Shown here in pieces: positions 1 to 64,000 of a DNA stretch of 64,000 nucleotides. Numbering within the stretch: the stretch's first letter is position 1; each line of letters starts with the position of its first letter. The translations under genes and the position numbers were made by a program. The notes under the pieces were generated by a model, which worked only from the letters and a program-made list of their open reading frames with translations, ran no database searches and was not told the DNA's origin. This stretch comes from Paludibacteraceae bacterium (lineage in GTDB: Bacteria > Bacteroidota > Bacteroidia > Bacteroidales > Paludibacteraceae), in assembly GCA_024401535.1 (NCBI GenBank), contig JAKSKX010000007.1, forward strand, positions 35,891 to 99,890, in the 5' to 3' direction.

Positions 1-42
1 AACAAGGAGGGCAATTCATACTCTATATTGATAGGAAAGTAA
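1..42 (+). CDS. possible 3' end of an upstream gene
   Basis: One forward frame is open from the window edge to a TAA at 40-42 and would encode 13 residues ending ILIGK. A second forward frame is open to a TAA at 51-53, so the frame cannot be decided. The only support for a gene ending here is the strong hairpin terminator that starts 22 bases later. No function can be assigned. Confidence 0.3.
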   Translation, partial: NKEGNSYSILIGK

Positions 43-63
43 AACAAGGTTAACAGATATTGG

Positions 64-103
64 AGTAGGGGGCGTGTGAACGTCTCCTACTTTTCCTTTT
101 TTT
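64..103 (+). terminator. rho-independent terminator
   Basis: A 12-bp stem (64-75 with 80-91, two G-U pairs) closes a GTGA tetraloop and is followed by a T-rich tract at 91-103. It would end transcription of the gene running in from the left edge. Confidence 0.75.
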
Positions 104-341
104 ACCAAAGCCATTAGAATGAGGAGTTTTATTTAAAAAATCGTGTATAAAAGTCTCTTTATCCATATATTATTATTGTAATAGTGCTGTTGAGGATGGA
201 CTAGCAAATCTTTTTAAAAACAATTGTCGGATAAATTTATTGCTAAGGAATTTGTTTTTCAGATTTCCATATCCACTTGAAAACGTATAAGTTTTGTCAT
301 GAAAATCGTCCCCTATTATTTAAATACATCATTTTTATGTT
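104..341. other. intergenic stretch, no gene seen
   Basis: This AT-rich spacer lies between the terminator at 64-103 and the promoter at 342-375. I see no open frame of useful length, no RNA gene and no repeat in it. Confidence 0.5.
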
Positions 342-375
342 TTTGTTTGTTATTATGGAATTTGTTGTAACTTTG
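342..375 (+). promoter_or_regulatory. Bacteroidota-type promoter
   Basis: A perfect TAnnTTTG -7 box (TAACTTTG, 368-375) is preceded by overlapping TTTG candidates for the -33 box at 342-349. Transcription would start near 381-383, about 14 bases before the ATG at 396. This rules out the GTG at 375, which overlaps the -7 box, as a start codon. Confidence 0.65.
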
Positions 376-395
376 TGTCGGTTAAATTCAGACTT

Positions 396-932
396 ATGAG
401 ACAATTATTTCTGTTAGGTGTTCTATTGTTGGGTTTCGTCGGAGCAGACGCAAAGTCTCCGGCAGTTTCGGTAACTGCTAGTGTTGACGGCCATGCGTAT
501 GTCGATCTTGGTTTGCCAAGTGGCTTGAAATGGGCAACTTGTAATGTGGGAGCGAGCAGCCCGATTGAATGCGGAGACTATATTGATTTGGATGATCGCG
601 ATAAAGCAGTGTCATCAAAATTTGGTAGTAATTGGAAGGTGCCAAGCAGAGAAGACCTTGAAGAACTTTATCATAACTGTATTTGGGAATGGACAACTAT
701 TGAGGGCGTAAATGGTTATAAGGTTTCTAGCAAGAAAAGCAAAAAGCAGTTTATTTTTCTTCCAGCTGCCGGTAGATTTTTAGGTGCCTATGAATGGGGA
801 AAGAAGGGTGAGATGGGTGCCTATTGGTGTTCAGGCGAGGGCGCTGATTACCTTAACATAGATCAAAAATCAAAAGGCTTCAGTTATGTTGGTCCGATGG
901 TCAAACAAAGTGTCCGCCCAGTTACGGAATAA
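396..932 (+). CDS. secreted protein with Fibrobacter-major-paralogue-type domain
   Basis: This is a 178-residue protein with an N-terminal signal peptide (hydrophobic core LFLLGVLLLGFVGA, likely cut after ADA). The mature part carries the signature of the domain first named from Fibrobacter succinogenes paralogues (TIGR02145-like): VDLGLPSGLKWATCNVGA near the start, a WKVPSREDLEEL segment, an FLPAAG segment and a terminal SVRPV. Such domains are common in Bacteroidota surface proteins and have no firmly known activity. I chose ATG 396 over GTG 375 because it begins the signal peptide and lies downstream of the promoter. The LRR gene starts 14 bases after its stop and is probably co-transcribed. 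The protein encoded at 45273-45905 carries the same domain. Confidence 0.8.
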   Translation: MRQLFLLGVLLLGFVGADAKSPAVSVTASVDGHAYVDLGLPSGLKWATCNVGASSPIECGDYIDLDDRDKAVSSKFGSNWKVPSREDLEELYHNCIWEWTTIEGVNGYKVSSKKSKKQFIFLPAAGRFLGAYEWGKKGEMGAYWCSGEGADYLNIDQKSKGFSYVGPMVKQSVRPVTE

Positions 933-946
933 CAATTAATATATAT

Positions 947-1942
947 ATGAAAGCAAGATTAGCTGCACTGTTTGTGCTACTCGTGTCAGGTTTGTCACTG
1001 TTTGCGAACGATGAAGTGTTTGTCAAACCAGATGATGAAATTTTTGACAAGACAAAGAAGGCGGAAAGCCCCGACACTCCATTGATGTTCGAGATTATGT
1101 CAAATACAACAGTAAAGGTTGTGGATTATATTCCGTCCTCAGGTATTGATTCCGTAGTTGTGCCTGAAAAAGTGCAAATAGAAGGCAAGGAGTATAAAGT
1201 TGTTTGTATAGGGAAAAAGGCTTTTGGTGGTTACAGAAAGCTCAAAAGTGTAGAGCTTCCGTCAACTTTGACTACTATCGAGGATTTTGCATTCAGCTAC
1301 AGCGAAGATTTGTCAAGAGTTATTATTCCTTCTAGTGTTTACAAAATAGGTGAAAGGGCATTCTTTAGATGTAAAAGATTAACAACAATTAATATTCCAT
1401 CTGGAATTTCAACTATAAGTGAAGGGGCATTCGCGTATTGTGAGAATTTGGAAGAGATTGTTATTCCTTATAGAGTATTTACAATTGAGAGCAATGCGTT
1501 TAGAGGGTGTAAAAAGTTGTCAAAAGTAGAAATTCCAAATTCGGTTGAGAAGATAGGTGATGGAGCATTCCTCGATTGCGAATCTTTGGCTAGTATAGAA
1601 ATCCCCTGTTCTGTGGAAGCGGAGGCTTTCAGTTATTGTAAAAATTTGAAAAGTGTCAAGCTTCCTGAGTACGGAAGAATTATTGGAACTAGGGTTTTTG
1701 CATTCTGCACATCGCTAGAAAGTGTTGAGTTGCCCCAATCCCTTGAAAGTATTAAGCCAGGTGCATTCCAGGATTGCAAAAGTTTGAAGAAAGTTATTGT
1801 TCCTTCGAAAGTGAATCGCATAGGTGAGCGAGCCTTTATGAATTGTGAGAATCTGGATTTGATTATAGATAATTCTCAGGACAAAGTATATTTGGAATAT
1901 CAAGCGACTTATAATTGTAAGTCTGTAACGTATAAAAAGTAA
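947..1942 (+). CDS. secreted BspA-type leucine-rich-repeat protein
   Basis: The product has 331 residues: a signal peptide (ARLAALFVLLVSGLSLFA), a short linker, then a run of about ten 23-residue leucine-rich repeats of the BspA/TpLRR (LRR_5) type. Repeats read as I-x-x-x-A-F-x-x-C-x-x-L-x-x-V-x-I-P-x-S-V, for example IGERAFFRCKRLTTINIPSG. BspA-type proteins are surface proteins that bind host or bacterial partners, but the ligand here cannot be predicted. No T9SS sorting domain or lipobox is visible, so its final location is unclear. It follows the preceding gene closely and is ended by the hairpin at 1957-1994. Confidence 0.85.
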   Translation: MKARLAALFVLLVSGLSLFANDEVFVKPDDEIFDKTKKAESPDTPLMFEIMSNTTVKVVDYIPSSGIDSVVVPEKVQIEGKEYKVVCIGKKAFGGYRKLKSVELPSTLTTIEDFAFSYSEDLSRVIIPSSVYKIGERAFFRCKRLTTINIPSGISTISEGAFAYCENLEEIVIPYRVFTIESNAFRGCKKLSKVEIPNSVEKIGDGAFLDCESLASIEIPCSVEAEAFSYCKNLKSVKLPEYGRIIGTRVFAFCTSLESVELPQSLESIKPGAFQDCKSLKKVIVPSKVNRIGERAFMNCENLDLIIDNSQDKVYLEYQATYNCKSVTYKK

Positions 1943-1956
1943 AAATCAAGAAATTA

Positions 1957-1994
1957 ACAAGCAAGGCAATCGAGAAATCGGTTGCCTTGTTTGT
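1957..1994 (+). terminator. hairpin terminator
   Basis: A long stem (1957-1969 with 1982-1994, one mismatch or wobble) continues into an inner CGA/TCG stem capped by a GAAA tetraloop. The following sequence is T-rich but has no uninterrupted T-run, so termination may be partial. Confidence 0.6.
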
Positions 1995-2058
1995 TGTGTG
2001 TCTAATCTACTTTTTAGTAAAAAATCCCCAAAATAGCAATAATTTATAAAAAAAGCAG

Positions 2059-2066
2059 TATCTTTG
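2059..2066 (+). promoter_or_regulatory. -7 promoter box of ftsX, near-leaderless
   Basis: TATCTTTG matches the TAnnTTTG consensus exactly. The ftsX ATG begins only 7 bases after the box, so the predicted transcription start falls at or next to the start codon. I see no clear -33 TTTG at the expected distance. Confidence 0.6.
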
Positions 2067-2072
2067 CCAGAT

Positions 2073-2945
2073 ATGGCGAAAGGTGTTGCTAAATATAAAA
2101 TCTTCAATTCGAAGCTTACTGCCATCGTATCAATTTCGATGGTGCTGTTTCTTCTTGGTCTGGTCTCTATGGGACTTATGATAGAGGACAAGCTCAGCAG
2201 CTATGTAAAGGAAAACTACATAGTTAGTCTGACTATTCGTGATGGTTCTTCGGACAAGGATGTGCAGACGACACTTGATATTCTGAAGGGCAAGGAGTAC
2301 ACGAAGGAGGTCAAGTACATCAGCAAGGAGGACGCATTGAAGGAACTGACTGAGGAGATGGGCGAGGACCCAGTTGATTTCCTTGGCTACAACCCTTTGT
2401 TTGCATCTTTTGAAATCAAGTTGAAAAGCGAGTTTGCCGAAGCAGCCAAGATAGATAAGATTGCAAAGGAACTCGGAGGCCTTTCAGTGTTGAAGGAGAT
2501 TCGTTGTCCAAAGCAGTTGATGGAGAAGGTGAACAACAACATCAACAGGCTGTCATTCCTTTTGCTGTTGTTCTCTGCAGTGCTTCTGTTCATCTCGTTT
2601 GTGCTGATAAACAATACGGTGAGACTGCTTATATATTCTGACAGATTCTTGATTCATACCATGAAGCTTGTTGGTGCGACACGAAGTTTTATTCGTCGCC
2701 CATACATGAAGACAGGTGTGGTTATCGGACTGCTTGCGGCATTGTTTGCCATTGGGTATGTGCTTTTGATGTCGTACCTGCTTGACGACAAGTTGAGGCT
2801 GTTCATCGACTTCAATGATATGAGCGTGTATGCTGTCATGTTCGCGACAATCCTGGTTTCGGGCATAGTGATAACCCTGATAGCAACTTACCTGTCAGTG
2901 AACAAGTTCCTGAACAAGCACGAGGGAGACCTCTATTACATATAG
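2073..2945 (+). CDS. ftsX: cell division ABC transporter permease-like protein FtsX
   Basis: A 290-residue membrane protein with the FtsX layout: a short cytoplasmic N-terminus, a first membrane helix around residues 17-37, an extracytoplasmic domain of about 125 residues, then three C-terminal helices. A conserved-looking KLVGATRSFIRRP segment lies between helices 2 and 3. FtsX pairs with the ATPase FtsE at the divisome and controls peptidoglycan hydrolases; no ftsE is in this window. The ATG at 2073 is chosen over the TTG at 2064 because the TTG overlaps the -7 box. It heads a rightward run with DUF3098, uppP, truB and queA, a neighbourhood typical of Bacteroidota. Confidence 0.9.
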   Translation: MAKGVAKYKIFNSKLTAIVSISMVLFLLGLVSMGLMIEDKLSSYVKENYIVSLTIRDGSSDKDVQTTLDILKGKEYTKEVKYISKEDALKELTEEMGEDPVDFLGYNPLFASFEIKLKSEFAEAAKIDKIAKELGGLSVLKEIRCPKQLMEKVNNNINRLSFLLLLFSAVLLFISFVLINNTVRLLIYSDRFLIHTMKLVGATRSFIRRPYMKTGVVIGLLAALFAIGYVLLMSYLLDDKLRLFIDFNDMSVYAVMFATILVSGIVITLIATYLSVNKFLNKHEGDLYYI

Positions 2946-2975
2946 TTAAAGAACAAAAAAGAAAACATAATAGAT

Positions 2976-3254
2976 ATGAAATCTGAATATGCATTGAGAA
3001 AAGGCAATTTTATATTGCTTGCAGTTAGCTTCTTCATTATCGTGATTGGCTTCGTGTTGATGATAGGAGGCGGAAGCGAGGGCAAGGAGTTCAATCCTGA
3101 AATCTATAGCACACAACGTATAACTGTAGGCCCAATGATTTCCCTTTTCGGTTTCGTGCTTGCTATATTCGCTATTCTTTGGGCGCCAAAGGGTAACGGA
3201 AACAAGTTTGACAAGATGTTGGGTGAGGATGAGTCATCTGTCAACGAAGATTAA
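2976..3254 (+). CDS. DUF3098 family small membrane protein
   Basis: This 92-residue protein has two predicted membrane helices (about residues 11-30 and 52-69) joined by a loop with GGGSEGKEFNPEIYS, and a charged acidic tail. The FNPEIYS element, the size and the position between ftsX and uppP fit the DUF3098 family of Bacteroidota. Its role is unknown; the conserved position suggests a link with cell envelope or division functions, which is inference. Confidence 0.8.
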   Translation: MKSEYALRKGNFILLAVSFFIIVIGFVLMIGGGSEGKEFNPEIYSTQRITVGPMISLFGFVLAIFAILWAPKGNGNKFDKMLGEDESSVNED

Positions 3255-3294
3255 TTAGAAAAATAGTTTTGGTATTTTATAATTCATTATCAAG

Positions 3295-4167
3295 GTGGAT
3301 TGGTTAGAAGCACTTATCTTAGGTATAGTACAGGGACTTACAGAGTTTTTGCCTGTTAGTAGTAGCGGACACTTGACTATAGGTCAGGAGATTCTTCATT
3401 TGAATACAGATGGAGGGGATAACCTCCTTTTTGACGTCATAGTTCATGCGGCAACAGTATGCAGTACTATTGTTGTACTATGGCATGAGATTTCAAAGTT
3501 GTTGAAGGGAACATTTACAACTAAAGAGTGGAACGAGGACAAGGAGTATGTGCTAAAGATTGTCATCTCCATGATTCCTATCTTCATTGTTGGCATATTC
3601 TTCAAGGATACTGTTGAGGCTATCTTTGGTGAGGGATTGCTTGTTGTGGGATGCTGCCTGTTGCTTACAGCTACACTTCTTGCATTCTCGTACTATGCAA
3701 AGCCAAGACAGAAAGAGGAGATTTCACGAAAGGATGCATTCATTATTGGTATAGGTCAGGCTTGTGCAGTGTTGCCAGGTCTGTCACGAAGCGGAACAAC
3801 TATCGCAACAGGTCTATTGCTTGGAAACAAGAAGGAGTCGGTTGCAAAGTTCTCTTTCCTAATGGTTCTTGTGCCTATCCTAGGAGACGCATTCCTTGAG
3901 TTGCTAAAGATTATCAAGCACAAGTGTCCGGACTGCAAGACAGTGATGGAGATGGTAAACGGAGACTATTTCTGCCAGGTTTGCAATAAGGTTCAGGATT
4001 TGGCCTTGGGTGTTGATGTGATGGTCGTAGGTTTCCTAGCGGCATTCATTTCGGGAGTTTTGGCGTGCAAGGGAATGGTAGAGTTCGTGAAGAAGGGTAA
4101 GATGATTTACTTCTCTATATACTGCGCAATAATCGGATGTTGGGCTATCGCATATAGCTTGATGTAA
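3295..4167 (+). CDS. uppP: undecaprenyl-diphosphatase with a zinc-ribbon-like insert
   Basis: UppP (BacA) dephosphorylates undecaprenyl diphosphate so the lipid carrier can be reused in cell wall synthesis. The protein has 290 residues and both family motifs: [14 protein letters not shown] near the N-terminus and [16 protein letters not shown] in the middle, on a multi-helix membrane protein. The start is a GTG; the residues after it, [13 protein letters not shown], are the usual UppP N-terminus. Unusually, residues 209-232 form a Cys-x2-Cys-x12-Cys-x2-Cys segment (Cys211, 214, 227, 230), like a zinc ribbon, in a loop before the last helices. I recall Bacteroides UppP as shorter there and without these cysteines. 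It lies 10 bases before truB. Confidence 0.93.
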
Positions 4168-4177
4168 TAAAGGAAGT

Positions 4178-4891
4178 ATGGATTTCGTAGAAGGAGAAGT
4201 ATTATATTTCAACAAGCCTCTTCATTGGTCGTCCTTTGATTTGGTAAACAAGGCGAGAATAGGCATCCGCCACTGTCTTGGGGTTAAGAAAATCAAGATA
4301 GGCCATGCGGGAACACTTGATCCGCTTGCTTCCGGTGTACTTATTATCTGTACCGGAAAGAAGACTAAGCAGATTGATAACTTCCAATATCAGACTAAGG
4401 AATACGTGGCAAAGATAATGCTTGGAGCAACAACTCCTTCATTCGATCTCGAGACTGAGGTTGATGCAACTTATCCGACAGACCACATAACAAAGGAGTT
4501 GGTTCTTGAGACTCTAAAGACATTCCTTGGTGAGATTCAACAGATACCCCCGACTTACTCGGCTGTCAAGATTAACGGCAAGAGAGCCTATGAGTATGCA
4601 CGAAAGGGTGAGGAAGTAGAGATAAAGCCTAAGACTCTTGTCATTGACGAGATAGAGCTTATGGACTGCTCGCTTCCAGAGATTACAATTCGTGTGGTTT
4701 GTAGCAAGGGAACATACATCAGAGGTTTGGCGAGAGATATTGGCAAAGCTTTGAATAGTGGAGCGCATCTCACAGCTTTGGAACGTACACGCATCGGAGA
4801 CGTAAAGTTGGAGGACTGCATCACACTCGAACAGTTCCAGTTCCTTCTTGACCATTCATCGGACATCGTTGTACCCGAAGAACAAGTTTAA
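4178..4891 (+). CDS. truB: tRNA pseudouridine(55) synthase TruB
   Basis: TruB converts U55 of the T-loop of tRNAs to pseudouridine. The 237-residue protein carries the catalytic-aspartate motif GHAGTLDPLASGVL near residue 45, the PPTYSAVKINGKRAYEYAR segment, and the SKGTYIRGLARDIG segment near the C-terminus. The length fits the short TruB form without a long PUA extension. It sits 10 bases after uppP and 30 bases before queA, another tRNA-modification gene. Confidence 0.95.
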   Translation: MDFVEGEVLYFNKPLHWSSFDLVNKARIGIRHCLGVKKIKIGHAGTLDPLASGVLIICTGKKTKQIDNFQYQTKEYVAKIMLGATTPSFDLETEVDATYPTDHITKELVLETLKTFLGEIQQIPPTYSAVKINGKRAYEYARKGEEVEIKPKTLVIDEIELMDCSLPEITIRVVCSKGTYIRGLARDIGKALNSGAHLTALERTRIGDVKLEDCITLEQFQFLLDHSSDIVVPEEQV

Positions 4892-4921
4892 CATTTAGAA
4901 CAAGACAAAATTATTTCATAT

Positions 4922-5971
4922 ATGAAGCTGTCACAATTTAAGTTTGAGTTACCAGATGAGCTAATCGCTCAGTATCCTACAGAGGAGAGAGACGAGTGTC
5001 GTCTTTTGGTGTTGCATAAGAAGACAGGAGAAATAGAGCACAAGGTGTTCAAGGACGTTCTTGACTATTTCGATGATAAAGACGTTTTTGTGTTTAATGA
5101 TACTAAGGTGTTCCCTGCTATTCTTCATGGTAACAAGGAGAAAACAAATGCTAATATCGAGGTAACTCTACTTAAGGAGTTGAACCCAGAGATCAAGCTT
5201 TGGGATGTATTGGTCGAGCCAGCACGTAAGATTCGTATAGGAAACAAACTGTATTTCGGTGAGGACGACTCTCTTGTGGCAGAGGTTATCGACAATACAA
5301 CTTCAAGAGGTAGAACACTCCGCTATTTGTTCGATGGAACATACGAGGAGTTCAAGCAGACTTTGGACAATTTGGGTGAAACTCCGCTTCCTCCATATAT
5401 CACTCGTCCGGCAGAGAAGGCCGACAGAGAGAGATACCAGACTTATTATGCTAAGAAGGAGGGTGCTGTTATGGCTCCAGCTGCGGGAATGCACTTCTCT
5501 CGCGAGCTTTTGAAGAGACTTGAAATCAAGGGTTGCGAGTTTGCATACGTTACTTTGCACGCAGGTTTGGGCAACTTCAGAGATGTTGATGTTGAGGAGT
5601 TGACTCGTCATAAGACTGATTCTGAGCCGTTGTTTATCACTGAAGAGAATACAGAGATTATCAATCAAGCCAAAGAGGAGAGAAGAAACATCTGTGCTGT
5701 AGGTGCAACAACCCTTAGGGCTCTAGAGACTTCTGTAACTACTTCTGGTACAGTCAAGCCTTTCGAGGGATGGACTAACAAGTTCATCTTCCCTCCTTAT
5801 AAGTTCAGTGTTGCCAATAGATGCATCACTAATCTTCACCTTCCATACTCAACATTGTTGATGATGTCTTGCGCTTTCGGTGAGTACGATGTTGTGATGA
5901 AGGCATATCAGGAGGCGGTGAAAGAGAAGTATCGTTTCGGAGCATTCGGCGATGCTATGCTTATTATGTAA
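4922..5971 (+). CDS. queA: tRNA preQ1(34) S-adenosylmethionine ribosyltransferase-isomerase QueA
   Basis: QueA transfers the ribosyl part of SAM to preQ1 at the wobble base, making epoxyqueuosine. The protein has 349 residues, the family's usual length. It begins [19 protein letters not shown] and has [26 protein letters not shown] and THRTDS-like (TRHKTDSEP) segments plus the late GEYD motif, all QueA hallmarks. A queuosine precursor transporter is encoded at 60467-61141 elsewhere in the window. The 30-base gap after truB shows no riboswitch-like structure. Confidence 0.95.
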
Positions 5972-6012
5972 TTTTAGGGAAAGATATTTAGACAATATAT
6001 TAAATCATATTG

Positions 6013-7707
6013 ATGATGAGCAAACAGATGAAGGGTGCATACATTCTCATGGAGAGCCTATTGAAGGAGAATGTTGACACTATTTTTGGGTATCCTGGAG
6101 GTAGCATCATGCCTACCTTTGACGCTCTTTATGACTATATGGATAAGTTTAATTATGTCCTTACACGTCATGAGCAAGGTGCAACACACGCAGCGCAGGG
6201 ATACGCACGAGTCAGTGGTAAGACTGGTGTTTGCTTAGTGACTTCAGGACCAGGTGCCACTAACGCAATCACAGGAATTGCTGATGCAATGATGGATTCT
6301 ACTCCTCTTGTGGTGATTGCAGGTCAGGCTGGTGCGGCTTTCCTTGGTACAGATGCGTTCCAGGAGGTTGACCTTATTGGTATCACTAATCCGATTACAA
6401 AGTGGAACTATCAGATTCGTTCCGCAGCAGATATTGCTCCAGCTGTAGCAAAGGCATTCCATATCGCCAACACTGGTAGAAAGGGGCCGGTTGTGCTTGA
6501 CTTCGCAAAGAATGCTCAGGTAGAATTGGCAGAGTTTGTTTACGAGAAGTGTCATTTCACTCGCGGATACATTCCTTTCCAGGCGGTAAGTCCTGCGCAG
6601 ATTGATGCCGCTGCAGAGATTATCAATAATGCAAAGAAGCCTTTAGCCCTTGTAGGTCAGGGTGTTGTCCTTGGTAACGCTGAGGCTGAACTTAAGGCAT
6701 TCCTAGAGAAGGCAGACATCCCTGCTGGTAATACACTTCTTGGTTTGTCTGCGCTTCCTTCTGATCATCCTTTGAACAAGGGTATGCTTGGAATGCACGG
6801 AAACGTAGGTCCGAACATTAAGACTAACGAGGCTGACGTTATTATAGCCATAGGTATGCGCTTTGACGACCGTGTAACCGGTGATTTGAAGACATACGCT
6901 AAGCAGGCCAAGATAGTTCACCTTGATATCGATACTGCAGAGCTTGACAAGAACGTCAAGGCAACTGCTAAGGTTGTTGGAGATGTTAAGGCAACCCTTC
7001 CAGAGCTTACTCTAAAGCTAAAGGAGGCTAAGCACACTGAGTGGATAGAGAGCTTCCGTGAGTATGAGTTGAAGGAGGAGCAGAAAGTTATCCGTCCTGA
7101 GGTCGGTTCTACTGAAGGTCCTCTTAAGATGGGTGAGGTTGTACGTAAGATTTCTGAGGCAACAAACAACGAGGCTGTACTTGTTACTGACGTAGGTCAG
7201 AACCAGGTTATGGCGGCCCGCTACTTCAAATATACAAAGTCCCGCAGTGTTGTAACAAGCGGCGGACTTGGTACTATGGGATTCGGTATCCCTGCAGCTA
7301 TCGGAGCCAAGATAGGTGCCCCTGAGCGTACAGTATGTATGTTCGCAGGAGATGGAGGATTCCAGATGACTATCCAGGAGCTTGGTACTATCATGGAGAA
7401 GCAGATAGGTGTCAAGATGATTATTCTTAACAACAACTATCTTGGAATGGTACGTCAGTGGCAGCAGTTATTTTATGACGCAAGATATTCATCTACTCCT
7501 ATGCTAAACCCTAACTTCAAGGCTATTGCAGAGGCGTATGGCATCAAGGCGGCGGAAGCTACAACAAGAGAGGAGCTAGACAAATCTATCAAGGAGATGT
7601 TTGCAGACGACAAACCATATTTGTTGATTGCAAATTGTGAGGAGATGGGTATGGTTTATCCTATGGTTCCAGCCGGAGAAACAGTTACTAACATTCTATT
7701 GGGTTAA
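6013..7707 (+). CDS. ilvB: acetolactate synthase large subunit
   Basis: IlvB is the catalytic, thiamine diphosphate-dependent subunit that makes acetolactate or acetohydroxybutyrate for branched-chain amino acid synthesis. The 564 residues cover the three family domains. N-terminal: VDTIFGYPGGSIMP and the catalytic Glu in TRHEQGATHAAQGYAR. Middle: a FAD-binding-type domain. C-terminal: thiamine-diphosphate motif GDGGFQMTIQELGT followed by NNNYLGMVRQWQ. Two adjacent ATGs (6013, 6016) can serve as start; the TTG at 6010 is less likely. The small-subunit gene begins 4 bases after the stop. No ilvC or ilvD is present in the window. Confidence 0.95.
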   Translation: MMSKQMKGAYILMESLLKENVDTIFGYPGGSIMPTFDALYDYMDKFNYVLTRHEQGATHAAQGYARVSGKTGVCLVTSGPGATNAITGIADAMMDSTPLVVIAGQAGAAFLGTDAFQEVDLIGITNPITKWNYQIRSAADIAPAVAKAFHIANTGRKGPVVLDFAKNAQVELAEFVYEKCHFTRGYIPFQAVSPAQIDAAAEIINNAKKPLALVGQGVVLGNAEAELKAFLEKADIPAGNTLLGLSALPSDHPLNKGMLGMHGNVGPNIKTNEADVIIAIGMRFDDRVTGDLKTYAKQAKIVHLDIDTAELDKNVKATAKVVGDVKATLPELTLKLKEAKHTEWIESFREYELKEEQKVIRPEVGSTEGPLKMGEVVRKISEATNNEAVLVTDVGQNQVMAARYFKYTKSRSVVTSGGLGTMGFGIPAAIGAKIGAPERTVCMFAGDGGFQMTIQELGTIMEKQIGVKMIILNNNYLGMVRQWQQLFYDARYSSTPMLNPNFKAIAEAYGIKAAEATTREELDKSIKEMFADDKPYLLIANCEEMGMVYPMVPAGETVTNILLG

Positions 7708-7711
7708 AATT

Positions 7712-8329
7712 ATGGCAGAAGAATTTAAGGCTAACCGTTGCGGTCAGGATTGTCAGAAGTGCAACCCTGCAGAGTGCAATGATGGTAAGAAGTTGTTTAC
7801 AGTTACAGTATTCTCGGAGAATCAGGTTGGTTTGCTTAATCAAATCTCTATTATCTTCACTCGTCGTCGTTTGAACATCGAGAGTTTGAGCGTGTCTCAG
7901 TCCGCTCTTCCTGGCATCCATAAGTTTACTATTACAACTATTACTGACGAGGATACTATCGAGAAGGTGGTGAAGCAGATAGACAAGCGCATTGATATCA
8001 TCAAGAGCTTCTATAATGACGACTCTGACCTTGTATATCAGGAGATAGCGATGTACAAGATTGCTACTCAGGATTTCATCAACCTTGGTGGAACAGAGGA
8101 GTTAATTAGAAAGTACAACATTCGCATTCTTGAGATTAACGAGACTTGTGTTATCTTCGAGAAAACAGGTCATTCTGACGAGACTCAAGGATTGTTCGAG
8201 GAGCTAAGCCAGAAACTGCAGGTCCTTCAGTTTATTCGTTCCGGTCGTGTGGCTATCACAAAATCTAAGATCGAGAGATTAAGTGACATGCTTGCAAAGA
8301 TTGAGGCGCACAAGATGATGTACGAATAA
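7712..8329 (+). CDS. ilvN: acetolactate synthase small subunit with Cys-rich N-terminus
   Basis: IlvN is the regulatory subunit that gives valine feedback control of acetolactate synthase. The 205-residue product has an ACT domain at about residues 28-100 (VFSENQVGLLNQISIIFTRR, then NIESLSVS and GIHKFTI) and the C-terminal small-subunit domain. ATG 7712 gives a start 4 bases after ilvB. Residues 10-22 form Cys-x3-Cys-x2-Cys-x4-Cys ahead of the ACT domain, an extension I do not recognise from other IlvN proteins; it looks able to bind a metal. Immediately after the stop lies an AGGAGG-containing sequence with no ATG following. Confidence 0.92.
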   Translation: MAEEFKANRCGQDCQKCNPAECNDGKKLFTVTVFSENQVGLLNQISIIFTRRRLNIESLSVSQSALPGIHKFTITTITDEDTIEKVVKQIDKRIDIIKSFYNDDSDLVYQEIAMYKIATQDFINLGGTEELIRKYNIRILEINETCVIFEKTGHSDETQGLFEELSQKLQVLQFIRSGRVAITKSKIERLSDMLAKIEAHKMMYE

Positions 8330-8402
8330 TGTTATTGAAAAGGAGGAGTTTAAAGTTTAGTTAGACTTTTTTATTACATATTTTTTAAGCGTTTGCTTTT
8401 TA

Positions 8403-8540
8403 GTTGCACCGAAATCGCCAATTTCAAAACAGCTGATAAAAGTAAACGCTCAGGTGTATGTATTCCATACGCTTGGGCGTTGTTGTCAGTTGTGGGTGTT
8501 TGGCGATACCTGGTGCGACCAATAATGTCCAAGTTTTTTT
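8403..8540 (+). ncRNA. candidate structured RNA: long hairpin plus T-run
   Basis: Positions 8403-8519 fold into one long hairpin of four helices: 8403-8410 with 8512-8519 (8 bp), 8414-8421 with 8500-8507 (8 bp, perfect), 8429-8436 with 8486-8493 (8 bp) and 8445-8460 with 8466-8481 (16 bp), with a 5-nt loop TATTC. Five of the 40 pairs are G-U, all on this strand, which favours an RNA over a DNA palindrome. A T7 run at 8534-8540 ends just before the ATG of the HTH gene at 8541. It could be a free small RNA with its own end at the T-run, or a leader/attenuator of the HTH gene. No exact TAnnTTTG box lies just upstream. Confidence 0.55.
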
Positions 8541-8771
8541 ATGGAAAATAGTAAAGTATTGCATGTGGGTAAAATGATAGAGATATACTTGAAAGAGAAT
8601 AGTATATCTAAGGTGGAGTTTGCCAAGTTGATGCCATGCTCTCGCGTAACTGTTTATAATATATTAAGTAGTCCTAATATCAATACTCAAACACTACAGC
8701 ATATTTGCAATATCTTAAACCATGATTTTTTCTTAGACATAAGTAATGAGCATATAAAACGTAAAGATTAG
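8541..8771 (+). CDS. small helix-turn-helix regulator, XRE-like
   Basis: A 76-residue protein that is almost entirely a five-helix HTH domain: KMIEIYLKENSISKVEFAKL, then the recognition-helix segment SRVTVYNILSS, then TLQHICNILNHDFF. This matches short Cro/XRE-type regulators of Bacteroidota. The ATG at 8541 directly follows a T7 run and the long hairpin at 8403-8519, so its expression may depend on read-through. An in-frame ATG at 8574 is an alternative start but would cut into the first helix. Target genes are unknown; the two genes downstream are natural candidates. Confidence 0.7.
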   Translation: MENSKVLHVGKMIEIYLKENSISKVEFAKLMPCSRVTVYNILSSPNINTQTLQHICNILNHDFFLDISNEHIKRKD

Positions 8772-8828
8772 ATTTACATGTAAAGAATGTCTTAACATTA
8801 TAACTGAAATTGTTCTGTTTTTAAATAG

Positions 8829-8836
8829 TACTTTTG
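8829..8836 (+). promoter_or_regulatory. -7 promoter box
   Basis: TACTTTTG matches TAnnTTTG. A TTG at 8810-8812 is the nearest -33 candidate but the spacing (16) is short. Transcription would begin near 8842 and give a leader of about 26 bases for the gene at 8868. Confidence 0.55.
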
Positions 8837-8867
8837 CGTTTGTGTAGTAACAAAAATAATTGAAAAA

Positions 8868-9875
8868 ATGGGACATTGGAAAGAAAAGTTGGAATACGAG
8901 CGACAAAAAAAACAAGATGAACAATTTCATGCTATTTTAAGTACAATTATAAAAATATTGGGGGCTATCTTAACTTTCTTTTTTGTTAAGTTATTAGCAC
9001 CGGTTGCGCAAAAGCATCCTGCTGCTACTCTAGTCACATTATTATCACTTGGCATAGGAACTTTTGTGTATTTTAATTACTTTGCTCCCGAAGTTGTTAT
9101 TAAAGAAGAAATAGAAAGTTTTGAGAAATTTGCATACGAGTTTTCTAAAAATGAGGATTATTGCAGACGTCACATAAACAAAATTGTTGCTGCAGAAGGA
9201 TATGAAAAAGAGTCATATGCAGGGAATACTCTTTCTTCAAAGAAAATCATGTCTTCTATAATAATAGAATCACCGCAAAATTATTCAGGAGATGGCGTTA
9301 ATAATGAGTTGTGTGTTGGCCGATTTACAAAGATTTCCGAGAATAAATATGTATATCAATTATTAAAGGTGTCTGATAATACGCTCGTAAAACTATTTGA
9401 GTTTACTTTGGACAAAAAAGATTGGTATCTTACGAAAATTCAAAGAGGAGGGAATCCTGTTGATGAAACTCCTGTTACTGATAACTCAGTAAATGTACAG
9501 GTTAATTCTGATAGTAAAGAAACAAATTTTATTATTGTTGAAGGTTTCAATATTTATATTCCAGAAGGCTTTGTCTCTCATCCTAGAATGTCAAACATAT
9601 ATGTTTTATTTGATAAAAGCGGTGCGGATTCAGTGTATTTCAGTTATGAAATTCTCTCTAATCCTAAAGGACCATACGATTTGAATCCAGAAGCTTGTAA
9701 TGCTGATTATACAGGAAATGAAAATGATTTGTATGTTTCAAAAGAAGGTGGAGATGAGATGTCTTCAATTTGGCGTGAATATAAGAAAGACAATAAATGG
9801 TGTTTGCTGGAGATGTCATATGACAAAGATAAGAATTTAAATGCTATCTATGATATTTTGGCAAAATCTAATTAA
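8868..9875 (+). CDS. hypothetical membrane protein with two N-terminal helices
   Basis: I do not recognise this 335-residue protein. It starts with a charged stretch (about 20 residues rich in Lys, Glu, Gln), followed by two membrane helices (about residues 24-46 and 52-70), and then about 265 residues of soluble sequence. A Pro/Thr/Asn/Ser-rich linker near residues 195-215 divides the soluble part in two. The second half (from IIVEGFNIYIPEGF) is rich in aromatic beta-strand-like sequence. It has its own promoter, is AT-rich compared with ilvBN, and is followed after 14 bases by the gene at 9890, so the two are likely co-transcribed. Confidence 0.7.
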   Translation: MGHWKEKLEYERQKKQDEQFHAILSTIIKILGAILTFFFVKLLAPVAQKHPAATLVTLLSLGIGTFVYFNYFAPEVVIKEEIESFEKFAYEFSKNEDYCRRHINKIVAAEGYEKESYAGNTLSSKKIMSSIIIESPQNYSGDGVNNELCVGRFTKISENKYVYQLLKVSDNTLVKLFEFTLDKKDWYLTKIQRGGNPVDETPVTDNSVNVQVNSDSKETNFIIVEGFNIYIPEGFVSHPRMSNIYVLFDKSGADSVYFSYEILSNPKGPYDLNPEACNADYTGNENDLYVSKEGGDEMSSIWREYKKDNKWCLLEMSYDKDKNLNAIYDILAKSN

Positions 9876-9889
9876 ATGTTCTTTAAAGT

Positions 9890-10663
9890 ATGATTAATGA
9901 GGAACTAGAAAAAATATTTGTAGTTTGGAAAAATAAACTCAAAGAAAATGGAGATGGTGAGTTCTTTACGAAGGATGGAATCCTACGTCAAAACAATAAA
10001 TCAGATGAACAAATAGAGCAAGAGTGGTTTTCGTCTTCAAAAAGAATATTGATTTTGTTGAAAGATCAAAATCAATATGGTGAGCTGAAGTGGGATGAGG
10101 ACATTCGAGATTGGTTGAAAGATACAGAAACTGACAATTCAAGAGTTCTTGAGCAAAAACAAAAAAATCGTAATCTTGAGATTCAATTTACTAAAAGAAT
10201 AGCTTTTCTTTTATGGGGGTTGTCAAAGATGGACGAAGGATGCAAGTGGTGGTGTAATGAGGTTGTTATGCATATTGATGAAGTGAAGAAATTTTTTAAT
10301 ACACAACCTTTTGCTTTAGTGGAATGTAAAAAAGTGCCGGGAGGTGGTTTCCTTAATGATAGAACTTTGAAAAAGCATTTGCAGCGATATGGAGCTTTAT
10401 TAAAAAATGAAATCGACATATTAAATCCCAATATAGTTGTATGCACAAGTCCGTATATATATGATTTTGTTGTTAGTTCGTTTCCTAAAGAGTCCATATT
10501 TACAATAGACGGACATAATAGTATTCGTATAAGTAAAGACGGACAAAAAGAAACGATAATACTGTGTTCTTATCATCCAAGTGTTCGTAAAAGTGATGAA
10601 TATTTTTACGAAGGTGTTATGGATCATTATAGAGAGTATATACAGAGATTTACAGAGAAATAA
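9890..10663 (+). CDS. hypothetical protein with weak uracil-DNA-glycosylase-like features
   Basis: The 257-residue product is soluble. It has an early strand RILILLKDQNQYGE (about residues 51-64), a middle strand NPNIVVCTSPY, and a late ILCSYHPSVRKSD motif. The order hydrophobic strand, then strand ending in a small-residue turn, then HPS is reminiscent of the uracil-DNA glycosylase superfamily, where a motif near the C-terminus reads HPSP. The usual catalytic motif I is not clear, so activity on uracil is not supported. It shares an AT-rich segment and probable transcript with the membrane protein at 8868. Housekeeping repair, defence or another hydrolase-like function are all possible. Confidence 0.65.
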   Translation: MINEELEKIFVVWKNKLKENGDGEFFTKDGILRQNNKSDEQIEQEWFSSSKRILILLKDQNQYGELKWDEDIRDWLKDTETDNSRVLEQKQKNRNLEIQFTKRIAFLLWGLSKMDEGCKWWCNEVVMHIDEVKKFFNTQPFALVECKKVPGGGFLNDRTLKKHLQRYGALLKNEIDILNPNIVVCTSPYIYDFVVSSFPKESIFTIDGHNSIRISKDGQKETIILCSYHPSVRKSDEYFYEGVMDHYREYIQRFTEK

Positions 10664-10670
10664 CTCTTTC

Positions 10671-10702
10671 AAGAATCCTTCCACAGTGAGGGATTCTTTT
10701 TT
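10671..10702 (+). terminator. rho-independent terminator
   Basis: An 8-bp perfect stem (AAGAATCC at 10671-10678 with GGATTCTT at 10691-10698) is followed by a T-run to 10702. It ends the 8868-10663 transcript. Confidence 0.8.
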
Positions 10703-10737
10703 CTTTATATAATATCCGAATAGTTCTTGAAATTTGA

Positions 10738-10745
10738 TACATTTG
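10738..10745 (+). promoter_or_regulatory. -7 promoter box of yraN
   Basis: TACATTTG matches TAnnTTTG. The start of transcription would be near 10751, giving a leader of about 13 bases before the ATG at 10765. Confidence 0.6.
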
Positions 10746-10764
10746 CAGTCAAATAGATTGTTAT

Positions 10765-11154
10765 ATGGCTGAACATAACGAGTTAGGAAAGAGAGGAGAG
10801 GATTTCGCTGCCGAGCAGTTGGTGAAGGACGGATATACTATCCTCGAACGAAATTGGAGAAGCGGCAAATGCGAACTTGACATCATTGCCGATAAGGATG
10901 GTGTTTTAGTCGTTGTTGAGGTGAAAACCCGAAGAAACAATATATTCGCTGATCCTACGGAAAGCATAGGTGTCAAGAAAATACAAATGTTGTTAAAAGG
11001 AATTTCTGCCTATATAGAAGAAAAATGTATAGATAAAGATATTCGAATAGATGTCTTTTCGGTGGTCATAAAAGATGTGAAAACAAACACATTTACATAC
11101 GAACATTTCAAGGACGCAATAAACCTTGCAAATATGCCTATGACTAACTACTGA
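10765..11154 (+). CDS. YraN/UPF0102 family nuclease-like protein
   Basis: This 129-residue protein matches the UPF0102 (YraN) family. It opens with ELGKRGEDFAAEQLVKDGYTILERNWR and has the restriction-endonuclease-like core motif GKCELDIIADKDGVLVVVEVKTR, where E-x-D-x(n)-E-V-K are the expected metal-binding and catalytic residues. The family is widespread and linked by fold to Holliday-junction resolvase-like nucleases, but its substrate is not established. It is transcribed alone from the promoter at 10738. Confidence 0.88.
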   Translation: MAEHNELGKRGEDFAAEQLVKDGYTILERNWRSGKCELDIIADKDGVLVVVEVKTRRNNIFADPTESIGVKKIQMLLKGISAYIEEKCIDKDIRIDVFSVVIKDVKTNTFTYEHFKDAINLANMPMTNY

Positions 11155-11159
11155 TGTTT

Positions 11160-11185
11160 TAGGGGTACTATTTATTCCCTTTTTC
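11160..11185 (+). terminator. weak terminator candidate
   Basis: A short AGGGG/TTCCCT stem with a loop of about 10 bases precedes a T5 run. The stem is only about 5 bp, so this is tentative. Confidence 0.35.
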
Positions 11186-11211
11186 ATCGTTGATAATACA
11201 TTTAAATTGGA

Positions 11212-11245
11212 TTTGGTTGTTTTCTCCATAAAATCCTTATTTTTG
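11212..11245 (+). promoter_or_regulatory. promoter of DUF445 gene
   Basis: TATTTTTG at 11238-11245 fits TAnnTTTG; TTTG at 11212-11215 or TTG at 11216-11218 (spacing 19) provides the -33 element. The leader would be about 20 bases. Confidence 0.6.
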
Positions 11246-11270
11246 CGACATTAAACTTAAAAGGATTATT

Positions 11271-12197
11271 ATGTACGAATATCTGCAGTTTTTGGTTCCC
11301 CCTGTATTGGGAGGTGTTATCGGTTACATTACAAATGATTTGGCGATAAAGATGTTGTTCCGTCCGCACAAACCTAAGTTTTTGTTCGGATGGCAGTTGC
11401 CTTTCACTCCAGGACTTATTCCCAAGGAGAAGTTCCGCATTGCTGTCTCTATAGCAGGGGCTGTAAGCGAGAACCTTATGAACAAGGAGGTCCTTGCCAA
11501 GCATTTGTCGAGCGACGAGATGATAGCGAAAATTACTGACTCTATAGACGGGTTCTTTGCCACTCAGAAAGAGAATAAGGAGTCTTTGCGTGAATTCCTT
11601 GCCCATTACTTGGGTGATGACGAGATAGACTCTGCTATCAAGAATTTATCAGACACTGCTTCGGCACAAGTTTCGGACAAACTGGGAGATACGAAATTGG
11701 CAAATGAGATTTCGGAACAAGTAGTTGAGCATATAAAGGAGAAGGGTTTGGGAGATCTTGTTCCTGCAATGTTTGCCGGTCCCATTATGTCTTTGATAGG
11801 TGATGGTGTGAAGGTGTATCTTGCTAAGAACATAAACGAAATGCTCAGGGATAAAGGCCCTGCAATGGTAAAGGACTTTATCGGTGTGGCAATTACTGAC
11901 TTTTCAGCAATGCCTGTACAGAGTTTGTTGAACGGTAAGGATGCGCAGATAGAGAGCTTCAAACGATCGCTAATCTTCTCGTACAAGAAGTTGATTGATG
12001 AGCATCTGCCTCAAATTCTTGGCAAGATAGACATTTCCAAAATCATTTCCGAAAGAATAAACGAGATGGACACCATAGAGATGGAGAAACTTATTCTTGG
12101 ACTCATGAAGAAGGAGTTGAGCCATATAGTATGGATTGGAGCCGCATTGGGTGCGCTTATAGGCTGCCTGAACATATTTATGAACAGAATGTTATAA
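11271..12197 (+). CDS. DUF445 family membrane protein
   Basis: A 308-residue protein with one hydrophobic segment at each end (about residues 7-30 and 285-303) and a long helical middle part. The N-terminal block [26 protein letters not shown] and the [23 protein letters not shown] segment are characteristic of DUF445 proteins (YheB-like). The function is not known. It converges with ddl across a shared terminator at 12216-12254. Confidence 0.85.
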
Positions 12198-12215
12198 TGT
12201 ATATGACCAAATGAA

Positions 12216-12254
12216 AAGAAGGGTGCGCTTAATGTTAAGCACACCCTTCTTTCG
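12216..12254. terminator. bidirectional terminator between convergent genes
   Basis: A long stem pairs AAGAAGGGTG (12216-12225) with CACCCTTCTT (12242-12251) and continues inward through GCTTAA/TTAAGC. Short A- and T-runs flank it, so it can serve the rightward DUF445 gene and the leftward ddl gene. Confidence 0.8.
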
Positions 12255-12269
12255 TATTCTATTGTTTGA

Positions 12270-13235
12270 TTATCCCTCGATAATCTCGCTAAGCACGTCA
12301 CCAATGTTAAGGCCTGCGGCTCTAACTTGCTGAGGAATAAAGCTTGTAGGCGTCATTCCCGGAGTAGTGTTCACCTCAAGAAGGTTTACCACGTTATCAT
12401 TAGTGATGATGTAGTCAACACGGATTATTCCGTGAGCACCGATGATGTTGTAAATCTTCTCAGTCTGCTTTCTTACTACGTTAGCAACTTCCTCTGGTAT
12501 TCTTGCAGGAGTGATTTCCTTAACCTGTCCCTTGTACTTTGCATCGTAGTCGAAGAACTCGTTTTCGCTTACAACCTCTGTGATAGGGAACACTGTTGTC
12601 TTGCCGCCTGCACGATAGATACCGCAAGTGATTTCAGTACCCTGCATAAAGCTTTCAACAACAACCTCTGCACCTTCCTCGAATGCTTTCTTTAGTGCGA
12701 AGCTGATTTGGTCCTGAGTCTTTACCTTTGTAACACCAAAGCTGCTTCCTCCATCATTAGGCTTGATGAAGCAAGGAAGACCAACTGTGTCGATAATCTC
12801 CTGCTCTGTATAGTTGTTGATGTTTCTAAGTCTCAAAGACTTGGCAACAGGGATTCCGAAGTTCTTCAAGTAAGTGTTGCAAGTAAACTTGTTGTATGTA
12901 AGTGCCGAAGCCAGTACACCGCAACTAGAGTAAGGCATCTTGATTAGGTCGAAGTAGCCTTGAAGCTTACCATCCTCACCCGGAGTGCCGTGAATAGTTA
13001 TGTAGGCGTAGTCGAAGTTGATTTTCTCCTGACCTACAGTAAAGCTGAAATCGTTCTTGTCGATTGGGTACTTTTCATTGTTGTACTCAACCTCCCAGTT
13101 TCCACCGATTACAGTGACGATATAGACATCGTACTTGTCCTTGTCCATGAACGAGAGCAAACCATTTGCACTCTTTAGGGATACAACCACTTCGGATTGA
13201 TCTCCACCTGCCACTATAGCAACTTTCTTTTTCAT
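12270..13235 (-). CDS. ddl: D-alanine--D-alanine ligase
   Basis: Ddl joins two D-alanines with ATP for peptidoglycan precursors. The 321-residue protein has the ATP-grasp layout: N-terminal KVAIVAGGDQSE, HGTPGEDGKLQGYF (substrate and nucleotide region), PCFIKPNDGGSSFGV (ATP-binding), EFFDYDAKYKG (omega-loop) and the C-terminal metal-binding LLEVNTTPGMTPTSFIPQQ. All are in normal order and spacing. It starts 22 bases after the aroC stop and is the last gene of the leftward slyD-slyD-aroC-ddl run. Confidence 0.94.
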   Translation of the reverse strand: MKKKVAIVAGGDQSEVVVSLKSANGLLSFMDKDKYDVYIVTVIGGNWEVEYNNEKYPIDKNDFSFTVGQEKINFDYAYITIHGTPGEDGKLQGYFDLIKMPYSSCGVLASALTYNKFTCNTYLKNFGIPVAKSLRLRNINNYTEQEIIDTVGLPCFIKPNDGGSSFGVTKVKTQDQISFALKKAFEEGAEVVVESFMQGTEITCGIYRAGGKTTVFPITEVVSENEFFDYDAKYKGQVKEITPARIPEEVANVVRKQTEKIYNIIGAHGIIRVDYIITNDNVVNLLEVNTTPGMTPTSFIPQQVRAAGLNIGDVLSEIIEG

Positions 13236-13257
13236 TGCTTATTGTTCTTTGTTGTTC

Positions 13258-14334
13258 TTATATCTTGGCGCATCTGTCCATGAGCATTGCGTCCAATATT
13301 ACCATTGCAGCCATAGCCTCAACAATAGGCACAGCTCTAGGCAATACGCATGGATCGTGACGTCCTCTTGCTTTGATTATTGCGTTTTCTCCAGCCTTGT
13401 TCACAGTGTTCTGTTCGAACAGAAGTGTAGGGATAGGCTTGAAAGCGGCTCTGAAATAAATATCTTCGCCGTTAGAGATTCCTCCCTGAATACCGCCCGA
13501 GTGGTTAGTTTTTGTCGATATCTTTCCGTTCTCGCTTATGAAAGAGTCGTTCATCTGCGAGCCTCTTCCACAAACTCCGTCGAAACCCATACCGTATTCG
13601 AAACCTTTGCAGGCGTTGATGCTCAATATGGCTGCACCAAGCTGTGCATGAAGCTTTCCGAATGCAGGTTCTCCAAGTCCTACGGGAGTTCCCTTTATCA
13701 CGCAAGTGATGGTTCCACCGATAGTGTCGCCTTCGTTCTTAACTTCTTTGATTAGCTCTATCATCTTTTCTGCCATCTCAGAGTCTGGGCAGCGAACGAT
13801 ATTGCTTTCTATCTTGCTAAGGTCGTATTTCTTGTAGTCAGTGTCAAGTTTAAGGCTGCCTACCTGAGAAGTGTATGCGGCAATGCAGATACCTTTCTCC
13901 CTTAGGGCAAGTTTTGCCAATGCACCGCCCACTACTCTTGATATAGTTTCGCGAGCCGAAGAGCGTCCGCCACCTCTATGGTCACGAACGCCATACTTTG
14001 TCTGGTATGTGTAGTCTGCGTGACTTGGGCGATATAGGTTTTTCATTTCTTCGTAGTCCGAAGAGTGTTGGTTCGTGTTTCTAACCTCGAATGCTATAGG
14101 AGTACCTGTGCTGACTCCCTCGTAAACACCGGAAAGAATTTCAACCTTGTCACCCTCGGCACGTGCTGTAGTTATGGCAGACTGACCTGGGCGGCGTCTG
14201 TCCAGCTCGCTCTGGATGAAGTCAACATCTATCTTCACTCCGGCAGGGAATCCGTCAACGATACCGCCAACCGCGGCGCCATGGCTTTCCCCGTATGTTG
14301 TGAGTCTGAATATGTTACCTATTGTGTTGCTCAT
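13258..14334 (-). CDS. aroC: chorismate synthase
   Basis: AroC makes chorismate from EPSP with reduced flavin, the last common step of aromatic biosynthesis. The 358 residues begin [23 protein letters not shown] and contain the family signatures [24 protein letters not shown] (in part), [15 protein letters not shown] and [11 protein letters not shown], and end in a typical [18 protein letters not shown] region. I place the start at ATG 14334; a frame extension to 14373 would overlap the stop of the upstream slyD-like gene. Twenty bases separate the two genes. Confidence 0.95.
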
Positions 14335-14354
14335 TGTCTTATGCTTTGTTTGTA

Positions 14355-14939
14355 TTAGTGGCAGCCTCCGCAACCGCCTTCTCCACAGCCACCACCGCAG
14401 CCGCCTTCACCACAATTTCCACCGCAGCTTCCGCAACCGCCTCCGCACTTGTGGTTTTTGACTAAGTCTATCTCGAACTGAGTTGCTGGACGTACCTCTA
14501 CAACTTCTCCTACGAAGTGTAGTCTTTCGCCTGCAAGTGGATGGTTGAAATCCATCTTCACGTTGTCGTCAGTGATTTCAAGCACTCGGCCGTTCATACG
14601 ATGGCCCTCTGAAGACATCATTGGAAGAGTGTTGCCCACGAAAAGGTACTTCTCGTCGTACTCGCCTTTCTCGTTTGCAAAAATGTTCTTTGGAAGGTTG
14701 ACGCAAAGCTCCTTCTCATATTCTCCGTATGCGTCCTCCGAAGATATATAGAACTGGAACTTGTCACCCTGAGCCTTCCCCTTCAAACCTTCCTCGAATT
14801 TTGGGAGAACCATTCCAAGTCCGAAAGTGAACTTGAAAGGCTGGTCGTCAGGAGTCTCTTCTATCATTACTTCCTCGTTGTCTGCGCCCACATAAAGTTG
14901 GTACTTTAGTGTTACAAACATGTTGTCCTCGATAATCAT
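14355..14939 (-). CDS. FKBP/SlyD-type peptidyl-prolyl isomerase with Cys/Gly-rich tail
   Basis: A 194-residue SlyD-like prolyl isomerase and chaperone. The FKBP part (about residues 8-75) includes [19 protein letters not shown]; an inserted insert-in-flap (IF) chaperone domain follows, and [20 protein letters not shown] closes the FKBP fold. The C-terminus is a run of Cys, Gly and Glu (11 cysteines in the last 32 residues, plus a final His), as in nickel-binding SlyD tails. The ATG at 14939 is listed; an internal ATG at 14921 with GAGG six bases ahead is an equally good start. A paralogue without the tail is encoded just upstream at 15000-15452. Confidence 0.9.
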
Positions 14940-14999
14940 ATATATTGTGAATTGTAAAAATCAAACTTGAATGAAAATGTGTTTCGCGAGCTGGTTCAG

Positions 15000-15452
15000 T
15001 TACCACTTCACGTCTATGACTTTTCCAACGAAGTGAAGTCTTTCGTCGGCAAGCGGATGGTTGAAGTCAAGTGTTACTTCGTCCTTCGTAACGCTAGTCA
15101 CAAGGGCAGGACACTCCTCGTCGTCCTCGTTTAGCATCATGATGGCATTGCCCTCGTAAAGTTCCTCCTCGTCAATTTCTCCGTCACACAAGAATGTAGT
15201 TTTTGGGAAAGTCTTTACGTTGTCCTCGCTCCATTCACCGTAAGCGTCCTGAGGCTCCACGTAAATATCAAAACTGTCACCTTTCTTTAGTCCGATAAGC
15301 TGCTCCTCGAACTTGTCGAGCATCTCACCGTTGCCTACCTTGAAAGTTTCTGGCTCCTCGGCAGTAGCCTCCTCCATTAGCTCTATGTCATCGCCTTCAC
15401 CACAGTATAGCTGGTAGGAGATGCTAACCACTTTGTTGTCGTCAATAGTCAT
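15000..15452 (-). CDS. FKBP/SlyD-type peptidyl-prolyl isomerase without tail
   Basis: The 150-residue product is a second SlyD-like protein, with the FKBP half-motifs GEMLDKFEEQLIGLKKGDSF and LDFNHPLADERLHFVGKVIDV flanking an IF domain. It stops right after the FKBP fold and lacks the metal-binding tail of its neighbour. The open frame extends upstream to 15698, but ATG 15452 is right: it lies 27 bases inside a -7 box at 15480-15487, and the extension crosses the HU terminator. It is very acidic (several Glu/Asp runs). Confidence 0.9.
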   Translation of the reverse strand: MTIDDNKVVSISYQLYCGEGDDIELMEEATAEEPETFKVGNGEMLDKFEEQLIGLKKGDSFDIYVEPQDAYGEWSEDNVKTFPKTTFLCDGEIDEEELYEGNAIMMLNEDDEECPALVTSVTKDEVTLDFNHPLADERLHFVGKVIDVKW

Positions 15453-15479
15453 TGTCGTAATGATTTTATTATTTAGGTG

Positions 15480-15487
15480 CAAAGGTA
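15480..15487 (-). promoter_or_regulatory. -7 promoter box of the slyD-aroC-ddl run
   Basis: Read on the minus strand this is TACCTTTG, a match to TAnnTTTG. No good -33 TTTG was found at the usual distance. It lies between the HU terminator and the slyD-like gene. Confidence 0.55.
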
Positions 15488-15522
15488 TAAAAAGAAAAGG
15501 AAAAATGAACCGAAAGGTGTAA

Positions 15523-15561
15523 TAAAAAAGCGTGGAGGCAATAAAAACCTCCACGCTTTTT
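15523..15561 (-). terminator. rho-independent terminator of the HU gene
   Basis: A perfect stem pairs 15523-15537 with 15548-15561 (AAAAGCGTGGAGG with its complement) with A- and T-runs on both sides. It lies 25 bases after the HU stop codon on the minus strand. Confidence 0.85.
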
Positions 15562-15585
15562 ACGAAACGAAAACCACTTTTCTTA

Positions 15586-15864
15586 TTAGCTGTTACGAAC
15601 TGCATCGTCAAGCTCAGCTCCTGCCTTGAAAGCAACGGCCTTTCTAGCGGCAATAGTGATTGTCTCCTTTGTACGAGGATTGATACCCTGACGCTCACCC
15701 TTCTCCTTTACTGAAAGCGACATGAAGCCAGTGATGTTGATTACCTCACCCTTTGTTAGAGTCTCCTTTACAGCATCAAGGAATGCATCAAGAGCCTTCT
15801 TCGAATCAGCCTTAGTAAGACCTGATTTTGCTGCGATAGCGTCAGTTAATTCTGTCTTGTTCAT
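15586..15864 (-). CDS. hup: HU family DNA-binding protein
   Basis: The 92-residue protein is a standard HU/IHF nucleoid protein: N-terminal helices MNKTELTDAIAAKSGLTKAD, the dimer core FMSLSVKEKGERQGINP and the DNA-binding arm R-x-G-x-N-P-R-T-x-E-x-I-x-I, then the closing helix with A-F-K-A-G-AEL. It bends and wraps DNA non-specifically. It is transcribed alone, with a promoter at 15916-15945 and its own terminator. Confidence 0.95.
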   Translation of the reverse strand: MNKTELTDAIAAKSGLTKADSKKALDAFLDAVKETLTKGEVINITGFMSLSVKEKGERQGINPRTKETITIAARKAVAFKAGAELDDAVRNS

Positions 15865-15915
15865 AATCGAAAAATTAGTTACTATTCAAAAATCAAATTG
15901 TCCTAATCGACAAGG

Positions 15916-15945
15916 CAAATGTATAGCTTTTGTTGAATAAACAAA
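15916..15945 (-). promoter_or_regulatory. promoter of the HU gene
   Basis: On the minus strand TACATTTG (15916-15923) is the -7 box and TTTG (15942-15945) the -33 box, 18 bases apart. The leader would be about 45 bases. Confidence 0.7.
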
Positions 15946-16055
15946 TAAAAATTCAGCTTTTTTTGATAAAAACACACCGAAATAGCGAAAAATATTGTTG
16001 AAAGGCATATTTTTCTCGACTTTTTTAGCGAACCCTGTACATTTTTAATCAAAAG

Positions 16056-16063
16056 TATCTTTG
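16056..16063 (+). promoter_or_regulatory. -7 promoter box with no obvious gene
   Basis: TATCTTTG fits TAnnTTTG exactly, but no -33 TTTG is seen at the right distance. If active it would transcribe the small frames that follow. Confidence 0.4.
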
Positions 16064-16095
16064 TGTTTAAGAGTGATATAACAAAGGGCGTGTGG

Positions 16096-16200
16096 ATGCA
16101 ATTAGAACCGAAAAACATGTTTCTAAGCAAGTTAAGGAGCGTTGGCAAAGCAATTTCTTTTTGTCTGTTATCGGCGAGGACAGTTTCATGTGAAATTTGA
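16096..16200 (+). CDS. possible 34-residue peptide
   Basis: An ATG about 27 bases after the predicted transcription start opens a frame of 34 codons ending in TGA at 16198-16200. The product has basic residues followed by a moderately hydrophobic SVGKAISFCLLSA segment. It resembles nothing I can name and could be chance. Confidence 0.25.
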   Translation: MQLEPKNMFLSKLRSVGKAISFCLLSARTVSCEI

Positions 16201-16253
16201 ATTTTGTAAAAGATAGTCATAGCTCCGCTATAACAAAACTAAGATTCTTTGGT

Positions 16254-16427
16254 ATGCAAAATGTAATCGGAATTAAATTTATTCTTGTGTTTTCGCCTGC
16301 CATACTCTTGGGGTTGCAATTGCATGAAAAGATGGAAATTTTAATTATCTTTGTTTTTTTTGTACTTAGTTTTTATATTATTTTGCTTATAAAAAAGAAA
16401 TTTTATTTAATTTTGCGGTGTTTTTGA
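16254..16427 (+). CDS. possible 57-residue small membrane protein
   Basis: An ATG at 16254 opens 57 codons encoding two hydrophobic stretches (IGIKFILVFSPAILLGL and ILIIFVFFVLSFYIILLI) and a basic C-terminal end (KKKFY). The composition is that of a small membrane protein, but AT-rich DNA often yields such frames by chance. Confidence 0.3.
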   Translation: MQNVIGIKFILVFSPAILLGLQLHEKMEILIIFVFFVLSFYIILLIKKKFYLILRCF

Positions 16428-16548
16428 AACGGGAGATTATAGTATGACAAATTATTATGTTACGTTTCATGGCTTGAATACTATGGTTTTATTGCCTCGC
16501 CATATTGTTTAATAAACTATTATGTAGGCTGTTGTTTTATTCAGGTGT

Positions 16549-17024
16549 TATGGTGGAGATGCAATAAAATTTGGTATAACTGCATATTAATTAAGTATTA
16601 TGAGAATTTGGTATTTGTTATTTTATCTGGTGTCGGTTTCCCTATCTTTGGTTGTGAATTCTTGTGATGACAAGAAAGAAGATGATGCGGAATATACATT
16701 TGAATATGGGGTGATGTACAACAGAGGCGACGGAGAAGGTGCTTATATTTATAATGTTTATTGGAGTGTGTTTGAAGGTGCAGGTCTTGCCTTTAATTAC
16801 AGTAGCGGAACTTTTTCTAAGAGCCCTTCTAAAAAAGATATATTGAAGGCATGCGAGGAGGCTCATGACGCTATCCTTACTTCTTCGTATAAGTTTGAGG
16901 GTCAATACACATACGAGTTGAAGGAGAATGGGAATGTAATATTTCGAAAGACTTACGGAATGAAGCATGATTAGTACATGATTTTGTGTCATGGAAAGTG
17001 GAGGACAGCTATGTCTTTCCCCTT
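16549..17024 (+). repeat. tandem duplication, unit 1
   Basis: This 476-base unit, with about 50 bases of upstream sequence, the whole 124-codon gene and a downstream hairpin, recurs at 17084-17561. The coding parts look identical base for base; differences are a few substitutions and a 2-base indel in the flanks. About 59 unrelated bases separate the units. Confidence 0.9.
16600..16974 (+). CDS. small putative lipoprotein, copy 1
   Basis: The 124-residue product starts with a hydrophobic leader (IWYLLFYLVSVSLSLVV) and a lipobox-like VVNSC, followed by DDKKEDD, so it is probably a lipoprotein with an acidic start to the mature part. The rest reads as a small globular domain (YTFEYGVMYNRGDG, then helix-like KKDILKACEEAHDAIL, then FEGQYTYELKENGNVIFRKTYG). 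I recognise no family. Its protein sequence is identical to that of copy 2 at 17137. Confidence 0.75.
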   Translation: MRIWYLLFYLVSVSLSLVVNSCDDKKEDDAEYTFEYGVMYNRGDGEGAYIYNVYWSVFEGAGLAFNYSSGTFSKSPSKKDILKACEEAHDAILTSSYKFEGQYTYELKENGNVIFRKTYGMKHD

Positions 17025-17083
17025 ATTTTTATGAACCAATATTGGAAAAATGTGTTTCCGATAATACATACGAAGTGAGAACA

Positions 17084-17561
17084 TATGGTGGTGATACAAT
17101 AAAATTTGGTATAACTGCATATATTAATTAAGTATTATGAGAATTTGGTATTTGTTATTTTATCTGGTGTCGGTTTCCCTATCTTTGGTTGTGAATTCTT
17201 GTGATGACAAGAAAGAAGATGATGCGGAATATACATTTGAATATGGGGTGATGTACAACAGAGGCGACGGAGAAGGTGCTTATATTTATAATGTTTATTG
17301 GAGTGTGTTTGAAGGTGCAGGTCTTGCCTTTAATTACAGTAGCGGAACTTTTTCTAAGAGCCCTTCTAAAAAAGATATATTGAAGGCATGCGAGGAGGCT
17401 CATGACGCTATCCTTACTTCTTCGTATAAGTTTGAGGGTCAATACACATACGAGTTGAAGGAGAATGGGAATGTAATATTTCGAAAGACTTACGGAATGA
17501 AGCATGATTAGTACATGATTTTGTGTCATGGAAAGGGGAGGACAGCTATGTCTTTCCCCTT
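17084..17561 (+). repeat. tandem duplication, unit 2
   Basis: The second unit of the direct tandem repeat (see 16549-17024), 478 bases long. Its downstream hairpin has a better stem than that of unit 1 because of one T-to-G difference. Confidence 0.9.
17137..17511 (+). CDS. small putative lipoprotein, copy 2
   Basis: This is an exact protein copy (124 residues) of the product of 16600-16974, with the same lipobox-like signal and no recognised domain. The lack of coding differences suggests a recent duplication or ongoing gene conversion; dosage or future divergence are both possible. Confidence 0.75.
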   Translation: MRIWYLLFYLVSVSLSLVVNSCDDKKEDDAEYTFEYGVMYNRGDGEGAYIYNVYWSVFEGAGLAFNYSSGTFSKSPSKKDILKACEEAHDAILTSSYKFEGQYTYELKENGNVIFRKTYGMKHD

Positions 17562-17565
17562 TTCT
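17530..17565 (+). terminator. terminator after lipoprotein copy 2
   Basis: AAAGGGGA pairs with TTCCCCTTTT across a loop of about 13 bases and ends in a T-run. The equivalent hairpin after copy 1 (16994-17030) has a mismatch but a longer T-run. Confidence 0.6.
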
Positions 17566-17629
17566 GTTAATTAAAGTTAAAATATGTGAGGAAAGTACAT
17601 TTATGTTGAACATTGGAGTGCATAATCCG

Positions 17630-17637
17630 TATCTTTG
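17630..17637 (+). promoter_or_regulatory. upstream promoter candidate of the dapB operon
   Basis: TATCTTTG matches the -7 consensus, with a TTG at 17606-17608 as possible -33 box (spacing 21). Transcripts would carry a leader of about 160 bases. Confidence 0.45.
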
Positions 17638-17706
17638 TCGGCGGTAAGAGTAGGAAAATATGCAGAAAATGAAGCTATGTTTTTATAAAAATACAAAAAA
17701 AGTTTT

Positions 17707-17714
17707 TACTTTTG
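17707..17714 (+). promoter_or_regulatory. proximal promoter of the dapB operon
   Basis: TACTTTTG matches the -7 consensus; the -33 region is T-rich without a clean TTTG. The leader to dapB would be about 84 bases. Confidence 0.55.
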
Positions 17715-17803
17715 CCAATCTATATTGTGAGTATTGTGCCTTGTTGTGCACATTTACTATTGTTTGTTTAAAATAAACTGTTGAATATAAAAGAATTAAA
17801 GAT

Positions 17804-18520
17804 ATGAAGATTGCTTTGATTGGATATGGCAAGATGGGCCATATAATTGAAAAGATAGCTAGAGAAAGAGGTCATGAGATAGTTTCCATTATTGACATTG
17901 ACAATCGTGATGACATGAAGGACGACGCTTTCAAGAGCGCTGATGCAGCTATCGAGTTCACTATGCCAGCTGTGGCAATCGACAATATCTATGCTTGTTT
18001 CAATGCCGGTGTTCCTGTAGTCTGCGGTACAACAGGCTGGACTGAGAAGATGCCTGAGGTTAAGGCTGAGATGGAGAAGAAGAACGGAACTTTGTTCTGG
18101 AGCTCAAACTACTCGGTGGGTGTGAACGTCTTTATGGCAGTGAACAAGTACCTTGCAAAGATTATGAACGGATTCTCTCAGTACAACGTAGAGATGACTG
18201 AGGTTCATCATATTCACAAGCTTGATGCGCCAAGCGGTACAGCAATCACTCTTGCTGAGGGCATTCTTGACAACCTTGACCGCAAGACCGCATGGACTAA
18301 GGAGGTAGAGGGAAAGAACACAGACCTTGCCATCAAGTCTATTCGAGAGGGAGAGGTTCCAGGCATTCACACAATCCGCTACGAGTCTGCAGTGGATTCA
18401 ATAGAGATTACTCATGATGCAAAGAATCGTGAGGGATTTGCGCTTGGTGCTGTTCTTGCCGCAGAGTTCGTTGTCGGCAAGAAGGGATTGCTTGGTACAG
18501 GTGATTTGTTTAAGTTTTAA
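17804..18520 (+). CDS. dapB: 4-hydroxy-tetrahydrodipicolinate reductase
   Basis: DapB reduces the cyclic intermediate of the diaminopimelate/lysine pathway. The 238-residue protein, a short form typical of Bacteroidota, has the N-terminal nucleotide-binding GYGKMG (residues 7-12), CGTTGW, and the catalytic EVHHIHKLDAPSGTA motif. It begins the long rightward operon through menA; lepB begins 5 bases after its stop. Diaminopimelate is needed for peptidoglycan, fitting the envelope theme of neighbouring genes. Confidence 0.95.
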   Translation: MKIALIGYGKMGHIIEKIARERGHEIVSIIDIDNRDDMKDDAFKSADAAIEFTMPAVAIDNIYACFNAGVPVVCGTTGWTEKMPEVKAEMEKKNGTLFWSSNYSVGVNVFMAVNKYLAKIMNGFSQYNVEMTEVHHIHKLDAPSGTAITLAEGILDNLDRKTAWTKEVEGKNTDLAIKSIREGEVPGIHTIRYESAVDSIEITHDAKNREGFALGAVLAAEFVVGKKGLLGTGDLFKF

Positions 18521-18525
18521 GAATT

Positions 18526-20004
18526 ATGGGAATTATTTCTGTAAGGTCGAAAGATAAGAAGGATCAGGAGTACATCGGGGCAAAAAGCGGCTCGTTCTCT
18601 GACCGTGAGAAAAGCACAAAGCCTGTACAGTGGGTCAAGTTCGGACTTTTGGCTCTTTTGATAGTACTGTTCACTGTATGGGCTTCGAATCCGTGGGTGT
18701 TGCTTTGGCTTATTCCCGCATTCGAGGTTTATGTCACTCGATATGTAGCTTGGGATGCGTGGAAAAAGAGTCCCAATGCATTGTTCCGTGGCATAGCTTC
18801 TTGGGTTGACGCGATTGTGTTCGCCCTTTTCGCTGTGTATTTCATTAACAACTACGTCTTTCAGAACTATAAGATTCCTACATCTTCGCTTGAAAAGACT
18901 TTGCTTATCGGCGACTATTTGTGTGTGAGCAAGGTGAGCTATGGACCTCGTTCTCCGATGACTCCGCTGTCTCTTCCTTTGGTTCAGCATACATTGCCGT
19001 TCTTTAACTGCAAGTCATACCTTGAAAAGCCGTCTTGGGACTACAACCGCCTGCCAGGTCTTGGAAACATAGAGCTTTACGATATCGTGGTGTTCAATTT
19101 CCCTGCCGGTGACACTGTGTTGGCTAACTGTCCTAACCCAGACTACTATTCTATGGTAAGCCAGTATGGCAGAGACTGGGTGTGGAATAACCTTGACAGA
19201 GGCGAGAATTTGGGCGAGGTTTTGTATCGCCCTGTTGACAGAAGAGAGAATTACGTAAAGCGATGTGTTGGACTTCCGGGTGACGACCTTCTGCTTTCTG
19301 ACGGAAACCTCTATTTGAACAACCAGCTTATCGAGGATCCAAAGAATATGCAGTTCTGCTATTGGGTGGAGACAACAAGCAAGATTTCAGACAAGTATTT
19401 CACAAGTCTTTCTATAAATATTGAGGACAGATACCTGATAAACAAGTCGTTGGGTGCTGCGAACATATTGGAGAGAACAGGGTACAAGATGAATGCTAAC
19501 GGCCTTTACAACTATGTCTATCGTCTTCCTTTGACAAAGCAGATGAAGGAAAAGATCGCCACTCGTTCGGATGTCGTAAGCATCAAGCGAGAGTCTGACG
19601 AGGACTTCGGTAGCAAGGTATATCCTTTGAACGATCCGAACAACAAGTGGACAAGGGACAATTACGGTCCTATACATATTCCTGCCAAAGGGGAGACTAT
19701 CGCACTAGACATGAGCAATATCTATGTTTATGAGCGCTGTATAAAGAATTATGAAGGTAACAGTCTTGAAATCAAGGACGGCACTATCTATATCAACGGT
19801 GCCGAGGCGAACAGCTACACATTCAAGATGGATTACTACTGGATGATGGGAGACAACAGACACAACTCGCTGGATTCACGATACTGGGGATTCGTTCCAG
19901 AGGACCACATAGTCGGCAAGCCTTTGTTCATCTGGCTTTCAATAGACGGTGATACAGGAGACATCAGATGGTCAAGACTGTTCAAGTCTGTGCATCCCAA
20001 TTAG
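18526..20004 (+). CDS. lepB: signal peptidase I
   Basis: LepB cleaves signal peptides from exported proteins on the periplasmic side of the inner membrane. The 492-residue product has two hydrophobic N-terminal segments (about residues 38-68), another near 94-108, and the catalytic serine motif IPTSSLEKTL (Ser121). The general-base lysine lies in YVKRCVGLPGD (Lys245), and the late GDNRHNSLDSRYWGFVPEDHI-type box is split over about residues 440-465. Members of the phylum carry this long form with large insertions between the boxes. It lies between dapB and a DUF3108 gene. Confidence 0.94.
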   Translation: MGIISVRSKDKKDQEYIGAKSGSFSDREKSTKPVQWVKFGLLALLIVLFTVWASNPWVLLWLIPAFEVYVTRYVAWDAWKKSPNALFRGIASWVDAIVFALFAVYFINNYVFQNYKIPTSSLEKTLLIGDYLCVSKVSYGPRSPMTPLSLPLVQHTLPFFNCKSYLEKPSWDYNRLPGLGNIELYDIVVFNFPAGDTVLANCPNPDYYSMVSQYGRDWVWNNLDRGENLGEVLYRPVDRRENYVKRCVGLPGDDLLLSDGNLYLNNQLIEDPKNMQFCYWVETTSKISDKYFTSLSINIEDRYLINKSLGAANILERTGYKMNANGLYNYVYRLPLTKQMKEKIATRSDVVSIKRESDEDFGSKVYPLNDPNNKWTRDNYGPIHIPAKGETIALDMSNIYVYERCIKNYEGNSLEIKDGTIYINGAEANSYTFKMDYYWMMGDNRHNSLDSRYWGFVPEDHIVGKPLFIWLSIDGDTGDIRWSRLFKSVHPN

Positions 20005-20028
20005 TATTAACCAATAAATTTGACGAAT

Positions 20029-20853
20029 ATGAAACGAATTGGCTTATTATTGGTAACGCTTTTGATGGCGGTGTTGTCGTTTGCTAAGACAAACAAGGAG
20101 TTGTATTTGAGAGAGCCTGTATTCCAGGTTGGAGAGAAGGCTACCTATAACATATACTTCAACCTTGGATTCATCTGGGTTCACGCCGGTGATGTCAAGT
20201 TTGAATGTAGTTCCGCGATGAAGAACGGAAAGGACTGCTACAAGTTGTCTGTAACAGGCTACACATTGGGCATGTTCGAAAAGTACTATGTCATTCGCGA
20301 CACATTCGTTTCATATATCGACAAAAAGACTCTTGATCCTGTTGCCTACGAGGACCATAAGCATGAGGACAAGTATATAAGCAGTACAAGTTATGTCTAT
20401 ACCCCTAACGGTGACAGTGTTCTTGTGAACTACCACAGGGATAAGAAGAACAACTCGTGGGGCAAGCAGTACAACATCGCAAAGGATGTTTATGACTTGA
20501 TATCATGTTGCTATACTACAAGAAACATAAACACTGACGCATTGGTTCGCAAGCAGCAGGTTCCACTTAACATGATGTACGAGGACGGTGTCCATCAATT
20601 GGGACTGTCATTTCAGGGCAAGAAGAACCTGAAGGTCAAGAACGGAACAAAGTACAAGACAATGTACTTCACACCTTCGGTAATTTCGGGAGGCCTTTTC
20701 AAACATGAAGAGGATTTAGGTGTGTATGTGGCAGACGACGCAAACCACATACCCGTATATGTAGAAGCGAAGTTGAAAATGGGATCGGCAGTTGCTTCTC
20801 TTGAAAAGATAGAGGGGGCCAAGTATCCAATAACTTCGATAATTAAGAGGTAG
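20029..20853 (+). CDS. DUF3108 family exported protein
   Basis: A 274-residue protein with a signal peptide (RIGLLLVTLLMAVLSFA) and the DUF3108 pattern: FQVGEKATYNIYFNLGFIWVHAGD near the N-terminus, a central beta-rich part, and a KLKMGSAVASLEKIEG end. DUF3108 proteins are probably periplasmic beta-sheet proteins of unknown role. ATG 20029 begins the signal peptide; a TTG at 20020 is less likely. It lies 24 bases after lepB. Confidence 0.85.
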   Translation: MKRIGLLLVTLLMAVLSFAKTNKELYLREPVFQVGEKATYNIYFNLGFIWVHAGDVKFECSSAMKNGKDCYKLSVTGYTLGMFEKYYVIRDTFVSYIDKKTLDPVAYEDHKHEDKYISSTSYVYTPNGDSVLVNYHRDKKNNSWGKQYNIAKDVYDLISCCYTTRNINTDALVRKQQVPLNMMYEDGVHQLGLSFQGKKNLKVKNGTKYKTMYFTPSVISGGLFKHEEDLGVYVADDANHIPVYVEAKLKMGSAVASLEKIEGAKYPITSIIKR

Positions 20854-20875
20854 ATATAATATTAGGGGAAACACA

Positions 20876-22120
20876 ATGGCAAAGATATTAGTAGTAGATG
20901 ATGAGCGCAGCATACGCAACACGCTGATGGACATTCTCGAAAGCGAGAACCATGAGGTCGTGGTTGCTGCAAACGGAGAGATAGCACTTGAAAAAGCGGC
21001 GACAGAAACATTCGACTTGGTATTCTCGGATATCAAGATGCCTAAGGTTGACGGAATCGAAGTTCTTGAGACAATGAAGAAACTGCATCCGGAAACAAAG
21101 ATGATTCTGATTTCCGGACATGGAAATATCGAGACTGCAGTCGAGTGCATCAAAAAAGGTGCATTTGACTTTATAGAGAAGCCGATTGAGTTTGATCGTC
21201 TTTTGACTGTGGTCAAGGATGCGTTGTCGGCAAGTTCCCAGCATGGGGGAATGGTACATAGCGTTATTGGAGGAGAGCCGGAGAAGAAAGTGGTTTCTGC
21301 TCCTGTAAACGACGGTCCTGCCGCTTCTTCTTCCTCAAAGGAACCAGTTTTGGTTGCTTCTTCTCATCCAATGATAGGAGAAAGCCCTGTGATGAACCAT
21401 CTGAAGGCTATCATTTCCCGTGTAGCTCCGACTGATGCCAGAGTGTTGATTACGGGAGAGAACGGTACAGGTAAGGAGGTTGTCGCCCGCAGTATCTTTG
21501 AGAACAGTAACAGAAAAAATATGCCTTTCGTAGAGGTGAACTGTGCGGCCATCCCATCGGAACTGATAGAAAGCGAGCTGTTCGGTCACGAGAAAGGTTC
21601 GTTCACATCAGCTGTAAAGCAGAGAATAGGAAAGTTTGAACAGGCTGACGGTGGTACTCTGTTCCTTGACGAGGTCGGAGACATGTCGTTGTCTGCACAA
21701 ACCAAGGTGTTGCGTGTGCTTCAGGAGAACGAACTCACGAGAGTGGGCGGAGACAAGAGCCTGAAGGTCAATGTGCGCGTGATTGCCGCTACAAACAAAG
21801 ATTTGAAGAAGGAAATCTCGCTGGGTAATTTCCGTGAGGACCTTTACCATAGATTGAATGTGATTCCTATTCATGTGCCACCTTTGAGAGAGCGCAAGAC
21901 TGACATTCCAATCCTTGTAAACCACTTTATTAAGCAGATGGCTCCCGAGGGTGAGGAACCCAAGGTGGTAACTCCAGAGGCTATAGAGGCACTGATGAAC
22001 ATGGAGTGGACAGGTAATATCCGAGAACTGAGAAATGTGGTCGAGAGATTGTTGATCCTATGTCCTTCGGAAATTACTGCTCAGGATGTGGAGATGTTTA
22101 CCTCTTCATCGTTCCTATAA
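20876..22120 (+). CDS. NtrC-family response regulator lacking the DNA-binding domain
   Basis: The 414-residue product has a receiver domain (residues 1-118, phospho-acceptor Asp52 in SDIKMP), a Ser/Pro-rich linker to about 163, and a sigma-54-type AAA+ domain. The latter shows Walker A GENGTGKE (Lys200), Walker B LFLDE (Asp265, Glu266) and the R-finger region. The sigma-54 contact loop, usually GAFTGA, reads GSFTSA (241-246). The protein ends at residue 414 just after the AAA+ lid, so the usual C-terminal Fis-type HTH is missing; it may act from solution or bind partners. No histidine kinase gene is adjacent. It sits mid-operon between DUF3108 and dCMP deaminase genes. Confidence 0.9.
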
Positions 22121-22154
22121 GAGAAAATCAAAGCAAAGAACTTATCAAATAAAT

Positions 22155-22598
22155 ATGGCAGAGAACAAAGAAAAGCAGAAAAAGCTTGACAGCCGCTACA
22201 TCCGTATGGCTTATATATGGGCAGAGAACTCATACTGTATTCGCAGAAGAGTTGGAGCTTTGCTTGTAAAAGACAATATGATTATTTCTGATGGCTACAA
22301 CGGTACACCATCGGGGTTCGAGAATGTTTGTGAGGACGACAACAACAAGACTTTCCCTTATGTCCTCCATGCAGAGGCTAATGCCATCACAAAGGTGGCA
22401 AGATCGAACAACAGTAGCGACGGAGCCACTCTTTATGTCACTGCTTCTCCGTGCATCGAGTGTGCGAAGCTGATTATCCAGGCCGGCATAAAGCGTGTCG
22501 TATATTCCGAAGAGTACAGACTGACTGACGGAATAGATCTGCTTGAGGCCGCAGGTGTCAAGATTGAGTTACTAAAGATAGACGAAACCGACAGATGA
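22155..22598 (+). CDS. dCMP deaminase family protein
   Basis: This 147-residue protein is a zinc cytidine/deoxycytidylate deaminase: the catalytic HAEAN (with zinc-binding His and proton-shuttling Glu) and PCIECAK (two zinc-binding Cys) motifs are correctly spaced, preceded by the GYNGTPSGFENVCED segment found in dCMP deaminases. It would convert dCMP to dUMP for thymidylate synthesis. ATG 22155 was chosen; the open frame runs upstream into the NtrC-like gene. Confidence 0.9.
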   Translation: MAENKEKQKKLDSRYIRMAYIWAENSYCIRRRVGALLVKDNMIISDGYNGTPSGFENVCEDDNNKTFPYVLHAEANAITKVARSNNSSDGATLYVTASPCIECAKLIIQAGIKRVVYSEEYRLTDGIDLLEAAGVKIELLKIDETDR

Positions 22599-22613
22599 TA
22601 AATCCTGAATCTT

Positions 22614-24299
22614 ATGAAAAATTTTAAGCTAAAAATTTTATTTCCCCTAATCCTTGCTGTTGTGGCTGTCGCAGCCTATCAGGTAGGTATGTATTCGGTT
22701 AGGGCAAAGCAGACTGTTGTTGATCAAATTTCATCAGTTCAGAACCCTATGCCGATGACATATTCTGATGATGCGGGCTATGTAAAGCTTGCAGAGGTTA
22801 TGCGTTTGGTGTCCGAAACATACGTTGATACTGTCAATATGACTGATTTGGTAGAGCAGTCGCTCCCTACAATCCTTTCAAACCTTGACCCTCATTCATC
22901 GTATATTCCTGCCAAGGATTTGGACTTGACAAACGAGAGCCTTGCAGACAAGTTCTTTGGTGTTGGTATTCAGTTTAATATCCAGGAGGATACTATACAC
23001 GTGGTGTCTGTAATTTCTGGAGGTCCGGCTCAGAAGGTCGGCATTTTGCCAGGAGACAAGATCGTGACAATAGACGATTCATTGTTTGTCGGCAAAATAT
23101 GCACTAATGAGACTGTGATAAAGAGATTGCGCGGCAGCAAGGAAACAAAGGTTAAGGTCGGTGTCAAGAGACAGAGCAGCAAGGATATTCTTCCATTCGA
23201 GATTGTACGTGGAGAAATACCTTTGGAGACCATTGACACGCACTACATGATAGACGACAAGACAGGCTACATCCGTGTGGACAGATTCGGAGAATCAACA
23301 GACAAAGAGTTCTTGGCGTGCCTTGAGAACCTTCACAACGAAGGTGTAAGGCAGTTGATTGTTGATTTGAGAGGTAATGGAGGAGGATTCCTTAATGTTG
23401 TCAAGAACATGCTTGACAACCTGTTAAGCAAGAATGATCTGATCCTTATTACAAGAGGAACTAAGATAAGGGAAAAAAGATATAATGCTAATGGTAACAA
23501 GAAGTACTGCAACTTGCCGATAGTGGTCCTTGTTGATGAACATTCGGCTTCGGCAAGCGAGATCTTTGCCGGTGCAATTCAGGATAACGATCGTGGTCTG
23601 ATCGTTGGACGTAGGTCGTTTGGTAAGGGACTTGTCCAGCAGCAGTATCCTTTGCTTGACAATTCCGCTATCAGAGTGACTATTGCAAGGTATTATACAC
23701 CTTCCGGAAGATGTATCCAGAAGCCTTATGGTGATGGTAAGGATTACGAGAAGGATTTGTTGGACAGATACGAGAAGGGTGAAATTTTTGACGAAGACAG
23801 TATGCGTGCATCCATAAAGGATTCTGTTGAATATAAGACACTTAAACTCGGCCGTACTATCTATGCAGGCGGAGGAATAGCTCCTGATATCTTTGTGTCT
23901 CGCGATACTGTAAACAACAGTCCCTATTACATCCAGGCATTCAACAAGGGCTTGATATACAGCTTTGCCCTAAAGTATTCCGAGGACAACAGGGAATTGC
24001 TTTTGAAACAGGGTGATTATAAGAAGTTGTATAAATATCTTGTCACAAACAATATCGTTGACAAGTTTGTTGATTATGCCTCTGTCAAGGGATTGGAAAG
24101 AAAGGACAAGGAGATAAACATCTCTCGCAGCAAGATGGAGATGTCCCTTTGCGCATACATCGTGAGAAACGTCATTGGCAAGGATGACCACGGGGACAGA
24201 CCTTTCTACTGGATTTTAAACAAATCCGACAAAGAGATACTTCAGGCTATCAAGGCCTTTGATTCCAAGGAAATGAAAGAAATAACTGAGTCGTTATAA
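22614..24299 (+). CDS. C-terminal processing peptidase (S41), PDZ-containing
   Basis: A 561-residue CtpA/Prc-like protease. An N-terminal membrane anchor or signal (residues 7-27) is followed by a helical part, a PDZ domain (about 110-195, with GVGIQFN and GGPAQKVGILPGD) and the S41 core. The catalytic serine is in SASASEIF (Ser315) and the lysine in SFGKGLVQ (Lys338). About 200 residues after the core form a C-terminal helical extension common in the phylum. Such enzymes trim periplasmic proteins from their C-termini. It lies 15 bases after the dCMP deaminase gene and 17 bases before menA. Confidence 0.92.
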   Translation: MKNFKLKILFPLILAVVAVAAYQVGMYSVRAKQTVVDQISSVQNPMPMTYSDDAGYVKLAEVMRLVSETYVDTVNMTDLVEQSLPTILSNLDPHSSYIPAKDLDLTNESLADKFFGVGIQFNIQEDTIHVVSVISGGPAQKVGILPGDKIVTIDDSLFVGKICTNETVIKRLRGSKETKVKVGVKRQSSKDILPFEIVRGEIPLETIDTHYMIDDKTGYIRVDRFGESTDKEFLACLENLHNEGVRQLIVDLRGNGGGFLNVVKNMLDNLLSKNDLILITRGTKIREKRYNANGNKKYCNLPIVVLVDEHSASASEIFAGAIQDNDRGLIVGRRSFGKGLVQQQYPLLDNSAIRVTIARYYTPSGRCIQKPYGDGKDYEKDLLDRYEKGEIFDEDSMRASIKDSVEYKTLKLGRTIYAGGGIAPDIFVSRDTVNNSPYYIQAFNKGLIYSFALKYSEDNRELLLKQGDYKKLYKYLVTNNIVDKFVDYASVKGLERKDKEINISRSKMEMSLCAYIVRNVIGKDDHGDRPFYWILNKSDKEILQAIKAFDSKEMKEITESL

Positions 24300-24316
24300 A
24301 CTTTTAGTGTTTGAAT

Positions 24317-25429
24317 ATGAGCGAGGAAGTAAAGGTGAATTCATTAAAGGCTTGGGTGCTGGCATCTCGCCCCAAAACTTTGGCAGCTGCTATTGCTCCA
24401 GTGCTTGTCGGTGCCGCTTTAGGTTGGAGGTTGGAATATTGCTTCAGCAGTCATGTTGCAGATATAACAGGAGCAGAAGCCTATGTTGAAATGGGATTCA
24501 AGTCCTGGTTTGACTGCTTTATGTATTTCCAAATACCTTCATTTATATTGGCAGGATTATGCCTTCTTTTCGCTGTTCTTATGCAGATAGATGCAAACTT
24601 TATCAACGACCTTTACGACTATTTGAAGGGAACGGATGGAGAGGACAGACTCGGTCCCAAACGTGCTATGGCACAAGGCTGGATAACAAAGAAAGCAATG
24701 TATATTGGTATAGCAATTGTTACTGCACTTGCTTGTATAGTCGGACTGGTAATGCTCTATAAGCTGTATATGGACATACAAGCAACAGAAGTTGTAAGTC
24801 CTTGGTATCAACCGACATATAATGTATTGAAGACTTTGTGTATGGTCGGTGTGTTCAGTGTCTTGTTTGCATACTCTTATACATCAGGACCATTCCCTTT
24901 GTCTTATCATGGATTGGGAGATGTGGCGGTAATAGCCTTCTTTGGTCATGTTGCTGTGTACTATACAGCCTATGTCATGACATACGACGAGCTGAGGAAA
25001 TACTATATTCCTGTTTTCGTTGGAATATCGGTCGGAATGGTGGTTGATACCTTGCTCATAGTGAACAATTACCGAGACAGAGACACCGACAAGCGTGACG
25101 GCAAGAACACACTTGTGGCAATGTTCGGAGAAAAATTCGGGCGCTTCTTCTATTTGTTCATAGGCATAGGAGCTGTGTTGATCATGGCTTCGGGACTTTG
25201 TATGCATACAGAAAATAATATCAGCAGGGTGGCTATTGTATTGGCCTATATCCCTTATATTGTTGTGCATTTTCGCAACTATATTAAGTTAAAGGAAATC
25301 AGGTCAGGCAAGGCTTTGAATGTACTTATTGGGAAAAGCAGTATGGCAATGCTATTGTTTGCTGTTATTACGGTTCTGTTGTTTTTATTTGTTCCGGATT
25401 TAGTTTTTGACTATTCGATAATATGTTAG
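24317..25429 (+). CDS. menA: 1,4-dihydroxy-2-naphthoate polyprenyltransferase
   Basis: MenA attaches the polyprenyl tail in menaquinone synthesis. The 370-residue membrane protein begins with WVLASRPKTLAAAIAPVLVG, typical of MenA, and has both aspartate-rich prenyl-diphosphate sites: NDLYDYLKGTD (about residues 97-107) and NNYRDRDTDKRDGKNTLV. About eight membrane helices are visible. ATG 24317 is preferred to a TTG at 24311. It ends the long operon that starts at dapB, and lies just upstream of sdhC; menaquinone is the expected partner of that complex. Confidence 0.93.
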   Translation: MSEEVKVNSLKAWVLASRPKTLAAAIAPVLVGAALGWRLEYCFSSHVADITGAEAYVEMGFKSWFDCFMYFQIPSFILAGLCLLFAVLMQIDANFINDLYDYLKGTDGEDRLGPKRAMAQGWITKKAMYIGIAIVTALACIVGLVMLYKLYMDIQATEVVSPWYQPTYNVLKTLCMVGVFSVLFAYSYTSGPFPLSYHGLGDVAVIAFFGHVAVYYTAYVMTYDELRKYYIPVFVGISVGMVVDTLLIVNNYRDRDTDKRDGKNTLVAMFGEKFGRFFYLFIGIGAVLIMASGLCMHTENNISRVAIVLAYIPYIVVHFRNYIKLKEIRSGKALNVLIGKSSMAMLLFAVITVLLFLFVPDLVFDYSIIC

Positions 25430-25496
25430 AATAATAAAAAAACATTACGAAAGTTTTTTTTCAAATAAAAAATGCAGACTAATTGATATTTCTTTG

Positions 25497-25504
25497 TATT
25501 TTTG
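25497..25504 (+). promoter_or_regulatory. -7 promoter box of sdhCAB
   Basis: TATTTTTG matches TAnnTTTG; a convincing -33 TTTG is missing. The leader would be about 72 bases. A T8 run at 25453-25460 upstream, without a clear hairpin, may mark the end of the menA transcript. Confidence 0.55.
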
Positions 25505-25581
25505 CATCGTGTGATAGTGTTTATCATGCATTTTAAGGTCGAAAAAATAAATAATAATTCAATAAAATAATTTAATTTTTT

Positions 25582-26295
25582 ATGTGGTTAACTAATTCTT
25601 CGGTGGGAAGAAAACTGGTAATGAGTATATCAGGTATTTTCCTTGTCCTTTTCTTGACATTTCACATGTCAATGAACTTAGTGGCTATCATTAGTGCTGA
25701 TGCTTACAATGCAGTTTGTGGCTTCCTAGGCTCTAATTGGTATGCTGTTGCTGGTACTGCAGTTCTTGTAGCTGGTGTGCTTGTTCACTTTGTTATGGCT
25801 GCTGTTCTTACAGCTCAGAACAAGAACGCTCGTCCTGTAAAGTACGAGGTTTCTTCAAAGACTGATGTTGAGTGGTCTTCAAAGAACATGTTCGTTCTTG
25901 GTCTTGTAATTATCGGTATCTTGTGTTTCCACTTGATCCACTTCTGGGCTAAGATGATGCTTCCTGAACTAATCGGTAGCGAGGATATGATTAAGGAGAC
26001 AGCTGCTATTGTAGCTCAGTCAGGTCTAGAGTGTAAAGAAGTTGAGGCTACACAGAATGGTGCTGCTTTGATCAGGTTTACATTCAGCCAGTGGTGGGTT
26101 TGCCTTATTTATCTAGCATGGTTGTGTGCATTGTGGTTCCACTTGACTCACGGTATTTGGTCAGCTCTTCACACTGTAGGTATGAACAACAAGGTTTGGA
26201 TGAGCCGTATCAAGTGCATCTCTATGATCTTCGCAACAATCATTTGCTTAGGTTTTGCTGCAGTTGTTGTGTTTGGTTACTGTTCAAACCTATAA
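25582..26295 (+). CDS. sdhC: succinate dehydrogenase/fumarate reductase cytochrome b subunit
   Basis: The membrane anchor subunit of the b558-type complex, 237 residues with five predicted membrane helices. Conserved His residues that could bind the two hemes appear in TFHMSMN, LVHFVMA, CFHLIHFW, and WFHLTHGIWSALHT. The sequence starts WLTNSSVGRKLVMSISGIFLVLF, typical of this Bacteroidota family. It couples menaquinol to the flavoprotein and iron-sulphur subunits that follow. Codon use (GCT, GGT, CGT) is that of a highly expressed gene. Confidence 0.93.
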   Translation: MWLTNSSVGRKLVMSISGIFLVLFLTFHMSMNLVAIISADAYNAVCGFLGSNWYAVAGTAVLVAGVLVHFVMAAVLTAQNKNARPVKYEVSSKTDVEWSSKNMFVLGLVIIGILCFHLIHFWAKMMLPELIGSEDMIKETAAIVAQSGLECKEVEATQNGAALIRFTFSQWWVCLIYLAWLCALWFHLTHGIWSALHTVGMNNKVWMSRIKCISMIFATIICLGFAAVVVFGYCSNL

Positions 26296-26328
26296 TTTTA
26301 TTTGTTTAAGTGTAAGAAAATAATAATT

Positions 26329-28272
26329 ATGGCAACTATAGATTCTAAAATTCCTAAAGGTCCTCTTGCTCAAAAGTGGACAAACTATAAGAATCACCAG
26401 AAGTTGGTTAACCCAGCTAACAAGCGTAAGCTTGATATCATTGTAGTTGGTACAGGTCTTGCCGGTGCTTCTGCAGCAGCTTCTCTTGGTGCTCTTGGTT
26501 TCAATGTACTTAACTTCTGTATTCAGGATTCTCCTCGTCGTGCTCACTCTATCGCAGCACAGGGAGGTATCAACGCAGCTAAGAACTATCAGAACGATGG
26601 TGACTCTGTTTACCGTCTATTCTATGATACAATCAAGGGTGGTGACTATCGTGCTCGTGAGGCTAATGTTTACCGTCTAGCTGAGGTTTCTAACAGCATC
26701 ATCGACCAGTGTGTTGCTCAGGGTGTTCCTTTCGCCCGTGAGTACGGCGGTCTTCTTGACAACCGTTCATTCGGTGGAGCTCAGGTGTCTCGTACATTCT
26801 ATGCAAAGGGACAGACAGGTCAGCAGCTTCTTCTTGGTGCTTATTCAGCTCTTAGCCGTCAGGTTAACAAGGGTACTGTTAAGCTTTATACTCGTTACGA
26901 GATGCTTGACGTTGTTATCATCGACGGTCGTGCTCGTGGTATCATCGCTCGTAACCTTGTAACAGGTGAGATCGAGAGATTCGGTGCTCACGCTGTAGTT
27001 ATCGGTACTGGTGGATATGGAAACACATACTTCCTTTCAACTAACGCTATGGGTTCAAACGGTTCTGCTGCTATGCAGATCTACCGTAAGGGTGCTTACT
27101 TCGCTAACCCATGCTACGCACAGATTCACCCAACTTGTATTCCAGTTCACGGAGACATCCAGTCTAAGCTTACTTTGATGTCTGAGTCTCTTCGTAACGA
27201 TGGACGTATCTGGGTTCCAAAGAAGAAGGAAGATGCAGAGAAGTTGCAGAGAGGCCAGATTAAGGCTACAGATATTCCTGATGAGGATCGTGACTTCTAT
27301 TTGGAGCGTCGTTATCCAGCATTCGGTAACCTTGTGCCTCGTGACGTTGCTTCGCGTGCTGCTAAGGAGCGTTGTGATAACGGTTACGGAGTTAATAGTA
27401 CTGGTCTTGCTGTATTCCTTGACTTTAAGTATGCTATCGATCGTCTTGGTAAGGATGTTGTTGCTGCAAGATATGGTAACTTGTTCCAGATGTATGAGAA
27501 GATTACTGACCAGAATCCATACGAAGTTCCAATGCAGATCTTCCCTGCTATCCACTACACAATGGGTGGTATCTGGGTTGACTACGAGTTGATGACTTCT
27601 ATCCCGGGTCTATTCGCTATTGGTGAGGCTAACTTCTCAGACCACGGTGCTAATCGTCTTGGTGCTTCTGCTTTGATGCAGGGTCTTGCAGATGGTTACT
27701 TCGTATTGCCTTACACTATCCAGAACTATCTTGCTGATCAGATTCAGGTTCCTCGTATCTCTACAGATTCTGCTGAGTTCGCTGACGCTGAGAAGGGTGT
27801 TAAGGATAAGATTGCTAAGTTGATGAGCATTAAGGGTGAGCGTTCTGTAGATTCAATCCACAAGGAGCTTGGTCACGTAATGTGGGAGTATGTAGGAATG
27901 GGTCGTACTAAGGAGGGTCTTCAGATTGCAATGAAGAAGATTAAGGAGATCAAGAAGGAGTTCTGGACAAATGTATTCATTCCAGGTGAGGCTAACTCTC
28001 TAAACACTGAGTTGGAGAAGGCACTTCGTCTTGCTGACTTCCTTGAGATTGGTTACTTGATGGCAATCGACGGATTCAACAGAAACGAGTCTTGTGGTGG
28101 TCACTTCCGTGAGGAGTTCCAGACTCCAGAGGGTGAGGCACTTCGTCAGGATGAGGAGTACTCTTACGTTGCTTGTTGGAAGTACACTGGTGAGGATTCT
28201 GATCCAGAACTTTTGAAGGAGCCTCTTGACTACGAGGAGACAGAGCGTAAGACTCGTAACTATAAGAACTAA
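26329..28272 (+). CDS. sdhA: succinate dehydrogenase/fumarate reductase flavoprotein subunit
   Basis: The 647-residue catalytic subunit. An FAD-binding [16 protein letters not shown] lies near residue 42; the covalent-FAD histidine region is [14 protein letters not shown]. The dicarboxylate-binding HPTCIP, the [17 protein letters not shown] segment with the catalytic-arginine equivalent, and the [10 protein letters not shown] and [14 protein letters not shown] motifs all fit. It interconverts succinate and fumarate; direction cannot be read from sequence, though fumarate respiration is usual for anaerobic relatives. ATG 26329 is the true start; the frame extends 9 codons upstream. Confidence 0.95.
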
Positions 28273-28302
28273 TTTCATCAACTTGAAAATTCTTAGATAA
28301 AA

Positions 28303-29058
28303 ATGGATAATACAATAAATATAACTCTTAAGGTTTGGCGTCAAAGAGGACCTAAGGAGCCAGGTAAGTTCGAGACTTACGAACTTAAGAACATTTCTAC
28401 AGAGAGCTCATTCCTTGAGATGCTAGATGTTCTTAACGAGCAGCTAGTTCAGAAGCATGAGGAGCCAGTTGTATTTGATCACGACTGTCGTGAGGGTATC
28501 TGTGGTATGTGTTCATTGTATATCAATGGCCAGCCTCATGGTAAGGATGCTGCTGTTACAACTTGTCAGCTTCATATGCGTCGTTTCAACGATGGTGACA
28601 CTATTACAATCGAGCCTTGGCGTTCGGCTGGTTTCCCTATCATCCGTGACCTTATGGTTGACCGTACTGCTTTCGATAAGATTATGCAGGCAGGTGGTTA
28701 CGTTTCAGTAAACACAGGTGGTATTCCTGACGCTAATGCTATTGCAATTGCTAAGCCAATCGCTGACGAGGCTATGGATGCCGCTTCTTGTATCGGTTGT
28801 GGTGCTTGTGTTGCTGCATGTAAGAACGGTTCAGCTATGTTGTTCGTTTCTGCAAAGGTTTCTCAGCTTGCACTTCTTCCTCAGGGTAAAGTAGAGGCTG
28901 CTAAGCGTGTGAAGGCTATGATTGCTAAGATGGACGAGCTAGGTTTCGGTAACTGTACTAACACTGGTGCTTGTGAGGCAGAGTGTCCTAAGTCAGTTTC
29001 TATAAGCAATATCGCTCGTTTGAACCGCGAGTATCTTTGTGCAAAGTTTAAGGACTAA
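28303..29058 (+). CDS. sdhB: succinate dehydrogenase/fumarate reductase iron-sulphur subunit
   Basis: The 251-residue electron-transfer subunit has all three cluster motifs: [2Fe-2S] [10 protein letters not shown] with a later Cys in TTCQLH, [4Fe-4S] [12 protein letters not shown], and the last-cluster Cys residues in [13 protein letters not shown]. It links the flavoprotein to the membrane subunit SdhC. It follows sdhA after 30 bases and ends the three-gene operon, before the terminator at 29097-29135. Confidence 0.95.
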
Positions 29059-29096
29059 TGTTTTTAGTCGCTTAGGCGTTTCACATTTTTAAAATA

Positions 29097-29135
29097 AGAA
29101 GGGGGCAAACAATTTTAGTTTGTCCTCTTTCTTTT
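29097..29135 (+). terminator. rho-independent terminator of sdhCAB
   Basis: GAAGGGGGCAAAC pairs with GTTTGTCCTCTTTC (with wobble pairs) around a loop of about 7 bases and is followed by a T-run. Confidence 0.7.
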
Positions 29136-29162
29136 AAATTAAATCTCTTAAATAACATACCT

Positions 29163-30020
29163 ATGTCAAAATATCTGGAAGTAAAATTCACTGCAAATTT
29201 TAAAGAGGAAAATTCATTCATATCAGACCTTCTGTCAAATGATTTGGCCGAAATTGGTTTTGACTCGTTTACTCAGGAAGAGTCGTGTTTATTGGCGTAT
29301 GTTCCCGAATCGCTCTATGACAAAGATAATATTTCAAATATAATAAAGTCTAACCCCTTGTATAGTGATGTTTCCTTTTCGGTGCAGGAAATGGAGGATA
29401 AGGACTGGAACGAGGAGTGGGAAAAGAATTATTTCCAACCTATAGTTATTGCTGACAAATGTGTTATATGCAGTGCCTTCCATAAAAATGTGCCAGAGGC
29501 AGAATACAAAATCGTTATAAATCCACGTATGGCATTTGGTACCGGACACCATCAGACCACTGAACTTATGATTCGCCACATAGCTGAAAATGACTTCCAG
29601 GGTAAAAAGGTGATGGATATGGGTTGCGGAACAGCTATTCTTTCTATATTCGCAGCTTTAAGGGGCGCCAAAAAGGTTGATGCTGTGGATATTGACGAGT
29701 GGGCTTACGAGAATTCAATTGACAACCTTCGAGAGAATGGTGTCGAGGACATTATATCAGTTCGTCAGGTTGATGCGTCGTCTGTTTCAGGAATAAAGGA
29801 AGAATATGACATCTTTTTGGCGAACATAAACAAGAACATACTTCTTGCGGATGTTCCTGCCTATGCTCCCTCGATAAAGAAGGGCGGCCTATTGTTTTTG
29901 AGCGGTTTTTATAAGGCTGATATTCCAGACATTCAAAAGGTTGCTGAAGAGCATGGTTTTTCGCTGGTTTCGTTCAAAGAAAAGGACAATTGGGTGGCAT
30001 TATGTTTAAATAAATGCTAA
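29163..30020 (+). CDS. prmA: ribosomal protein L11 methyltransferase
   Basis: PrmA trimethylates ribosomal protein L11. The 285-residue protein has a small N-terminal substrate-binding domain, then NPRMAFGTGHHQTTELM and the SAM-binding VMDMGCGTAILSIFAALRGA with the acidic DAVDIDEWA, and LANINKNIL corresponding to the family's LANI motif. The length is normal. It stands alone between the sdh terminator and the T9SS locus. Confidence 0.93.
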   Translation: MSKYLEVKFTANFKEENSFISDLLSNDLAEIGFDSFTQEESCLLAYVPESLYDKDNISNIIKSNPLYSDVSFSVQEMEDKDWNEEWEKNYFQPIVIADKCVICSAFHKNVPEAEYKIVINPRMAFGTGHHQTTELMIRHIAENDFQGKKVMDMGCGTAILSIFAALRGAKKVDAVDIDEWAYENSIDNLRENGVEDIISVRQVDASSVSGIKEEYDIFLANINKNILLADVPAYAPSIKKGGLLFLSGFYKADIPDIQKVAEEHGFSLVSFKEKDNWVALCLNKC

Positions 30021-30047
30021 ATGTTGAAAAAAAAGTCTCTCATTTAG

Positions 30048-30077
30048 TTTGTTTTTTTTAAAAATAATATACTTTTG
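30048..30077 (+). promoter_or_regulatory. promoter of the DUF2795-porP-gldKLMN run
   Basis: TTTG (30048-30051) and TACTTTTG (30070-30077) are 18 bases apart, a good Bacteroidota promoter. The leader to the first ATG is about 49 bases. No further promoter is evident until after gldN. Confidence 0.7.
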
Positions 30078-30131
30078 CACTCTCTCATAATGAGAACAAA
30101 CTTTTAAGTTAAATTTTATAATATACTTAAT

Positions 30132-30353
30132 ATGTATTGGACATTAGAGTTAGCAAGCAAGTTGGAAGACGCACCTTGGCCAGCAACCAAGGACGAGTTG
30201 ATTGATTATGCCAATCGTACATGTCTTTCTTCTGAGGTAATCGAGAATCTTCAGGAGCTAGAAGATGAGGGTGAAATATATGAGACAATCGAAGATATTT
30301 GGCCTGACTATCCTAGTAAAGATGATTTTCTTTTTAATGAAGACGAGTATTAA
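30132..30353 (+). CDS. DUF2795-type small acidic protein
   Basis: The 73-residue protein starts MYWTLELASKLEDAPWPATKDELIDYA and has the VIENLQELEDEGEIYETIEDIWPDYP region, a pattern I know from the DUF2795 family of Bacteroidota. It is strongly acidic at the C-terminus (DDFLFNEDEY). The function is not established. It lies directly upstream of the porP/gld genes, from which it may be transcribed together. Confidence 0.85.
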   Translation: MYWTLELASKLEDAPWPATKDELIDYANRTCLSSEVIENLQELEDEGEIYETIEDIWPDYPSKDDFLFNEDEY

Positions 30354-30375
30354 CGGAAAGTTCGCAGAAAAGAAA

Positions 30376-31428
30376 ATGTTAATTTTTTTTAAAAAAGTCG
30401 TGCATTTTCTTTGTGAATGTGTCCAAAAAATACTAATATTGCTTTTAAATTCTCTTGAAAACAGGAGGAGAGAGGGGATTCTTCTCTCTATGTTGTTATT
30501 TTTTAACAACTTAGCAGTGTTTTCTCAATTTACGAGCGAAGACTACCTTGCTTCAGTTTTGAAGTGGGAACTGGTCAATCCCTCGAAATTGGCGTACAAC
30601 AAGAGAACGAATGTAATTGGCGAATTCCAACGCCAGTGGGCAGGTTTTTCGGGTGGCCCGCAGTCATTGACTTTTGCGTTCAATTCTCATCTGCCTTCTT
30701 CAAGGGATCAGGCGGCTGGAGTTTCTTACTCGGAACAAAGTGAGGGATTCTGGAAGTTCAAGAGATTTGCATTCCAATATGCGTATCGCATTCCGATAAA
30801 GAACGGATGTGTGGGTCTCGGTTTGGACGCTGGGTTTGGCGACAGCAAGATTGATTTCTCTGATGCTAACTTTAGCGGTAGTGATGAATTGGGAGGAGAT
30901 ACTTACCACAACACCTCTGATGTTGTAGTGACGGGTGGTTCTGACGACGAAAGCGACATCCTGTTCGATTTGAACTTTGGAGCCTCGCTTGTCTTGAACA
31001 AGATGAATTTTGGACTTTCGGTTCAGCATTTGAACCAGCCAAAGGCTCAGCCGTCGGATTCGTATCAGTTCGCTGTGAAACCATTGCTCTTTATGTATGG
31101 TGAGTACAAGTTTGTCAATCATTCTAAGACTTTGGTTTACGAGCCTGCTGTAATGGTAAGAAGTGATTTTTCTAATCTTCAGGTCGGCATGATGAACACA
31201 TGCACTTACAACGACAAGCTTGTGTTCGGGTTAAATGCCTGGTTCTGGTCTTCTTTATCGTTCGTGTTGGGATATGAAGTTTACAAGGGTGTTCAGCTGG
31301 CTTATTCCTATGGATTGCCTACGAGCAGGATGATTAAGTCCGGAGGCTCGCACTTCATTACTCTCAAGTATTCATTTGATCTTAATTTCAAACGAAACAA
31401 TAGATACGTAGATTCAAGAATTTTGTAA
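30376..31428 (+). CDS. porP: PorP/SprF family type IX secretion outer membrane protein
   Basis: PorP/SprF-type proteins are outer membrane beta-barrels associated with T9SS cargo attachment or export. From the ATG at 30376 the product has 350 residues: a hydrophobic N-terminus ending at LAVFSQ, then FTSEDYLASVLKWELVNPSKLAYNKR and a run of barrel-like alternating strands. The start is uncertain: ATG 30376 gives a long N-terminus, while ATG 30490 leaves a short leader. The family's N-PSKLAYNKR-type motif after the leader and the position before gldK support the call. It lies 40 bases ahead of gldK. Confidence 0.85.
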   Translation: MLIFFKKVVHFLCECVQKILILLLNSLENRRREGILLSMLLFFNNLAVFSQFTSEDYLASVLKWELVNPSKLAYNKRTNVIGEFQRQWAGFSGGPQSLTFAFNSHLPSSRDQAAGVSYSEQSEGFWKFKRFAFQYAYRIPIKNGCVGLGLDAGFGDSKIDFSDANFSGSDELGGDTYHNTSDVVVTGGSDDESDILFDLNFGASLVLNKMNFGLSVQHLNQPKAQPSDSYQFAVKPLLFMYGEYKFVNHSKTLVYEPAVMVRSDFSNLQVGMMNTCTYNDKLVFGLNAWFWSSLSFVLGYEVYKGVQLAYSYGLPTSRMIKSGGSHFITLKYSFDLNFKRNNRYVDSRIL

Positions 31429-31468
31429 CTTTTAATAAATTTAGAATTAAATTAGTAATTCAAATATC

Positions 31469-32881
31469 ATGAAAAAGCTGTTATTTTTCTCAGTGATGGC
31501 ATCAGCGATGCTCGCAAGCTGCTCTAGCGAAGGTGGTGGAGAGTTGGTTGGTGTTTATTCAAAATCGTGGAAAGAGCCGACTCCTTATGGTATGCTTTAC
31601 ATCAAGAGGGGATCTTTTACGATTGGACAGAATGATCAGGATGCTAACTGGGCGATGACTTCCCAGTCTAAGACTGTGTCTGTTGATGCATTCTGGATGG
31701 ATGAGACAGAGATCACAAATGGCGAGTACCGTCAGTTCGTACATTGGGTGCGTGACTCAATCGCTCGCGAGAAGTTGTCTCTTGTTGACGAGGAGTTCAA
31801 ACTTACTCAGGATAAGAAGGGTAATGATTTGAAGAAGCCTGTTCTTAATTGGAAGAAGGATATTCCTTGGCACAAGGCTAACGAGGAGCAACAAATTGCT
31901 ATTGATAGTATGTTCTATATGGGCGAGGATGATATCGATATCTTCCCTCAGCTTAACGGTTTGATCTTGTCATACCAGTACTCATGGGTTGACTACGTTC
32001 AGGCAGCTAAGAAGGAGAACAAGTTCGATGCAATGCGTGGTTCTTACAATCGTAGCATTGAGGGTCTTGGTGTTACTAAGGACTCAGCAGACGTAATGGT
32101 TAGAAAGGATACTTCTTACTATAACGAGCAGGGTCACATTATCAACAAGACTATCTATAAGGAGTTGAAGCACCGTTCAGACTTTATCTCTAAGAAGCGT
32201 ATCAATATCTATCCTGATACACTTTGTTGGATCCGTGACTTTACGTATGCTTACAACGAGCCTTACATGAAGATGTATTTCGCTCACCCAGGTTATGGTG
32301 AATATCCAGTTGTTGGAGTTTCTTGGGAGCAGGCACAGGCATTCTGTCACTGGCGTACATCTTACTACAACATTTATCAGGTAGCTAACGGTGGCGTTCG
32401 TGTTCAGGATTATCGTCTGCCAACTGAGGCTGAGTGGGAGTATGCTGCTCGTGGTGGTAAGGATCTTTCAATGTACCCTTGGGGAGGTTACTACATCCGT
32501 ACTGCTAAGGGATGTTTCCTTGCTAACTTTAAGCCGCAGAGAGGTAACTATACTGACGATGGATACCAGATTACAGCTCGTGTAGCCTCTTATCCACCAA
32601 ATGATTGGGGTCTATACGACATGTCAGGTAACGTTGCTGAGTGGACTTCTACTGCATTCCACGAGTCTAACTACTCATTCGTTCACGATTTGAACCCTAA
32701 CTACGAGTACAATGCTAAGTCTAGCGATCCAGATGTTCTTCGTAGAAAGGTTATCAAGGGTGGTAGCTGGAAAGACGTAGGTATTTTCTTGCAGCTTGGT
32801 ATGCGTACATACGAGTACCAGACTGAGAACCGTTCATTCATCGGTTTCCGTTGTGTACGTAGCTACATCGGTATGGATTAA
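31469..32881 (+). CDS. gldK: gliding motility/T9SS lipoprotein GldK
   Basis: GldK (PorK) is the outer-membrane lipoprotein that forms the periplasmic ring of the T9SS with GldN. The 470-residue product has a lipoprotein signal (MLASC, Cys18). Its fold is of the formylglycine-generating/sulfatase-modifying type: WMDETEITNGEYRQFV near residue 75, then YRLPTEAEWEYAARGG, MSGNVAEWTS and IKGGSWKD, ending in GFRCVRS. In GldK this domain is structural. It precedes gldL by 44 bases. Confidence 0.95.
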   Translation: MKKLLFFSVMASAMLASCSSEGGGELVGVYSKSWKEPTPYGMLYIKRGSFTIGQNDQDANWAMTSQSKTVSVDAFWMDETEITNGEYRQFVHWVRDSIAREKLSLVDEEFKLTQDKKGNDLKKPVLNWKKDIPWHKANEEQQIAIDSMFYMGEDDIDIFPQLNGLILSYQYSWVDYVQAAKKENKFDAMRGSYNRSIEGLGVTKDSADVMVRKDTSYYNEQGHIINKTIYKELKHRSDFISKKRINIYPDTLCWIRDFTYAYNEPYMKMYFAHPGYGEYPVVGVSWEQAQAFCHWRTSYYNIYQVANGGVRVQDYRLPTEAEWEYAARGGKDLSMYPWGGYYIRTAKGCFLANFKPQRGNYTDDGYQITARVASYPPNDWGLYDMSGNVAEWTSTAFHESNYSFVHDLNPNYEYNAKSSDPDVLRRKVIKGGSWKDVGIFLQLGMRTYEYQTENRSFIGFRCVRSYIGMD

Positions 32882-32925
32882 ATCACTTAAAAAAAATTAA
32901 TAATCTTAAAAATAATATTAGAAAA

Positions 32926-33756
32926 ATGGGTTTTCAAGAATGGTACAATTCTCCTTCAGGTAAAAGAGTTGTAGGAGTTGCTTATTCAGCTGGAGCAGCA
33001 ATCGTAATCGTTGGTGCGTTGTTTAAGATCATGCACTGGCCAGGTGCAGGAGTCATGCTTACTGCAGGTATGTGTACAGAGGCTATCCTATTCCTTATCG
33101 GAGTTTGTGATAAGCCACACAAGGAGTATCACTGGGAGAAGGTTTGGGCTGAGCTAGGTGACGATGCTGAGGCCGAGGCTCACGGAGCTGCTGCTCCATC
33201 TCAGAGCACTGCTCTAGAAGTTCCAGAGGTTGACGTTAAGTCTCTTCTTCAGTCTAAGGTTGAGAGTCTTTCTTCTAACATCGAGAAGTTGAACTCAACA
33301 GCTGCAGGTCTAGCTAATCTTAACGAGGCTGCTAACGTTTCAAGCGCATATATCTCTAATGTAAATGCTGCTTCTCAGGCTGCTGGTGCATTCGCTAAGT
33401 CACAGGCTAACCTAACAAGTTCTTCTGATGCTTTGGTTTCTTCTTACAAGGATATCGAGTCAAGCATCTCAAGCGCTTCTAATGGTTCTAAGAACTTTGC
33501 TTCTTCAATGGACGGAATCAACAAGAACATTTCTACTATCGTTTCTGCATTCGACGCTCAGGCTAAGTCAGCTCAGGATCAGAACAACGCTATGCAGACT
33601 CTTGCTGCTTCTATCAAGAAGATTGAGGCTTCACTTAACAGTTCAGCTGCTGGTGTTGACGCATACAAGGCTGAGGTTGAGAAGCTTGCTGGTCAGATGA
33701 AGAGTTTGAACCAGGTTTATGGCAACATGTTGAATGCTATGACTATTCGTGGTTAA
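32926..33756 (+). CDS. gldL: T9SS inner-membrane motor protein GldL
   Basis: GldL (PorL) forms with GldM the proton-driven T9SS motor. The 276-residue protein has two membrane helices near its N-terminus (about 19-35 and 42-58) with the conserved KIMHWPGAGVMLTAGMCTEAILF segment between and in them, including the Glu in the second helix. A long cytoplasmic Ser/Ala-rich coiled-coil-like region follows. It sits 51 bases before gldM. Confidence 0.95.
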   Translation: MGFQEWYNSPSGKRVVGVAYSAGAAIVIVGALFKIMHWPGAGVMLTAGMCTEAILFLIGVCDKPHKEYHWEKVWAELGDDAEAEAHGAAAPSQSTALEVPEVDVKSLLQSKVESLSSNIEKLNSTAAGLANLNEAANVSSAYISNVNAASQAAGAFAKSQANLTSSSDALVSSYKDIESSISSASNGSKNFASSMDGINKNISTIVSAFDAQAKSAQDQNNAMQTLAASIKKIEASLNSSAAGVDAYKAEVEKLAGQMKSLNQVYGNMLNAMTIRG

Positions 33757-33807
33757 TTTTAACTACTAACTTAGTTTTGTTTATTAACTAAATTAGAGTA
33801 TTAACTT

Positions 33808-35406
33808 ATGAGTGGAGCTACGAACTGTCCGGAGACCCCGAGACAGAAAATGATCGGTATGATGTATTTGGTGCTAACAGCCATGTTGGCATTGAATGTG
33901 TCTGCGCAGATCTTGGAAGGTTATACTACCATCTACGAATCAATGACTAAGTCAGTTGAGATCGCAGATGAGAATAATGAGAACTTGAAGGCTTCTTTTG
34001 CTAAGGCAATGCAGGAGAACGAGGCTAAGGCTAGACCTTTGAAGATTTATGTTGACTCTTTGAAGGATAAGGCTGATGACGTTTTCAACTATATCGAGGC
34101 ATTTAAGAAGGTTTTGACACTTAAGGCTCAGGGCGGTGATTCTACAGCTGTTATGAATGTAGGTGACCTTAACTCAGCAAGTGAGCTTTACGAAGGTAAG
34201 TTCCCTGAGACTAAGGATAAGAACGGTAAGAACTGGACTGAGGAGATGAAGGTTCGTTTGGAGGACTATAGAGAGTTCGCTAAGCGTATGGTAGTCGCTA
34301 TCCCTAACACTATCCCTGATAGTGCTAAGGCTAAGTCTTTCGACCAGACTTTCTCTTACGAGCCTAAGGAAAATCCTGAGACTAAGGAGAAGCGTGCATG
34401 GAATACTCGTACATTTGAGGATCAGCCAGCTATCGCAGTTCTTGCTACAATGGCTAAGCTTCAGAATGATGTTCGTAATGCTGAGGCTGAGTGTATGTCT
34501 CACCTAATCGGTCAGCTTGAGGCTGGTGACTTCTCTGTAAACAAGATCCAGGCTTTGGCTATTCCAGATGAGGCTTATATCCTACGTGGTAGCAAGTATC
34601 GTGCTAAGATCGTTTTGGCTGCAACTGACTCAACTAAGAAGCCAGAGATCGAGATCAACGGTAAGCCACTAGAGAAGGACGTTTACGAGTTCGTATGTGG
34701 TAATGTCGGTAAGCAGAAGTACTCTGGTAAGATTAAGCTAAAGAAGAAGAACGGTATGGAGGTTGAGTATCCATTCACAAGCGAGTACACAGTAGGTGAG
34801 CCTACAGCAACTGTATCTGCTGATATGATGAACGTTCTTTATGCTGGTTTCGATAACCCAGTCAGTGTATCTGTACCAGGTGTTGATGCTTCTTCAGTTT
34901 CTATCACAGTAACTAACGCTAGCCAGTCTAAGACAGGTAAGGGTTGGATTATCAAGCCTCAGAAGGTTGGTACTCCTTGTAAGATTTCTGTATCTGCTAA
35001 CATCGGTGGTAAGCCAACACACATGGCTATGCACGAGTTCCGTGTTAAGCCTCTTCCACCACCATTGGCTAAGCTTCGTGTAAAGCAAGGTGGTGCTTGG
35101 ACTACTTTCAAGGGTGGTGCTAAGATCGATAAGGCTGCATTGCTTACATGTGAGGAGGTTGTTGCCGAGCTTGATGACGCAGATTTGAATGTTAAGTACA
35201 ATGTTCTTTCATTTGCTTTGAACTCAACTGACTCAATGGGTAATACATTGGTTGAGATGGCTCAGGGTAATAAGTTGACTCAGAAGCAGAAGGATATCTT
35301 CAAGAAGCTTACAAGAGGTAAGACAGTTTACGTTGCTAATACTGTAGCTGTTGGTCCTGATAAGATGAAGAGAACTCTTCCAGTACTTGACGTTGCAATT
35401 AAGTAA
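33808..35406 (+). CDS. gldM: T9SS inner-membrane protein GldM
   Basis: GldM (PorM) spans the periplasm and links the GldL motor to the outer-membrane ring. The 532-residue product has a short cytoplasmic start (ATNCPETPRQKMIGMMYLVLTAMLALNVSA), one membrane helix at about residues 17-35, then a periplasmic part: a helical domain to about 220 followed by three beta-sandwich-like domains. Length and layout fit the family. It sits 29 bases before gldN. Confidence 0.95.
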   Translation: MSGATNCPETPRQKMIGMMYLVLTAMLALNVSAQILEGYTTIYESMTKSVEIADENNENLKASFAKAMQENEAKARPLKIYVDSLKDKADDVFNYIEAFKKVLTLKAQGGDSTAVMNVGDLNSASELYEGKFPETKDKNGKNWTEEMKVRLEDYREFAKRMVVAIPNTIPDSAKAKSFDQTFSYEPKENPETKEKRAWNTRTFEDQPAIAVLATMAKLQNDVRNAEAECMSHLIGQLEAGDFSVNKIQALAIPDEAYILRGSKYRAKIVLAATDSTKKPEIEINGKPLEKDVYEFVCGNVGKQKYSGKIKLKKKNGMEVEYPFTSEYTVGEPTATVSADMMNVLYAGFDNPVSVSVPGVDASSVSITVTNASQSKTGKGWIIKPQKVGTPCKISVSANIGGKPTHMAMHEFRVKPLPPPLAKLRVKQGGAWTTFKGGAKIDKAALLTCEEVVAELDDADLNVKYNVLSFALNSTDSMGNTLVEMAQGNKLTQKQKDIFKKLTRGKTVYVANTVAVGPDKMKRTLPVLDVAIK

Positions 35407-35435
35407 TAATTTTTCTTAACTGAAAGGTTTAAGTC

Positions 35436-36308
35436 ATGAGTAAATTTTTGAATTTGTTATTCACCACTTGCGTTCTTTCGCTAACTAGCGCGTTCGCTCA
35501 GGATCAGGCTTTCTTTGATAGGGATGGTTCTGTTGATCCAGCAACAAACTTGCCAACAAGTGGTCCGAAAGACGGTCTTGAACCAATTGAGATGGTTAAT
35601 CCTCGTGCCGATGATATTTATTGGCAGAAGGTTGTTTATAGAACAATTGACCTTCGCGAGAAGATGAATTATCCTCTTTACTATCCTGAAGAAGCATCAG
35701 ACAACAGACAAAGTCTATTTGCTCTAATATTTAGACTTGTTCAGGAGGGTAAGATTAAGGTTTACGACTATACTGATGCTAACGAGGTGTTTAATGATGA
35801 GCACGTTGTTCCTTTCAAGGATATTCTTGAGAAGTACAATATCATCAACACTCCAAAGCCAGACTCAATCACAGGTGACACAACTTATTTCGTAGATAAT
35901 TCGGATGTGCCTAACCGTGATGTTATTAAGTACTACGTAAAGGAAGTTTGGTATTTTGATAGAATATCTTCTACTTTCAATTGTCGTATCATCGGTTTCT
36001 GTCCTATCATGGTACAGGAAACAGACATGGGTCTTCAGAAGTTCCCTCTATTCTGGGTTCCTTTCGAGAGACTTCGTCCATTCCTATCACAGACAGAAGT
36101 TCTTCTAACTGATAGAAACAATGGTGCTCGTCCATCATTCGATGATATCTTCATGAAGCGTCGTTTCTCTAGTTACATCTATAAGGAATCTAACGTTTAC
36201 AACCGTAACTTGCTTGAGTATAACTCAACTTATGAGGATATCAAGAAAGAGCAGGATCTAGTTAAGATTCGTTTGATTAACTTCGAGACTGACCTTTGGG
36301 AGTACTAA
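35436..36308 (+). CDS. gldN: T9SS periplasmic ring protein GldN
   Basis: GldN (PorN) assembles with GldK in the outer-membrane-associated ring. The 290-residue product has a signal peptide (NLLFTTCVLSLTSAFAQ) and the family core: YWQKVVYRTIDLREKMNYPLYYP near residue 67, the KYYVKEVWYFDRISSTF region and the late FEDIF-like DDIFMKRRFSSYIYKESN. It ends the porP-gldKLMN run and is followed by a hairpin terminator. Confidence 0.95.
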   Translation: MSKFLNLLFTTCVLSLTSAFAQDQAFFDRDGSVDPATNLPTSGPKDGLEPIEMVNPRADDIYWQKVVYRTIDLREKMNYPLYYPEEASDNRQSLFALIFRLVQEGKIKVYDYTDANEVFNDEHVVPFKDILEKYNIINTPKPDSITGDTTYFVDNSDVPNRDVIKYYVKEVWYFDRISSTFNCRIIGFCPIMVQETDMGLQKFPLFWVPFERLRPFLSQTEVLLTDRNNGARPSFDDIFMKRRFSSYIYKESNVYNRNLLEYNSTYEDIKKEQDLVKIRLINFETDLWEY

Positions 36309-36330
36309 TAGTCAGAGTATTATAAAAGAT

Positions 36331-36365
36331 AACGCCGTCGGGTTTCCTGATGGCGTTTCTTTTTG
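36331..36365 (+). terminator. rho-independent terminator after gldN
   Basis: AACGCCGTC pairs with GATGGCGTT (one wobble) around an 8-base loop and is followed by a T-run. Confidence 0.8.
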
Positions 36366-36417
36366 TTTATTAGTTTTTTATCATTATTCTTTAGATCTAT
36401 GTCTAAAACTTTAATAA

Positions 36418-37476
36418 ATGAATAAATACTTTTCCTTCATATTCCTTTCTTTGTTTTCTTGCTTTGTTAACACAAATGCAGAATATAAGTTAGTATGGCA
36501 AGATGAGTTTAATTCTTTAAATTCCAATACTTGGATTCATGAAATAGGTACAGGCGAGAATGGTTGGGGCAATAATGAGCAGGAGACATATACTGATTCT
36601 CCTCTTAATTCTTTTGTAGAGAATTCCGTTTTAAATATTTGCGCTTCTCGAATCCCTAATTCCACTGATAGAATTAAATACACTTCTGCAAGGCTTAAGA
36701 CTCAAGGCAATGTCTCCATTCTGTTTGGTAAGATTGAGGCAAGAATGAAGCTGCCTCGGCGAGGCCAAGGTGTATGGCCCGCCTTTTGGATGCTAGGCGA
36801 AAGTATAGAGCAAAAAGGTTGGCCATATTGTGGTGAGATTGATATTATGGAATGGAAAGGTTCTCAACCTAATTCTGTGATTTCTACATCTCATTGGAAT
36901 GGAAATGCTTACTCTTACGAACATTGTAATTATGGAAATACTCTAGATTTGGAATTCCCTCTAGATGAAGATTTTTATACTTATGGTGTAGAGTGGACGC
37001 CTAAGTTTTTGGAGTATTATATAATAGACAGTAACAGTCAAAAGCATACAATAAATATCATTGACATTTCTGTTGGAACAGACGAAAATGGACTCTCTTG
37101 TTTTCATAGACCTGCGTTTATTTTGTTAAATCTTGCTATGGGAGGACAGTTTGATGGTGACGTAGCATTAGATTTAGGAGACAGATCTTTCCTGATAGAT
37201 TGGGTGAGAGTATATCAAGATAATGATACATACCCTTCATCTTTGTTGATAAATAATACTCAGTCAGGTATTGACAATATAATAGAGTCAAGTGATATTG
37301 TTCGAGTTTACAGAAACCAAAATGGTATTGTCATAGATAGTAAAGAATACGGATATATAGACGTTTTCTCCTACGATGGTAAACTGGTGTTATCTAAGGC
37401 TATTTCGGCTGGTAGAACGACTTTAAATCACGTTCCTGTAGTTTCTGTTGTTAGGTTTAGAAAACAAGATTTTTAA
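36418..37476 (+). CDS. secreted GH16-family glycoside hydrolase, probable T9SS cargo
   Basis: A 352-residue beta-glucanase-like enzyme. It has a signal peptide (YFSFIFLSLFSCFVNTNA), then YKLVWQDEFNSLNSNTWIHEIG and GWGNNEQETYTD, typical of laminarinase-type GH16. The catalytic motif GEIDIMEW (Glu140, Asp142, Glu145) and a late VRVYQD complete the domain at about residue 270. The last 75 residues resemble a T9SS type A sorting domain in form (IDVFSYDGKLVL then a beta-rich end) but lack clear YPNP and terminal V-K-I motifs. Likely substrate: beta-1,3 or mixed-linked glucan. Confidence 0.88.
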   Translation: MNKYFSFIFLSLFSCFVNTNAEYKLVWQDEFNSLNSNTWIHEIGTGENGWGNNEQETYTDSPLNSFVENSVLNICASRIPNSTDRIKYTSARLKTQGNVSILFGKIEARMKLPRRGQGVWPAFWMLGESIEQKGWPYCGEIDIMEWKGSQPNSVISTSHWNGNAYSYEHCNYGNTLDLEFPLDEDFYTYGVEWTPKFLEYYIIDSNSQKHTINIIDISVGTDENGLSCFHRPAFILLNLAMGGQFDGDVALDLGDRSFLIDWVRVYQDNDTYPSSLLINNTQSGIDNIIESSDIVRVYRNQNGIVIDSKEYGYIDVFSYDGKLVLSKAISAGRTTLNHVPVVSVVRFRKQDF

Positions 37477-37482
37477 GTTTAT

Positions 37483-37521
37483 AAAAAAAGCGAGCAGAGT
37501 ATAAAACCCTGCTCGTTTTTA
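37483..37521. terminator. bidirectional terminator
   Basis: AAAAAAGCGAGCAG pairs with CTGCTCGTTTTT around a loop of about 10 bases, between the convergent GH16 and korB genes. A- and T-runs flank both arms. Confidence 0.85.
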
Positions 37522-37542
37522 TTTGACTATTTTGTCCGTTAA

Positions 37543-38538
37543 TTACTTAACCTCCCAAGTGTCGTTAGTCTCAAGAAGCTCTGCGAAGTTGTGGTACTTC
37601 TTAGCTGCCTTAACCTCCTCGATCTGTGCATTAACAGCATCATCGTAAGTTGGAGCCTCAACGTCACGGATAACGCCAAGTGCTACTGGATACTCCATCA
37701 TAGCAAGCTTTAGCTGAAGTGTGTTGTCCTCGCAGTGTGCATCGTGAACAAGAACGTCATCCATTGTGTATCCGTCCTGACCGATTGTTACGACCTTAAC
37801 ACCGAATCCATCCTGAACTAGACCGAACTCGTTGTTCTCACCGAATACCATCTTCTCGCCATGCTTCAAGTAGATAGCGTTCTTTGCACGACCTTCCTTA
37901 GTGTAAACTGCCTCGTGTGTACCATCGTTGAAGATAACACAGTTCTGAAGAATCTCGCAAACTGCAGCGCCCTTATGAGCGTGAGCTGTCTTCAATACGT
38001 TTACTGTACCCTCAGCGTCAGTGGCAACTGCACGTGCGAAGAAGTGACCTCTTGCACCGAAGCAAAGCTCAGCTGGACGGAATGGATCCTCAACTGTACC
38101 GTAAGGAGACGACTTGCTGACGAAACCTCTTGGAGAAGTAGGTGAGTACTGTCCCTTAGTCAAACCATAGATACGGTTGTTAAGAAGGATCATCTTTAGG
38201 TCGATGTTACGACGGTTTGCGTGGATGAAGTGGTTACCACCGATAGCTAGACCATCACCATCACCTGAAACCTGCCATACGCTTAGCTTAGGGTTAGAAA
38301 CCTTGCAACCTGTTGCAATAGCAGCGGCACGACCGTGGATAGTGTTCATACCGTATGTTGCCATGTAGTGAGGCAAACGGCTTGAACAACCGATACCAGA
38401 GATAACTGCGATATCATGTGGAGCAACGCCAATTTCTGCCATTGCCTTGTGAAGCGACGCCAAGAAGAAGTGGTCTCCGCATCCTGGACACCAACGTGGC
38501 TGTCCTTTCTTATAATCTTTAGCTGTATATTCGCTCAT
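37543..38538 (-). CDS. korB: 2-oxoacid:ferredoxin oxidoreductase, beta subunit
   Basis: The 331-residue thiamine-diphosphate-binding subunit, with WCPGCGDHFFLASLHKAM, the cluster and thiamine region GIGCSSRLPHYM, and GDGDGLAIGGNHFIHANRR followed by NNRIYGLTKGQYSPTS. With KorA it oxidises 2-oxoglutarate (or a similar 2-oxoacid) to the CoA ester and reduces ferredoxin. KorB with this N-terminus and a fused KorA is usual in Bacteroidota and is generally called 2-oxoglutarate-specific; that substrate is inferred. It follows korA after 55 bases. Confidence 0.93.
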   Translation of the reverse strand: MSEYTAKDYKKGQPRWCPGCGDHFFLASLHKAMAEIGVAPHDIAVISGIGCSSRLPHYMATYGMNTIHGRAAAIATGCKVSNPKLSVWQVSGDGDGLAIGGNHFIHANRRNIDLKMILLNNRIYGLTKGQYSPTSPRGFVSKSSPYGTVEDPFRPAELCFGARGHFFARAVATDAEGTVNVLKTAHAHKGAAVCEILQNCVIFNDGTHEAVYTKEGRAKNAIYLKHGEKMVFGENNEFGLVQDGFGVKVVTIGQDGYTMDDVLVHDAHCEDNTLQLKLAMMEYPVALGVIRDVEAPTYDDAVNAQIEEVKAAKKYHNFAELLETNDTWEVK

Positions 38539-38593
38539 TTTCTTTCTAAATTAAAAGTTAAGAATTAAGAGTCAAGAATTGTTTTCCTAATTC

Positions 38594-40450
38594 TTAGACC
38601 AATTTATTAAATGCAGCAACCAACTCGCTTACTACGAATGGCTGACCCTTAACCTCATTGAACTGTGCTGGTGCGAAGCCGTCAACCTTCATGCGAAGGA
38701 ATGAAGCGAACTGACCCATGTTCTGCTCAGCTACAACAACCTTCTTGTACTTCTTCATTACCTCAGCTGTATTCTTTGGCAATGGGTTGATGAAACGGAA
38801 GTGTGCAAGTGCAACCTTCTTGCCTGCAGCACGCATCTCGTCCATAGCAGCGTGAAGGTGTCCGTAAGTGCCACCGAAGCCAACGATCAATAGATCTGCA
38901 TCATCCTTGTCACCCTCAACAACTACATCAGGTACAGGAATCTTGTCGATCTTGCTCTGACGAAGGCGAGTCATCAAGTCGTGGTTCTCTGGGTTAGTAG
39001 AGATAGCACCTGTCTTGTTGTCCTTCTCAAGACCACCAAGGATGTGAGTGAATCCCTCACGGCCTGGAACAGCCCAGTATCTTACGTCTCTCTCGTCTCT
39101 CTCGTATGGAGTCCAAGTACCCTTCTTTGACTCAGGTACGTAAGGAGGATTGATAGCAGGGTATTCTGCAAGGTTAGGAAGCTTGAATGCCTCAGAACCG
39201 TTAGCGATATATGCGTCGCTCATGAAGACTACAGGAGTCATGTGCTCAAGTGCGATCTTACAAGCTGCGTAAGCTGAATCGAAGCAGTCTGCAGGGCTTG
39301 TAGCAGCGATAACTGGCATAGGAGTCTCTCCGTTACGTCCGAACAAACACTGTAGAAGGTCTGTCTGCTCTGACTTTGTTGGAAGACCTGTTGCAGGACC
39401 ACCACGCTGAACGTCGATAACAACCAATGGAAGCTCCATGATAACTGCAAGGTTCATTGCCTCTGACTTCAAACAGATACCAGGGCCTGAAGTTGAAGTA
39501 GCAGCAAGAGCTCCAGCGAATGAAGCACCAAGAGCAGAAGCACATCCTGCAATCTCGTCCTCGCACTGTACAGTTGTTACGCCAAGAGACTTGTGCTTTG
39601 ACAACTCATGAAGAACGTCTGTAGCTGGAGTGATAGGGTAAGAACCAAGGTATAGGCGAAGTCCTGCCTTCTCTGCTGCTGCGATAAGACCGTAAGCAGT
39701 AGCCTTGTTTCCGTTGATATCCATGTAGCGTCCCTTCTTTGCAGGAGTCTGCTTAGATACTACATTGTATGTGTGGCTTACTGATGCGTGAGTGTTTGCA
39801 CCGAAGTCATAACCTGCGTGGATAACCTTGATGTTATTCTCTGCGATAGCTGCCTTCTTGCCAGAGAACTTGTCACGAAGGAACTTCTCTGCGATAGAAA
39901 GGTCACGGTTGAAGATGTAGCAAACAAGACCAAGAGCAAGCATATTTCTACACTTAAGCATAGCCTTTGGATCCATGCCTGAATCGGCAAGTACATCCTT
40001 AACCATAGAAGTCACAGGAACCTGAATTACGTCCTGCTTGATTCCCATCTCTGCGATTGCACCAGCAGCATCAGTAGCCTCGAACTGAGCCTTCTCAAGG
40101 TCAGCCTTCTTGAAGCTATCTACATCGATGATGATTGATGAAGTTGGCTTACAGAACTTATACTGAGTCTTTAGGGCTGCAGGGTTCATTGCGACCAATA
40201 CGTCGCACAAGTCACCAGGAGTGAAGGCCTTGTCAGCTGCGATACTTACCTGGAATCCAGATACGCCAGTTAGCGAGCCCTGTGGGGCGCGAATATCTGC
40301 TGGATAGTCAGGGAATGTACAAATACCATTACCTACAGTGGCTGAAATAGTGGAAAAGATGTTTCCGGCAAGCTGCATTCCGTCTCCGGAGTCGCCTGAG
40401 AATCGAACCACCACTTGATTCAATTCTTCTACTTTCAAGTTGTCTGCCAT
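38594..40450 (-). CDS. korA: 2-oxoacid:ferredoxin oxidoreductase, fused gamma-alpha subunit
   Basis: A 618-residue fusion. The N-terminal gamma domain (about residues 1-190) has VVRFSGDSGDGMQLAGNIFS and PDYPADIRAPQGSLTGVSGFQV. The alpha domain has GNKATAYGLIAAAEKAGLRL, YPITPATDVLHELS and the GPGICLKSEAMNLAVIMELPLVV segment, and ends in a C-terminal subdomain with FGGTYGHLHAAMDEMR. It partners with KorB. Two tandem promoters lie upstream (40489-40519 and 40599-40629). Confidence 0.93.
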   Translation of the reverse strand: MADNLKVEELNQVVVRFSGDSGDGMQLAGNIFSTISATVGNGICTFPDYPADIRAPQGSLTGVSGFQVSIAADKAFTPGDLCDVLVAMNPAALKTQYKFCKPTSSIIIDVDSFKKADLEKAQFEATDAAGAIAEMGIKQDVIQVPVTSMVKDVLADSGMDPKAMLKCRNMLALGLVCYIFNRDLSIAEKFLRDKFSGKKAAIAENNIKVIHAGYDFGANTHASVSHTYNVVSKQTPAKKGRYMDINGNKATAYGLIAAAEKAGLRLYLGSYPITPATDVLHELSKHKSLGVTTVQCEDEIAGCASALGASFAGALAATSTSGPGICLKSEAMNLAVIMELPLVVIDVQRGGPATGLPTKSEQTDLLQCLFGRNGETPMPVIAATSPADCFDSAYAACKIALEHMTPVVFMSDAYIANGSEAFKLPNLAEYPAINPPYVPESKKGTWTPYERDERDVRYWAVPGREGFTHILGGLEKDNKTGAISTNPENHDLMTRLRQSKIDKIPVPDVVVEGDKDDADLLIVGFGGTYGHLHAAMDEMRAAGKKVALAHFRFINPLPKNTAEVMKKYKKVVVAEQNMGQFASFLRMKVDGFAPAQFNEVKGQPFVVSELVAAFNKLV

Positions 40451-40488
40451 ATTGTTATGTTAATTTTCAAAATTCTTTTTATTGAGTG

Positions 40489-40519
40489 CAAAGTTAGACA
40501 GAATGTTAGTTATTTCAAA
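40489..40519 (-). promoter_or_regulatory. proximal korAB promoter
   Basis: On the minus strand TAACTTTG (40489-40496) and TTTG (40516-40519) are 19 bases apart. Transcription would start about 33 bases before the korA ATG. Confidence 0.7.
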
Positions 40520-40598
40520 ATATTTCGTGCAAAATTTTTGTTTATGTTATAAAAAATGTGCATTTTGATATTTTGTTATAAAAATCGCTTTGCGTTTG

Positions 40599-40629
40599 CA
40601 AAATTAGTCAATTTGTAAGTGATTTCAAA
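40599..40629 (-). promoter_or_regulatory. distal korAB promoter
   Basis: On the minus strand TAATTTTG (40599-40606) and TTTG (40626-40629) are again 19 bases apart. This would give a second, longer leader of about 140 bases. The remaining bases to 40763 show an ATGCAT inverted repeat near 40698-40713 and nothing else. Confidence 0.6.
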
Positions 40630-40763
40630 TATTTATACATTATTTTTATTGTTTATTCACTTATTATAGACTTTTTGCTTGTTTTTGAATACTAATATGC
40701 ATAAAGTATGCATTATTCCTTTGCGTGTAGAGGTAAGCATATATTTATCACCATGCTTAATAG

Positions 40764-41717
40764 CTACATTTCTTCAAAATCAATACCAGAATCAATAAGT
40801 ATCTTTTTAGCTTTCTCTACAAGTTTACTCTCTTGTTCTATTCTTAACTTGTCCTCATTAGTCAAGGCAAGAATAGCGTCTATCTTTAGTTTTCTCAGTT
40901 TTTTGCGGCAGGCATAGACAATATCTGTGTCAGTATCACTTTTTGATACACCAAGAACATTATACGCATCTTCTAAACTCAAATCCTCCGCAATCATAGG
41001 TTCCTTGCTGTCTGTAGGCTCTGCAGATCTTTCAGCCTCTGTGTCTTCTTGTGAGGAACTTACAAAACGGTATATTTTAGACATGATTAAATCGTCTTCA
41101 AGCATAATCGTCCTACCGTATAGCTTTAGTCGTTCAATAACTGGGGTTGATGCAATATCATCCATAGCAACATAGATAGCATCATCAAAAATTGTACAAA
41201 TCAACTCTTTAGAAAAATTTTCTAAAATCTCTCCAAAAGCTTGATTTAACAGATCTTCCTCTGTCATACGCTGTTTGATTTCCAATATCTTTTGTTTAGT
41301 TTTTTGTCTGTACAAAGCATAATTTATGTCGTTATCAGAGGGCATAGGAGAATACTTCCTGAATACCTTAAGTATCCTTTCGATTTTTTCGTCGGATAGA
41401 GGAGTGTCTAATGCTTCATAAAAAACATCATCTTCAAAGTCGGAAGCAAGATCTACAAGAACCACCAAAACAGTAGAGTCTGCGGAACACTCGGCATTTC
41501 CTCCATTAACTAAATCTATAAGTGTAAATTTACCATACAAATCGTCATTGTCGCCATTATCGTCATTGTCATAGTTGATTTGATTGTCATTATGTGTCTC
41601 GATTTTCTCATGCTTAGTATTTCGTGTCCTAGCAAAGAACCATAGAATAAAAATAGCTATTAAAAATAATAGAAGATTGGAAGAATTTATTTCAAGCAGA
41701 ATAAAAAGAAGTTCCAT
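40764..41717 (-). CDS. membrane-anchored protein with a degenerate J-like C-terminus
   Basis: The 317-residue product has one N-terminal membrane helix (about residues 13-29) followed by an acidic Asp/Asn-rich linker. A helical middle region follows, then a C-terminal segment LSLEDAYNVLGVSKSDTDTD with following helices that reads like the start of a J domain. The HPD tripeptide that stimulates Hsp70 is absent at the expected place (KLKIDAILALTNEDK). I do not recognise the middle part. It is flanked by long AT-rich spacers, and a weak minus-strand -7 box (TATCTTCG, one mismatch) lies at 41753-41760. Confidence 0.75.
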   Translation of the reverse strand: MELLFILLEINSSNLLLFLIAIFILWFFARTRNTKHEKIETHNDNQINYDNDDNGDNDDLYGKFTLIDLVNGGNAECSADSTVLVVLVDLASDFEDDVFYEALDTPLSDEKIERILKVFRKYSPMPSDNDINYALYRQKTKQKILEIKQRMTEEDLLNQAFGEILENFSKELICTIFDDAIYVAMDDIASTPVIERLKLYGRTIMLEDDLIMSKIYRFVSSSQEDTEAERSAEPTDSKEPMIAEDLSLEDAYNVLGVSKSDTDTDIVYACRKKLRKLKIDAILALTNEDKLRIEQESKLVEKAKKILIDSGIDFEEM

Positions 41718-42115
41718 ATTCAGTAATATTTTATTAAAAAGTCTTTTAATAGCGAAGATAACAAGAATTGCAGATACTCAATATAAAATGATAAAAAATA
41801 TATCAGAGCGATGGAATTATAGGAGAAGTCCAGTTGAGGTGTAAAATTGTGATGCCCTGGTTTAATTTCTATACAAAAATTTAATTATTTTTTCTGAAGC
41901 CAGTAAAAAATTCATAGTTTTTGTTTTTCCAATAAAATTTAATTAGTATGCACATTATAGTTTTTAAATCCATAGTAAACTTATTTGCAAGAAGAAAAAC
42001 ATTTTGCTTTTAGGACAACTTTTTGTTTTTTATTTGATTTTATTTTTGTAGTAAGGCACTAGAAACGTTTTTAGTTCTTTTTATAATTAGTGTTTTTGGT
42101 TTTGAAGTGTCTTGA
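41718..42115. other. intergenic stretch between divergent genes
   Basis: About 400 bases of very AT-rich DNA between the divergent J-like gene and the YeiH gene. I see no credible gene, RNA or repeat. Confidence 0.5.
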
Positions 42116-42146
42116 TTGCTAAATTCAAAGAATAACAGTAATTTTG
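42116..42146 (+). promoter_or_regulatory. promoter of the YeiH-family gene
   Basis: TAATTTTG (42139-42146) with a TTG at 42116-42118 (spacing 20). The leader would be about 110 bases. Confidence 0.6.
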
Positions 42147-42261
42147 CATTAGTTTTCAAGCAGTTTTATTTTTGATTTTTTCTGCTCGAGTTGCTTTTTA
42201 TTTCGGCAGGCAGATTAGATTGAGAAATTGTAAATATATTGCAAATATTAGTAATAACATA

Positions 42262-43353
42262 ATGGAGTATAACGTAAAGAAAATTGTATATATACTGTTG
42301 GTTGCAGTATTGTTTGTGTCTTTGTTGCTTGACTATGCTTGCAAGCAATTTGGATTTGATGCAGGTCCTTTGTCTTTCCTTGTCGGTTGGGTGTCTTCTC
42401 CAGTCGCATTAATGATAGGTATAGTGTTCGCTCTTGTGTTTGGAGCGGTTTTCGAGAAGTTTACAAAGACTATGTCAAAAAAGATGTTGCAGTATTCGGT
42501 CATCGGTCTTGGATTTGGAATGAATGTTAACCAGGCAATAGCTTCGGGAAGCGAAGGAATGTTTTTTACCATTGTCAGTGTGTTCGGAACATTGGCTCTT
42601 GGATGGTTCATAGGCAGCAAGTTGCTCAAGGTTGACTGGCAGACTAGTTATTTGATATCCTCGGGTACTGCCATTTGTGGAGGTTCGGCGATTGCCGCAG
42701 TCGGACCGACAATCAAGGCTGACTCAAATTCAATGTCCGTTTCGCTCGGCGTTATCTTTATCCTCAATGCCATTGCTCTCTTGATTTTCCCTTTCATAGG
42801 TGACATGATGAACATGGACATGAAACAGTTCGGAATGTGGGCCGCTATAGCCATTCATGATACAAGTTCGGTAGTTGGAGCAGGTTCCGCCTATGACCAG
42901 ATGCACGAGTCGTTGAGGTTGTCCAGCGGTATTTCTGCCCTAGAGGTGGCAACAACGGTAAAGTTGACCAGAGCTTTGTGGATTGTAATACTTGTTTTGG
43001 TGACGCCGTTCATACTAAAGCATTTTGGTAACGTCAGCGAGGGCAACAGCAAGCCTTGGTACAAGAGTGTGCCTATGTTTATAGTGTGGTTTGTGGTGGC
43101 TATTCTTGTCAACACCTACATCATTTCAAATGACTCTTTGATAGGTTCCGAGGCAGCCGATGCGGGTAGTGCTTTCAGCAGTGCCATAAACAGACTTGCC
43201 AAGGTCATGATTACGTTGTCTTTGTTCTTTATTGGTGCTGGACTTACTCGTGACACATTGAAGGCTGTGGGAATCAAGCCTCTGCTTCAGGGTATCTTGC
43301 TTTGGATATCAATAAGTGTTCTGTCTTTGGCATATATATTGTTGGTTGTATAG
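42262..43353 (+). CDS. YeiH/UPF0324 family putative transporter
   Basis: A 363-residue protein with about ten membrane helices. Family signatures include the SVIGLGFGMNVNQAI region, SSGTAICGGSAIAAVGPTIKA, and AIAIHDTSSVVGAGSAYDQM. UPF0324 proteins such as YeiH are putative anion (sulfate-like) exporters; the substrate here is not known. ATG 42262 starts the first helix; the frame extends 30 codons upstream without support. A strong terminator follows 25 bases after the stop. Confidence 0.9.
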   Translation: MEYNVKKIVYILLVAVLFVSLLLDYACKQFGFDAGPLSFLVGWVSSPVALMIGIVFALVFGAVFEKFTKTMSKKMLQYSVIGLGFGMNVNQAIASGSEGMFFTIVSVFGTLALGWFIGSKLLKVDWQTSYLISSGTAICGGSAIAAVGPTIKADSNSMSVSLGVIFILNAIALLIFPFIGDMMNMDMKQFGMWAAIAIHDTSSVVGAGSAYDQMHESLRLSSGISALEVATTVKLTRALWIVILVLVTPFILKHFGNVSEGNSKPWYKSVPMFIVWFVVAILVNTYIISNDSLIGSEAADAGSAFSSAINRLAKVMITLSLFFIGAGLTRDTLKAVGIKPLLQGILLWISISVLSLAYILLVV

Positions 43354-43378
43354 CCAGGGAGAAACGAGAATGAATATT

Positions 43379-43422
43379 ATTGCGACTTTATTTAGATTTG
43401 ATATAAAGTCGCAATTTTTTTT
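43379..43422 (+). terminator. rho-independent terminator
   Basis: A perfect 13-bp stem (43379-43391 with 43403-43415) is followed by a T-run to 43422. The next gene's -7 box starts two bases later. Confidence 0.9.
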
Positions 43423-43423
43423 A

Positions 43424-43431
43424 TATCTTTG
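43424..43431 (+). promoter_or_regulatory. -7 promoter box abutting a terminator
   Basis: TATCTTTG matches TAnnTTTG. A TTTG at 43397-43400, inside the terminator loop, is the nearest -33 candidate (spacing 23). The leader would be about 18 bases. Confidence 0.6.
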
Positions 43432-43455
43432 CGTTATACAATAAATTTATAGGAA

Positions 43456-45111
43456 ATGAACAAGTTCAAAACAATAATAATATCTGCATTAGGTTTAGTG
43501 TCAGCCTTGTCAAATACCTTGGCACAAGAGCAGCAGTTGACTTTGAAATGTGAAAGAATAAGCGAAATCACGACAAGTAAGAAACTGCCCGCTGAGGACG
43601 GCTGGCTAATGCTTTCCACTGATTTGTATATGCTGAATCCGGAAGCTCTAAAGGCAGAACTAGAAACTATTTATCCGGGCAGGAAGGAAAAGGACAAGCT
43701 AAAGAGTGTGTTCATTTCCGGCCAGTTCCTAGGTACGTCCTTGGCTTCAGAAGTCAGATACCCTTTGTATAACCTGTCGGTGGAGTTTGTAAACAAGGAG
43801 TTGTCAATAAACAAGTCTAACACGCAAAGCAAGATAAGGGTGATTGATAATCTGCCGTTGAATAGTGCCGGACTAAGCTCTGTTGATATAAAGTTTAATG
43901 TGGATGTAATAAATTCCGAGCAGTCTAACGCTATTACACAATTTTCTACTCGACAGTTGTCCCAGATTGGAAAAATCGGTAACGACTATTCAGCTATGAA
44001 CAAAATGTCAGAAGAGATAGGAAAACTGTTGGATGCAAAGTCTAAGGAGCAGCAATATGTGTTCAACTCAACAATAAGGTTGTTTGACGAGGTGGATGCA
44101 AACAGGGAGGTTTACTCTTGTTGTATTTACAAGATTTCACCGAGCAACAAGGACCTGGAGAGAAACGTTCCTAATGCCGGTCTAAAGAAATGTATAGAGT
44201 CAAACTCTACAATTGATTACGCAACTATCCGCAAGAATATCCTTGACAAGAACGAGCCTATCATTGTAGCAGTAAATTACAAAAGCTCATATAAGCCCGT
44301 AATTCGTAACGCAAAGCAGATTGACGAAAACTATCTGAACGAGAGAATTGTCAAGACTCGCAACATGTACGCGTCAAAGCTTATTGACAACCAGATGTAC
44401 GTCCAGGATGACCAACTCAACGTCTTTATACGCAAGTTTCTGGATTTGGACAAGGAAGCAAAGGTATATAAGGAGAATAAGGCAAAGGGTGTAAGTAAGC
44501 TTTCGCCAACAGTAATTATAGACAGATACTATGAGTTGATCTGCACAAAGATGCAGAAAGATGTAAAGAATGAGTTCCTTTACGAGCAGATGTACAAGCC
44601 TCACTATGACGAAATCATGTCAACCGCTAAGGGAATACTAAAAGACGGCAAGGAACTTGAAAATATTGCCAAGATGGTTAATGTGCTTGTGATGGAGAAG
44701 GATGTCGATACAATTTCTTCAGTGGCTAAGGTAAAGGAGAACTTCAACATAATCAAAAACTCGGAGTCGCTTGTCGAGGAAACAAAGTGGGAGGCCAATG
44801 TTTCTGACTTGAGGGACAAATACGAGGAAGTTTACTTTGACAAGGTGTTCAAGGAAAGATGCGAGGCTCTGCTAGAGGGCGATCCACGAGAGAAGGAACC
44901 GGTAGCAGAGGCCATAAAGAAGGAGATAGAAACATCAAACTGCAAGATGTGTATGTATCAGGCCATTGAATACTACTTCGATCCGCTAGAGGACAAGATA
45001 AATGTCCTTAAAGCTGAAGAGGCTGAACGTGAAGCGGCAGAGAAGGCTGCAGCTTTGAGAGCCGCTAAGCTAGCTAAGAAAAAGGCCATGATGGCTAAAA
45101 AGAAAAAGTAG
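43456..45111 (+). CDS. secreted hypothetical protein with a Lys/Ala-rich tail
   Basis: A 551-residue protein that I do not recognise. It has a signal peptide (TIIISALGLVSALSNTLAQ), a beta-rich first part and a long helical second half rich in Lys, Glu and Asp. The last 30 residues are an Ala/Glu stretch turning to Lys/Ala (AALRAAKLAKKKAMMAKKKK), strongly basic at the end. A cysteine pair (SCCIY near residue 220; KMCMYQ near 500) may form disulfides. It is transcribed alone between a promoter at 43424 and a terminator at 45140. No T9SS sorting signal or lipobox is seen. Confidence 0.75.
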   Translation: MNKFKTIIISALGLVSALSNTLAQEQQLTLKCERISEITTSKKLPAEDGWLMLSTDLYMLNPEALKAELETIYPGRKEKDKLKSVFISGQFLGTSLASEVRYPLYNLSVEFVNKELSINKSNTQSKIRVIDNLPLNSAGLSSVDIKFNVDVINSEQSNAITQFSTRQLSQIGKIGNDYSAMNKMSEEIGKLLDAKSKEQQYVFNSTIRLFDEVDANREVYSCCIYKISPSNKDLERNVPNAGLKKCIESNSTIDYATIRKNILDKNEPIIVAVNYKSSYKPVIRNAKQIDENYLNERIVKTRNMYASKLIDNQMYVQDDQLNVFIRKFLDLDKEAKVYKENKAKGVSKLSPTVIIDRYYELICTKMQKDVKNEFLYEQMYKPHYDEIMSTAKGILKDGKELENIAKMVNVLVMEKDVDTISSVAKVKENFNIIKNSESLVEETKWEANVSDLRDKYEEVYFDKVFKERCEALLEGDPREKEPVAEAIKKEIETSNCKMCMYQAIEYYFDPLEDKINVLKAEEAEREAAEKAAALRAAKLAKKKAMMAKKKK

Positions 45112-45139
45112 AGGCCGTGAATATGCCAGTATAATAATT

Positions 45140-45179
45140 AGCAACGGATACCTTGTCTAGGTATAACCGTTGCTTTTTT
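45140..45179 (+). terminator. rho-independent terminator
   Basis: AGCAACGG pairs with CCGTTGCT, continuing inward through ATACC/GGTAT with a 2-base bulge, then a T6 run. Confidence 0.85.
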
Positions 45180-45242
45180 ATGGATTTGTCAAATATTTTG
45201 CAATAATCTCCGTAATTTCTTCAATTATATTCATATTTTGTT

Positions 45243-45250
45243 TAACTTTG
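45243..45250 (+). promoter_or_regulatory. -7 promoter box
   Basis: TAACTTTG matches TAnnTTTG, about 17 bases upstream of the start from the predicted transcript. No clear -33 TTTG. Confidence 0.55.
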
Positions 45251-45272
45251 CGTTGGATTTAGGATTAACAAA

Positions 45273-45905
45273 ATGAAACGAATTTACACAACATTTGTAT
45301 TGTTTACATCTATTTATAACTGTGCCGCCGATACCAGGGAAGCTGTTGATTTGGCTTTGCCAAGTGGATTAAAGTGGGCGTCATGCAATATGGGTGCAGA
45401 AAAGCCAGAAGATTGGGGAGAATGCTTTGCTTGGGGCGAGATTTCAGCTAAATCAGAATATTCAGAAGTTAATTCTTTGACTCAGAAGAAGAGTATTGCA
45501 GACCTTCAGAAAGAAGGGGTGGTCGGAATTGACAGCATTATCTCGGCTAAATATGATCCTGCAGCTACTCTTTGGGGTGAGGAATGGAGAATGCCTACGC
45601 GTCAGGACTATGAGGAGCTTCTGGCAAACTGTAAATGGACTTGGTGTGGAATGGAGGATGATGGTTACTATCGTGTAAAGGGAAGTAACGGCAACTTCAT
45701 AGATCTTCCGGCTTCCGGTGCTTGTCTTGATGACAATCCGCATTTCGGTGGTAATTTTGGTCAGTACTGGACAGCATCGGCAGACAATGGTGTTGACGAA
45801 GAAGGAAACTATTTGACTTGGTACTTGACTTTTGATTTCGAGAAGTACTATTTGCACAGTCTAACTCGAAGTATAGGCAGAGCGGTGAGGCCCGTAAGAA
45901 AATAA
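45273..45905 (+). CDS. secreted protein with Fibrobacter-major-paralogue-type domain
   Basis: A 210-residue protein with a signal peptide (IYTTFVLFTSIYNCAA) and the same domain as the product of 396-932. It has VDLALPSGLKWASCNMGAEKPEDWG and CFAWGEIS, then EEWRMPTRQDYEELLANCKW, IDLPASGACLDD, GQYWTAS and a terminal SIGRAVRPVRK. The extra CFAWGEIS element makes it the fuller version of the domain. Role unknown; probably surface-exposed or periplasmic. It is a single-gene transcript ended by a hairpin. Confidence 0.85.
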   Translation: MKRIYTTFVLFTSIYNCAADTREAVDLALPSGLKWASCNMGAEKPEDWGECFAWGEISAKSEYSEVNSLTQKKSIADLQKEGVVGIDSIISAKYDPAATLWGEEWRMPTRQDYEELLANCKWTWCGMEDDGYYRVKGSNGNFIDLPASGACLDDNPHFGGNFGQYWTASADNGVDEEGNYLTWYLTFDFEKYYLHSLTRSIGRAVRPVRK

Positions 45906-45931
45906 TCGATTAAAGTGTCGGTTTCTACATA

Positions 45932-45968
45932 GGGAAGGAGATTACAATTTGTAGTCACCTTCCTTTTT
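45932..45968 (+). terminator. rho-independent terminator
   Basis: GGAAGG (45933-45938) pairs with CCTTCC (45958-45963), with an inner TTACAA/TTGTAG stem, and a T5 run follows. Confidence 0.75.
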
Positions 45969-46000
45969 ATGTTGGTGTAAATTCAGTCATCCATCTCATG

Positions 46001-46043
46001 TAAAAACAAAGTCTCCGCTTGATTATTCAAGCGGAGACTTTGT
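46001..46043 (-). terminator. terminator of the adhesin-OmpA unit
   Basis: A perfect 17-bp stem (46006-46022 with 46027-46043) closes a 4-base loop. On the minus strand it is followed by a T-run (the A5 at 46001-46005 and before), 21 bases after the ompA stop. Confidence 0.9.
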
Positions 46044-46063
46044 CCTATTATTCAGTCCAGAGG

Positions 46064-47722
46064 TTATCGAACCTCAATGAACTCTATTCTGTTGTTGTTT
46101 CCAGCCATAGGACGTGTGTTGCCGTAACCTTCTGATGTCAATCGTGCAGGGTTGATTCCTTTCTCAATCAAATAGAACTTGATAGCCATAGCTCTTTCCT
46201 GAGATAGTTTAAGGTTCTTGTATGCGGCACTGAAGTTGTCGGTATGACCGTTGATCTGTACCTTTAGATTAGGGTAGTCGTTCAACAACTCGACAAGCAA
46301 GTTCAATACGAAATATGAGGTAGGCTTGATGATAGTCTTGCCGTCTTCGAAATGAACATTTGTTTTTGACAATGTTTTCAAAGTAGCCTTGATGTCCTTC
46401 ATTACCTTCGGACATCCCTCCATATCTGGGTTTCCTGGCGTTTCAGGACACTTGTCCAAGTAGTCAGGAACACCATCACCATCAGTATCTATTGGGCAGC
46501 CCGTCTCATCAACCGAAATGTTTTGAGGAGTGTTAGGACACTTGTCAAGATAGTCGGGAACACCGTCCATATCAGAATCTATAGGACAACCCTTTGAGTT
46601 GACCTTAACTCTTGCCGGAGTATTAGGACACTTGTCCAAATAGTCAGGAACGCCATCTTCGTCGCTGTCCTGAGGACAACCAAATGAATTGACTGCGATG
46701 CCTTCCGGAGTGCCAGGACATTTGTCGATGTAGTCAGGAACACCATCCTTGTCGCTATCTACAGGACAACCTACAGAGTCAACCGAAACTCCAACTGGAG
46801 TGTTTGAGCAAATGTCAAAATGATCCACAACACCGTCTAAGTCAGAATCCATGCGATAGTCGTTAGGCAGACCTATTGAAAGACCTATTTTTATTCCTGC
46901 AGACATGATATGAGTCTTGCTAACGATATTTGAAGATGCCATACCTACATACTCGCAGTTTGCGGCATCGTAAAGGTTGACTTTGTTATTTGCCGGAGTT
47001 GACAAGTTAGTGAAGCGGTAGGCAAAGTACGGACCAAAGTAAAACGACCTGTTCTGCTTTGTCTTGCGAAGGAATCCTGCATCAATAATAACTGAAGCAC
47101 CTACGCTGCGCAAGTCAGCCTTGCCGGTAAAAGTTGTGTAAGTACCGAATCCGTGCTGAGGAAGGTCCTTGTACTCGATGTTGGTTAGTTCTCCAAAGTA
47201 TCCGGAAGTCTCAAGTGTTCCCTCTGTAACCTTGAACTTGTTCCACATAGGAATGTTGAACTTTATTCCGAAATCAGATAGAAAGCTCCACTTGTCGCTC
47301 TTCATAGGAGTCATGAAGTAAATCATTGCGGGAACCTCGAAGTCGAGCAGGTACTGGCTTTCGTTCCAGTTGTCGAAGTTGGAGCGGAATTCGAATGTCT
47401 GTCCCTGTGCCTGACCTTCGTCATAGTTCACAATATTTTCCTTGATGAACAGCCCGTAGTAGTTTGTTTTTGCATTGTATAGTCCGATGCCTAGTCCGGT
47501 GCCTATTCCCCAATGCTCGTTCATCATGTATCTGTAGTTGAAGTTGAGAACACCACCCAATGCGGGGTCCTGATTGCCACTGTCAGACTTGTACTTAATG
47601 GACTGTAATCCTCCGCCAACAGTCATATCTATGTTGTGCTTGTAATATGCTGTTTGAGCAAATGACACTGTCGCAAGTGACATTGCCAATGTTATGGAAC
47701 CTATTCTATTTTTTATGCTCAT
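46064..47722 (-). CDS. OmpA-family protein with thrombospondin type 3 repeats
   Basis: A 552-residue outer-membrane protein. It has a signal peptide (IGSITLAMSLATVSFAQ), a beta-barrel-like region to about residue 290, and five thrombospondin type 3 calcium-binding repeats (DSDxDGVPDYxDKCPxTP, about 293-435). It ends in a C-terminal OmpA domain (VHFEDGKTIIKP, then INGHTDN, LSQERAMAIKFYL, and NNRIEF) that binds peptidoglycan. ATG 47722 is chosen over an in-frame TTG at 47731. The gene starts 15 bases after the stop of the giant adhesin, so the two are one unit. It probably spans the outer membrane and anchors to the wall. Confidence 0.9.
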   Translation of the reverse strand: MSIKNRIGSITLAMSLATVSFAQTAYYKHNIDMTVGGGLQSIKYKSDSGNQDPALGGVLNFNYRYMMNEHWGIGTGLGIGLYNAKTNYYGLFIKENIVNYDEGQAQGQTFEFRSNFDNWNESQYLLDFEVPAMIYFMTPMKSDKWSFLSDFGIKFNIPMWNKFKVTEGTLETSGYFGELTNIEYKDLPQHGFGTYTTFTGKADLRSVGASVIIDAGFLRKTKQNRSFYFGPYFAYRFTNLSTPANNKVNLYDAANCEYVGMASSNIVSKTHIMSAGIKIGLSIGLPNDYRMDSDLDGVVDHFDICSNTPVGVSVDSVGCPVDSDKDGVPDYIDKCPGTPEGIAVNSFGCPQDSDEDGVPDYLDKCPNTPARVKVNSKGCPIDSDMDGVPDYLDKCPNTPQNISVDETGCPIDTDGDGVPDYLDKCPETPGNPDMEGCPKVMKDIKATLKTLSKTNVHFEDGKTIIKPTSYFVLNLLVELLNDYPNLKVQINGHTDNFSAAYKNLKLSQERAMAIKFYLIEKGINPARLTSEGYGNTRPMAGNNNRIEFIEVR

Positions 47723-47737
47723 AATGCCCAATCTTTA

Positions 47738-50700
47738 TTATTTCTTAATCTCCTTCACAAATTCTCCGTCAACATTTATCACGTAAGCTCCAGCAGGGAA
47801 TTTAGTGAAATCGACAAGTGTTTTCTGTCCGCTGAATGTTGTTCTGAGAACGTGTCCACCAAGGTCATCAATAACAATCAATTGGTGGGTTCCGCCGTTA
47901 TCATAGCTCAATTCAACAGTCACGTAGTCAGAAGTAGGGTTAGGATAAGCAATCAAAATTATCTTGTCCTTGATTGCGTTGAACCATTTCTTGCAAGTAT
48001 GTAGCTTCTCTCCATCTACAGTCACCACATTCATATAATAGCTTCCTGTCAAACCTCCAAGCTCGCAGTAGTAAGGAGAAGTTGCCCCCTCCAGTTTGCG
48101 TTCATTGTGGTACCATTGGTACTCAAGGAATCTTTCTTCAAGGTTTACTGCTGAAATAACGTCAGACCAAATGTCGATAATATAGTCGCTTGACAAGTTT
48201 ATATCTAGTACCAAGTCGAACTCTCTTGAAAGCGACTCGTCATAATTCCTGAACTGTATCTTGGCTTTGTATTGGCCTGCTTTGCAGTCAGGTATTGTTA
48301 TTGGTAATACACCGTCCTGTTCGATTGCCCTGAATTCAGTGTTCTCGAATCCAACTTCCGTAGCCTCTTTGTCGAATGTGATTCTGTATTCCCTTGGAGA
48401 ACCTTCACCCTCCTTAGAGAATAGGATTCTGTCTTCTGTATTTGGACATAGACCGAATTCTGCATACTTTAGGCCTGTGATTACGTAACTCTTCAATGCA
48501 AATACTGCGTTGAATGTAGTGTCTTTGTTAATTACAAACTCCACAAAACTAGGGGCATATCCTACAAAAGAGTAGCCCTCCTTCTCCATCCTTAGGCCTT
48601 CTATGATTTTAGTTGTAATTGTGTCGCCTAAAGTGAATTTAAGAAGTGTTAGAGTGTCGTTGTCGCTTGTAATGGCAAGAGTGTAATGAGGAATAGGAAG
48701 AATTGTCCAAGCCTGGGCAGAGTCTCCGACCAATTTGTAGTTTGGATTGTTAATCTCTGTAACTACCGCCATGTATTCTCCTATCTCAGTCTCTCTGTTT
48801 CCTGTCAAAGTTGGAGTGACAATATCGTTTCCGATAACACCGTCGATTTTTGGAACGATGGTATGTTCCTCCTCATTGTAAGTGAAAACAGTGTCGCCCC
48901 AGCTTAGTGTCACTTCTTTCGGAAGGATGTTGAAGCTTACGGAGTTGTCTGCGATTGTATAGCCGCCGCCAATGTTGTCCCTGATAGTTATTGTGGCCAG
49001 TCCTGACTCAGTGTTGTCGCTGTATGCAATGCTGTATTCTGAGGCAGGAATTGTGTCATTTCCTGTCACTATAACAATGTTAGGAGTATGTGCTGTTCCG
49101 TCATATACAATGTCCTCGTTATTGTTAACCGTAACAACTACCTCGTTTGGTGTTAGTGCCTTAGCCTGAATCATCCAGGCAAGAGTAGAGTCACCGACCA
49201 ACTTATAGTTCATGTTGTCTATTGAAGTGACTTTTGCTACGTAGTTGCCCATTGCTACAGCTCTGTTACCTATTGTTGTAGGAACGACTATGTCATTGTC
49301 AATTACGCCATCGACATAAGGAGTAACTCCCTGTTCGATACCATTGTAGTACAGCTCTGTATTCAGCCAAGACAAAGTGACTTCCTTTTGAAGGATAGTG
49401 AAGTTAACTGTGTTGTCGGCTATTGTATAGTTGCCGTTCGCCTTGTCTTTGATTGTGATATGGGCCTGACCTGCGGCAATGTTGTTGCTGTAAGCAACTT
49501 CGTACTCGTCAGTTGGAATCACTGTTGTTCCTACTGTCATCACCACTGCAGGAACATGAGCTGTTCCGTTGTATGTTACAGCCTCGTTATTGTTGACGGT
49601 AACAACTGCATCTGCAGGCGTGATGTCCTTAGGACTGATCTTCCATATCTTTGTCGAATCACCGACCAATACATAGTTAGGATTGTCAATCTTAGTTACC
49701 TTGGCAGTATAAACTCCCATGTTTGTCGCCTTGTTTCCTGTTGTAGTTGCATTAACTAAGTCTCCGTCAACTATACCCTCTATAGTCGGAATAATTGTCT
49801 GCTCTGCACCAGAGTAAACCAAATCTGTATTTGCCCAAGTCAAAGTAGTCGGCTTAGGAAGGATGCTGAACTTGACAGAGTTGAATCCGATTGTGTAGTT
49901 TCCTCCGACCTTATCCTTGATTGATATCGTAGCAACACCGACTGCAATGTTGTTTGTGTAGCTAAGTTCGTATTCTGTATCAGGAATCGTGTCAGCCCCC
50001 ATTGTGATAACAACACTCGGAGTCTGTGCAGTACCGTTATAGATGACGTTCTTTTTGTCGTTTATTGTTACAACTGCATCCACTGGCATTACATTTTTGC
50101 CATTGATTCTCCATGTCTGAGTCGAGTCACCAACAAGCTTGTAGTTAGAGTTGTTGATAGCAGTGACTTTGGCAATGTACGAGCCGTTCTCCTTTGCCTT
50201 GTTTCCTGTCAATATAGGGTTGATCGAGTCACCTGTTACAACGCCTTCTATGACAGGCATAATAGTCTGCTCAGTGCCTGTGAATGCGTACTCAGTCTTC
50301 GGCCAGCTCAATGTAACAGTCTTCGGCTGAATAGTGAAGTTTACAGTGTTGTCTGAGATAGAGAAGTCACCACCTACATTGTCTGTGATATAGATTATAG
50401 CCTCACCGGCGTTTGTGTTGTTGCTGTATTCAACCTTGTATTCATCGGCGGGGATTACAGTTGTTCCGATTGAGATTACAACATCAGGTGTCTGAGGGGT
50501 TCCGTTGTATGTAATAACCTTGTTGTTGTTTACTGTAATCACTATTTCATCGGAAGATATGGACTTGGCTGAGATTATCCAGTCCTGAGTTGTATGACCA
50601 ACAAGCATGTAGTTTGGATTGTCTATCTTTGTTACAGTTGCAACATATGAGCCGTTGTCTGTTGCCTTGTTGCCTGTTAGCGCTAGATTAACAAAGTCGC

Positions 50701-53700
50701 CTTCGATAACACCTTCGACAACCGGCATTATTGTCTGTTCCATGCCAGTATATACGAACTCTGTCTGAGTCCAAACCAGAGTCACTTCCTTTGGCTTGAT
50801 AGTGAAGTTGACGGTAGTGTTGCCTATAGTGTAGTCTCCGCCAGGCACATCCTTTATAGTAACAGAAGCTTCTCCGGCAGCAGTGTTGTTGCTGTAGTGA
50901 ATCTCGTACTCGGAAGTCGGAACAGGTATGCCGTCTATTGCGACAGAAACCTCTGGAGTTTGGGGCGCTCCGTTGTAAGTCAAAGCCTCGTTTCCGTTGA
51001 TAGTCACGGTAACATCATCAGGGTTGACGTTCTTGGCCTTGATGCTCCATGCCTGAGTCGCCTTGCTTGGTAACTTGTAGTTGCTGTTGTCTATTGTTAC
51101 AACAGCTGTGTATTCGCCTACTGCTGTTGCTGTGTTTCCTGTAACCTTGTTGATGACAGTCTCACCCTCTACGAAGTCAGTGATAGTAGGTGTTATAGAC
51201 TTCTCGCTTCCGTCGTATGTGAACGATAGAGGAGTGCTCCATGTGACTGTTAAAGTCTTAGGGTTGATTGTGAAGTTCTTGCTTCCTTCCTCTATCACAT
51301 AGTTTCCACCTTCCACATCGCTTACAATAACATCAGCGTTTCCTGCGTTCACATTGTTCTTGTATGCAACTGAATATTCTGTATCAGGAACAGTTGCACC
51401 GTTCTTTGTAGTAATGGAAACCGCAGGTGTGTGTGCTAATCCGTTATAGGTTTCATTAGCATTGTTTACTGTAACAACATAGTCTGCTGCCGACAATGAC
51501 TTAGGAGTGATTTCCCAGTCCTGGCTTGCGTTGTCAGGAAGCTTGTAGTTGTCGTCGTCTATAGAAAGGACGGCTGTCAGTTTACCTGCGTTGATTGCCT
51601 TGTTGCCCTCGTATTTTTCGATTATCTCGTCACCAGGTACAGCTCCGTTGATTGCGGCCTTGATGGTCTTTTGTGTTCCGTCGTAAACGAACTCTGTTTG
51701 CTCTGGCCACTTGACAGCAAGAACTCGTGGAGCGATAGAGAATGACTCGCTAGTTCTTCTCAATGTGTAGTTTCCGCCCTCCTTGTCCTTTATAGTAACC
51801 TTTGCGATATTGCTTGCATTGATATTGTCGCTGTATGACACCTCATACTCTTTGTCTGGCACAACAGTCTCTCCTATCATTACTGTAACCTTCGGAGTCT
51901 TTTCTGTTCCATCATAGATGTATCCTCCCTCAGGAATGTTGATCTTGATGATGACGCTCTGAGACTCTTTGCTTGAAACGCTCCAGTCGTATGTTGTGTT
52001 TGAAGAAAGTTTGTAGTTGCTGTTGTCTATTGAAACTTCGGCTGTGTACTCACCAACATTAACAGCTGAGTTTCCGGTAATCTGCTTCTTTATGTCGTCA
52101 CCTTCGACAACTCCGTTGACTGTTGCATCTACGTTCTTTTCTGTACCGTCATAAGTGAAGTCGTTAGGAGTGCTCCATACGACGGCAAGCCTTTTTTGTG
52201 CGATGTTGAAAGTAGTGCTCTTCTCCTTTACGGTAAAGTTGCCGTCAGTCTTGTCGCCGATGATAACCTTTGCCGTACCTGCGTTCTTGTTGTTCTGGTA
52301 TGTGACAGTATATTCTGTGACAGGAAGTGTTGTTCCTTCATTTGTAGATATCACAACATCAGGAGTATGTGCGCTTCCGTCATAAGTGTAGCTGTTGCTG
52401 GACAATGATATCTCGTAGTCTGCAGCCTCCAATGTCCTGGAAGTGATCTTCCAAGGTTGGACAGCGTCGTCAGATAGCTTGTAGTTTTCGTTGTCTATAG
52501 TCACACTTGCGGAATAAGAGCCAACGATTGTTGCCTTGTTTCCAAGTATGTTCTTGTTGATGTTGTCTCCTGGGAATGTGCCGCTTACTGTTGCGTTAAT
52601 TATCTTTTCTGTTCCGCTGTAAGTGAATTCTGTAGGAGTGCTCCAGATAACAGTCAGTTCCTTTGGTGTTATTTCAAAGTTCCTGCTGTTTTCGAACAAC
52701 TGGTAGTTTCCATCCTTGTCTTTGACGCTGATTGTAGCAGTTCCTACATAGGTGTTGTCCTTGTACGAGACTGTGTACTCTGTATTTGGAATGACAACAT
52801 TGTCCTTTGTTGTGATTGTTACAACAGGCTCGTGGGCCGCCTTCTTATAGATGTACTCAATATCAGGAATGGAGATAGTGTATTCATCGGCAGTCAAAAT
52901 TCTAGGCGATATTGACCAGTCCTGAGAGTCGTTGGCTGGCAGTTTGTAGTTGCTGTTGTCTATTGTTACTACAGCCTTATGGTTGCCCTTGTTTGTCGCC
53001 TTGTCGCCTGTTGTTTTGCTCTTTATGTCGTCTCCGTCAACGATTTCTGTGATGGTAGGCTCGACATTCTTCTCTGTTCCATCGTAAGTGAAGGTTGAAG
53101 GAGAGCTCCAAGATATTCCAAGTGTCTTAGGCTCGATTGTAAAGTTTCTGCTGCCTTCCGACAAAATATAGTTTCCTCCTGCCTTGTTGCTGACCATAAT
53201 TGTTGCTTCCGATCCTGCATTTATGTTGTTGCCGTACACAACAGAGTACTCTGATGCTGGAACTATATTTCCGTCTTTTGTAGTTATGGAAACAGCAGGT
53301 TCCTGCGGCAACTTGTTATAGATGTTCTTGATATCTGGAATTGAAATAACATAGTCGTCAGCATTCAAAGACCTAGGAGAAATTGTCCAAGCCTGAGAAA
53401 TGTTGCTTGGCAGCTTGTAGTTGCTGTTATTGATAGACAAAACAGCATTGTATTCTCCTGCATTGTAAGCTGTGTTGTTATCTATCTCATCGTTTAGTTC
53501 ATCGTCAGCAACTTTGCCAGATATTTCTGCTGTAATTGACTTCTTATTTCCATCGTATGTGAAGTCTAAGGTTTCACTCCACGTAATTGTAATTTCTTTC
53601 TGAGCTATGGTGAATGTTTCTGTTGTTGTAGGGATGGTGTAGTTTCCGCCCTCCTTGTCCAAGACAGTTACCTTTGCATTGCTACCGGCATTGATGTTGT

Positions 53701-56700
53701 CGCTATAGACTATCTCGTACTCATTGGAAGGAACTACGTATTCGTCCAACATCACTGTTACTGTTGGCTCCTTGGCAGTCTTGTCGTAAGTGTAGCCACC
53801 ATCGGGTATTCCCAAAACAAGGGTTGCTGAAGAAGCACTTTTGCTGTTGATTGTCCAAGCCTTAGAGTTGTTGCTAGGCAGTTTGTAGTTGGCATTGTTT
53901 ATTTCTACCTCCGCAGTGTAGGAACCGACTTCAGTAGCCTTGTCGTTTGTTATTGTTGCGTTGATTTCGTCATCAGCCTCAACATTGTCGAAAGTAGGAG
54001 TTACGTTCTTCTCGCTACCGTCGTAAGTGAAGTCGGTAGTAGTAGGCCAAACGATCGCAATCTCTTTTGGCGCGATAGAGAATGTTTCAGTAGTTGTAGG
54101 AATAGAGTAGTTTCCACCCTCCTTGTCAGTTACAGTAACAGTAGCCTTTCCGGCGTTAGTGTTGTCGCTGTATTCTATAGTATATTCCGAAGCAGGGATC
54201 TCGGTAGTCTCGAACATTACCGATACTGCAGGCTCCTTTGCAGTCTTGTCGTAAGTGTAGCCCTCATCAGGGATAGAAAGGACTATCTCTACCTCTCCAA
54301 TAGCAGGACTAGAGATTGTCCAAGCCTTGGAGTTATTGCTAGGTAGTTTGTAGTTGGCATTGTTTATTTCTACCTCCGCAGTGTAGGAACCGACTTCAGT
54401 AGCCTTGTCGTTTGTTATTGTTGCGTTGATTTCGTCATCCGCCTCAACATTGTCGAAAGTAGGCGTTACGTTCTTCTCGCTACCGTCGTAAGTGAAGTCG
54501 GTAGTAGTAGGCCAAACGATCGCAATCTCTTTTGGCGCGATAGAGAAGTTCTTGCTTGCAGTAGGAATAGCGTAGTTTCCACCTTCCTTGTCAGTTACAG
54601 TAACAGTAGCCTCTCCGGCGTTAGTGTTGTCGCTGTATTCTATATTATATTCCGAAGCGGGGATTTCAGTAGTCTCGAACATTACCGATACTGCAGGCTC
54701 CTTTGCAGTCTTGTCGTAAGTGTAGCCGTCGGTAGGAATAGAAAGGACTATCTCTACCTCTCCAATAGCAGGACTAGAGATTGTCCAAGCCTTGGAGCTG
54801 ACGCTTGGTAGTTTGTAGTTGGCATTGTTTATTTCTACCTCCGCAGTGTAGGAACCTACCTCAGTAGCCTTGTCGTTTGTTATTGTTGCGTTGATTTCAT
54901 CATCAGCCTCAACATTGTCGAAAGTAGGAGTTATGTTCTTCTCGCTACCGTCGTAAGTGAAGTCGGTAATAGTAGGCCAAACGATCGCAATCTCTTTTGG
55001 CGCGATAGAGAATGTTTCAGTAGTTGTAGGAATAGAGTAGTTTCCACCTTCCTTGTCAGTTACAGTAACAGTAGCCTCTCCGGAGTTAGTGTTGTCGCTG
55101 TATTCTATAGTATATTCCGAAGCGGGGATTTCGGTAGTTTCATACATTACCGATACGGCAGGCTCCTTTGCTGTCTTGTCGTAAGTGTAGCCGTCGGTAG
55201 GAATAGAAAGGACTATCTCTACCTCTCCAATAGCAGGACTAGAGATTGTCCAAGCCTTGGAGTTATTGCTAGGTAGTTTGTAGTTGGCATTGTTTATTTC
55301 TACCTCCGCAGTGTAGGAACCGACTTCAGTAGCCTTGTCGTTTGTTATTGTTGCGTTGATTTCGTCATCCGCCTCAACATTGTCGAAAGTAGGAGTTACG
55401 TTCTTCTCGCTACCGTCGTAAGTGAAGTCGGTAGTAGTAGGCCAGACAATCGAAATCTCTTTTGGTGCGATAGAGAAGTTCTTGCTTGCAGTAGGAATAG
55501 AGTAGTTTCCACCCTCCTTGTCCGTTACAGTAACAGTAGCCTCTCCGGCGTTAGTGTTATTGCTGTATTCTACAGTGTATTCCGAAGCGGGGATTTCGGT
55601 AGTCTCGAACATTACCGATACTGCAGGCTCCTTTGCAGTCTTGTCGTAAGTGTAGCCGTCGGTAGGAATAGAAAGGACTATCTCTACCTCTCCAATAGCA
55701 GGACTAGAGATTGTCCAAACCTTAGAGTTATTGCTAGGTAGTTTGTAGTTGGCATTGTTTATTTCTACCTCCGCAGTGTAGGAACCTACCTCAGTAGCCT
55801 TGTCGTTTGTTATTGTTGCGTTGATTTCGTCATCAGCCTCAACATTGTCGAAAGTAGGCGTTACGTTCTTCTCGCTACCGTCGTAAGTGAAGTCGGTAGT
55901 AGTAGGCCAAACAATCGCAATCTCTTTTGGTGCGATAGAGAATGTTTCAGTAGTTGTAGGAATAGAGTAGTTTCCACCTTCCTTGTCAGTTACAGTAACA
56001 GAAGCCTCTCCGGCGTTTGTATTGTTGCTGTATTCTATAGTATATTCCGAAGCAGGGATTTCGGTAGTCTCGAACATTACCGATACGGCAGGCTCCTTTG
56101 CAGTCTTGTCGTAAGTGTAGCCGTCGGTAGGGATAGAAAGGACTATCTCTACCTCTCCAATAGCAGGACTAGAGATTGTCCAAACCTTAGAGTTATTGCT
56201 TGGTAGTTTGTAGTTGGCATTGTTTATTTCTACCTCCGCAGTGTAGGAACCTACCTCAGTAGCCTTGTCGTTTGTTATTGTTGCGTTGATTTCATCATCA
56301 GCCTCAACATTGTCGAAAGTAGGAGTTATGTTCTTCTCGCTACCGTCGTAAGTGAAGTCGGTAGTAGTAGGCCAGACAATCGAAATCTCTTTTGGTGCGA
56401 TAGAGAACTCTTTGCTTAGATTGACGTCTGGATATTCATCCTCATCGTCCGCATCTGTAATAGTTAGAATACCTTTCCCTGCGTCTTTGTTGTGAGAGTA
56501 GTTAGAAGTGTACGCAGTGGATGGAATGGGTTCCCCGTCTTTGTCCGTCAAACTGAAAGCGGGTTCATGTTCTGTTCCATTGTAAACTAAATCAGTATCT
56601 GTTATGTCAAGATTATAGACAGGCGTTGGCTCTTCTTCAGCCATTACGGATGACGGAACAAACAAATTAAAGGCAATCAGTGCCAAAGAAACCTTTCGTC

Positions 56701-56722
56701 CAAAAAGGTGAGATATATTCAT
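47738..56722 (-). CDS. giant MBG/YDG-repeat surface adhesin, T9SS cargo
   Basis: A 2,994-residue protein. A signal peptide (VSLALIAFNLFVPSSVMA) is followed by 17 pairs of alternating beta-sandwich modules, each pair about 155-158 residues. Module A carries FTYDGSEKNVTPTF-type motifs and ends in NYKLP-x-W-x-I; module B carries YTYDKTAKEPAVSV, then NAGEATVTV and GGNYSI. These resemble the MBG/YDG modules of large bacterial adhesins. An InlB/Flg_new-type repeat (GYSFVGYAPS region) and a beta domain follow, and the end is a T9SS type A sorting domain (AYPNPTSDYVTVELS, then GAYVINVDGE). The first six A modules are nearly identical and repeat exactly every 465 bp. Followed by the OmpA/TSP3 gene. 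Ligand unknown. Confidence 0.9.
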   Translation of the reverse strand: MNISHLFGRKVSLALIAFNLFVPSSVMAEEEPTPVYNLDITDTDLVYNGTEHEPAFSLTDKDGEPIPSTAYTSNYSHNKDAGKGILTITDADDEDEYPDVNLSKEFSIAPKEISIVWPTTTDFTYDGSEKNITPTFDNVEADDEINATITNDKATEVGSYTAEVEINNANYKLPSNNSKVWTISSPAIGEVEIVLSIPTDGYTYDKTAKEPAVSVMFETTEIPASEYTIEYSNNTNAGEASVTVTDKEGGNYSIPTTTETFSIAPKEIAIVWPTTTDFTYDGSEKNVTPTFDNVEADDEINATITNDKATEVGSYTAEVEINNANYKLPSNNSKVWTISSPAIGEVEIVLSIPTDGYTYDKTAKEPAVSVMFETTEIPASEYTVEYSNNTNAGEATVTVTDKEGGNYSIPTASKNFSIAPKEISIVWPTTTDFTYDGSEKNVTPTFDNVEADDEINATITNDKATEVGSYTAEVEINNANYKLPSNNSKAWTISSPAIGEVEIVLSIPTDGYTYDKTAKEPAVSVMYETTEIPASEYTIEYSDNTNSGEATVTVTDKEGGNYSIPTTTETFSIAPKEIAIVWPTITDFTYDGSEKNITPTFDNVEADDEINATITNDKATEVGSYTAEVEINNANYKLPSVSSKAWTISSPAIGEVEIVLSIPTDGYTYDKTAKEPAVSVMFETTEIPASEYNIEYSDNTNAGEATVTVTDKEGGNYAIPTASKNFSIAPKEIAIVWPTTTDFTYDGSEKNVTPTFDNVEADDEINATITNDKATEVGSYTAEVEINNANYKLPSNNSKAWTISSPAIGEVEIVLSIPDEGYTYDKTAKEPAVSVMFETTEIPASEYTIEYSDNTNAGKATVTVTDKEGGNYSIPTTTETFSIAPKEIAIVWPTTTDFTYDGSEKNVTPTFDNVEADDEINATITNDKATEVGSYTAEVEINNANYKLPSNNSKAWTINSKSASSATLVLGIPDGGYTYDKTAKEPTVTVMLDEYVVPSNEYEIVYSDNINAGSNAKVTVLDKEGGNYTIPTTTETFTIAQKEITITWSETLDFTYDGNKKSITAEISGKVADDELNDEIDNNTAYNAGEYNAVLSINNSNYKLPSNISQAWTISPRSLNADDYVISIPDIKNIYNKLPQEPAVSITTKDGNIVPASEYSVVYGNNINAGSEATIMVSNKAGGNYILSEGSRNFTIEPKTLGISWSSPSTFTYDGTEKNVEPTITEIVDGDDIKSKTTGDKATNKGNHKAVVTIDNSNYKLPANDSQDWSISPRILTADEYTISIPDIEYIYKKAAHEPVVTITTKDNVVIPNTEYTVSYKDNTYVGTATISVKDKDGNYQLFENSRNFEITPKELTVIWSTPTEFTYSGTEKIINATVSGTFPGDNINKNILGNKATIVGSYSASVTIDNENYKLSDDAVQPWKITSRTLEAADYEISLSSNSYTYDGSAHTPDVVISTNEGTTLPVTEYTVTYQNNKNAGTAKVIIGDKTDGNFTVKEKSTTFNIAQKRLAVVWSTPNDFTYDGTEKNVDATVNGVVEGDDIKKQITGNSAVNVGEYTAEVSIDNSNYKLSSNTTYDWSVSSKESQSVIIKINIPEGGYIYDGTEKTPKVTVMIGETVVPDKEYEVSYSDNINASNIAKVTIKDKEGGNYTLRRTSESFSIAPRVLAVKWPEQTEFVYDGTQKTIKAAINGAVPGDEIIEKYEGNKAINAGKLTAVLSIDDDNYKLPDNASQDWEITPKSLSAADYVVTVNNANETYNGLAHTPAVSITTKNGATVPDTEYSVAYKNNVNAGNADVIVSDVEGGNYVIEEGSKNFTINPKTLTVTWSTPLSFTYDGSEKSITPTITDFVEGETVINKVTGNTATAVGEYTAVVTIDNSNYKLPSKATQAWSIKAKNVNPDDVTVTINGNEALTYNGAPQTPEVSVAIDGIPVPTSEYEIHYSNNTAAGEASVTIKDVPGGDYTIGNTTVNFTIKPKEVTLVWTQTEFVYTGMEQTIMPVVEGVIEGDFVNLALTGNKATDNGSYVATVTKIDNPNYMLVGHTTQDWIISAKSISSDEIVITVNNNKVITYNGTPQTPDVVISIGTTVIPADEYKVEYSNNTNAGEAIIYITDNVGGDFSISDNTVNFTIQPKTVTLSWPKTEYAFTGTEQTIMPVIEGVVTGDSINPILTGNKAKENGSYIAKVTAINNSNYKLVGDSTQTWRINGKNVMPVDAVVTINDKKNVIYNGTAQTPSVVITMGADTIPDTEYELSYTNNIAVGVATISIKDKVGGNYTIGFNSVKFSILPKPTTLTWANTDLVYSGAEQTIIPTIEGIVDGDLVNATTTGNKATNMGVYTAKVTKIDNPNYVLVGDSTKIWKISPKDITPADAVVTVNNNEAVTYNGTAHVPAVVMTVGTTVIPTDEYEVAYSNNIAAGQAHITIKDKANGNYTIADNTVNFTILQKEVTLSWLNTELYYNGIEQGVTPYVDGVIDNDIVVPTTIGNRAVAMGNYVAKVTSIDNMNYKLVGDSTLAWMIQAKALTPNEVVVTVNNNEDIVYDGTAHTPNIVIVTGNDTIPASEYSIAYSDNTESGLATITIRDNIGGGYTIADNSVSFNILPKEVTLSWGDTVFTYNEEEHTIVPKIDGVIGNDIVTPTLTGNRETEIGEYMAVVTEINNPNYKLVGDSAQAWTILPIPHYTLAITSDNDTLTLLKFTLGDTITTKIIEGLRMEKEGYSFVGYAPSFVEFVINKDTTFNAVFALKSYVITGLKYAEFGLCPNTEDRILFSKEGEGSPREYRITFDKEATEVGFENTEFRAIEQDGVLPITIPDCKAGQYKAKIQFRNYDESLSREFDLVLDINLSSDYIIDIWSDVISAVNLEERFLEYQWYHNERKLEGATSPYYCELGGLTGSYYMNVVTVDGEKLHTCKKWFNAIKDKIILIAYPNPTSDYVTVELSYDNGGTHQLIVIDDLGGHVLRTTFSGQKTLVDFTKFPAGAYVINVDGEFVKEIKK
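53850..56405 (-). repeat. 465-bp in-frame tandem repeats of the adhesin gene
   Basis: About 5.5 near-identical units inside the adhesin gene. A marker string CTCGCTACCG occurs at 54011, 54476, 54941, 55406, 55871 and 56336, exactly 465 bases apart each time (155 codons), with no indels. Further downstream in the gene (lower coordinates) modules keep the pattern but diverge strongly. Confidence 0.95.
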
Positions 56723-57040
56723 AGTCTAATAAATAATTATCTATTATTTAGTCCCCAATTTTGTTGTGTTGGGTTTGTATATTTACGAAACCATTTAAAG
56801 AAAATGGAGAAGAAAATAGTAGTGCTTTTGTAATTTTGCGCGAAATTACAAATAAAAGTTAGAATTGCATAATAAATAGCATTATATTCAATAAAAATGC
56901 ATCAAAAAAGTAATTTTGTCCATTAAAAATGGTAAACGGAATAAAAAATTGCTCTTTCTTGCCTGAACTTTAGTTAAATATGTGATGTTTCGTCAATTCT
57001 GACATTTTTTGCATATTTCTAAATTTTTTGTATAATTATA
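56723..57040. other. intergenic stretch upstream of the adhesin gene
   Basis: Very AT-rich, about 320 bases, expected to hold the adhesin promoter, but no perfect TAnnTTTG was found on the minus strand. A near-palindrome (56830-56849, GTAATTT-TGCGCG-AAATTAC) is its clearest feature; a forward TAATTTTG lies within it. Confidence 0.5.
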
Positions 57041-57085
57041 AAAGATTGACGTGCCGAATATGTAGTCCGGCACGCCAATCTTTTT
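57041..57085. terminator. terminator of the 57-61 kb operon
   Basis: AAAGATTGACGTGCCG pairs with CGGCACGCCAATCTTT (one mismatch) around an 11-base loop. T-rich on both strands; on the minus strand it ends the six-gene operon. Confidence 0.85.
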
Positions 57086-57104
57086 GACATTTTTCTTCAA
57101 TTTG

Positions 57105-57794
57105 CTATTCCACTCTTGTTTCGGTCTTTACTAATTTTTCTTTGTAATGGGGAAGTCCGTACGGACCTTTCCTGAAATCCAAGAGATTTTTCAATATAGG
57201 ATTTTTGTAGCCTTTGTCAAAAGATATATCGTATTCTTTATTGGTAATTTCGACGCTCCAAGCGTTGTAGTCACACTGATACATCTTCTCGCTATCAGTG
57301 TGATACAATTTCATTTTGTCGAAATCCCAAAGACTTGTAAGTCTATTCACACTGTTTGCATTCATTTCCTCGAATGAGCCAAGTTGTACACCATTGTCTA
57401 TTATGTGCAATTTATAATCATATTTATGTTGCCATTGTGAGTACGAGATTCTGAGAGTTCCTCCGTCTGCCTCGACATAAAGGTCGTCGGATGAATGGCC
57501 ATCTGCACCTACACTTATTGCAGAGTCTCCATACAGACAGTCAAGGTTCTCTGCTATTTTTATGTATTTGCCTTTTCGAGTCTTGTTTACAATCACGATG
57601 CCTCGTTCATCTTTGTCTGGATTATAGACAAAGATTGCAAACGAAGATTCAATCTTCTTGCTAGAATAGCCAAGTTCATAAGTCTCTTCAATTTCCAATC
57701 CTTTTGGAACAAAGTCTTCTGGTTCTATATCTAGGTCTGCCATCACGTTAATGGAAGACAGAATAAATACCAATGTAAGAATAATGTTTTTCAT
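57105..57794 (-). CDS. exported hypothetical protein
   Basis: A 229-residue protein with a signal peptide (NIILTLVFILSSINVMA) and no family I recognise. The mature part is acidic at first (DLDIEPEDFVPKG), then mostly beta-strand-like with several aromatic residues (LRISYSQWQHKYDYKLHIIDNG). No lipobox or sorting domain is visible. It is the last gene of the leftward operon and starts 12 bases after the gamma carbonic anhydrase-like gene. Confidence 0.75.
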   Translation of the reverse strand: MKNIILTLVFILSSINVMADLDIEPEDFVPKGLEIEETYELGYSSKKIESSFAIFVYNPDKDERGIVIVNKTRKGKYIKIAENLDCLYGDSAISVGADGHSSDDLYVEADGGTLRISYSQWQHKYDYKLHIIDNGVQLGSFEEMNANSVNRLTSLWDFDKMKLYHTDSEKMYQCDYNAWSVEITNKEYDISFDKGYKNPILKNLLDFRKGPYGLPHYKEKLVKTETRVE

Positions 57795-57806
57795 TGGTGA
57801 ATGTTT

Positions 57807-58337
57807 TTATTCCTCAGTGTACCAGCTTGCGTACATGCTGTAGTTGTCGGATATGCGCTGTATCATGTCTTTTGACTGCTCTGGAGAAACCTCTTTGATT
57901 TTCTTTGCGGGAATTCCGGCCATCAAACTTCCTGGCTCGACGATTGTGCCAGTTGTTACAACAGCACCGGCAGCGATGATGGAACCTTCGCCGATAACCA
58001 CATTATCAAGAATTATAGAGCCCATTCCAACAAGTACGTTGTTCTCTATCTTTGCTCCGTGTATAGTTGCGTTGTGGCCTACCGAAACATTGTCACCAAG
58101 CTCGATAGTCGAAGGTTTTGGAGACTTGTCGTAAAGAGTGTGAAGCACAGCGCCGTCCTGTATGTTCACATTCTTACCAATTTTGATGGAGTTTACATCG
58201 CCACGGATGACAGCGCCAAACCAGATGCTGCTCTTCTCTCCTATTTCGACGTTTCCAATCAGAGCTGCATTGTCAGCCAAAAACACATCGTCAGCTATCT
58301 TGGGAGTAAATCCTCTTACACTTTTAATAATTGCCAT
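57807..58337 (-). CDS. gamma-carbonic-anhydrase-family hexapeptide protein
   Basis: A 176-residue left-handed beta-helix protein built of hexapeptide repeats (for example IGNVEIGEKSSIWFGAVIRGD). Zinc-ligand-type histidines appear in DGAVLHTLY and VGHNATIHG, as in the gamma carbonic anhydrase/PaaY/YrdA group. Many members have unproven activity, so CO2 hydration is possible but not certain. It lies 3 bases after trmN6. Confidence 0.88.
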   Translation of the reverse strand: MAIIKSVRGFTPKIADDVFLADNAALIGNVEIGEKSSIWFGAVIRGDVNSIKIGKNVNIQDGAVLHTLYDKSPKPSTIELGDNVSVGHNATIHGAKIENNVLVGMGSIILDNVVIGEGSIIAAGAVVTTGTIVEPGSLMAGIPAKKIKEVSPEQSKDMIQRISDNYSMYASWYTEE

Positions 58338-58340
58338 ATC

Positions 58341-59060
58341 TTATCGTTTTAAATAGTAATCTTTTGTCAGTTCCTTGAATTCGGGTGTCAGCACATTTCT
58401 CGTCTCAGTCTCAAGAGTAATGCAGTCGTTTGCGCACTCGCACTTGCCTGCTTTTTTCATTTCTATCAGCACTCTTTTGGGCAGAGCGTCCGCCTTGGGA
58501 AATACTGTTGTGATTCGACTGATATTCAAACTGTTGTTTTCTCCAAGCTTTATGATTTCTTCCTTAGATTCGTAGGGTAGTATGACAGAGAATCTGCCGC
58601 CTTCGACTAAGAGTTTGGAAACACATTCCACCAGTTCCGAAAAGGGAAGTGTGTCGGTATGTCTTGCCGTGCTTCTCGCCTTGTCTGGTGCTTTAAGGCT
58701 GTTCTGGAAGAAAGGCGGATTGGAGATTATGTGCGAGAATTGTTCTGTGTTGTTTGCAGAGAACTCTTGCAATGAAGTAAGTCTAATGTCAATTCTTTCC
58801 TTCCATTTCGATTCCTCAACATTTTCAGTTGCCTGTCTGACAGCACCCTCGTCTATGTCTATGCCTGTGATTTTGGCGGAGCTGTTTCTTTGGGCAACCA
58901 TGAGGGCAATCAGTCCGCTTCCTGTGCCGATGTCAAGGATGTTACAGTCATCATCGACATTTGCCCAAGCTCCTAGCAGTACGCCGTCAGTGCCAACCTT
59001 CATGGCGCATCCGCTTTGCTCAATCCTGAACTGTTGGAATTGGAAATATGAATTAGCCAT
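58341..59060 (-). CDS. tRNA1(Val) (adenine(37)-N6)-methyltransferase-like protein
   Basis: A 239-residue SAM-dependent methyltransferase of the YfiC/TrmN6 group. It opens YFQFQQFRIEQSGCAMKVGTDGVLLGAW, has SAM motif I LDIGTGSGLIALMVAQR, the acidic GIDID, and the catalytic NPPFF (adenine N6-methylation motif). It would methylate A37 of tRNA-Val; two tRNA-Val genes lie at the window's end. Its ATG overlaps the stop of the transglutaminase-like gene by one base (TAATG), indicating translational coupling. Confidence 0.9.
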   Translation of the reverse strand: MANSYFQFQQFRIEQSGCAMKVGTDGVLLGAWANVDDDCNILDIGTGSGLIALMVAQRNSSAKITGIDIDEGAVRQATENVEESKWKERIDIRLTSLQEFSANNTEQFSHIISNPPFFQNSLKAPDKARSTARHTDTLPFSELVECVSKLLVEGGRFSVILPYESKEEIIKLGENNSLNISRITTVFPKADALPKRVLIEMKKAGKCECANDCITLETETRNVLTPEFKELTKDYYLKR

Positions 59061-60460
59061 TATTCTACCTTATATGCAATTACACTAACTATCTTACCTG
59101 AACTGCCAGCCCTCTGCATTACATAGAGAATGCCTTTTGCGGAAGGTGACATGGTAAGCGTCTTTGAACCGTCAGGCAGTGCAATCCAGTTGCTGACAAG
59201 CTTCCCGTTAGAATCCTGTATGAGCATGTACTTGTTTGCCGGGTGGATGAAGTGGAATGTGTATGGCTTGCCAACCTTCAGGTGCTTGTCCATAGGAATT
59301 TCCACTATAGTGTATTCCGGCTTCATGTCCTCAAAAAAAGTAGGCATAACATTGCCAAGCTTGCCCTTGTTGCATAGGTCAAGCATTTTTTCTGCCGATA
59401 GTCCGTGCCTTTTGAGAGCTAGAGTGTCTATTTCGCTTTTGGAAGACAGACATCCCGAGAAGTATGGCATGCTTTTCTCTATCTCTTTGAGCTGTTCTGT
59501 TGTTGCAGGTTTGACGGCATACTCTATAATCTCTGCATATTGGTCGCCCTCGTCATAGGTGATTGTAACGGGCTTGTCGCACAGTGGAGTGAACTTGATT
59601 TCAGTTACCCCATTCTGGAATTTCTTTACAGAGTGCTTTATTGTTCCTCCGTCTATCAGCGCACCCAAAGTAGCGTTCTTGTCCTTTATGTTAGCTGTTA
59701 TCCTATATTCCTTGCCAATCTCTAGCTCACTTACCAAAGGTATTTCCTTGAAAGTCACCACATATCCTAAAGTGAACCTGAATTTAGGGAATTCATAGTC
59801 ATGTCTGTCTATCTTTTCAAAAATCTTCTCGTTGATTCCATAGACAAACATTCCGTCATTTGAAGTCAGGTTCTCGTGCTTCTGCATCTCAAGGTAGTCC
59901 TCGAAAATAATAGGCATTTCCAACAGTTGGTTCTCTGGGAAAGCAGGGAAGTGTTCGATGATGCAGAAACGAGGGTCCATGTCAAAATAAAGGTTAGAGA
60001 TTCTTATGTCCTCGTTATCAAGTCCCCATGTTGGGTCTGCCAACACCTTCCGCTTGCGGTCATCGGTGAACATAATCCATGAATGTCCCTCCTTGGTTAT
60101 ATTCTTTGCCATTCCGCTGATGATTCTGGTTTCTATGCCCTGAGCAGTGGCAAGGTGATAGAACACTTCGCAAAGCGCCTGGCATACTCCCTTGTGGTGC
60201 TTCATGGCCACGTCTGCCGTGTAGATGGTCTTGCCATAGTCGTATTTGAAGCTTCGAGTTATCCAGTCATAAATCTTTTTTGCCTTGTCGTATTTTGTAA
60301 CCGCTCCGGCAGTGACTTGGTCGGACAGCTTCTTGAAGTCGTAAGTTGATGGCGCTACCTTATGCTCGGTTTTATGGAAAGGGTATTCCGCTGAACAGGA
60401 GCCAGCCGAATAGAGTAAAGAGCAGAGTAGAAGTGCCAGTATTTGAAAGTATTGTTTCAT
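59060..60460 (-). CDS. exported transglutaminase-like protein
   Basis: A 466-residue exported protein. Its N-terminal leader (ILALLLCSLLYSAGSC) could be a signal peptide or, less surely, a lipoprotein signal. A transglutaminase-like domain follows with a catalytic triad: Cys93 in KGVCQALCEVF, His126 in EGHSWIMF and Asp142 in ADPTWG. About 300 residues after it form further beta-rich domains. Relatives act as cysteine proteases or in cell-wall processes; the substrate is unknown. It starts 6 bases after the queuosine-transporter-like gene. Confidence 0.88.
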   Translation of the reverse strand: MKQYFQILALLLCSLLYSAGSCSAEYPFHKTEHKVAPSTYDFKKLSDQVTAGAVTKYDKAKKIYDWITRSFKYDYGKTIYTADVAMKHHKGVCQALCEVFYHLATAQGIETRIISGMAKNITKEGHSWIMFTDDRKRKVLADPTWGLDNEDIRISNLYFDMDPRFCIIEHFPAFPENQLLEMPIIFEDYLEMQKHENLTSNDGMFVYGINEKIFEKIDRHDYEFPKFRFTLGYVVTFKEIPLVSELEIGKEYRITANIKDKNATLGALIDGGTIKHSVKKFQNGVTEIKFTPLCDKPVTITYDEGDQYAEIIEYAVKPATTEQLKEIEKSMPYFSGCLSSKSEIDTLALKRHGLSAEKMLDLCNKGKLGNVMPTFFEDMKPEYTIVEIPMDKHLKVGKPYTFHFIHPANKYMLIQDSNGKLVSNWIALPDGSKTLTMSPSAKGILYVMQRAGSSGKIVSVIAYKVE

Positions 60461-60466
60461 CTATGC

Positions 60467-61141
60467 TCAGAATAGTTTATAGTTTTCGTTACTGTCGATA
60501 GTGTCTAGATTCTCTTTCCTTTTAGTGTATGCCACCACTCTTGATGTAACAGGCAGCATGACAACCTCATAAAGCGTCTTTCCGCATACCTGAAGAAGCA
60601 TGAGTTTCAAGAGTTCCTCGCCGCTCATTGTCCCCAGAAATGCGATAGGGAAAAAGACCAAAGAGTCAAGTCCTTCTCCTGCGATTGTAGAGACGATGGC
60701 TCTCAACGAGAATCTCTTTTGGTTCTTGACCTTCATCCTGCTCATGACATACGCATTGGCAAGTGATCCGGTGAGGAAGGCAAGCAGACTTGCAACTGCA
60801 ATTCTTGGAGCCAGTCCAAACACGAAACGAAAAGCGTCTGCTCCGTCCCAAAATGGAGCTGCCGGAAGCATAATCGCTATTTGTGAAAAGACCAGGACGA
60901 GAAAATTCATGGCAAATCCAAGGTAAATCATTGTTTTCGCTCCCTTGAAGCCGTACACTTCGGTGGCAATGTCATTTATAATGTATGACACGGGGAAAAC
61001 GATGAAGCCTGCCGTGAATGTGACTGAGCCTATCTGCACGACCTTTGTTTCAAGAAGGTTGGCAGTGATAAGGCAAGTGCAGAATACTGCGGTGAGTATC
61101 AGGTAAAGACGTGATACCCCTTGGTTGTTTGTGTTGTTCAT
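60467..61141 (-). CDS. queuosine precursor transporter, YhhQ/VUT family
   Basis: A 224-residue membrane protein with about six helices. The early VFCTCLITANLLETKVVQIG, then GFIVFPVSYIINDIATEVYGF, and the later GEGLDSLVFFPIAFLG are signatures of the DUF165/VUT (YhhQ) family, which imports preQ0/preQ1-type queuosine precursors. With queA at 4922 in the same window this suggests salvage of precursor plus later modification steps. It lies 46 bases after the lipoprotein gene. Confidence 0.9.
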   Translation of the reverse strand: MNNTNNQGVSRLYLILTAVFCTCLITANLLETKVVQIGSVTFTAGFIVFPVSYIINDIATEVYGFKGAKTMIYLGFAMNFLVLVFSQIAIMLPAAPFWDGADAFRFVFGLAPRIAVASLLAFLTGSLANAYVMSRMKVKNQKRFSLRAIVSTIAGEGLDSLVFFPIAFLGTMSGEELLKLMLLQVCGKTLYEVVMLPVTSRVVAYTKRKENLDTIDSNENYKLF

Positions 61142-61187
61142 ATTCGGTTTTTATTGTCAAGAGGTTTTCCGACACTCTTGGTTATTG

Positions 61188-61508
61188 TTACTTGTATTCC
61201 ATCATATCGTCGAAGTAAAGCTCGTCATCAACAACAATGACACGTTTGTTCTTGGTTATGAACGTGTTTGTGTCGCGCACTGTCTCGCCATAGGCGTTCT
61301 GGCATTCCATTACTACAGTCCAGGCAATAAGCTTCTCCTTGTTCTTGTCGTACTTTTCGTCAACAATCTTGATTGACTTCTTGTTCATGACGAATCTGTT
61401 GTAGTATCTCATGTACGCCTCTCTTCCAGCCTTGACCTGTTTGGACTCGCAGCTCGTGAACATGAGTGCTGTCATGACAAGGAATAATATATGTTTGATT
61501 GTCTTCAT
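61188..61508 (-). CDS. small lipoprotein
   Basis: A 106-residue protein with a lipoprotein signal peptide (ILFLVMTALMFTSC, lipid-modified Cys at 20). The mature part is charged (ESKQVKAGREAYMRYYN) and ends in acidic EDMMEYK-like sequence. No family is recognised. It is the first gene of the leftward operon, about 17 bases after the predicted transcription start. Confidence 0.75.
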   Translation of the reverse strand: MKTIKHILFLVMTALMFTSCESKQVKAGREAYMRYYNRFVMNKKSIKIVDEKYDKNKEKLIAWTVVMECQNAYGETVRDTNTFITKNKRVIVVDDELYFDDMMEYK

Positions 61509-61530
61509 TGTATGAGTGAATTATATAATG

Positions 61531-61538
61531 CAAAAGTA
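61531..61538 (-). promoter_or_regulatory. -7 promoter box of the 57-61 kb operon
   Basis: Read on the minus strand this is TACTTTTG. No clear -33 TTTG. No other minus-strand promoter is evident before the gene at 57105. Confidence 0.6.
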
Positions 61539-61589
61539 CATTATTTTTGTGAAATGGATTGTCTCATATTTAATTATATCTGTTTAGGG

Positions 61590-61621
61590 TTGCGTATTTC
61601 TTTTATTTTATATTATCTTTG
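61590..61621 (+). promoter_or_regulatory. promoter of the glycosyltransferase-epimerase pair
   Basis: TATCTTTG (61614-61621) with TTG at 61590-61592 (spacing 21). A second forward -7-like box, TATTTTTG, lies at 61542-61549. The leader would be about 78 bases. Confidence 0.6.
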
Positions 61622-61704
61622 CGCAGTATATGCTTGTTTGTGTCGTTTTTTCGACGCACAACGTATATGGTTCAAAGTCTGAATCTAATCAAGAAAAACA
61701 AGTA

Positions 61705-62523
61705 ATGAAGGTCACTGCTTCAATTGTAACATATAATACAGACGGGGAAGAACTGGACAAATGTATCTGCTCTATGCTTGATGACGGTGTAGAGAAGGTT
61801 TATGTATCAGACAATTCCGAAAATGACTCGTTACGTTCCCTTTGTGAAGGCCGTGATAAAGTTGAGTATGTTTTCAATGGCGCAAATCTTGGTTACGGTG
61901 CAGGTCATAATGTCGCAATAAGGAAAGCTCAGAAGGAGGGGACAACATATCACCTAGTGATAAATGCTGATGTCTATTTTGACAAAGGTGTAATTCCGGC
62001 TTTGACCGAGTATATGGACACGAATCAAGATGTGGCGATGGCGCATCCGAAAGTGCTGTATCCGAACGGTGAACTGCAATATACAGTCAGGCTTCTGCCC
62101 TCACCCAAAACTTTGATATTTAGAAGATTCATGTCTCCGGCAGCGGTAGAGGAGATGAACTATACCTATCTGCTGAAGTTCGCAGACCACGACAAGGAGA
62201 TGAATGTCCCCTATCATCAGGGAAGCTTCATGTTCTTCAGAGTGAGCTGTTTTGACAAGGTGGGCATGTTTGACGAGAGATTCTTCCTTTACCCCGAGGA
62301 TATAGACATAACAAGGAGAATGCACAAGCACTACAGGACTATGTATTTTCCCAAGGTTTCAGTTATCCATAAGCACATGCAAGCCTCGTACAAGAGCAAG
62401 GAGATGCTTAAGGTTCACATGATGAATATGATTAAGTATTTTAACAAGTGGGGCTGGATCTTTGACAGGGAGAGGGTGGCTTGGAACAAAAGAATAATCG
62501 CGGAGTACTCGCAAAACAAGTAA
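61705..62523 (+). CDS. GT2-family glycosyltransferase, rhamnosyltransferase-like
   Basis: A 272-residue family 2 glycosyltransferase. It begins TASIVTYNTDGEELDKCICS, then VSDNSENDS and NLGYGAGHNVAIR (GT-A nucleotide-binding pattern) with an INADVYF acidic motif; KVGMFDERFFLYPEDIDITRR follows near residue 200, resembling WbbL-type rhamnosyltransferases. The sugar donor is not certain. ATG 61705 is the start; an in-frame extension to 61630 lies close to the -7 box. The epimerase gene starts 6 bases after its stop, suggesting surface-polysaccharide synthesis. Confidence 0.88.
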   Translation: MKVTASIVTYNTDGEELDKCICSMLDDGVEKVYVSDNSENDSLRSLCEGRDKVEYVFNGANLGYGAGHNVAIRKAQKEGTTYHLVINADVYFDKGVIPALTEYMDTNQDVAMAHPKVLYPNGELQYTVRLLPSPKTLIFRRFMSPAAVEEMNYTYLLKFADHDKEMNVPYHQGSFMFFRVSCFDKVGMFDERFFLYPEDIDITRRMHKHYRTMYFPKVSVIHKHMQASYKSKEMLKVHMMNMIKYFNKWGWIFDRERVAWNKRIIAEYSQNK

Positions 62524-62528
62524 AATTG

Positions 62529-63539
62529 ATGAACTATATAATTTTCGGAGGAACAGGCTTTATCGGCACGCATCTTGCCAAACTGATCAAGTCGTCGAAT
62601 CCTGACGCAAAAATATTCAACCTTGACATAGTGAAGCAAGGTGATCCTCTGCCATCAGTGAAGGACTACAAGCCTGCACTATGCAAAGGCGAGGAGCATC
62701 CGGCTGAATATATCCATTGCGATGTCAGGAAGCCTATACACGTTGATTTCGAGCCGACCTCCGAAGATATAATATTTAATTTTGCCGCTGTCCACAGAAC
62801 TCCCGGGCATGAAGATTTCGAGTACTTCGACACGAATGTCAATGGGGCGCAGAATGTGACCGACTTTGCCGAGAGATACGGAATAAAGTCAATCGTTTTC
62901 TCTTCGTCCATAGCAGTGTATGGTGCATCTGAGGACTTGAAGTCAGAGGATTCCCTTCCAACTTCCATGACATCGTACGGAACATCCAAACTGCAGGCTG
63001 AAAGCATTCACATGACTTGGCAGGCAAAAGATCCGGAACGCAGACTTCTGATAGTCAGACCTGGAGTGGTGTTTGGCAAGGGTGAGAATGGAAATTTCAC
63101 AAGGCTTCACAAGGCTATTAAGACATTTCGGTTCGCATATCCAGGGCGCAAGGACACTATAAAGGCGTGCATGTATGTCAAGGAGCTTGTGAACTTCATA
63201 ATGTGGTATATCAAGAATCCTGTAAGGGATGTTGACGTGTATAACTGTACGTTTGAGCCAGCCTTTACAATTTCTCAAATATGTAACGCCATGAAGAGAG
63301 CTACCAACCTTAACAGGTTTATTCTTCTGATACCTTCATGGATATTGATGCCTGCGGCGGCAGTGATAGGTGTTTTGGGCGCTCCTATGGGAATATGTCC
63401 AGCCAGAGTAAAGAAGCTCATGGTCTCTACAAACATATCTGGAAAGAAACTTGCTTCATCGGGCTATGTCTTCAAATATACTTTTGAAGAGGCTTTGAAT
63501 GACTGGTTCAAGGACAATGACAATGTCTGCCTTGAATAG
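62529..63539 (+). CDS. NAD-dependent epimerase/dehydratase, SDR family
   Basis: A 336-residue extended short-chain dehydrogenase. The nucleotide-binding IIFGGTGFIGTHLAKL opens the protein; SSIAVYG and YGTSK (catalytic Tyr and Lys) lie near residues 125-155. A hydrophobic stretch near residues 260-285 (FILLIPSWILMPAAAVIGVLG) suggests a C-terminal membrane contact. The exact sugar substrate is unknown. It is paired with the glycosyltransferase upstream. Confidence 0.87.
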   Translation: MNYIIFGGTGFIGTHLAKLIKSSNPDAKIFNLDIVKQGDPLPSVKDYKPALCKGEEHPAEYIHCDVRKPIHVDFEPTSEDIIFNFAAVHRTPGHEDFEYFDTNVNGAQNVTDFAERYGIKSIVFSSSIAVYGASEDLKSEDSLPTSMTSYGTSKLQAESIHMTWQAKDPERRLLIVRPGVVFGKGENGNFTRLHKAIKTFRFAYPGRKDTIKACMYVKELVNFIMWYIKNPVRDVDVYNCTFEPAFTISQICNAMKRATNLNRFILLIPSWILMPAAAVIGVLGAPMGICPARVKKLMVSTNISGKKLASSGYVFKYTFEEALNDWFKDNDNVCLE

Positions 63540-63684
63540 TTTTGTCGAATAATAGTTCTCGGATATGAAGCAGAAGCGGTCGGCTGAGCGGGAATAGGGC
63601 TTAAGTTTGGTTGTTTGTTGTGAATTGTAAATCTTTGATATTCAAACGTAAATAAAACTTTATTCAAAAAAAAGATTAAAAAGA

Positions 63685-63715
63685 TTTGCAAAAAAGAAAT
63701 TAAGTAGTAATTTTG
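63685..63715 (+). promoter_or_regulatory. promoter of the tRNA cluster
   Basis: TTTG (63685-63688) and TAATTTTG (63708-63715) are 19 bases apart, a textbook Bacteroidota promoter. Transcription would start near 63721, about 14 bases before tRNA-Phe. Confidence 0.8.
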
Positions 63716-63734
63716 CATCGCATTTGAGAAGAAT

Positions 63735-63807
63735 GGTGCCATAGCTCAGTTGGTAGAGCAAAGGACTGAAAATCCTTGTGTCCCCGGTTCGATTCCTGGT
63801 GGTACCA
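63735..63807 (+). tRNA. tRNA-Phe (anticodon GAA)
   Basis: A full cloverleaf: acceptor GGTGCCA/TGGTACC with one G-U, D arm GCTC...GAGC, anticodon stem AAGGA/TCCTT with loop CTGAAAA, T arm CCCGG/CCTGG with TTCGATT, and discriminator A. The 3' CCA is not encoded (ACTC follows). Confidence 0.95.
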
Positions 63808-63817
63808 CTCAAACAAT

Positions 63818-63895
63818 GGTCTTATAGCTCAGTTGGTTCAGAGCACCTGCCTTACAAGCAGGGGGTCCTAGGTTCGAATCCTAGTGGGACCACCA
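63818..63895 (+). tRNA. tRNA-Val (anticodon TAC), copy 1
   Basis: Cloverleaf with acceptor GGTCTTA/TGGGACC, anticodon stem CCTGC/GCAGG and loop CTTACAA, T loop TTCGAAT, discriminator A and an encoded CCA. Reads all four GTN codons only with wobble; the second copy is identical. Confidence 0.95.
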
Positions 63896-63923
63896 CTCGA
63901 AAGAGGGTGCTTAAATATATTTT

Positions 63924-64000
63924 GGTCTTATAGCTCAGTTGGTTCAGAGCACCTGCCTTACAAGCAGGGGGTCCTAGGTTCGAATCCTAGTGGGACCACC
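63924..64000 (+). tRNA. tRNA-Val (anticodon TAC), copy 2, cut by the window end
   Basis: Identical to the copy at 63818 over its whole visible length. The last base of the encoded CCA lies beyond the window. Confidence 0.93.

Follow-up and report, generated by a model that had tools for sequence, protein, structure and literature searches.

A Bacteroidota RNA family with two predicted exclusive folds: a probable transcription-attenuating leader before a small HTH regulator gene

The ilvN–HTH locus and its long hairpin

The window analyzed here, a 64,000-nt stretch of a Paludibacteraceae genome (contig JAKSKX010000007.1), contains ilvN, a long hairpin followed by a T-run, a small HTH regulator gene and, behind these, a set of accessory genes (Table 1). 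The initial annotation had placed four helices at positions 8403–8519, and we recovered them at the same positions; its count of 40 pairs with five G-U pairs needs correction to 42 pairs, including 6 G-U pairs and 0 mismatches, in the window copy. The hairpin is real: the minimum free energy of positions 8390–8550 is –63.3 kcal/mol, as compared with –36.86 ± 3.59 kcal/mol for 200 dinucleotide shuffles (z = –7.36), none of which equals it. When positions 8384–8541 are folded, the sense strand reaches –63.7 kcal/mol and the antisense strand –45.0 kcal/mol (18.7 kcal/mol worse), which bears out the earlier proposal of a strand-specific RNA hairpin. The T7 run was also correctly placed between the hairpin and the HTH start codon (ATG, 8541–8543). 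The conserved element begins 5′ of the hairpin first outlined, at the small stem P0. Within H4, the segment CUUGGGC (8472–8478) is also complementary to GUCCAAG (8527–8533), located immediately 5′ of the T-run. In the R hairpin, the folding program closes the apex further, giving the loop UGGC.

The ilvN–leader–HTH head is common to sister genomes, and the cargo behind it differs. In the accessory region (8868–10663 in the window; comparison loci L048–L052), one cargo type encodes a 335-aa protein together with a protein whose weak UDG match falls below the cut-off, and a second type consists of small lipoprotein-like genes. Another HTH head is found with a KAP NTPase at L053 and with a gene of weak GTPase match at L055. 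Directly 3′ of the HTH stop codon lies a perfect 12-bp palindrome, TTTACATGTAAA (8773–8784), variants of which occupy the same place behind HTH relatives at L002, L003, L009 and L012; it is a candidate operator of the HTH protein, positioned 5′ of the cargo promoter. Between the HTH gene and the accessory genes, the sequence TACTTTTG at 8829–8836 forms what we take to be a good promoter of the Bacteroidetes type, and because this separate promoter intervenes, the direct control of the accessory genes suggested by the initial annotation is doubtful. We also rejected the idea that the hairpin pairs with sequence 3′ of the HTH gene, as the longest matches are at about shuffle level. At 16600–16974 and 17137–17511 of the window, two ORFs encode identical 124-aa products, probably the result of a recent tandem duplication.

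Table 1 Features of the leader and the HTH gene in the window (paired strands are joined by "with")
Feature	Position	Strand	Basis or description
P0, small stem AAGC-GUUU-GCUU	8387–8398	+	Paired in 91.7% of cells, 99 copies
H1	8403–8410 with 8512–8519	+	Pairs listed
H2	8414–8421 with 8500–8507	+	Pairs listed
H3	8430–8439 with 8483–8492	+	Pairs listed
H4	8445–8460 with 8466–8481	+	Pairs listed
State A, long hairpin H1–H4	8403–8519	+	Minimum free energy, z, listed pairs, covariation
L hairpin (GAAAU-CGCCA-AUUUC), at the tip of the 5′ half-hairpin	8411–8425	+	Loop complementary to the R loop
R hairpin (GGUGU-UUGGCG-AUACC), at the tip of the 3′ half-hairpin	8495–8510	+	
State B, 5′ half-hairpin	8388–8450	+	Forced-terminator fold; locus-specific complementarity in 46/94 copies
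State B, 3′ half-hairpin (predicted intrinsic terminator)	8471–8534	+	Fold and cross-locus complementarity
T7 run, abutting the HTH start codon	8534–8540	+	Sequence
Small HTH regulator gene, 76 aa	8541–8771	+	Pfam HTH_26, 27.3 bits (cut-off 22)

Distribution, covariation and gene context of the RNA family

As judged from sequence comparison, the window hairpin is one copy of a large Bacteroidota RNA family. A DNA search located relatives in 7/9 genomes of the genus, own genome included, and in that genome a second copy, 72% identical over ~97 nt, has its own HTH gene. A search with the HTH protein returned 75 loci, almost all of which carry the label of Bacteroidales or one of its families, and at first look strong hairpins lie 5′ of the HTH start in many of these; a scan gave z of about –4 or lower at 44 of 74 loci, a biased figure (the top-scoring of many windows was taken, and the shuffles were mononucleotide ones) that serves as a lead only. 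A first covariance model, built from 12 copies, matched 68/150 genomes of the family in 24/33 genera. A second model, built from 60 copies, matched 122/295 genomes of the order in 88/184 genera, and 27/198 genomes of the phylum. Own genome is counted in each case, scans over 40 genomes used stricter filters and scored few candidates per genome, and the E-values of these home-made models are rough. Five genomes that were searched more fully, four of them chosen since copies had already been seen there, hold 29, 21, 19, 11 (own genome) and 6 copies at E ≤ 0.001. In own genome, short repeats (GAAAAGAGTTCTG...) lie next to two weak copies, L236 and L238. The RNA is present at 41 of the 75 protein-fetched loci, always on the HTH strand and 5′ of the HTH gene or touching its start, with 12 of the 41 (L048–L056, L064, L087 and L110) lying within, or being near-identical to, the model training set; the other 34 gave no match at E ≤ 0.05 with the 60-copy model. 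In the isolate Parabacteroides sp. An277, a match (L114, E = 3.7e-5) likewise precedes an HTH gene.

Rfam 15 returned three tRNAs only for the whole window, and for positions 8320–8560 six chance matches at E ≤ 10, all far below threshold. The earlier impression that the layout belongs to no known RNA family holds for Rfam, where the element, 6S included in the search, has no match at the gathering threshold. Phage or plasmid origin was rejected, since the HTH protein has no match in the phages searched and the element none in the plasmids searched.

The arms of the hairpin co-vary in related genomes, the outcome on which the initial annotation had made its proposal depend. We aligned 99 copies, one match from each of 99 sources; outside this set stand L223–L229, the repeats or near-identical loci L123–L130 and L153–L156, and the incomplete L146. 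Standard pairs make up 90.5% of 4186 cells, compared with 58.9% after shuffling and 38.6–43.9% when pairing partners were slid by 1–3 columns, and two-sided changes occur at all 46 pairs (1426 cells changed on both sides versus 454 expected), figures that lean towards the structure to which the alignment was fitted. G-T cells outnumber A-C cells by 384 to 65, which indicates that the element acts as RNA, on the strand of the downstream gene.

In 95/99 copies, the 75 nt 3′ of the H1 3′ strand include a T-run, counted as four or more T or an interrupted run, at a median distance of 21 nt. The 110 nt preceding the element include the motif TAnnTTTG, the consensus of Bacteroidetes-type promoters, in 70 of 97 copies, as compared with 6.8 copies expected by mononucleotide shuffling; two of the 99 were dropped for too little upstream sequence. 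The motif was not found in these 110 nt in the remaining 27/97 copies, among them the window copy and its four orthologues at the ilvN site (L009, L010, L012 and L013), so that the leader at this site may be reached by ilvBN read-through only. The orientation to genes was assessed at the 29 loci with a T-run and 1.2 kb on each side: at 29/29 loci, a same-strand ORF (≥70 aa) has its start no more than 200 nt downstream, while a divergent upstream ORF is found at 2/29 in the same test. With a looser caller, an ORF of any kind follows in 98/99 copies. Across the family, the genes upstream of the element are unrelated.

The genes behind the leader vary. HTH relatives follow in 21/99 copies, with the start codon 0–33 nt after the T-run and, in one exception, overlapping it; 78/99 have no detected HTH gene. 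Among the remaining 77 copies, 76 were scanned (one was too short), and 11 of the 76 precede restriction-modification methyltransferases, 9 of them N6_N4_Mtase and 2 HsdM-type; five of the 11 (L016, L139, L140, L147 and L149) form one related group. Many other products are exported- or lipoprotein-like by a crude pattern, and few belong to named families. No common pathway is evident among the downstream genes of the 99 copies surveyed.

Competing folds and a model of transcription attenuation

The leader has two exclusive helices with a common strand, one of them a predicted intrinsic terminator helix that has a U-run immediately 3′ of it and stands before the gene. When the terminator helix is forced in the window, a complete second structure (State B) results at –56.2 kcal/mol, versus –63.7 kcal/mol for the long hairpin (State A). 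In State B, P0 and the 5′ strand of H1 pair with the 5′ strands of H3 and H4 in one hairpin, in which strand 8388–8399 pairs with 8439–8450, and the 3′ half forms a stem that runs up to the T-run, where CUUGGGCGUUGUUG... pairs with ...CAAUAAUGUCCAAG and the last pair takes the first T of the run.

Specific support for State B is found across the family. In 77/95 copies, the octamer preceding the T-run shows complementarity to the H4 region (p ≤ 0.05). Folded alone, the half-hairpins of 95 copies have mean z values against dinucleotide shuffles of –2.67 (5′) and –3.62 (3′), and z lies below –2 in 62 and 78 copies, respectively. We further compared the pairing of each locus with that of cross-locus partners in 94 copies (one of the 95 was dropped for a short segment), a comparison of sequences made without alignment on segments that were cut using it. 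For State A, the own pairing is better than that with ≥95% of the cross-locus partners in 94/94 copies; the corresponding counts are 46/94 for the 5′ hairpin and 46/94 for the terminator, with 5% expected; the latter two tests are not independent of one another given State A, and in 48/94 copies the own State B pairing is not outstanding for the terminator, with the same number for the 5′ hairpin. The apical hairpins are also widespread, with counts that take the best of several placings: the arm of the L hairpin has at least 4 of 5 pairs in 85/99 copies and all 5 in 55/99, and the R hairpin has at least 3 pairs in 99/99 and at least 5 in 87/99, with several pair types. The L and R loops sit in the two strands of H2, and a kissing contact between them could thereby convert State B to State A. 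In a folding series of the window, the 5′ half-hairpin is best at 80–100 nt, H3 and H4 prevail from 110 nt, the long hairpin is full at 140 nt, and the terminator arm is complete only at 150 nt.

These computations show how the element folds and that its pairs co-vary, and they establish its strand, the two competing pairings, the T-run and the position before a gene; most copies also have a promoter motif. The element is probably a cis-acting leader RNA that attenuates transcription through two exclusive folds and a kissing-hairpin switch. In State B, the 5′ half would fold on itself with the loop CGCCA, and the 3′ half would form a terminator hairpin, with its loop within UUGGCG, that runs into the U-run, so that transcription would stop before the HTH start codon. 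The half-hairpins are complementary to each other along most of their length; in State A, loop contact would bring them together and strand exchange would merge them into one long hairpin, in which the terminator arm would be buried and polymerase would read into the gene. We infer three further points: termination by State B in the cell, a conversion to State A driven by loop kissing, and regulation of the choice between the two. An attenuator of the HTH gene had been put forward in the initial annotation, and this part of the proposal is well supported, on comparative grounds, by the covariation, by the T-run with its competing terminator arm and by the orientation to genes.

In the window, State A is favored over State B by 7.5 kcal/mol and is complete before the terminator arm, so that default termination is not obvious; on this folding model, read-through may be the default unless some factor holds the 5′ half-hairpin. 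Candidates for such a factor would be a ligand, a protein or another molecule of the same RNA.

A special case of the leader reading, in which a ligand or protein selects State A or B as in a riboswitch or protein-binding leader, is possible though doubtful. A riboswitch-type core around H2 (AAA-UCGCCAA-UUU / GGUGU-UUGGCGA-YACC) is a candidate binding site, and among 12 close copies variation falls in H1, H3 and H4, with H2 and the bases flanking it almost invariant. However, covariation extends to H2 once distant copies are considered (CTGGTA/TACCAG is one instance), a pattern more in keeping with loop pairing than with a single fixed ligand, and the downstream genes share no evident pathway.

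The attenuator reading could be extended to a self-sensing homeostat in which the released, terminated leader controls the next nascent copy, an extension we consider rather unlikely. The 3′ half of the released leader would serve each locus as its own antisense: it would bind the 5′ half of the following nascent transcript by loop kissing in trans, block the long hairpin in cis and lead to termination. Each locus would thus count its own transcripts, and the private sequences of H1, H3 and H4 would limit cross-talk between paralogues. Within genomes, cross pairing has a mean of –26.3 kcal/mol versus –47.8 kcal/mol for own pairing, and 11/114 ordered cross pairs attain 75% of the own pairing. 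This low cross-complementarity agrees with the self-sensing reading and proves nothing.

A free small RNA of ~150–220 nt, made from its own promoter and terminator, acting on other messages and followed by a gene only incidentally, is clearly unlikely. The frequent promoter motif and T-run would suit it, and the terminator arm is complementary to a site between the T-run and the gene (score ≥ 16) in 23/112 loci, versus 4.8% of cross-locus pairs, where a released RNA could pair. Against it stand the immediate same-strand gene at every locus of the orientation test and the short distance from the T-run to the HTH start, which makes the gene seem to need read-through; the window, moreover, has neither the promoter motif nor such a site downstream of its T-run, and pairing of the terminator arm with a downstream site was rejected as a general mechanism on the latter ground. 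In 6/95 copies, versus 0.45% of cross pairs, the 5′ arm recurs close to the start codon of the following gene (score ≥ 30), namely at L016, L139, L147 and L149, which belong to one methyltransferase lineage, and at L198 and L203. As a general mechanism, this repeat was also rejected, because it is present at few loci and was not found near the start codon in the window. In the methyltransferase group with L140 included, the second 5′ arm copy reaches the start codon of a type III-like methyltransferase, an arrangement that suggests an added translational switch.

It is quite improbable that the element is merely a large intrinsic terminator of the upstream ilvBN operon. Such a role would account for a hairpin and T-run shortly after the ilvN stop codon and for the missing TAnnTTTG upstream of the window copy and its four orthologues, but elsewhere the family stands behind unrelated genes, with a same-strand gene next at all 29 loci of the orientation test, and the conserved 5′ half and the L and R hairpins would be superfluous for a plain terminator.

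Least probable of all is a DNA element, be it a mobile inverted repeat, an integron attC-like recombination site or an HTH operator: the multiple copies (up to 29 in one genome) and the neighboring accessory genes that differ between sister genomes would agree with it, but the wobble asymmetry, the weaker antisense fold, the T-run and the promoter motif favor RNA, most copies have no detected HTH gene behind them, and attC sites were rejected because an integron integrase scores above cut-off in 0/11 genomes, the weaker matches in 10/11 having counterparts in 14/14 control genomes.

Relation to known systems

Attenuation is a known principle, and the RNA family is absent from Rfam 15. Present before restriction-modification, small HTH and exported-protein genes in many Bacteroidota, the RNA would amount to a sizeable unread control layer that would concern gut and rumen bacteria, and the two-half-hairpin design would be an unusual attenuator layout. 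Neither the family nor this layout was recognized in the literature searched, including the portions covered of PMC2864571 and PMC8040213, with the Weinberg 2017 motifs covered via Rfam. Fremin and Bhatt (2021; PMC8040213) list palindromic structured candidates with predicted terminators, some of them mostly from Bacteroidetes, among which HMP2_4205 is a palindromic candidate of 132 bp. These resemble the element by description, and the portion of that paper covered here describes no two-state model. Earlier unnamed sightings of the family, among the Weinberg 2017 motifs or the 3161 candidates of PMC8040213, are possible.

The DUF805b RNA motif (RF02914) is likewise a leader motif of Bacteroidales genes. 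It follows the element directly in 5/34 loci scanned, above the Rfam threshold at L148, L165 and L202 and just below it at L144 and L171, and at C3:72377–73010 of own genome the leader RNA, an HTH gene and the DUF805b motif stand in a row. It differs from the element in being a separate 35-nt hairpin, present in 46/60 genomes, some of which have no element found (e.g., G185), and its covariance model has no match in the window element.

6S RNA and 6S-Flavo are long hairpin RNAs of similar length. Unlike them, the element has no Rfam match and lies in cis before genes. In attenuator leaders such as the T-box and riboswitch expression platforms, two exclusive helices have a common strand, with a U-run before the gene. 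The element likewise has a strand common to two exclusive helices, one with a U-run; it is distinct in that the whole leader consists of two complementary half-hairpins with complementary loops, and in having no Rfam match. In the pT181-type antisense attenuators and the ColE1 and R1 copy-number RNAs, complementary hairpins make loop contact and then extend their pairing, which in pT181 governs the choice of terminator. The element has complementary hairpins as these systems do, but here both partners reside in one transcript.
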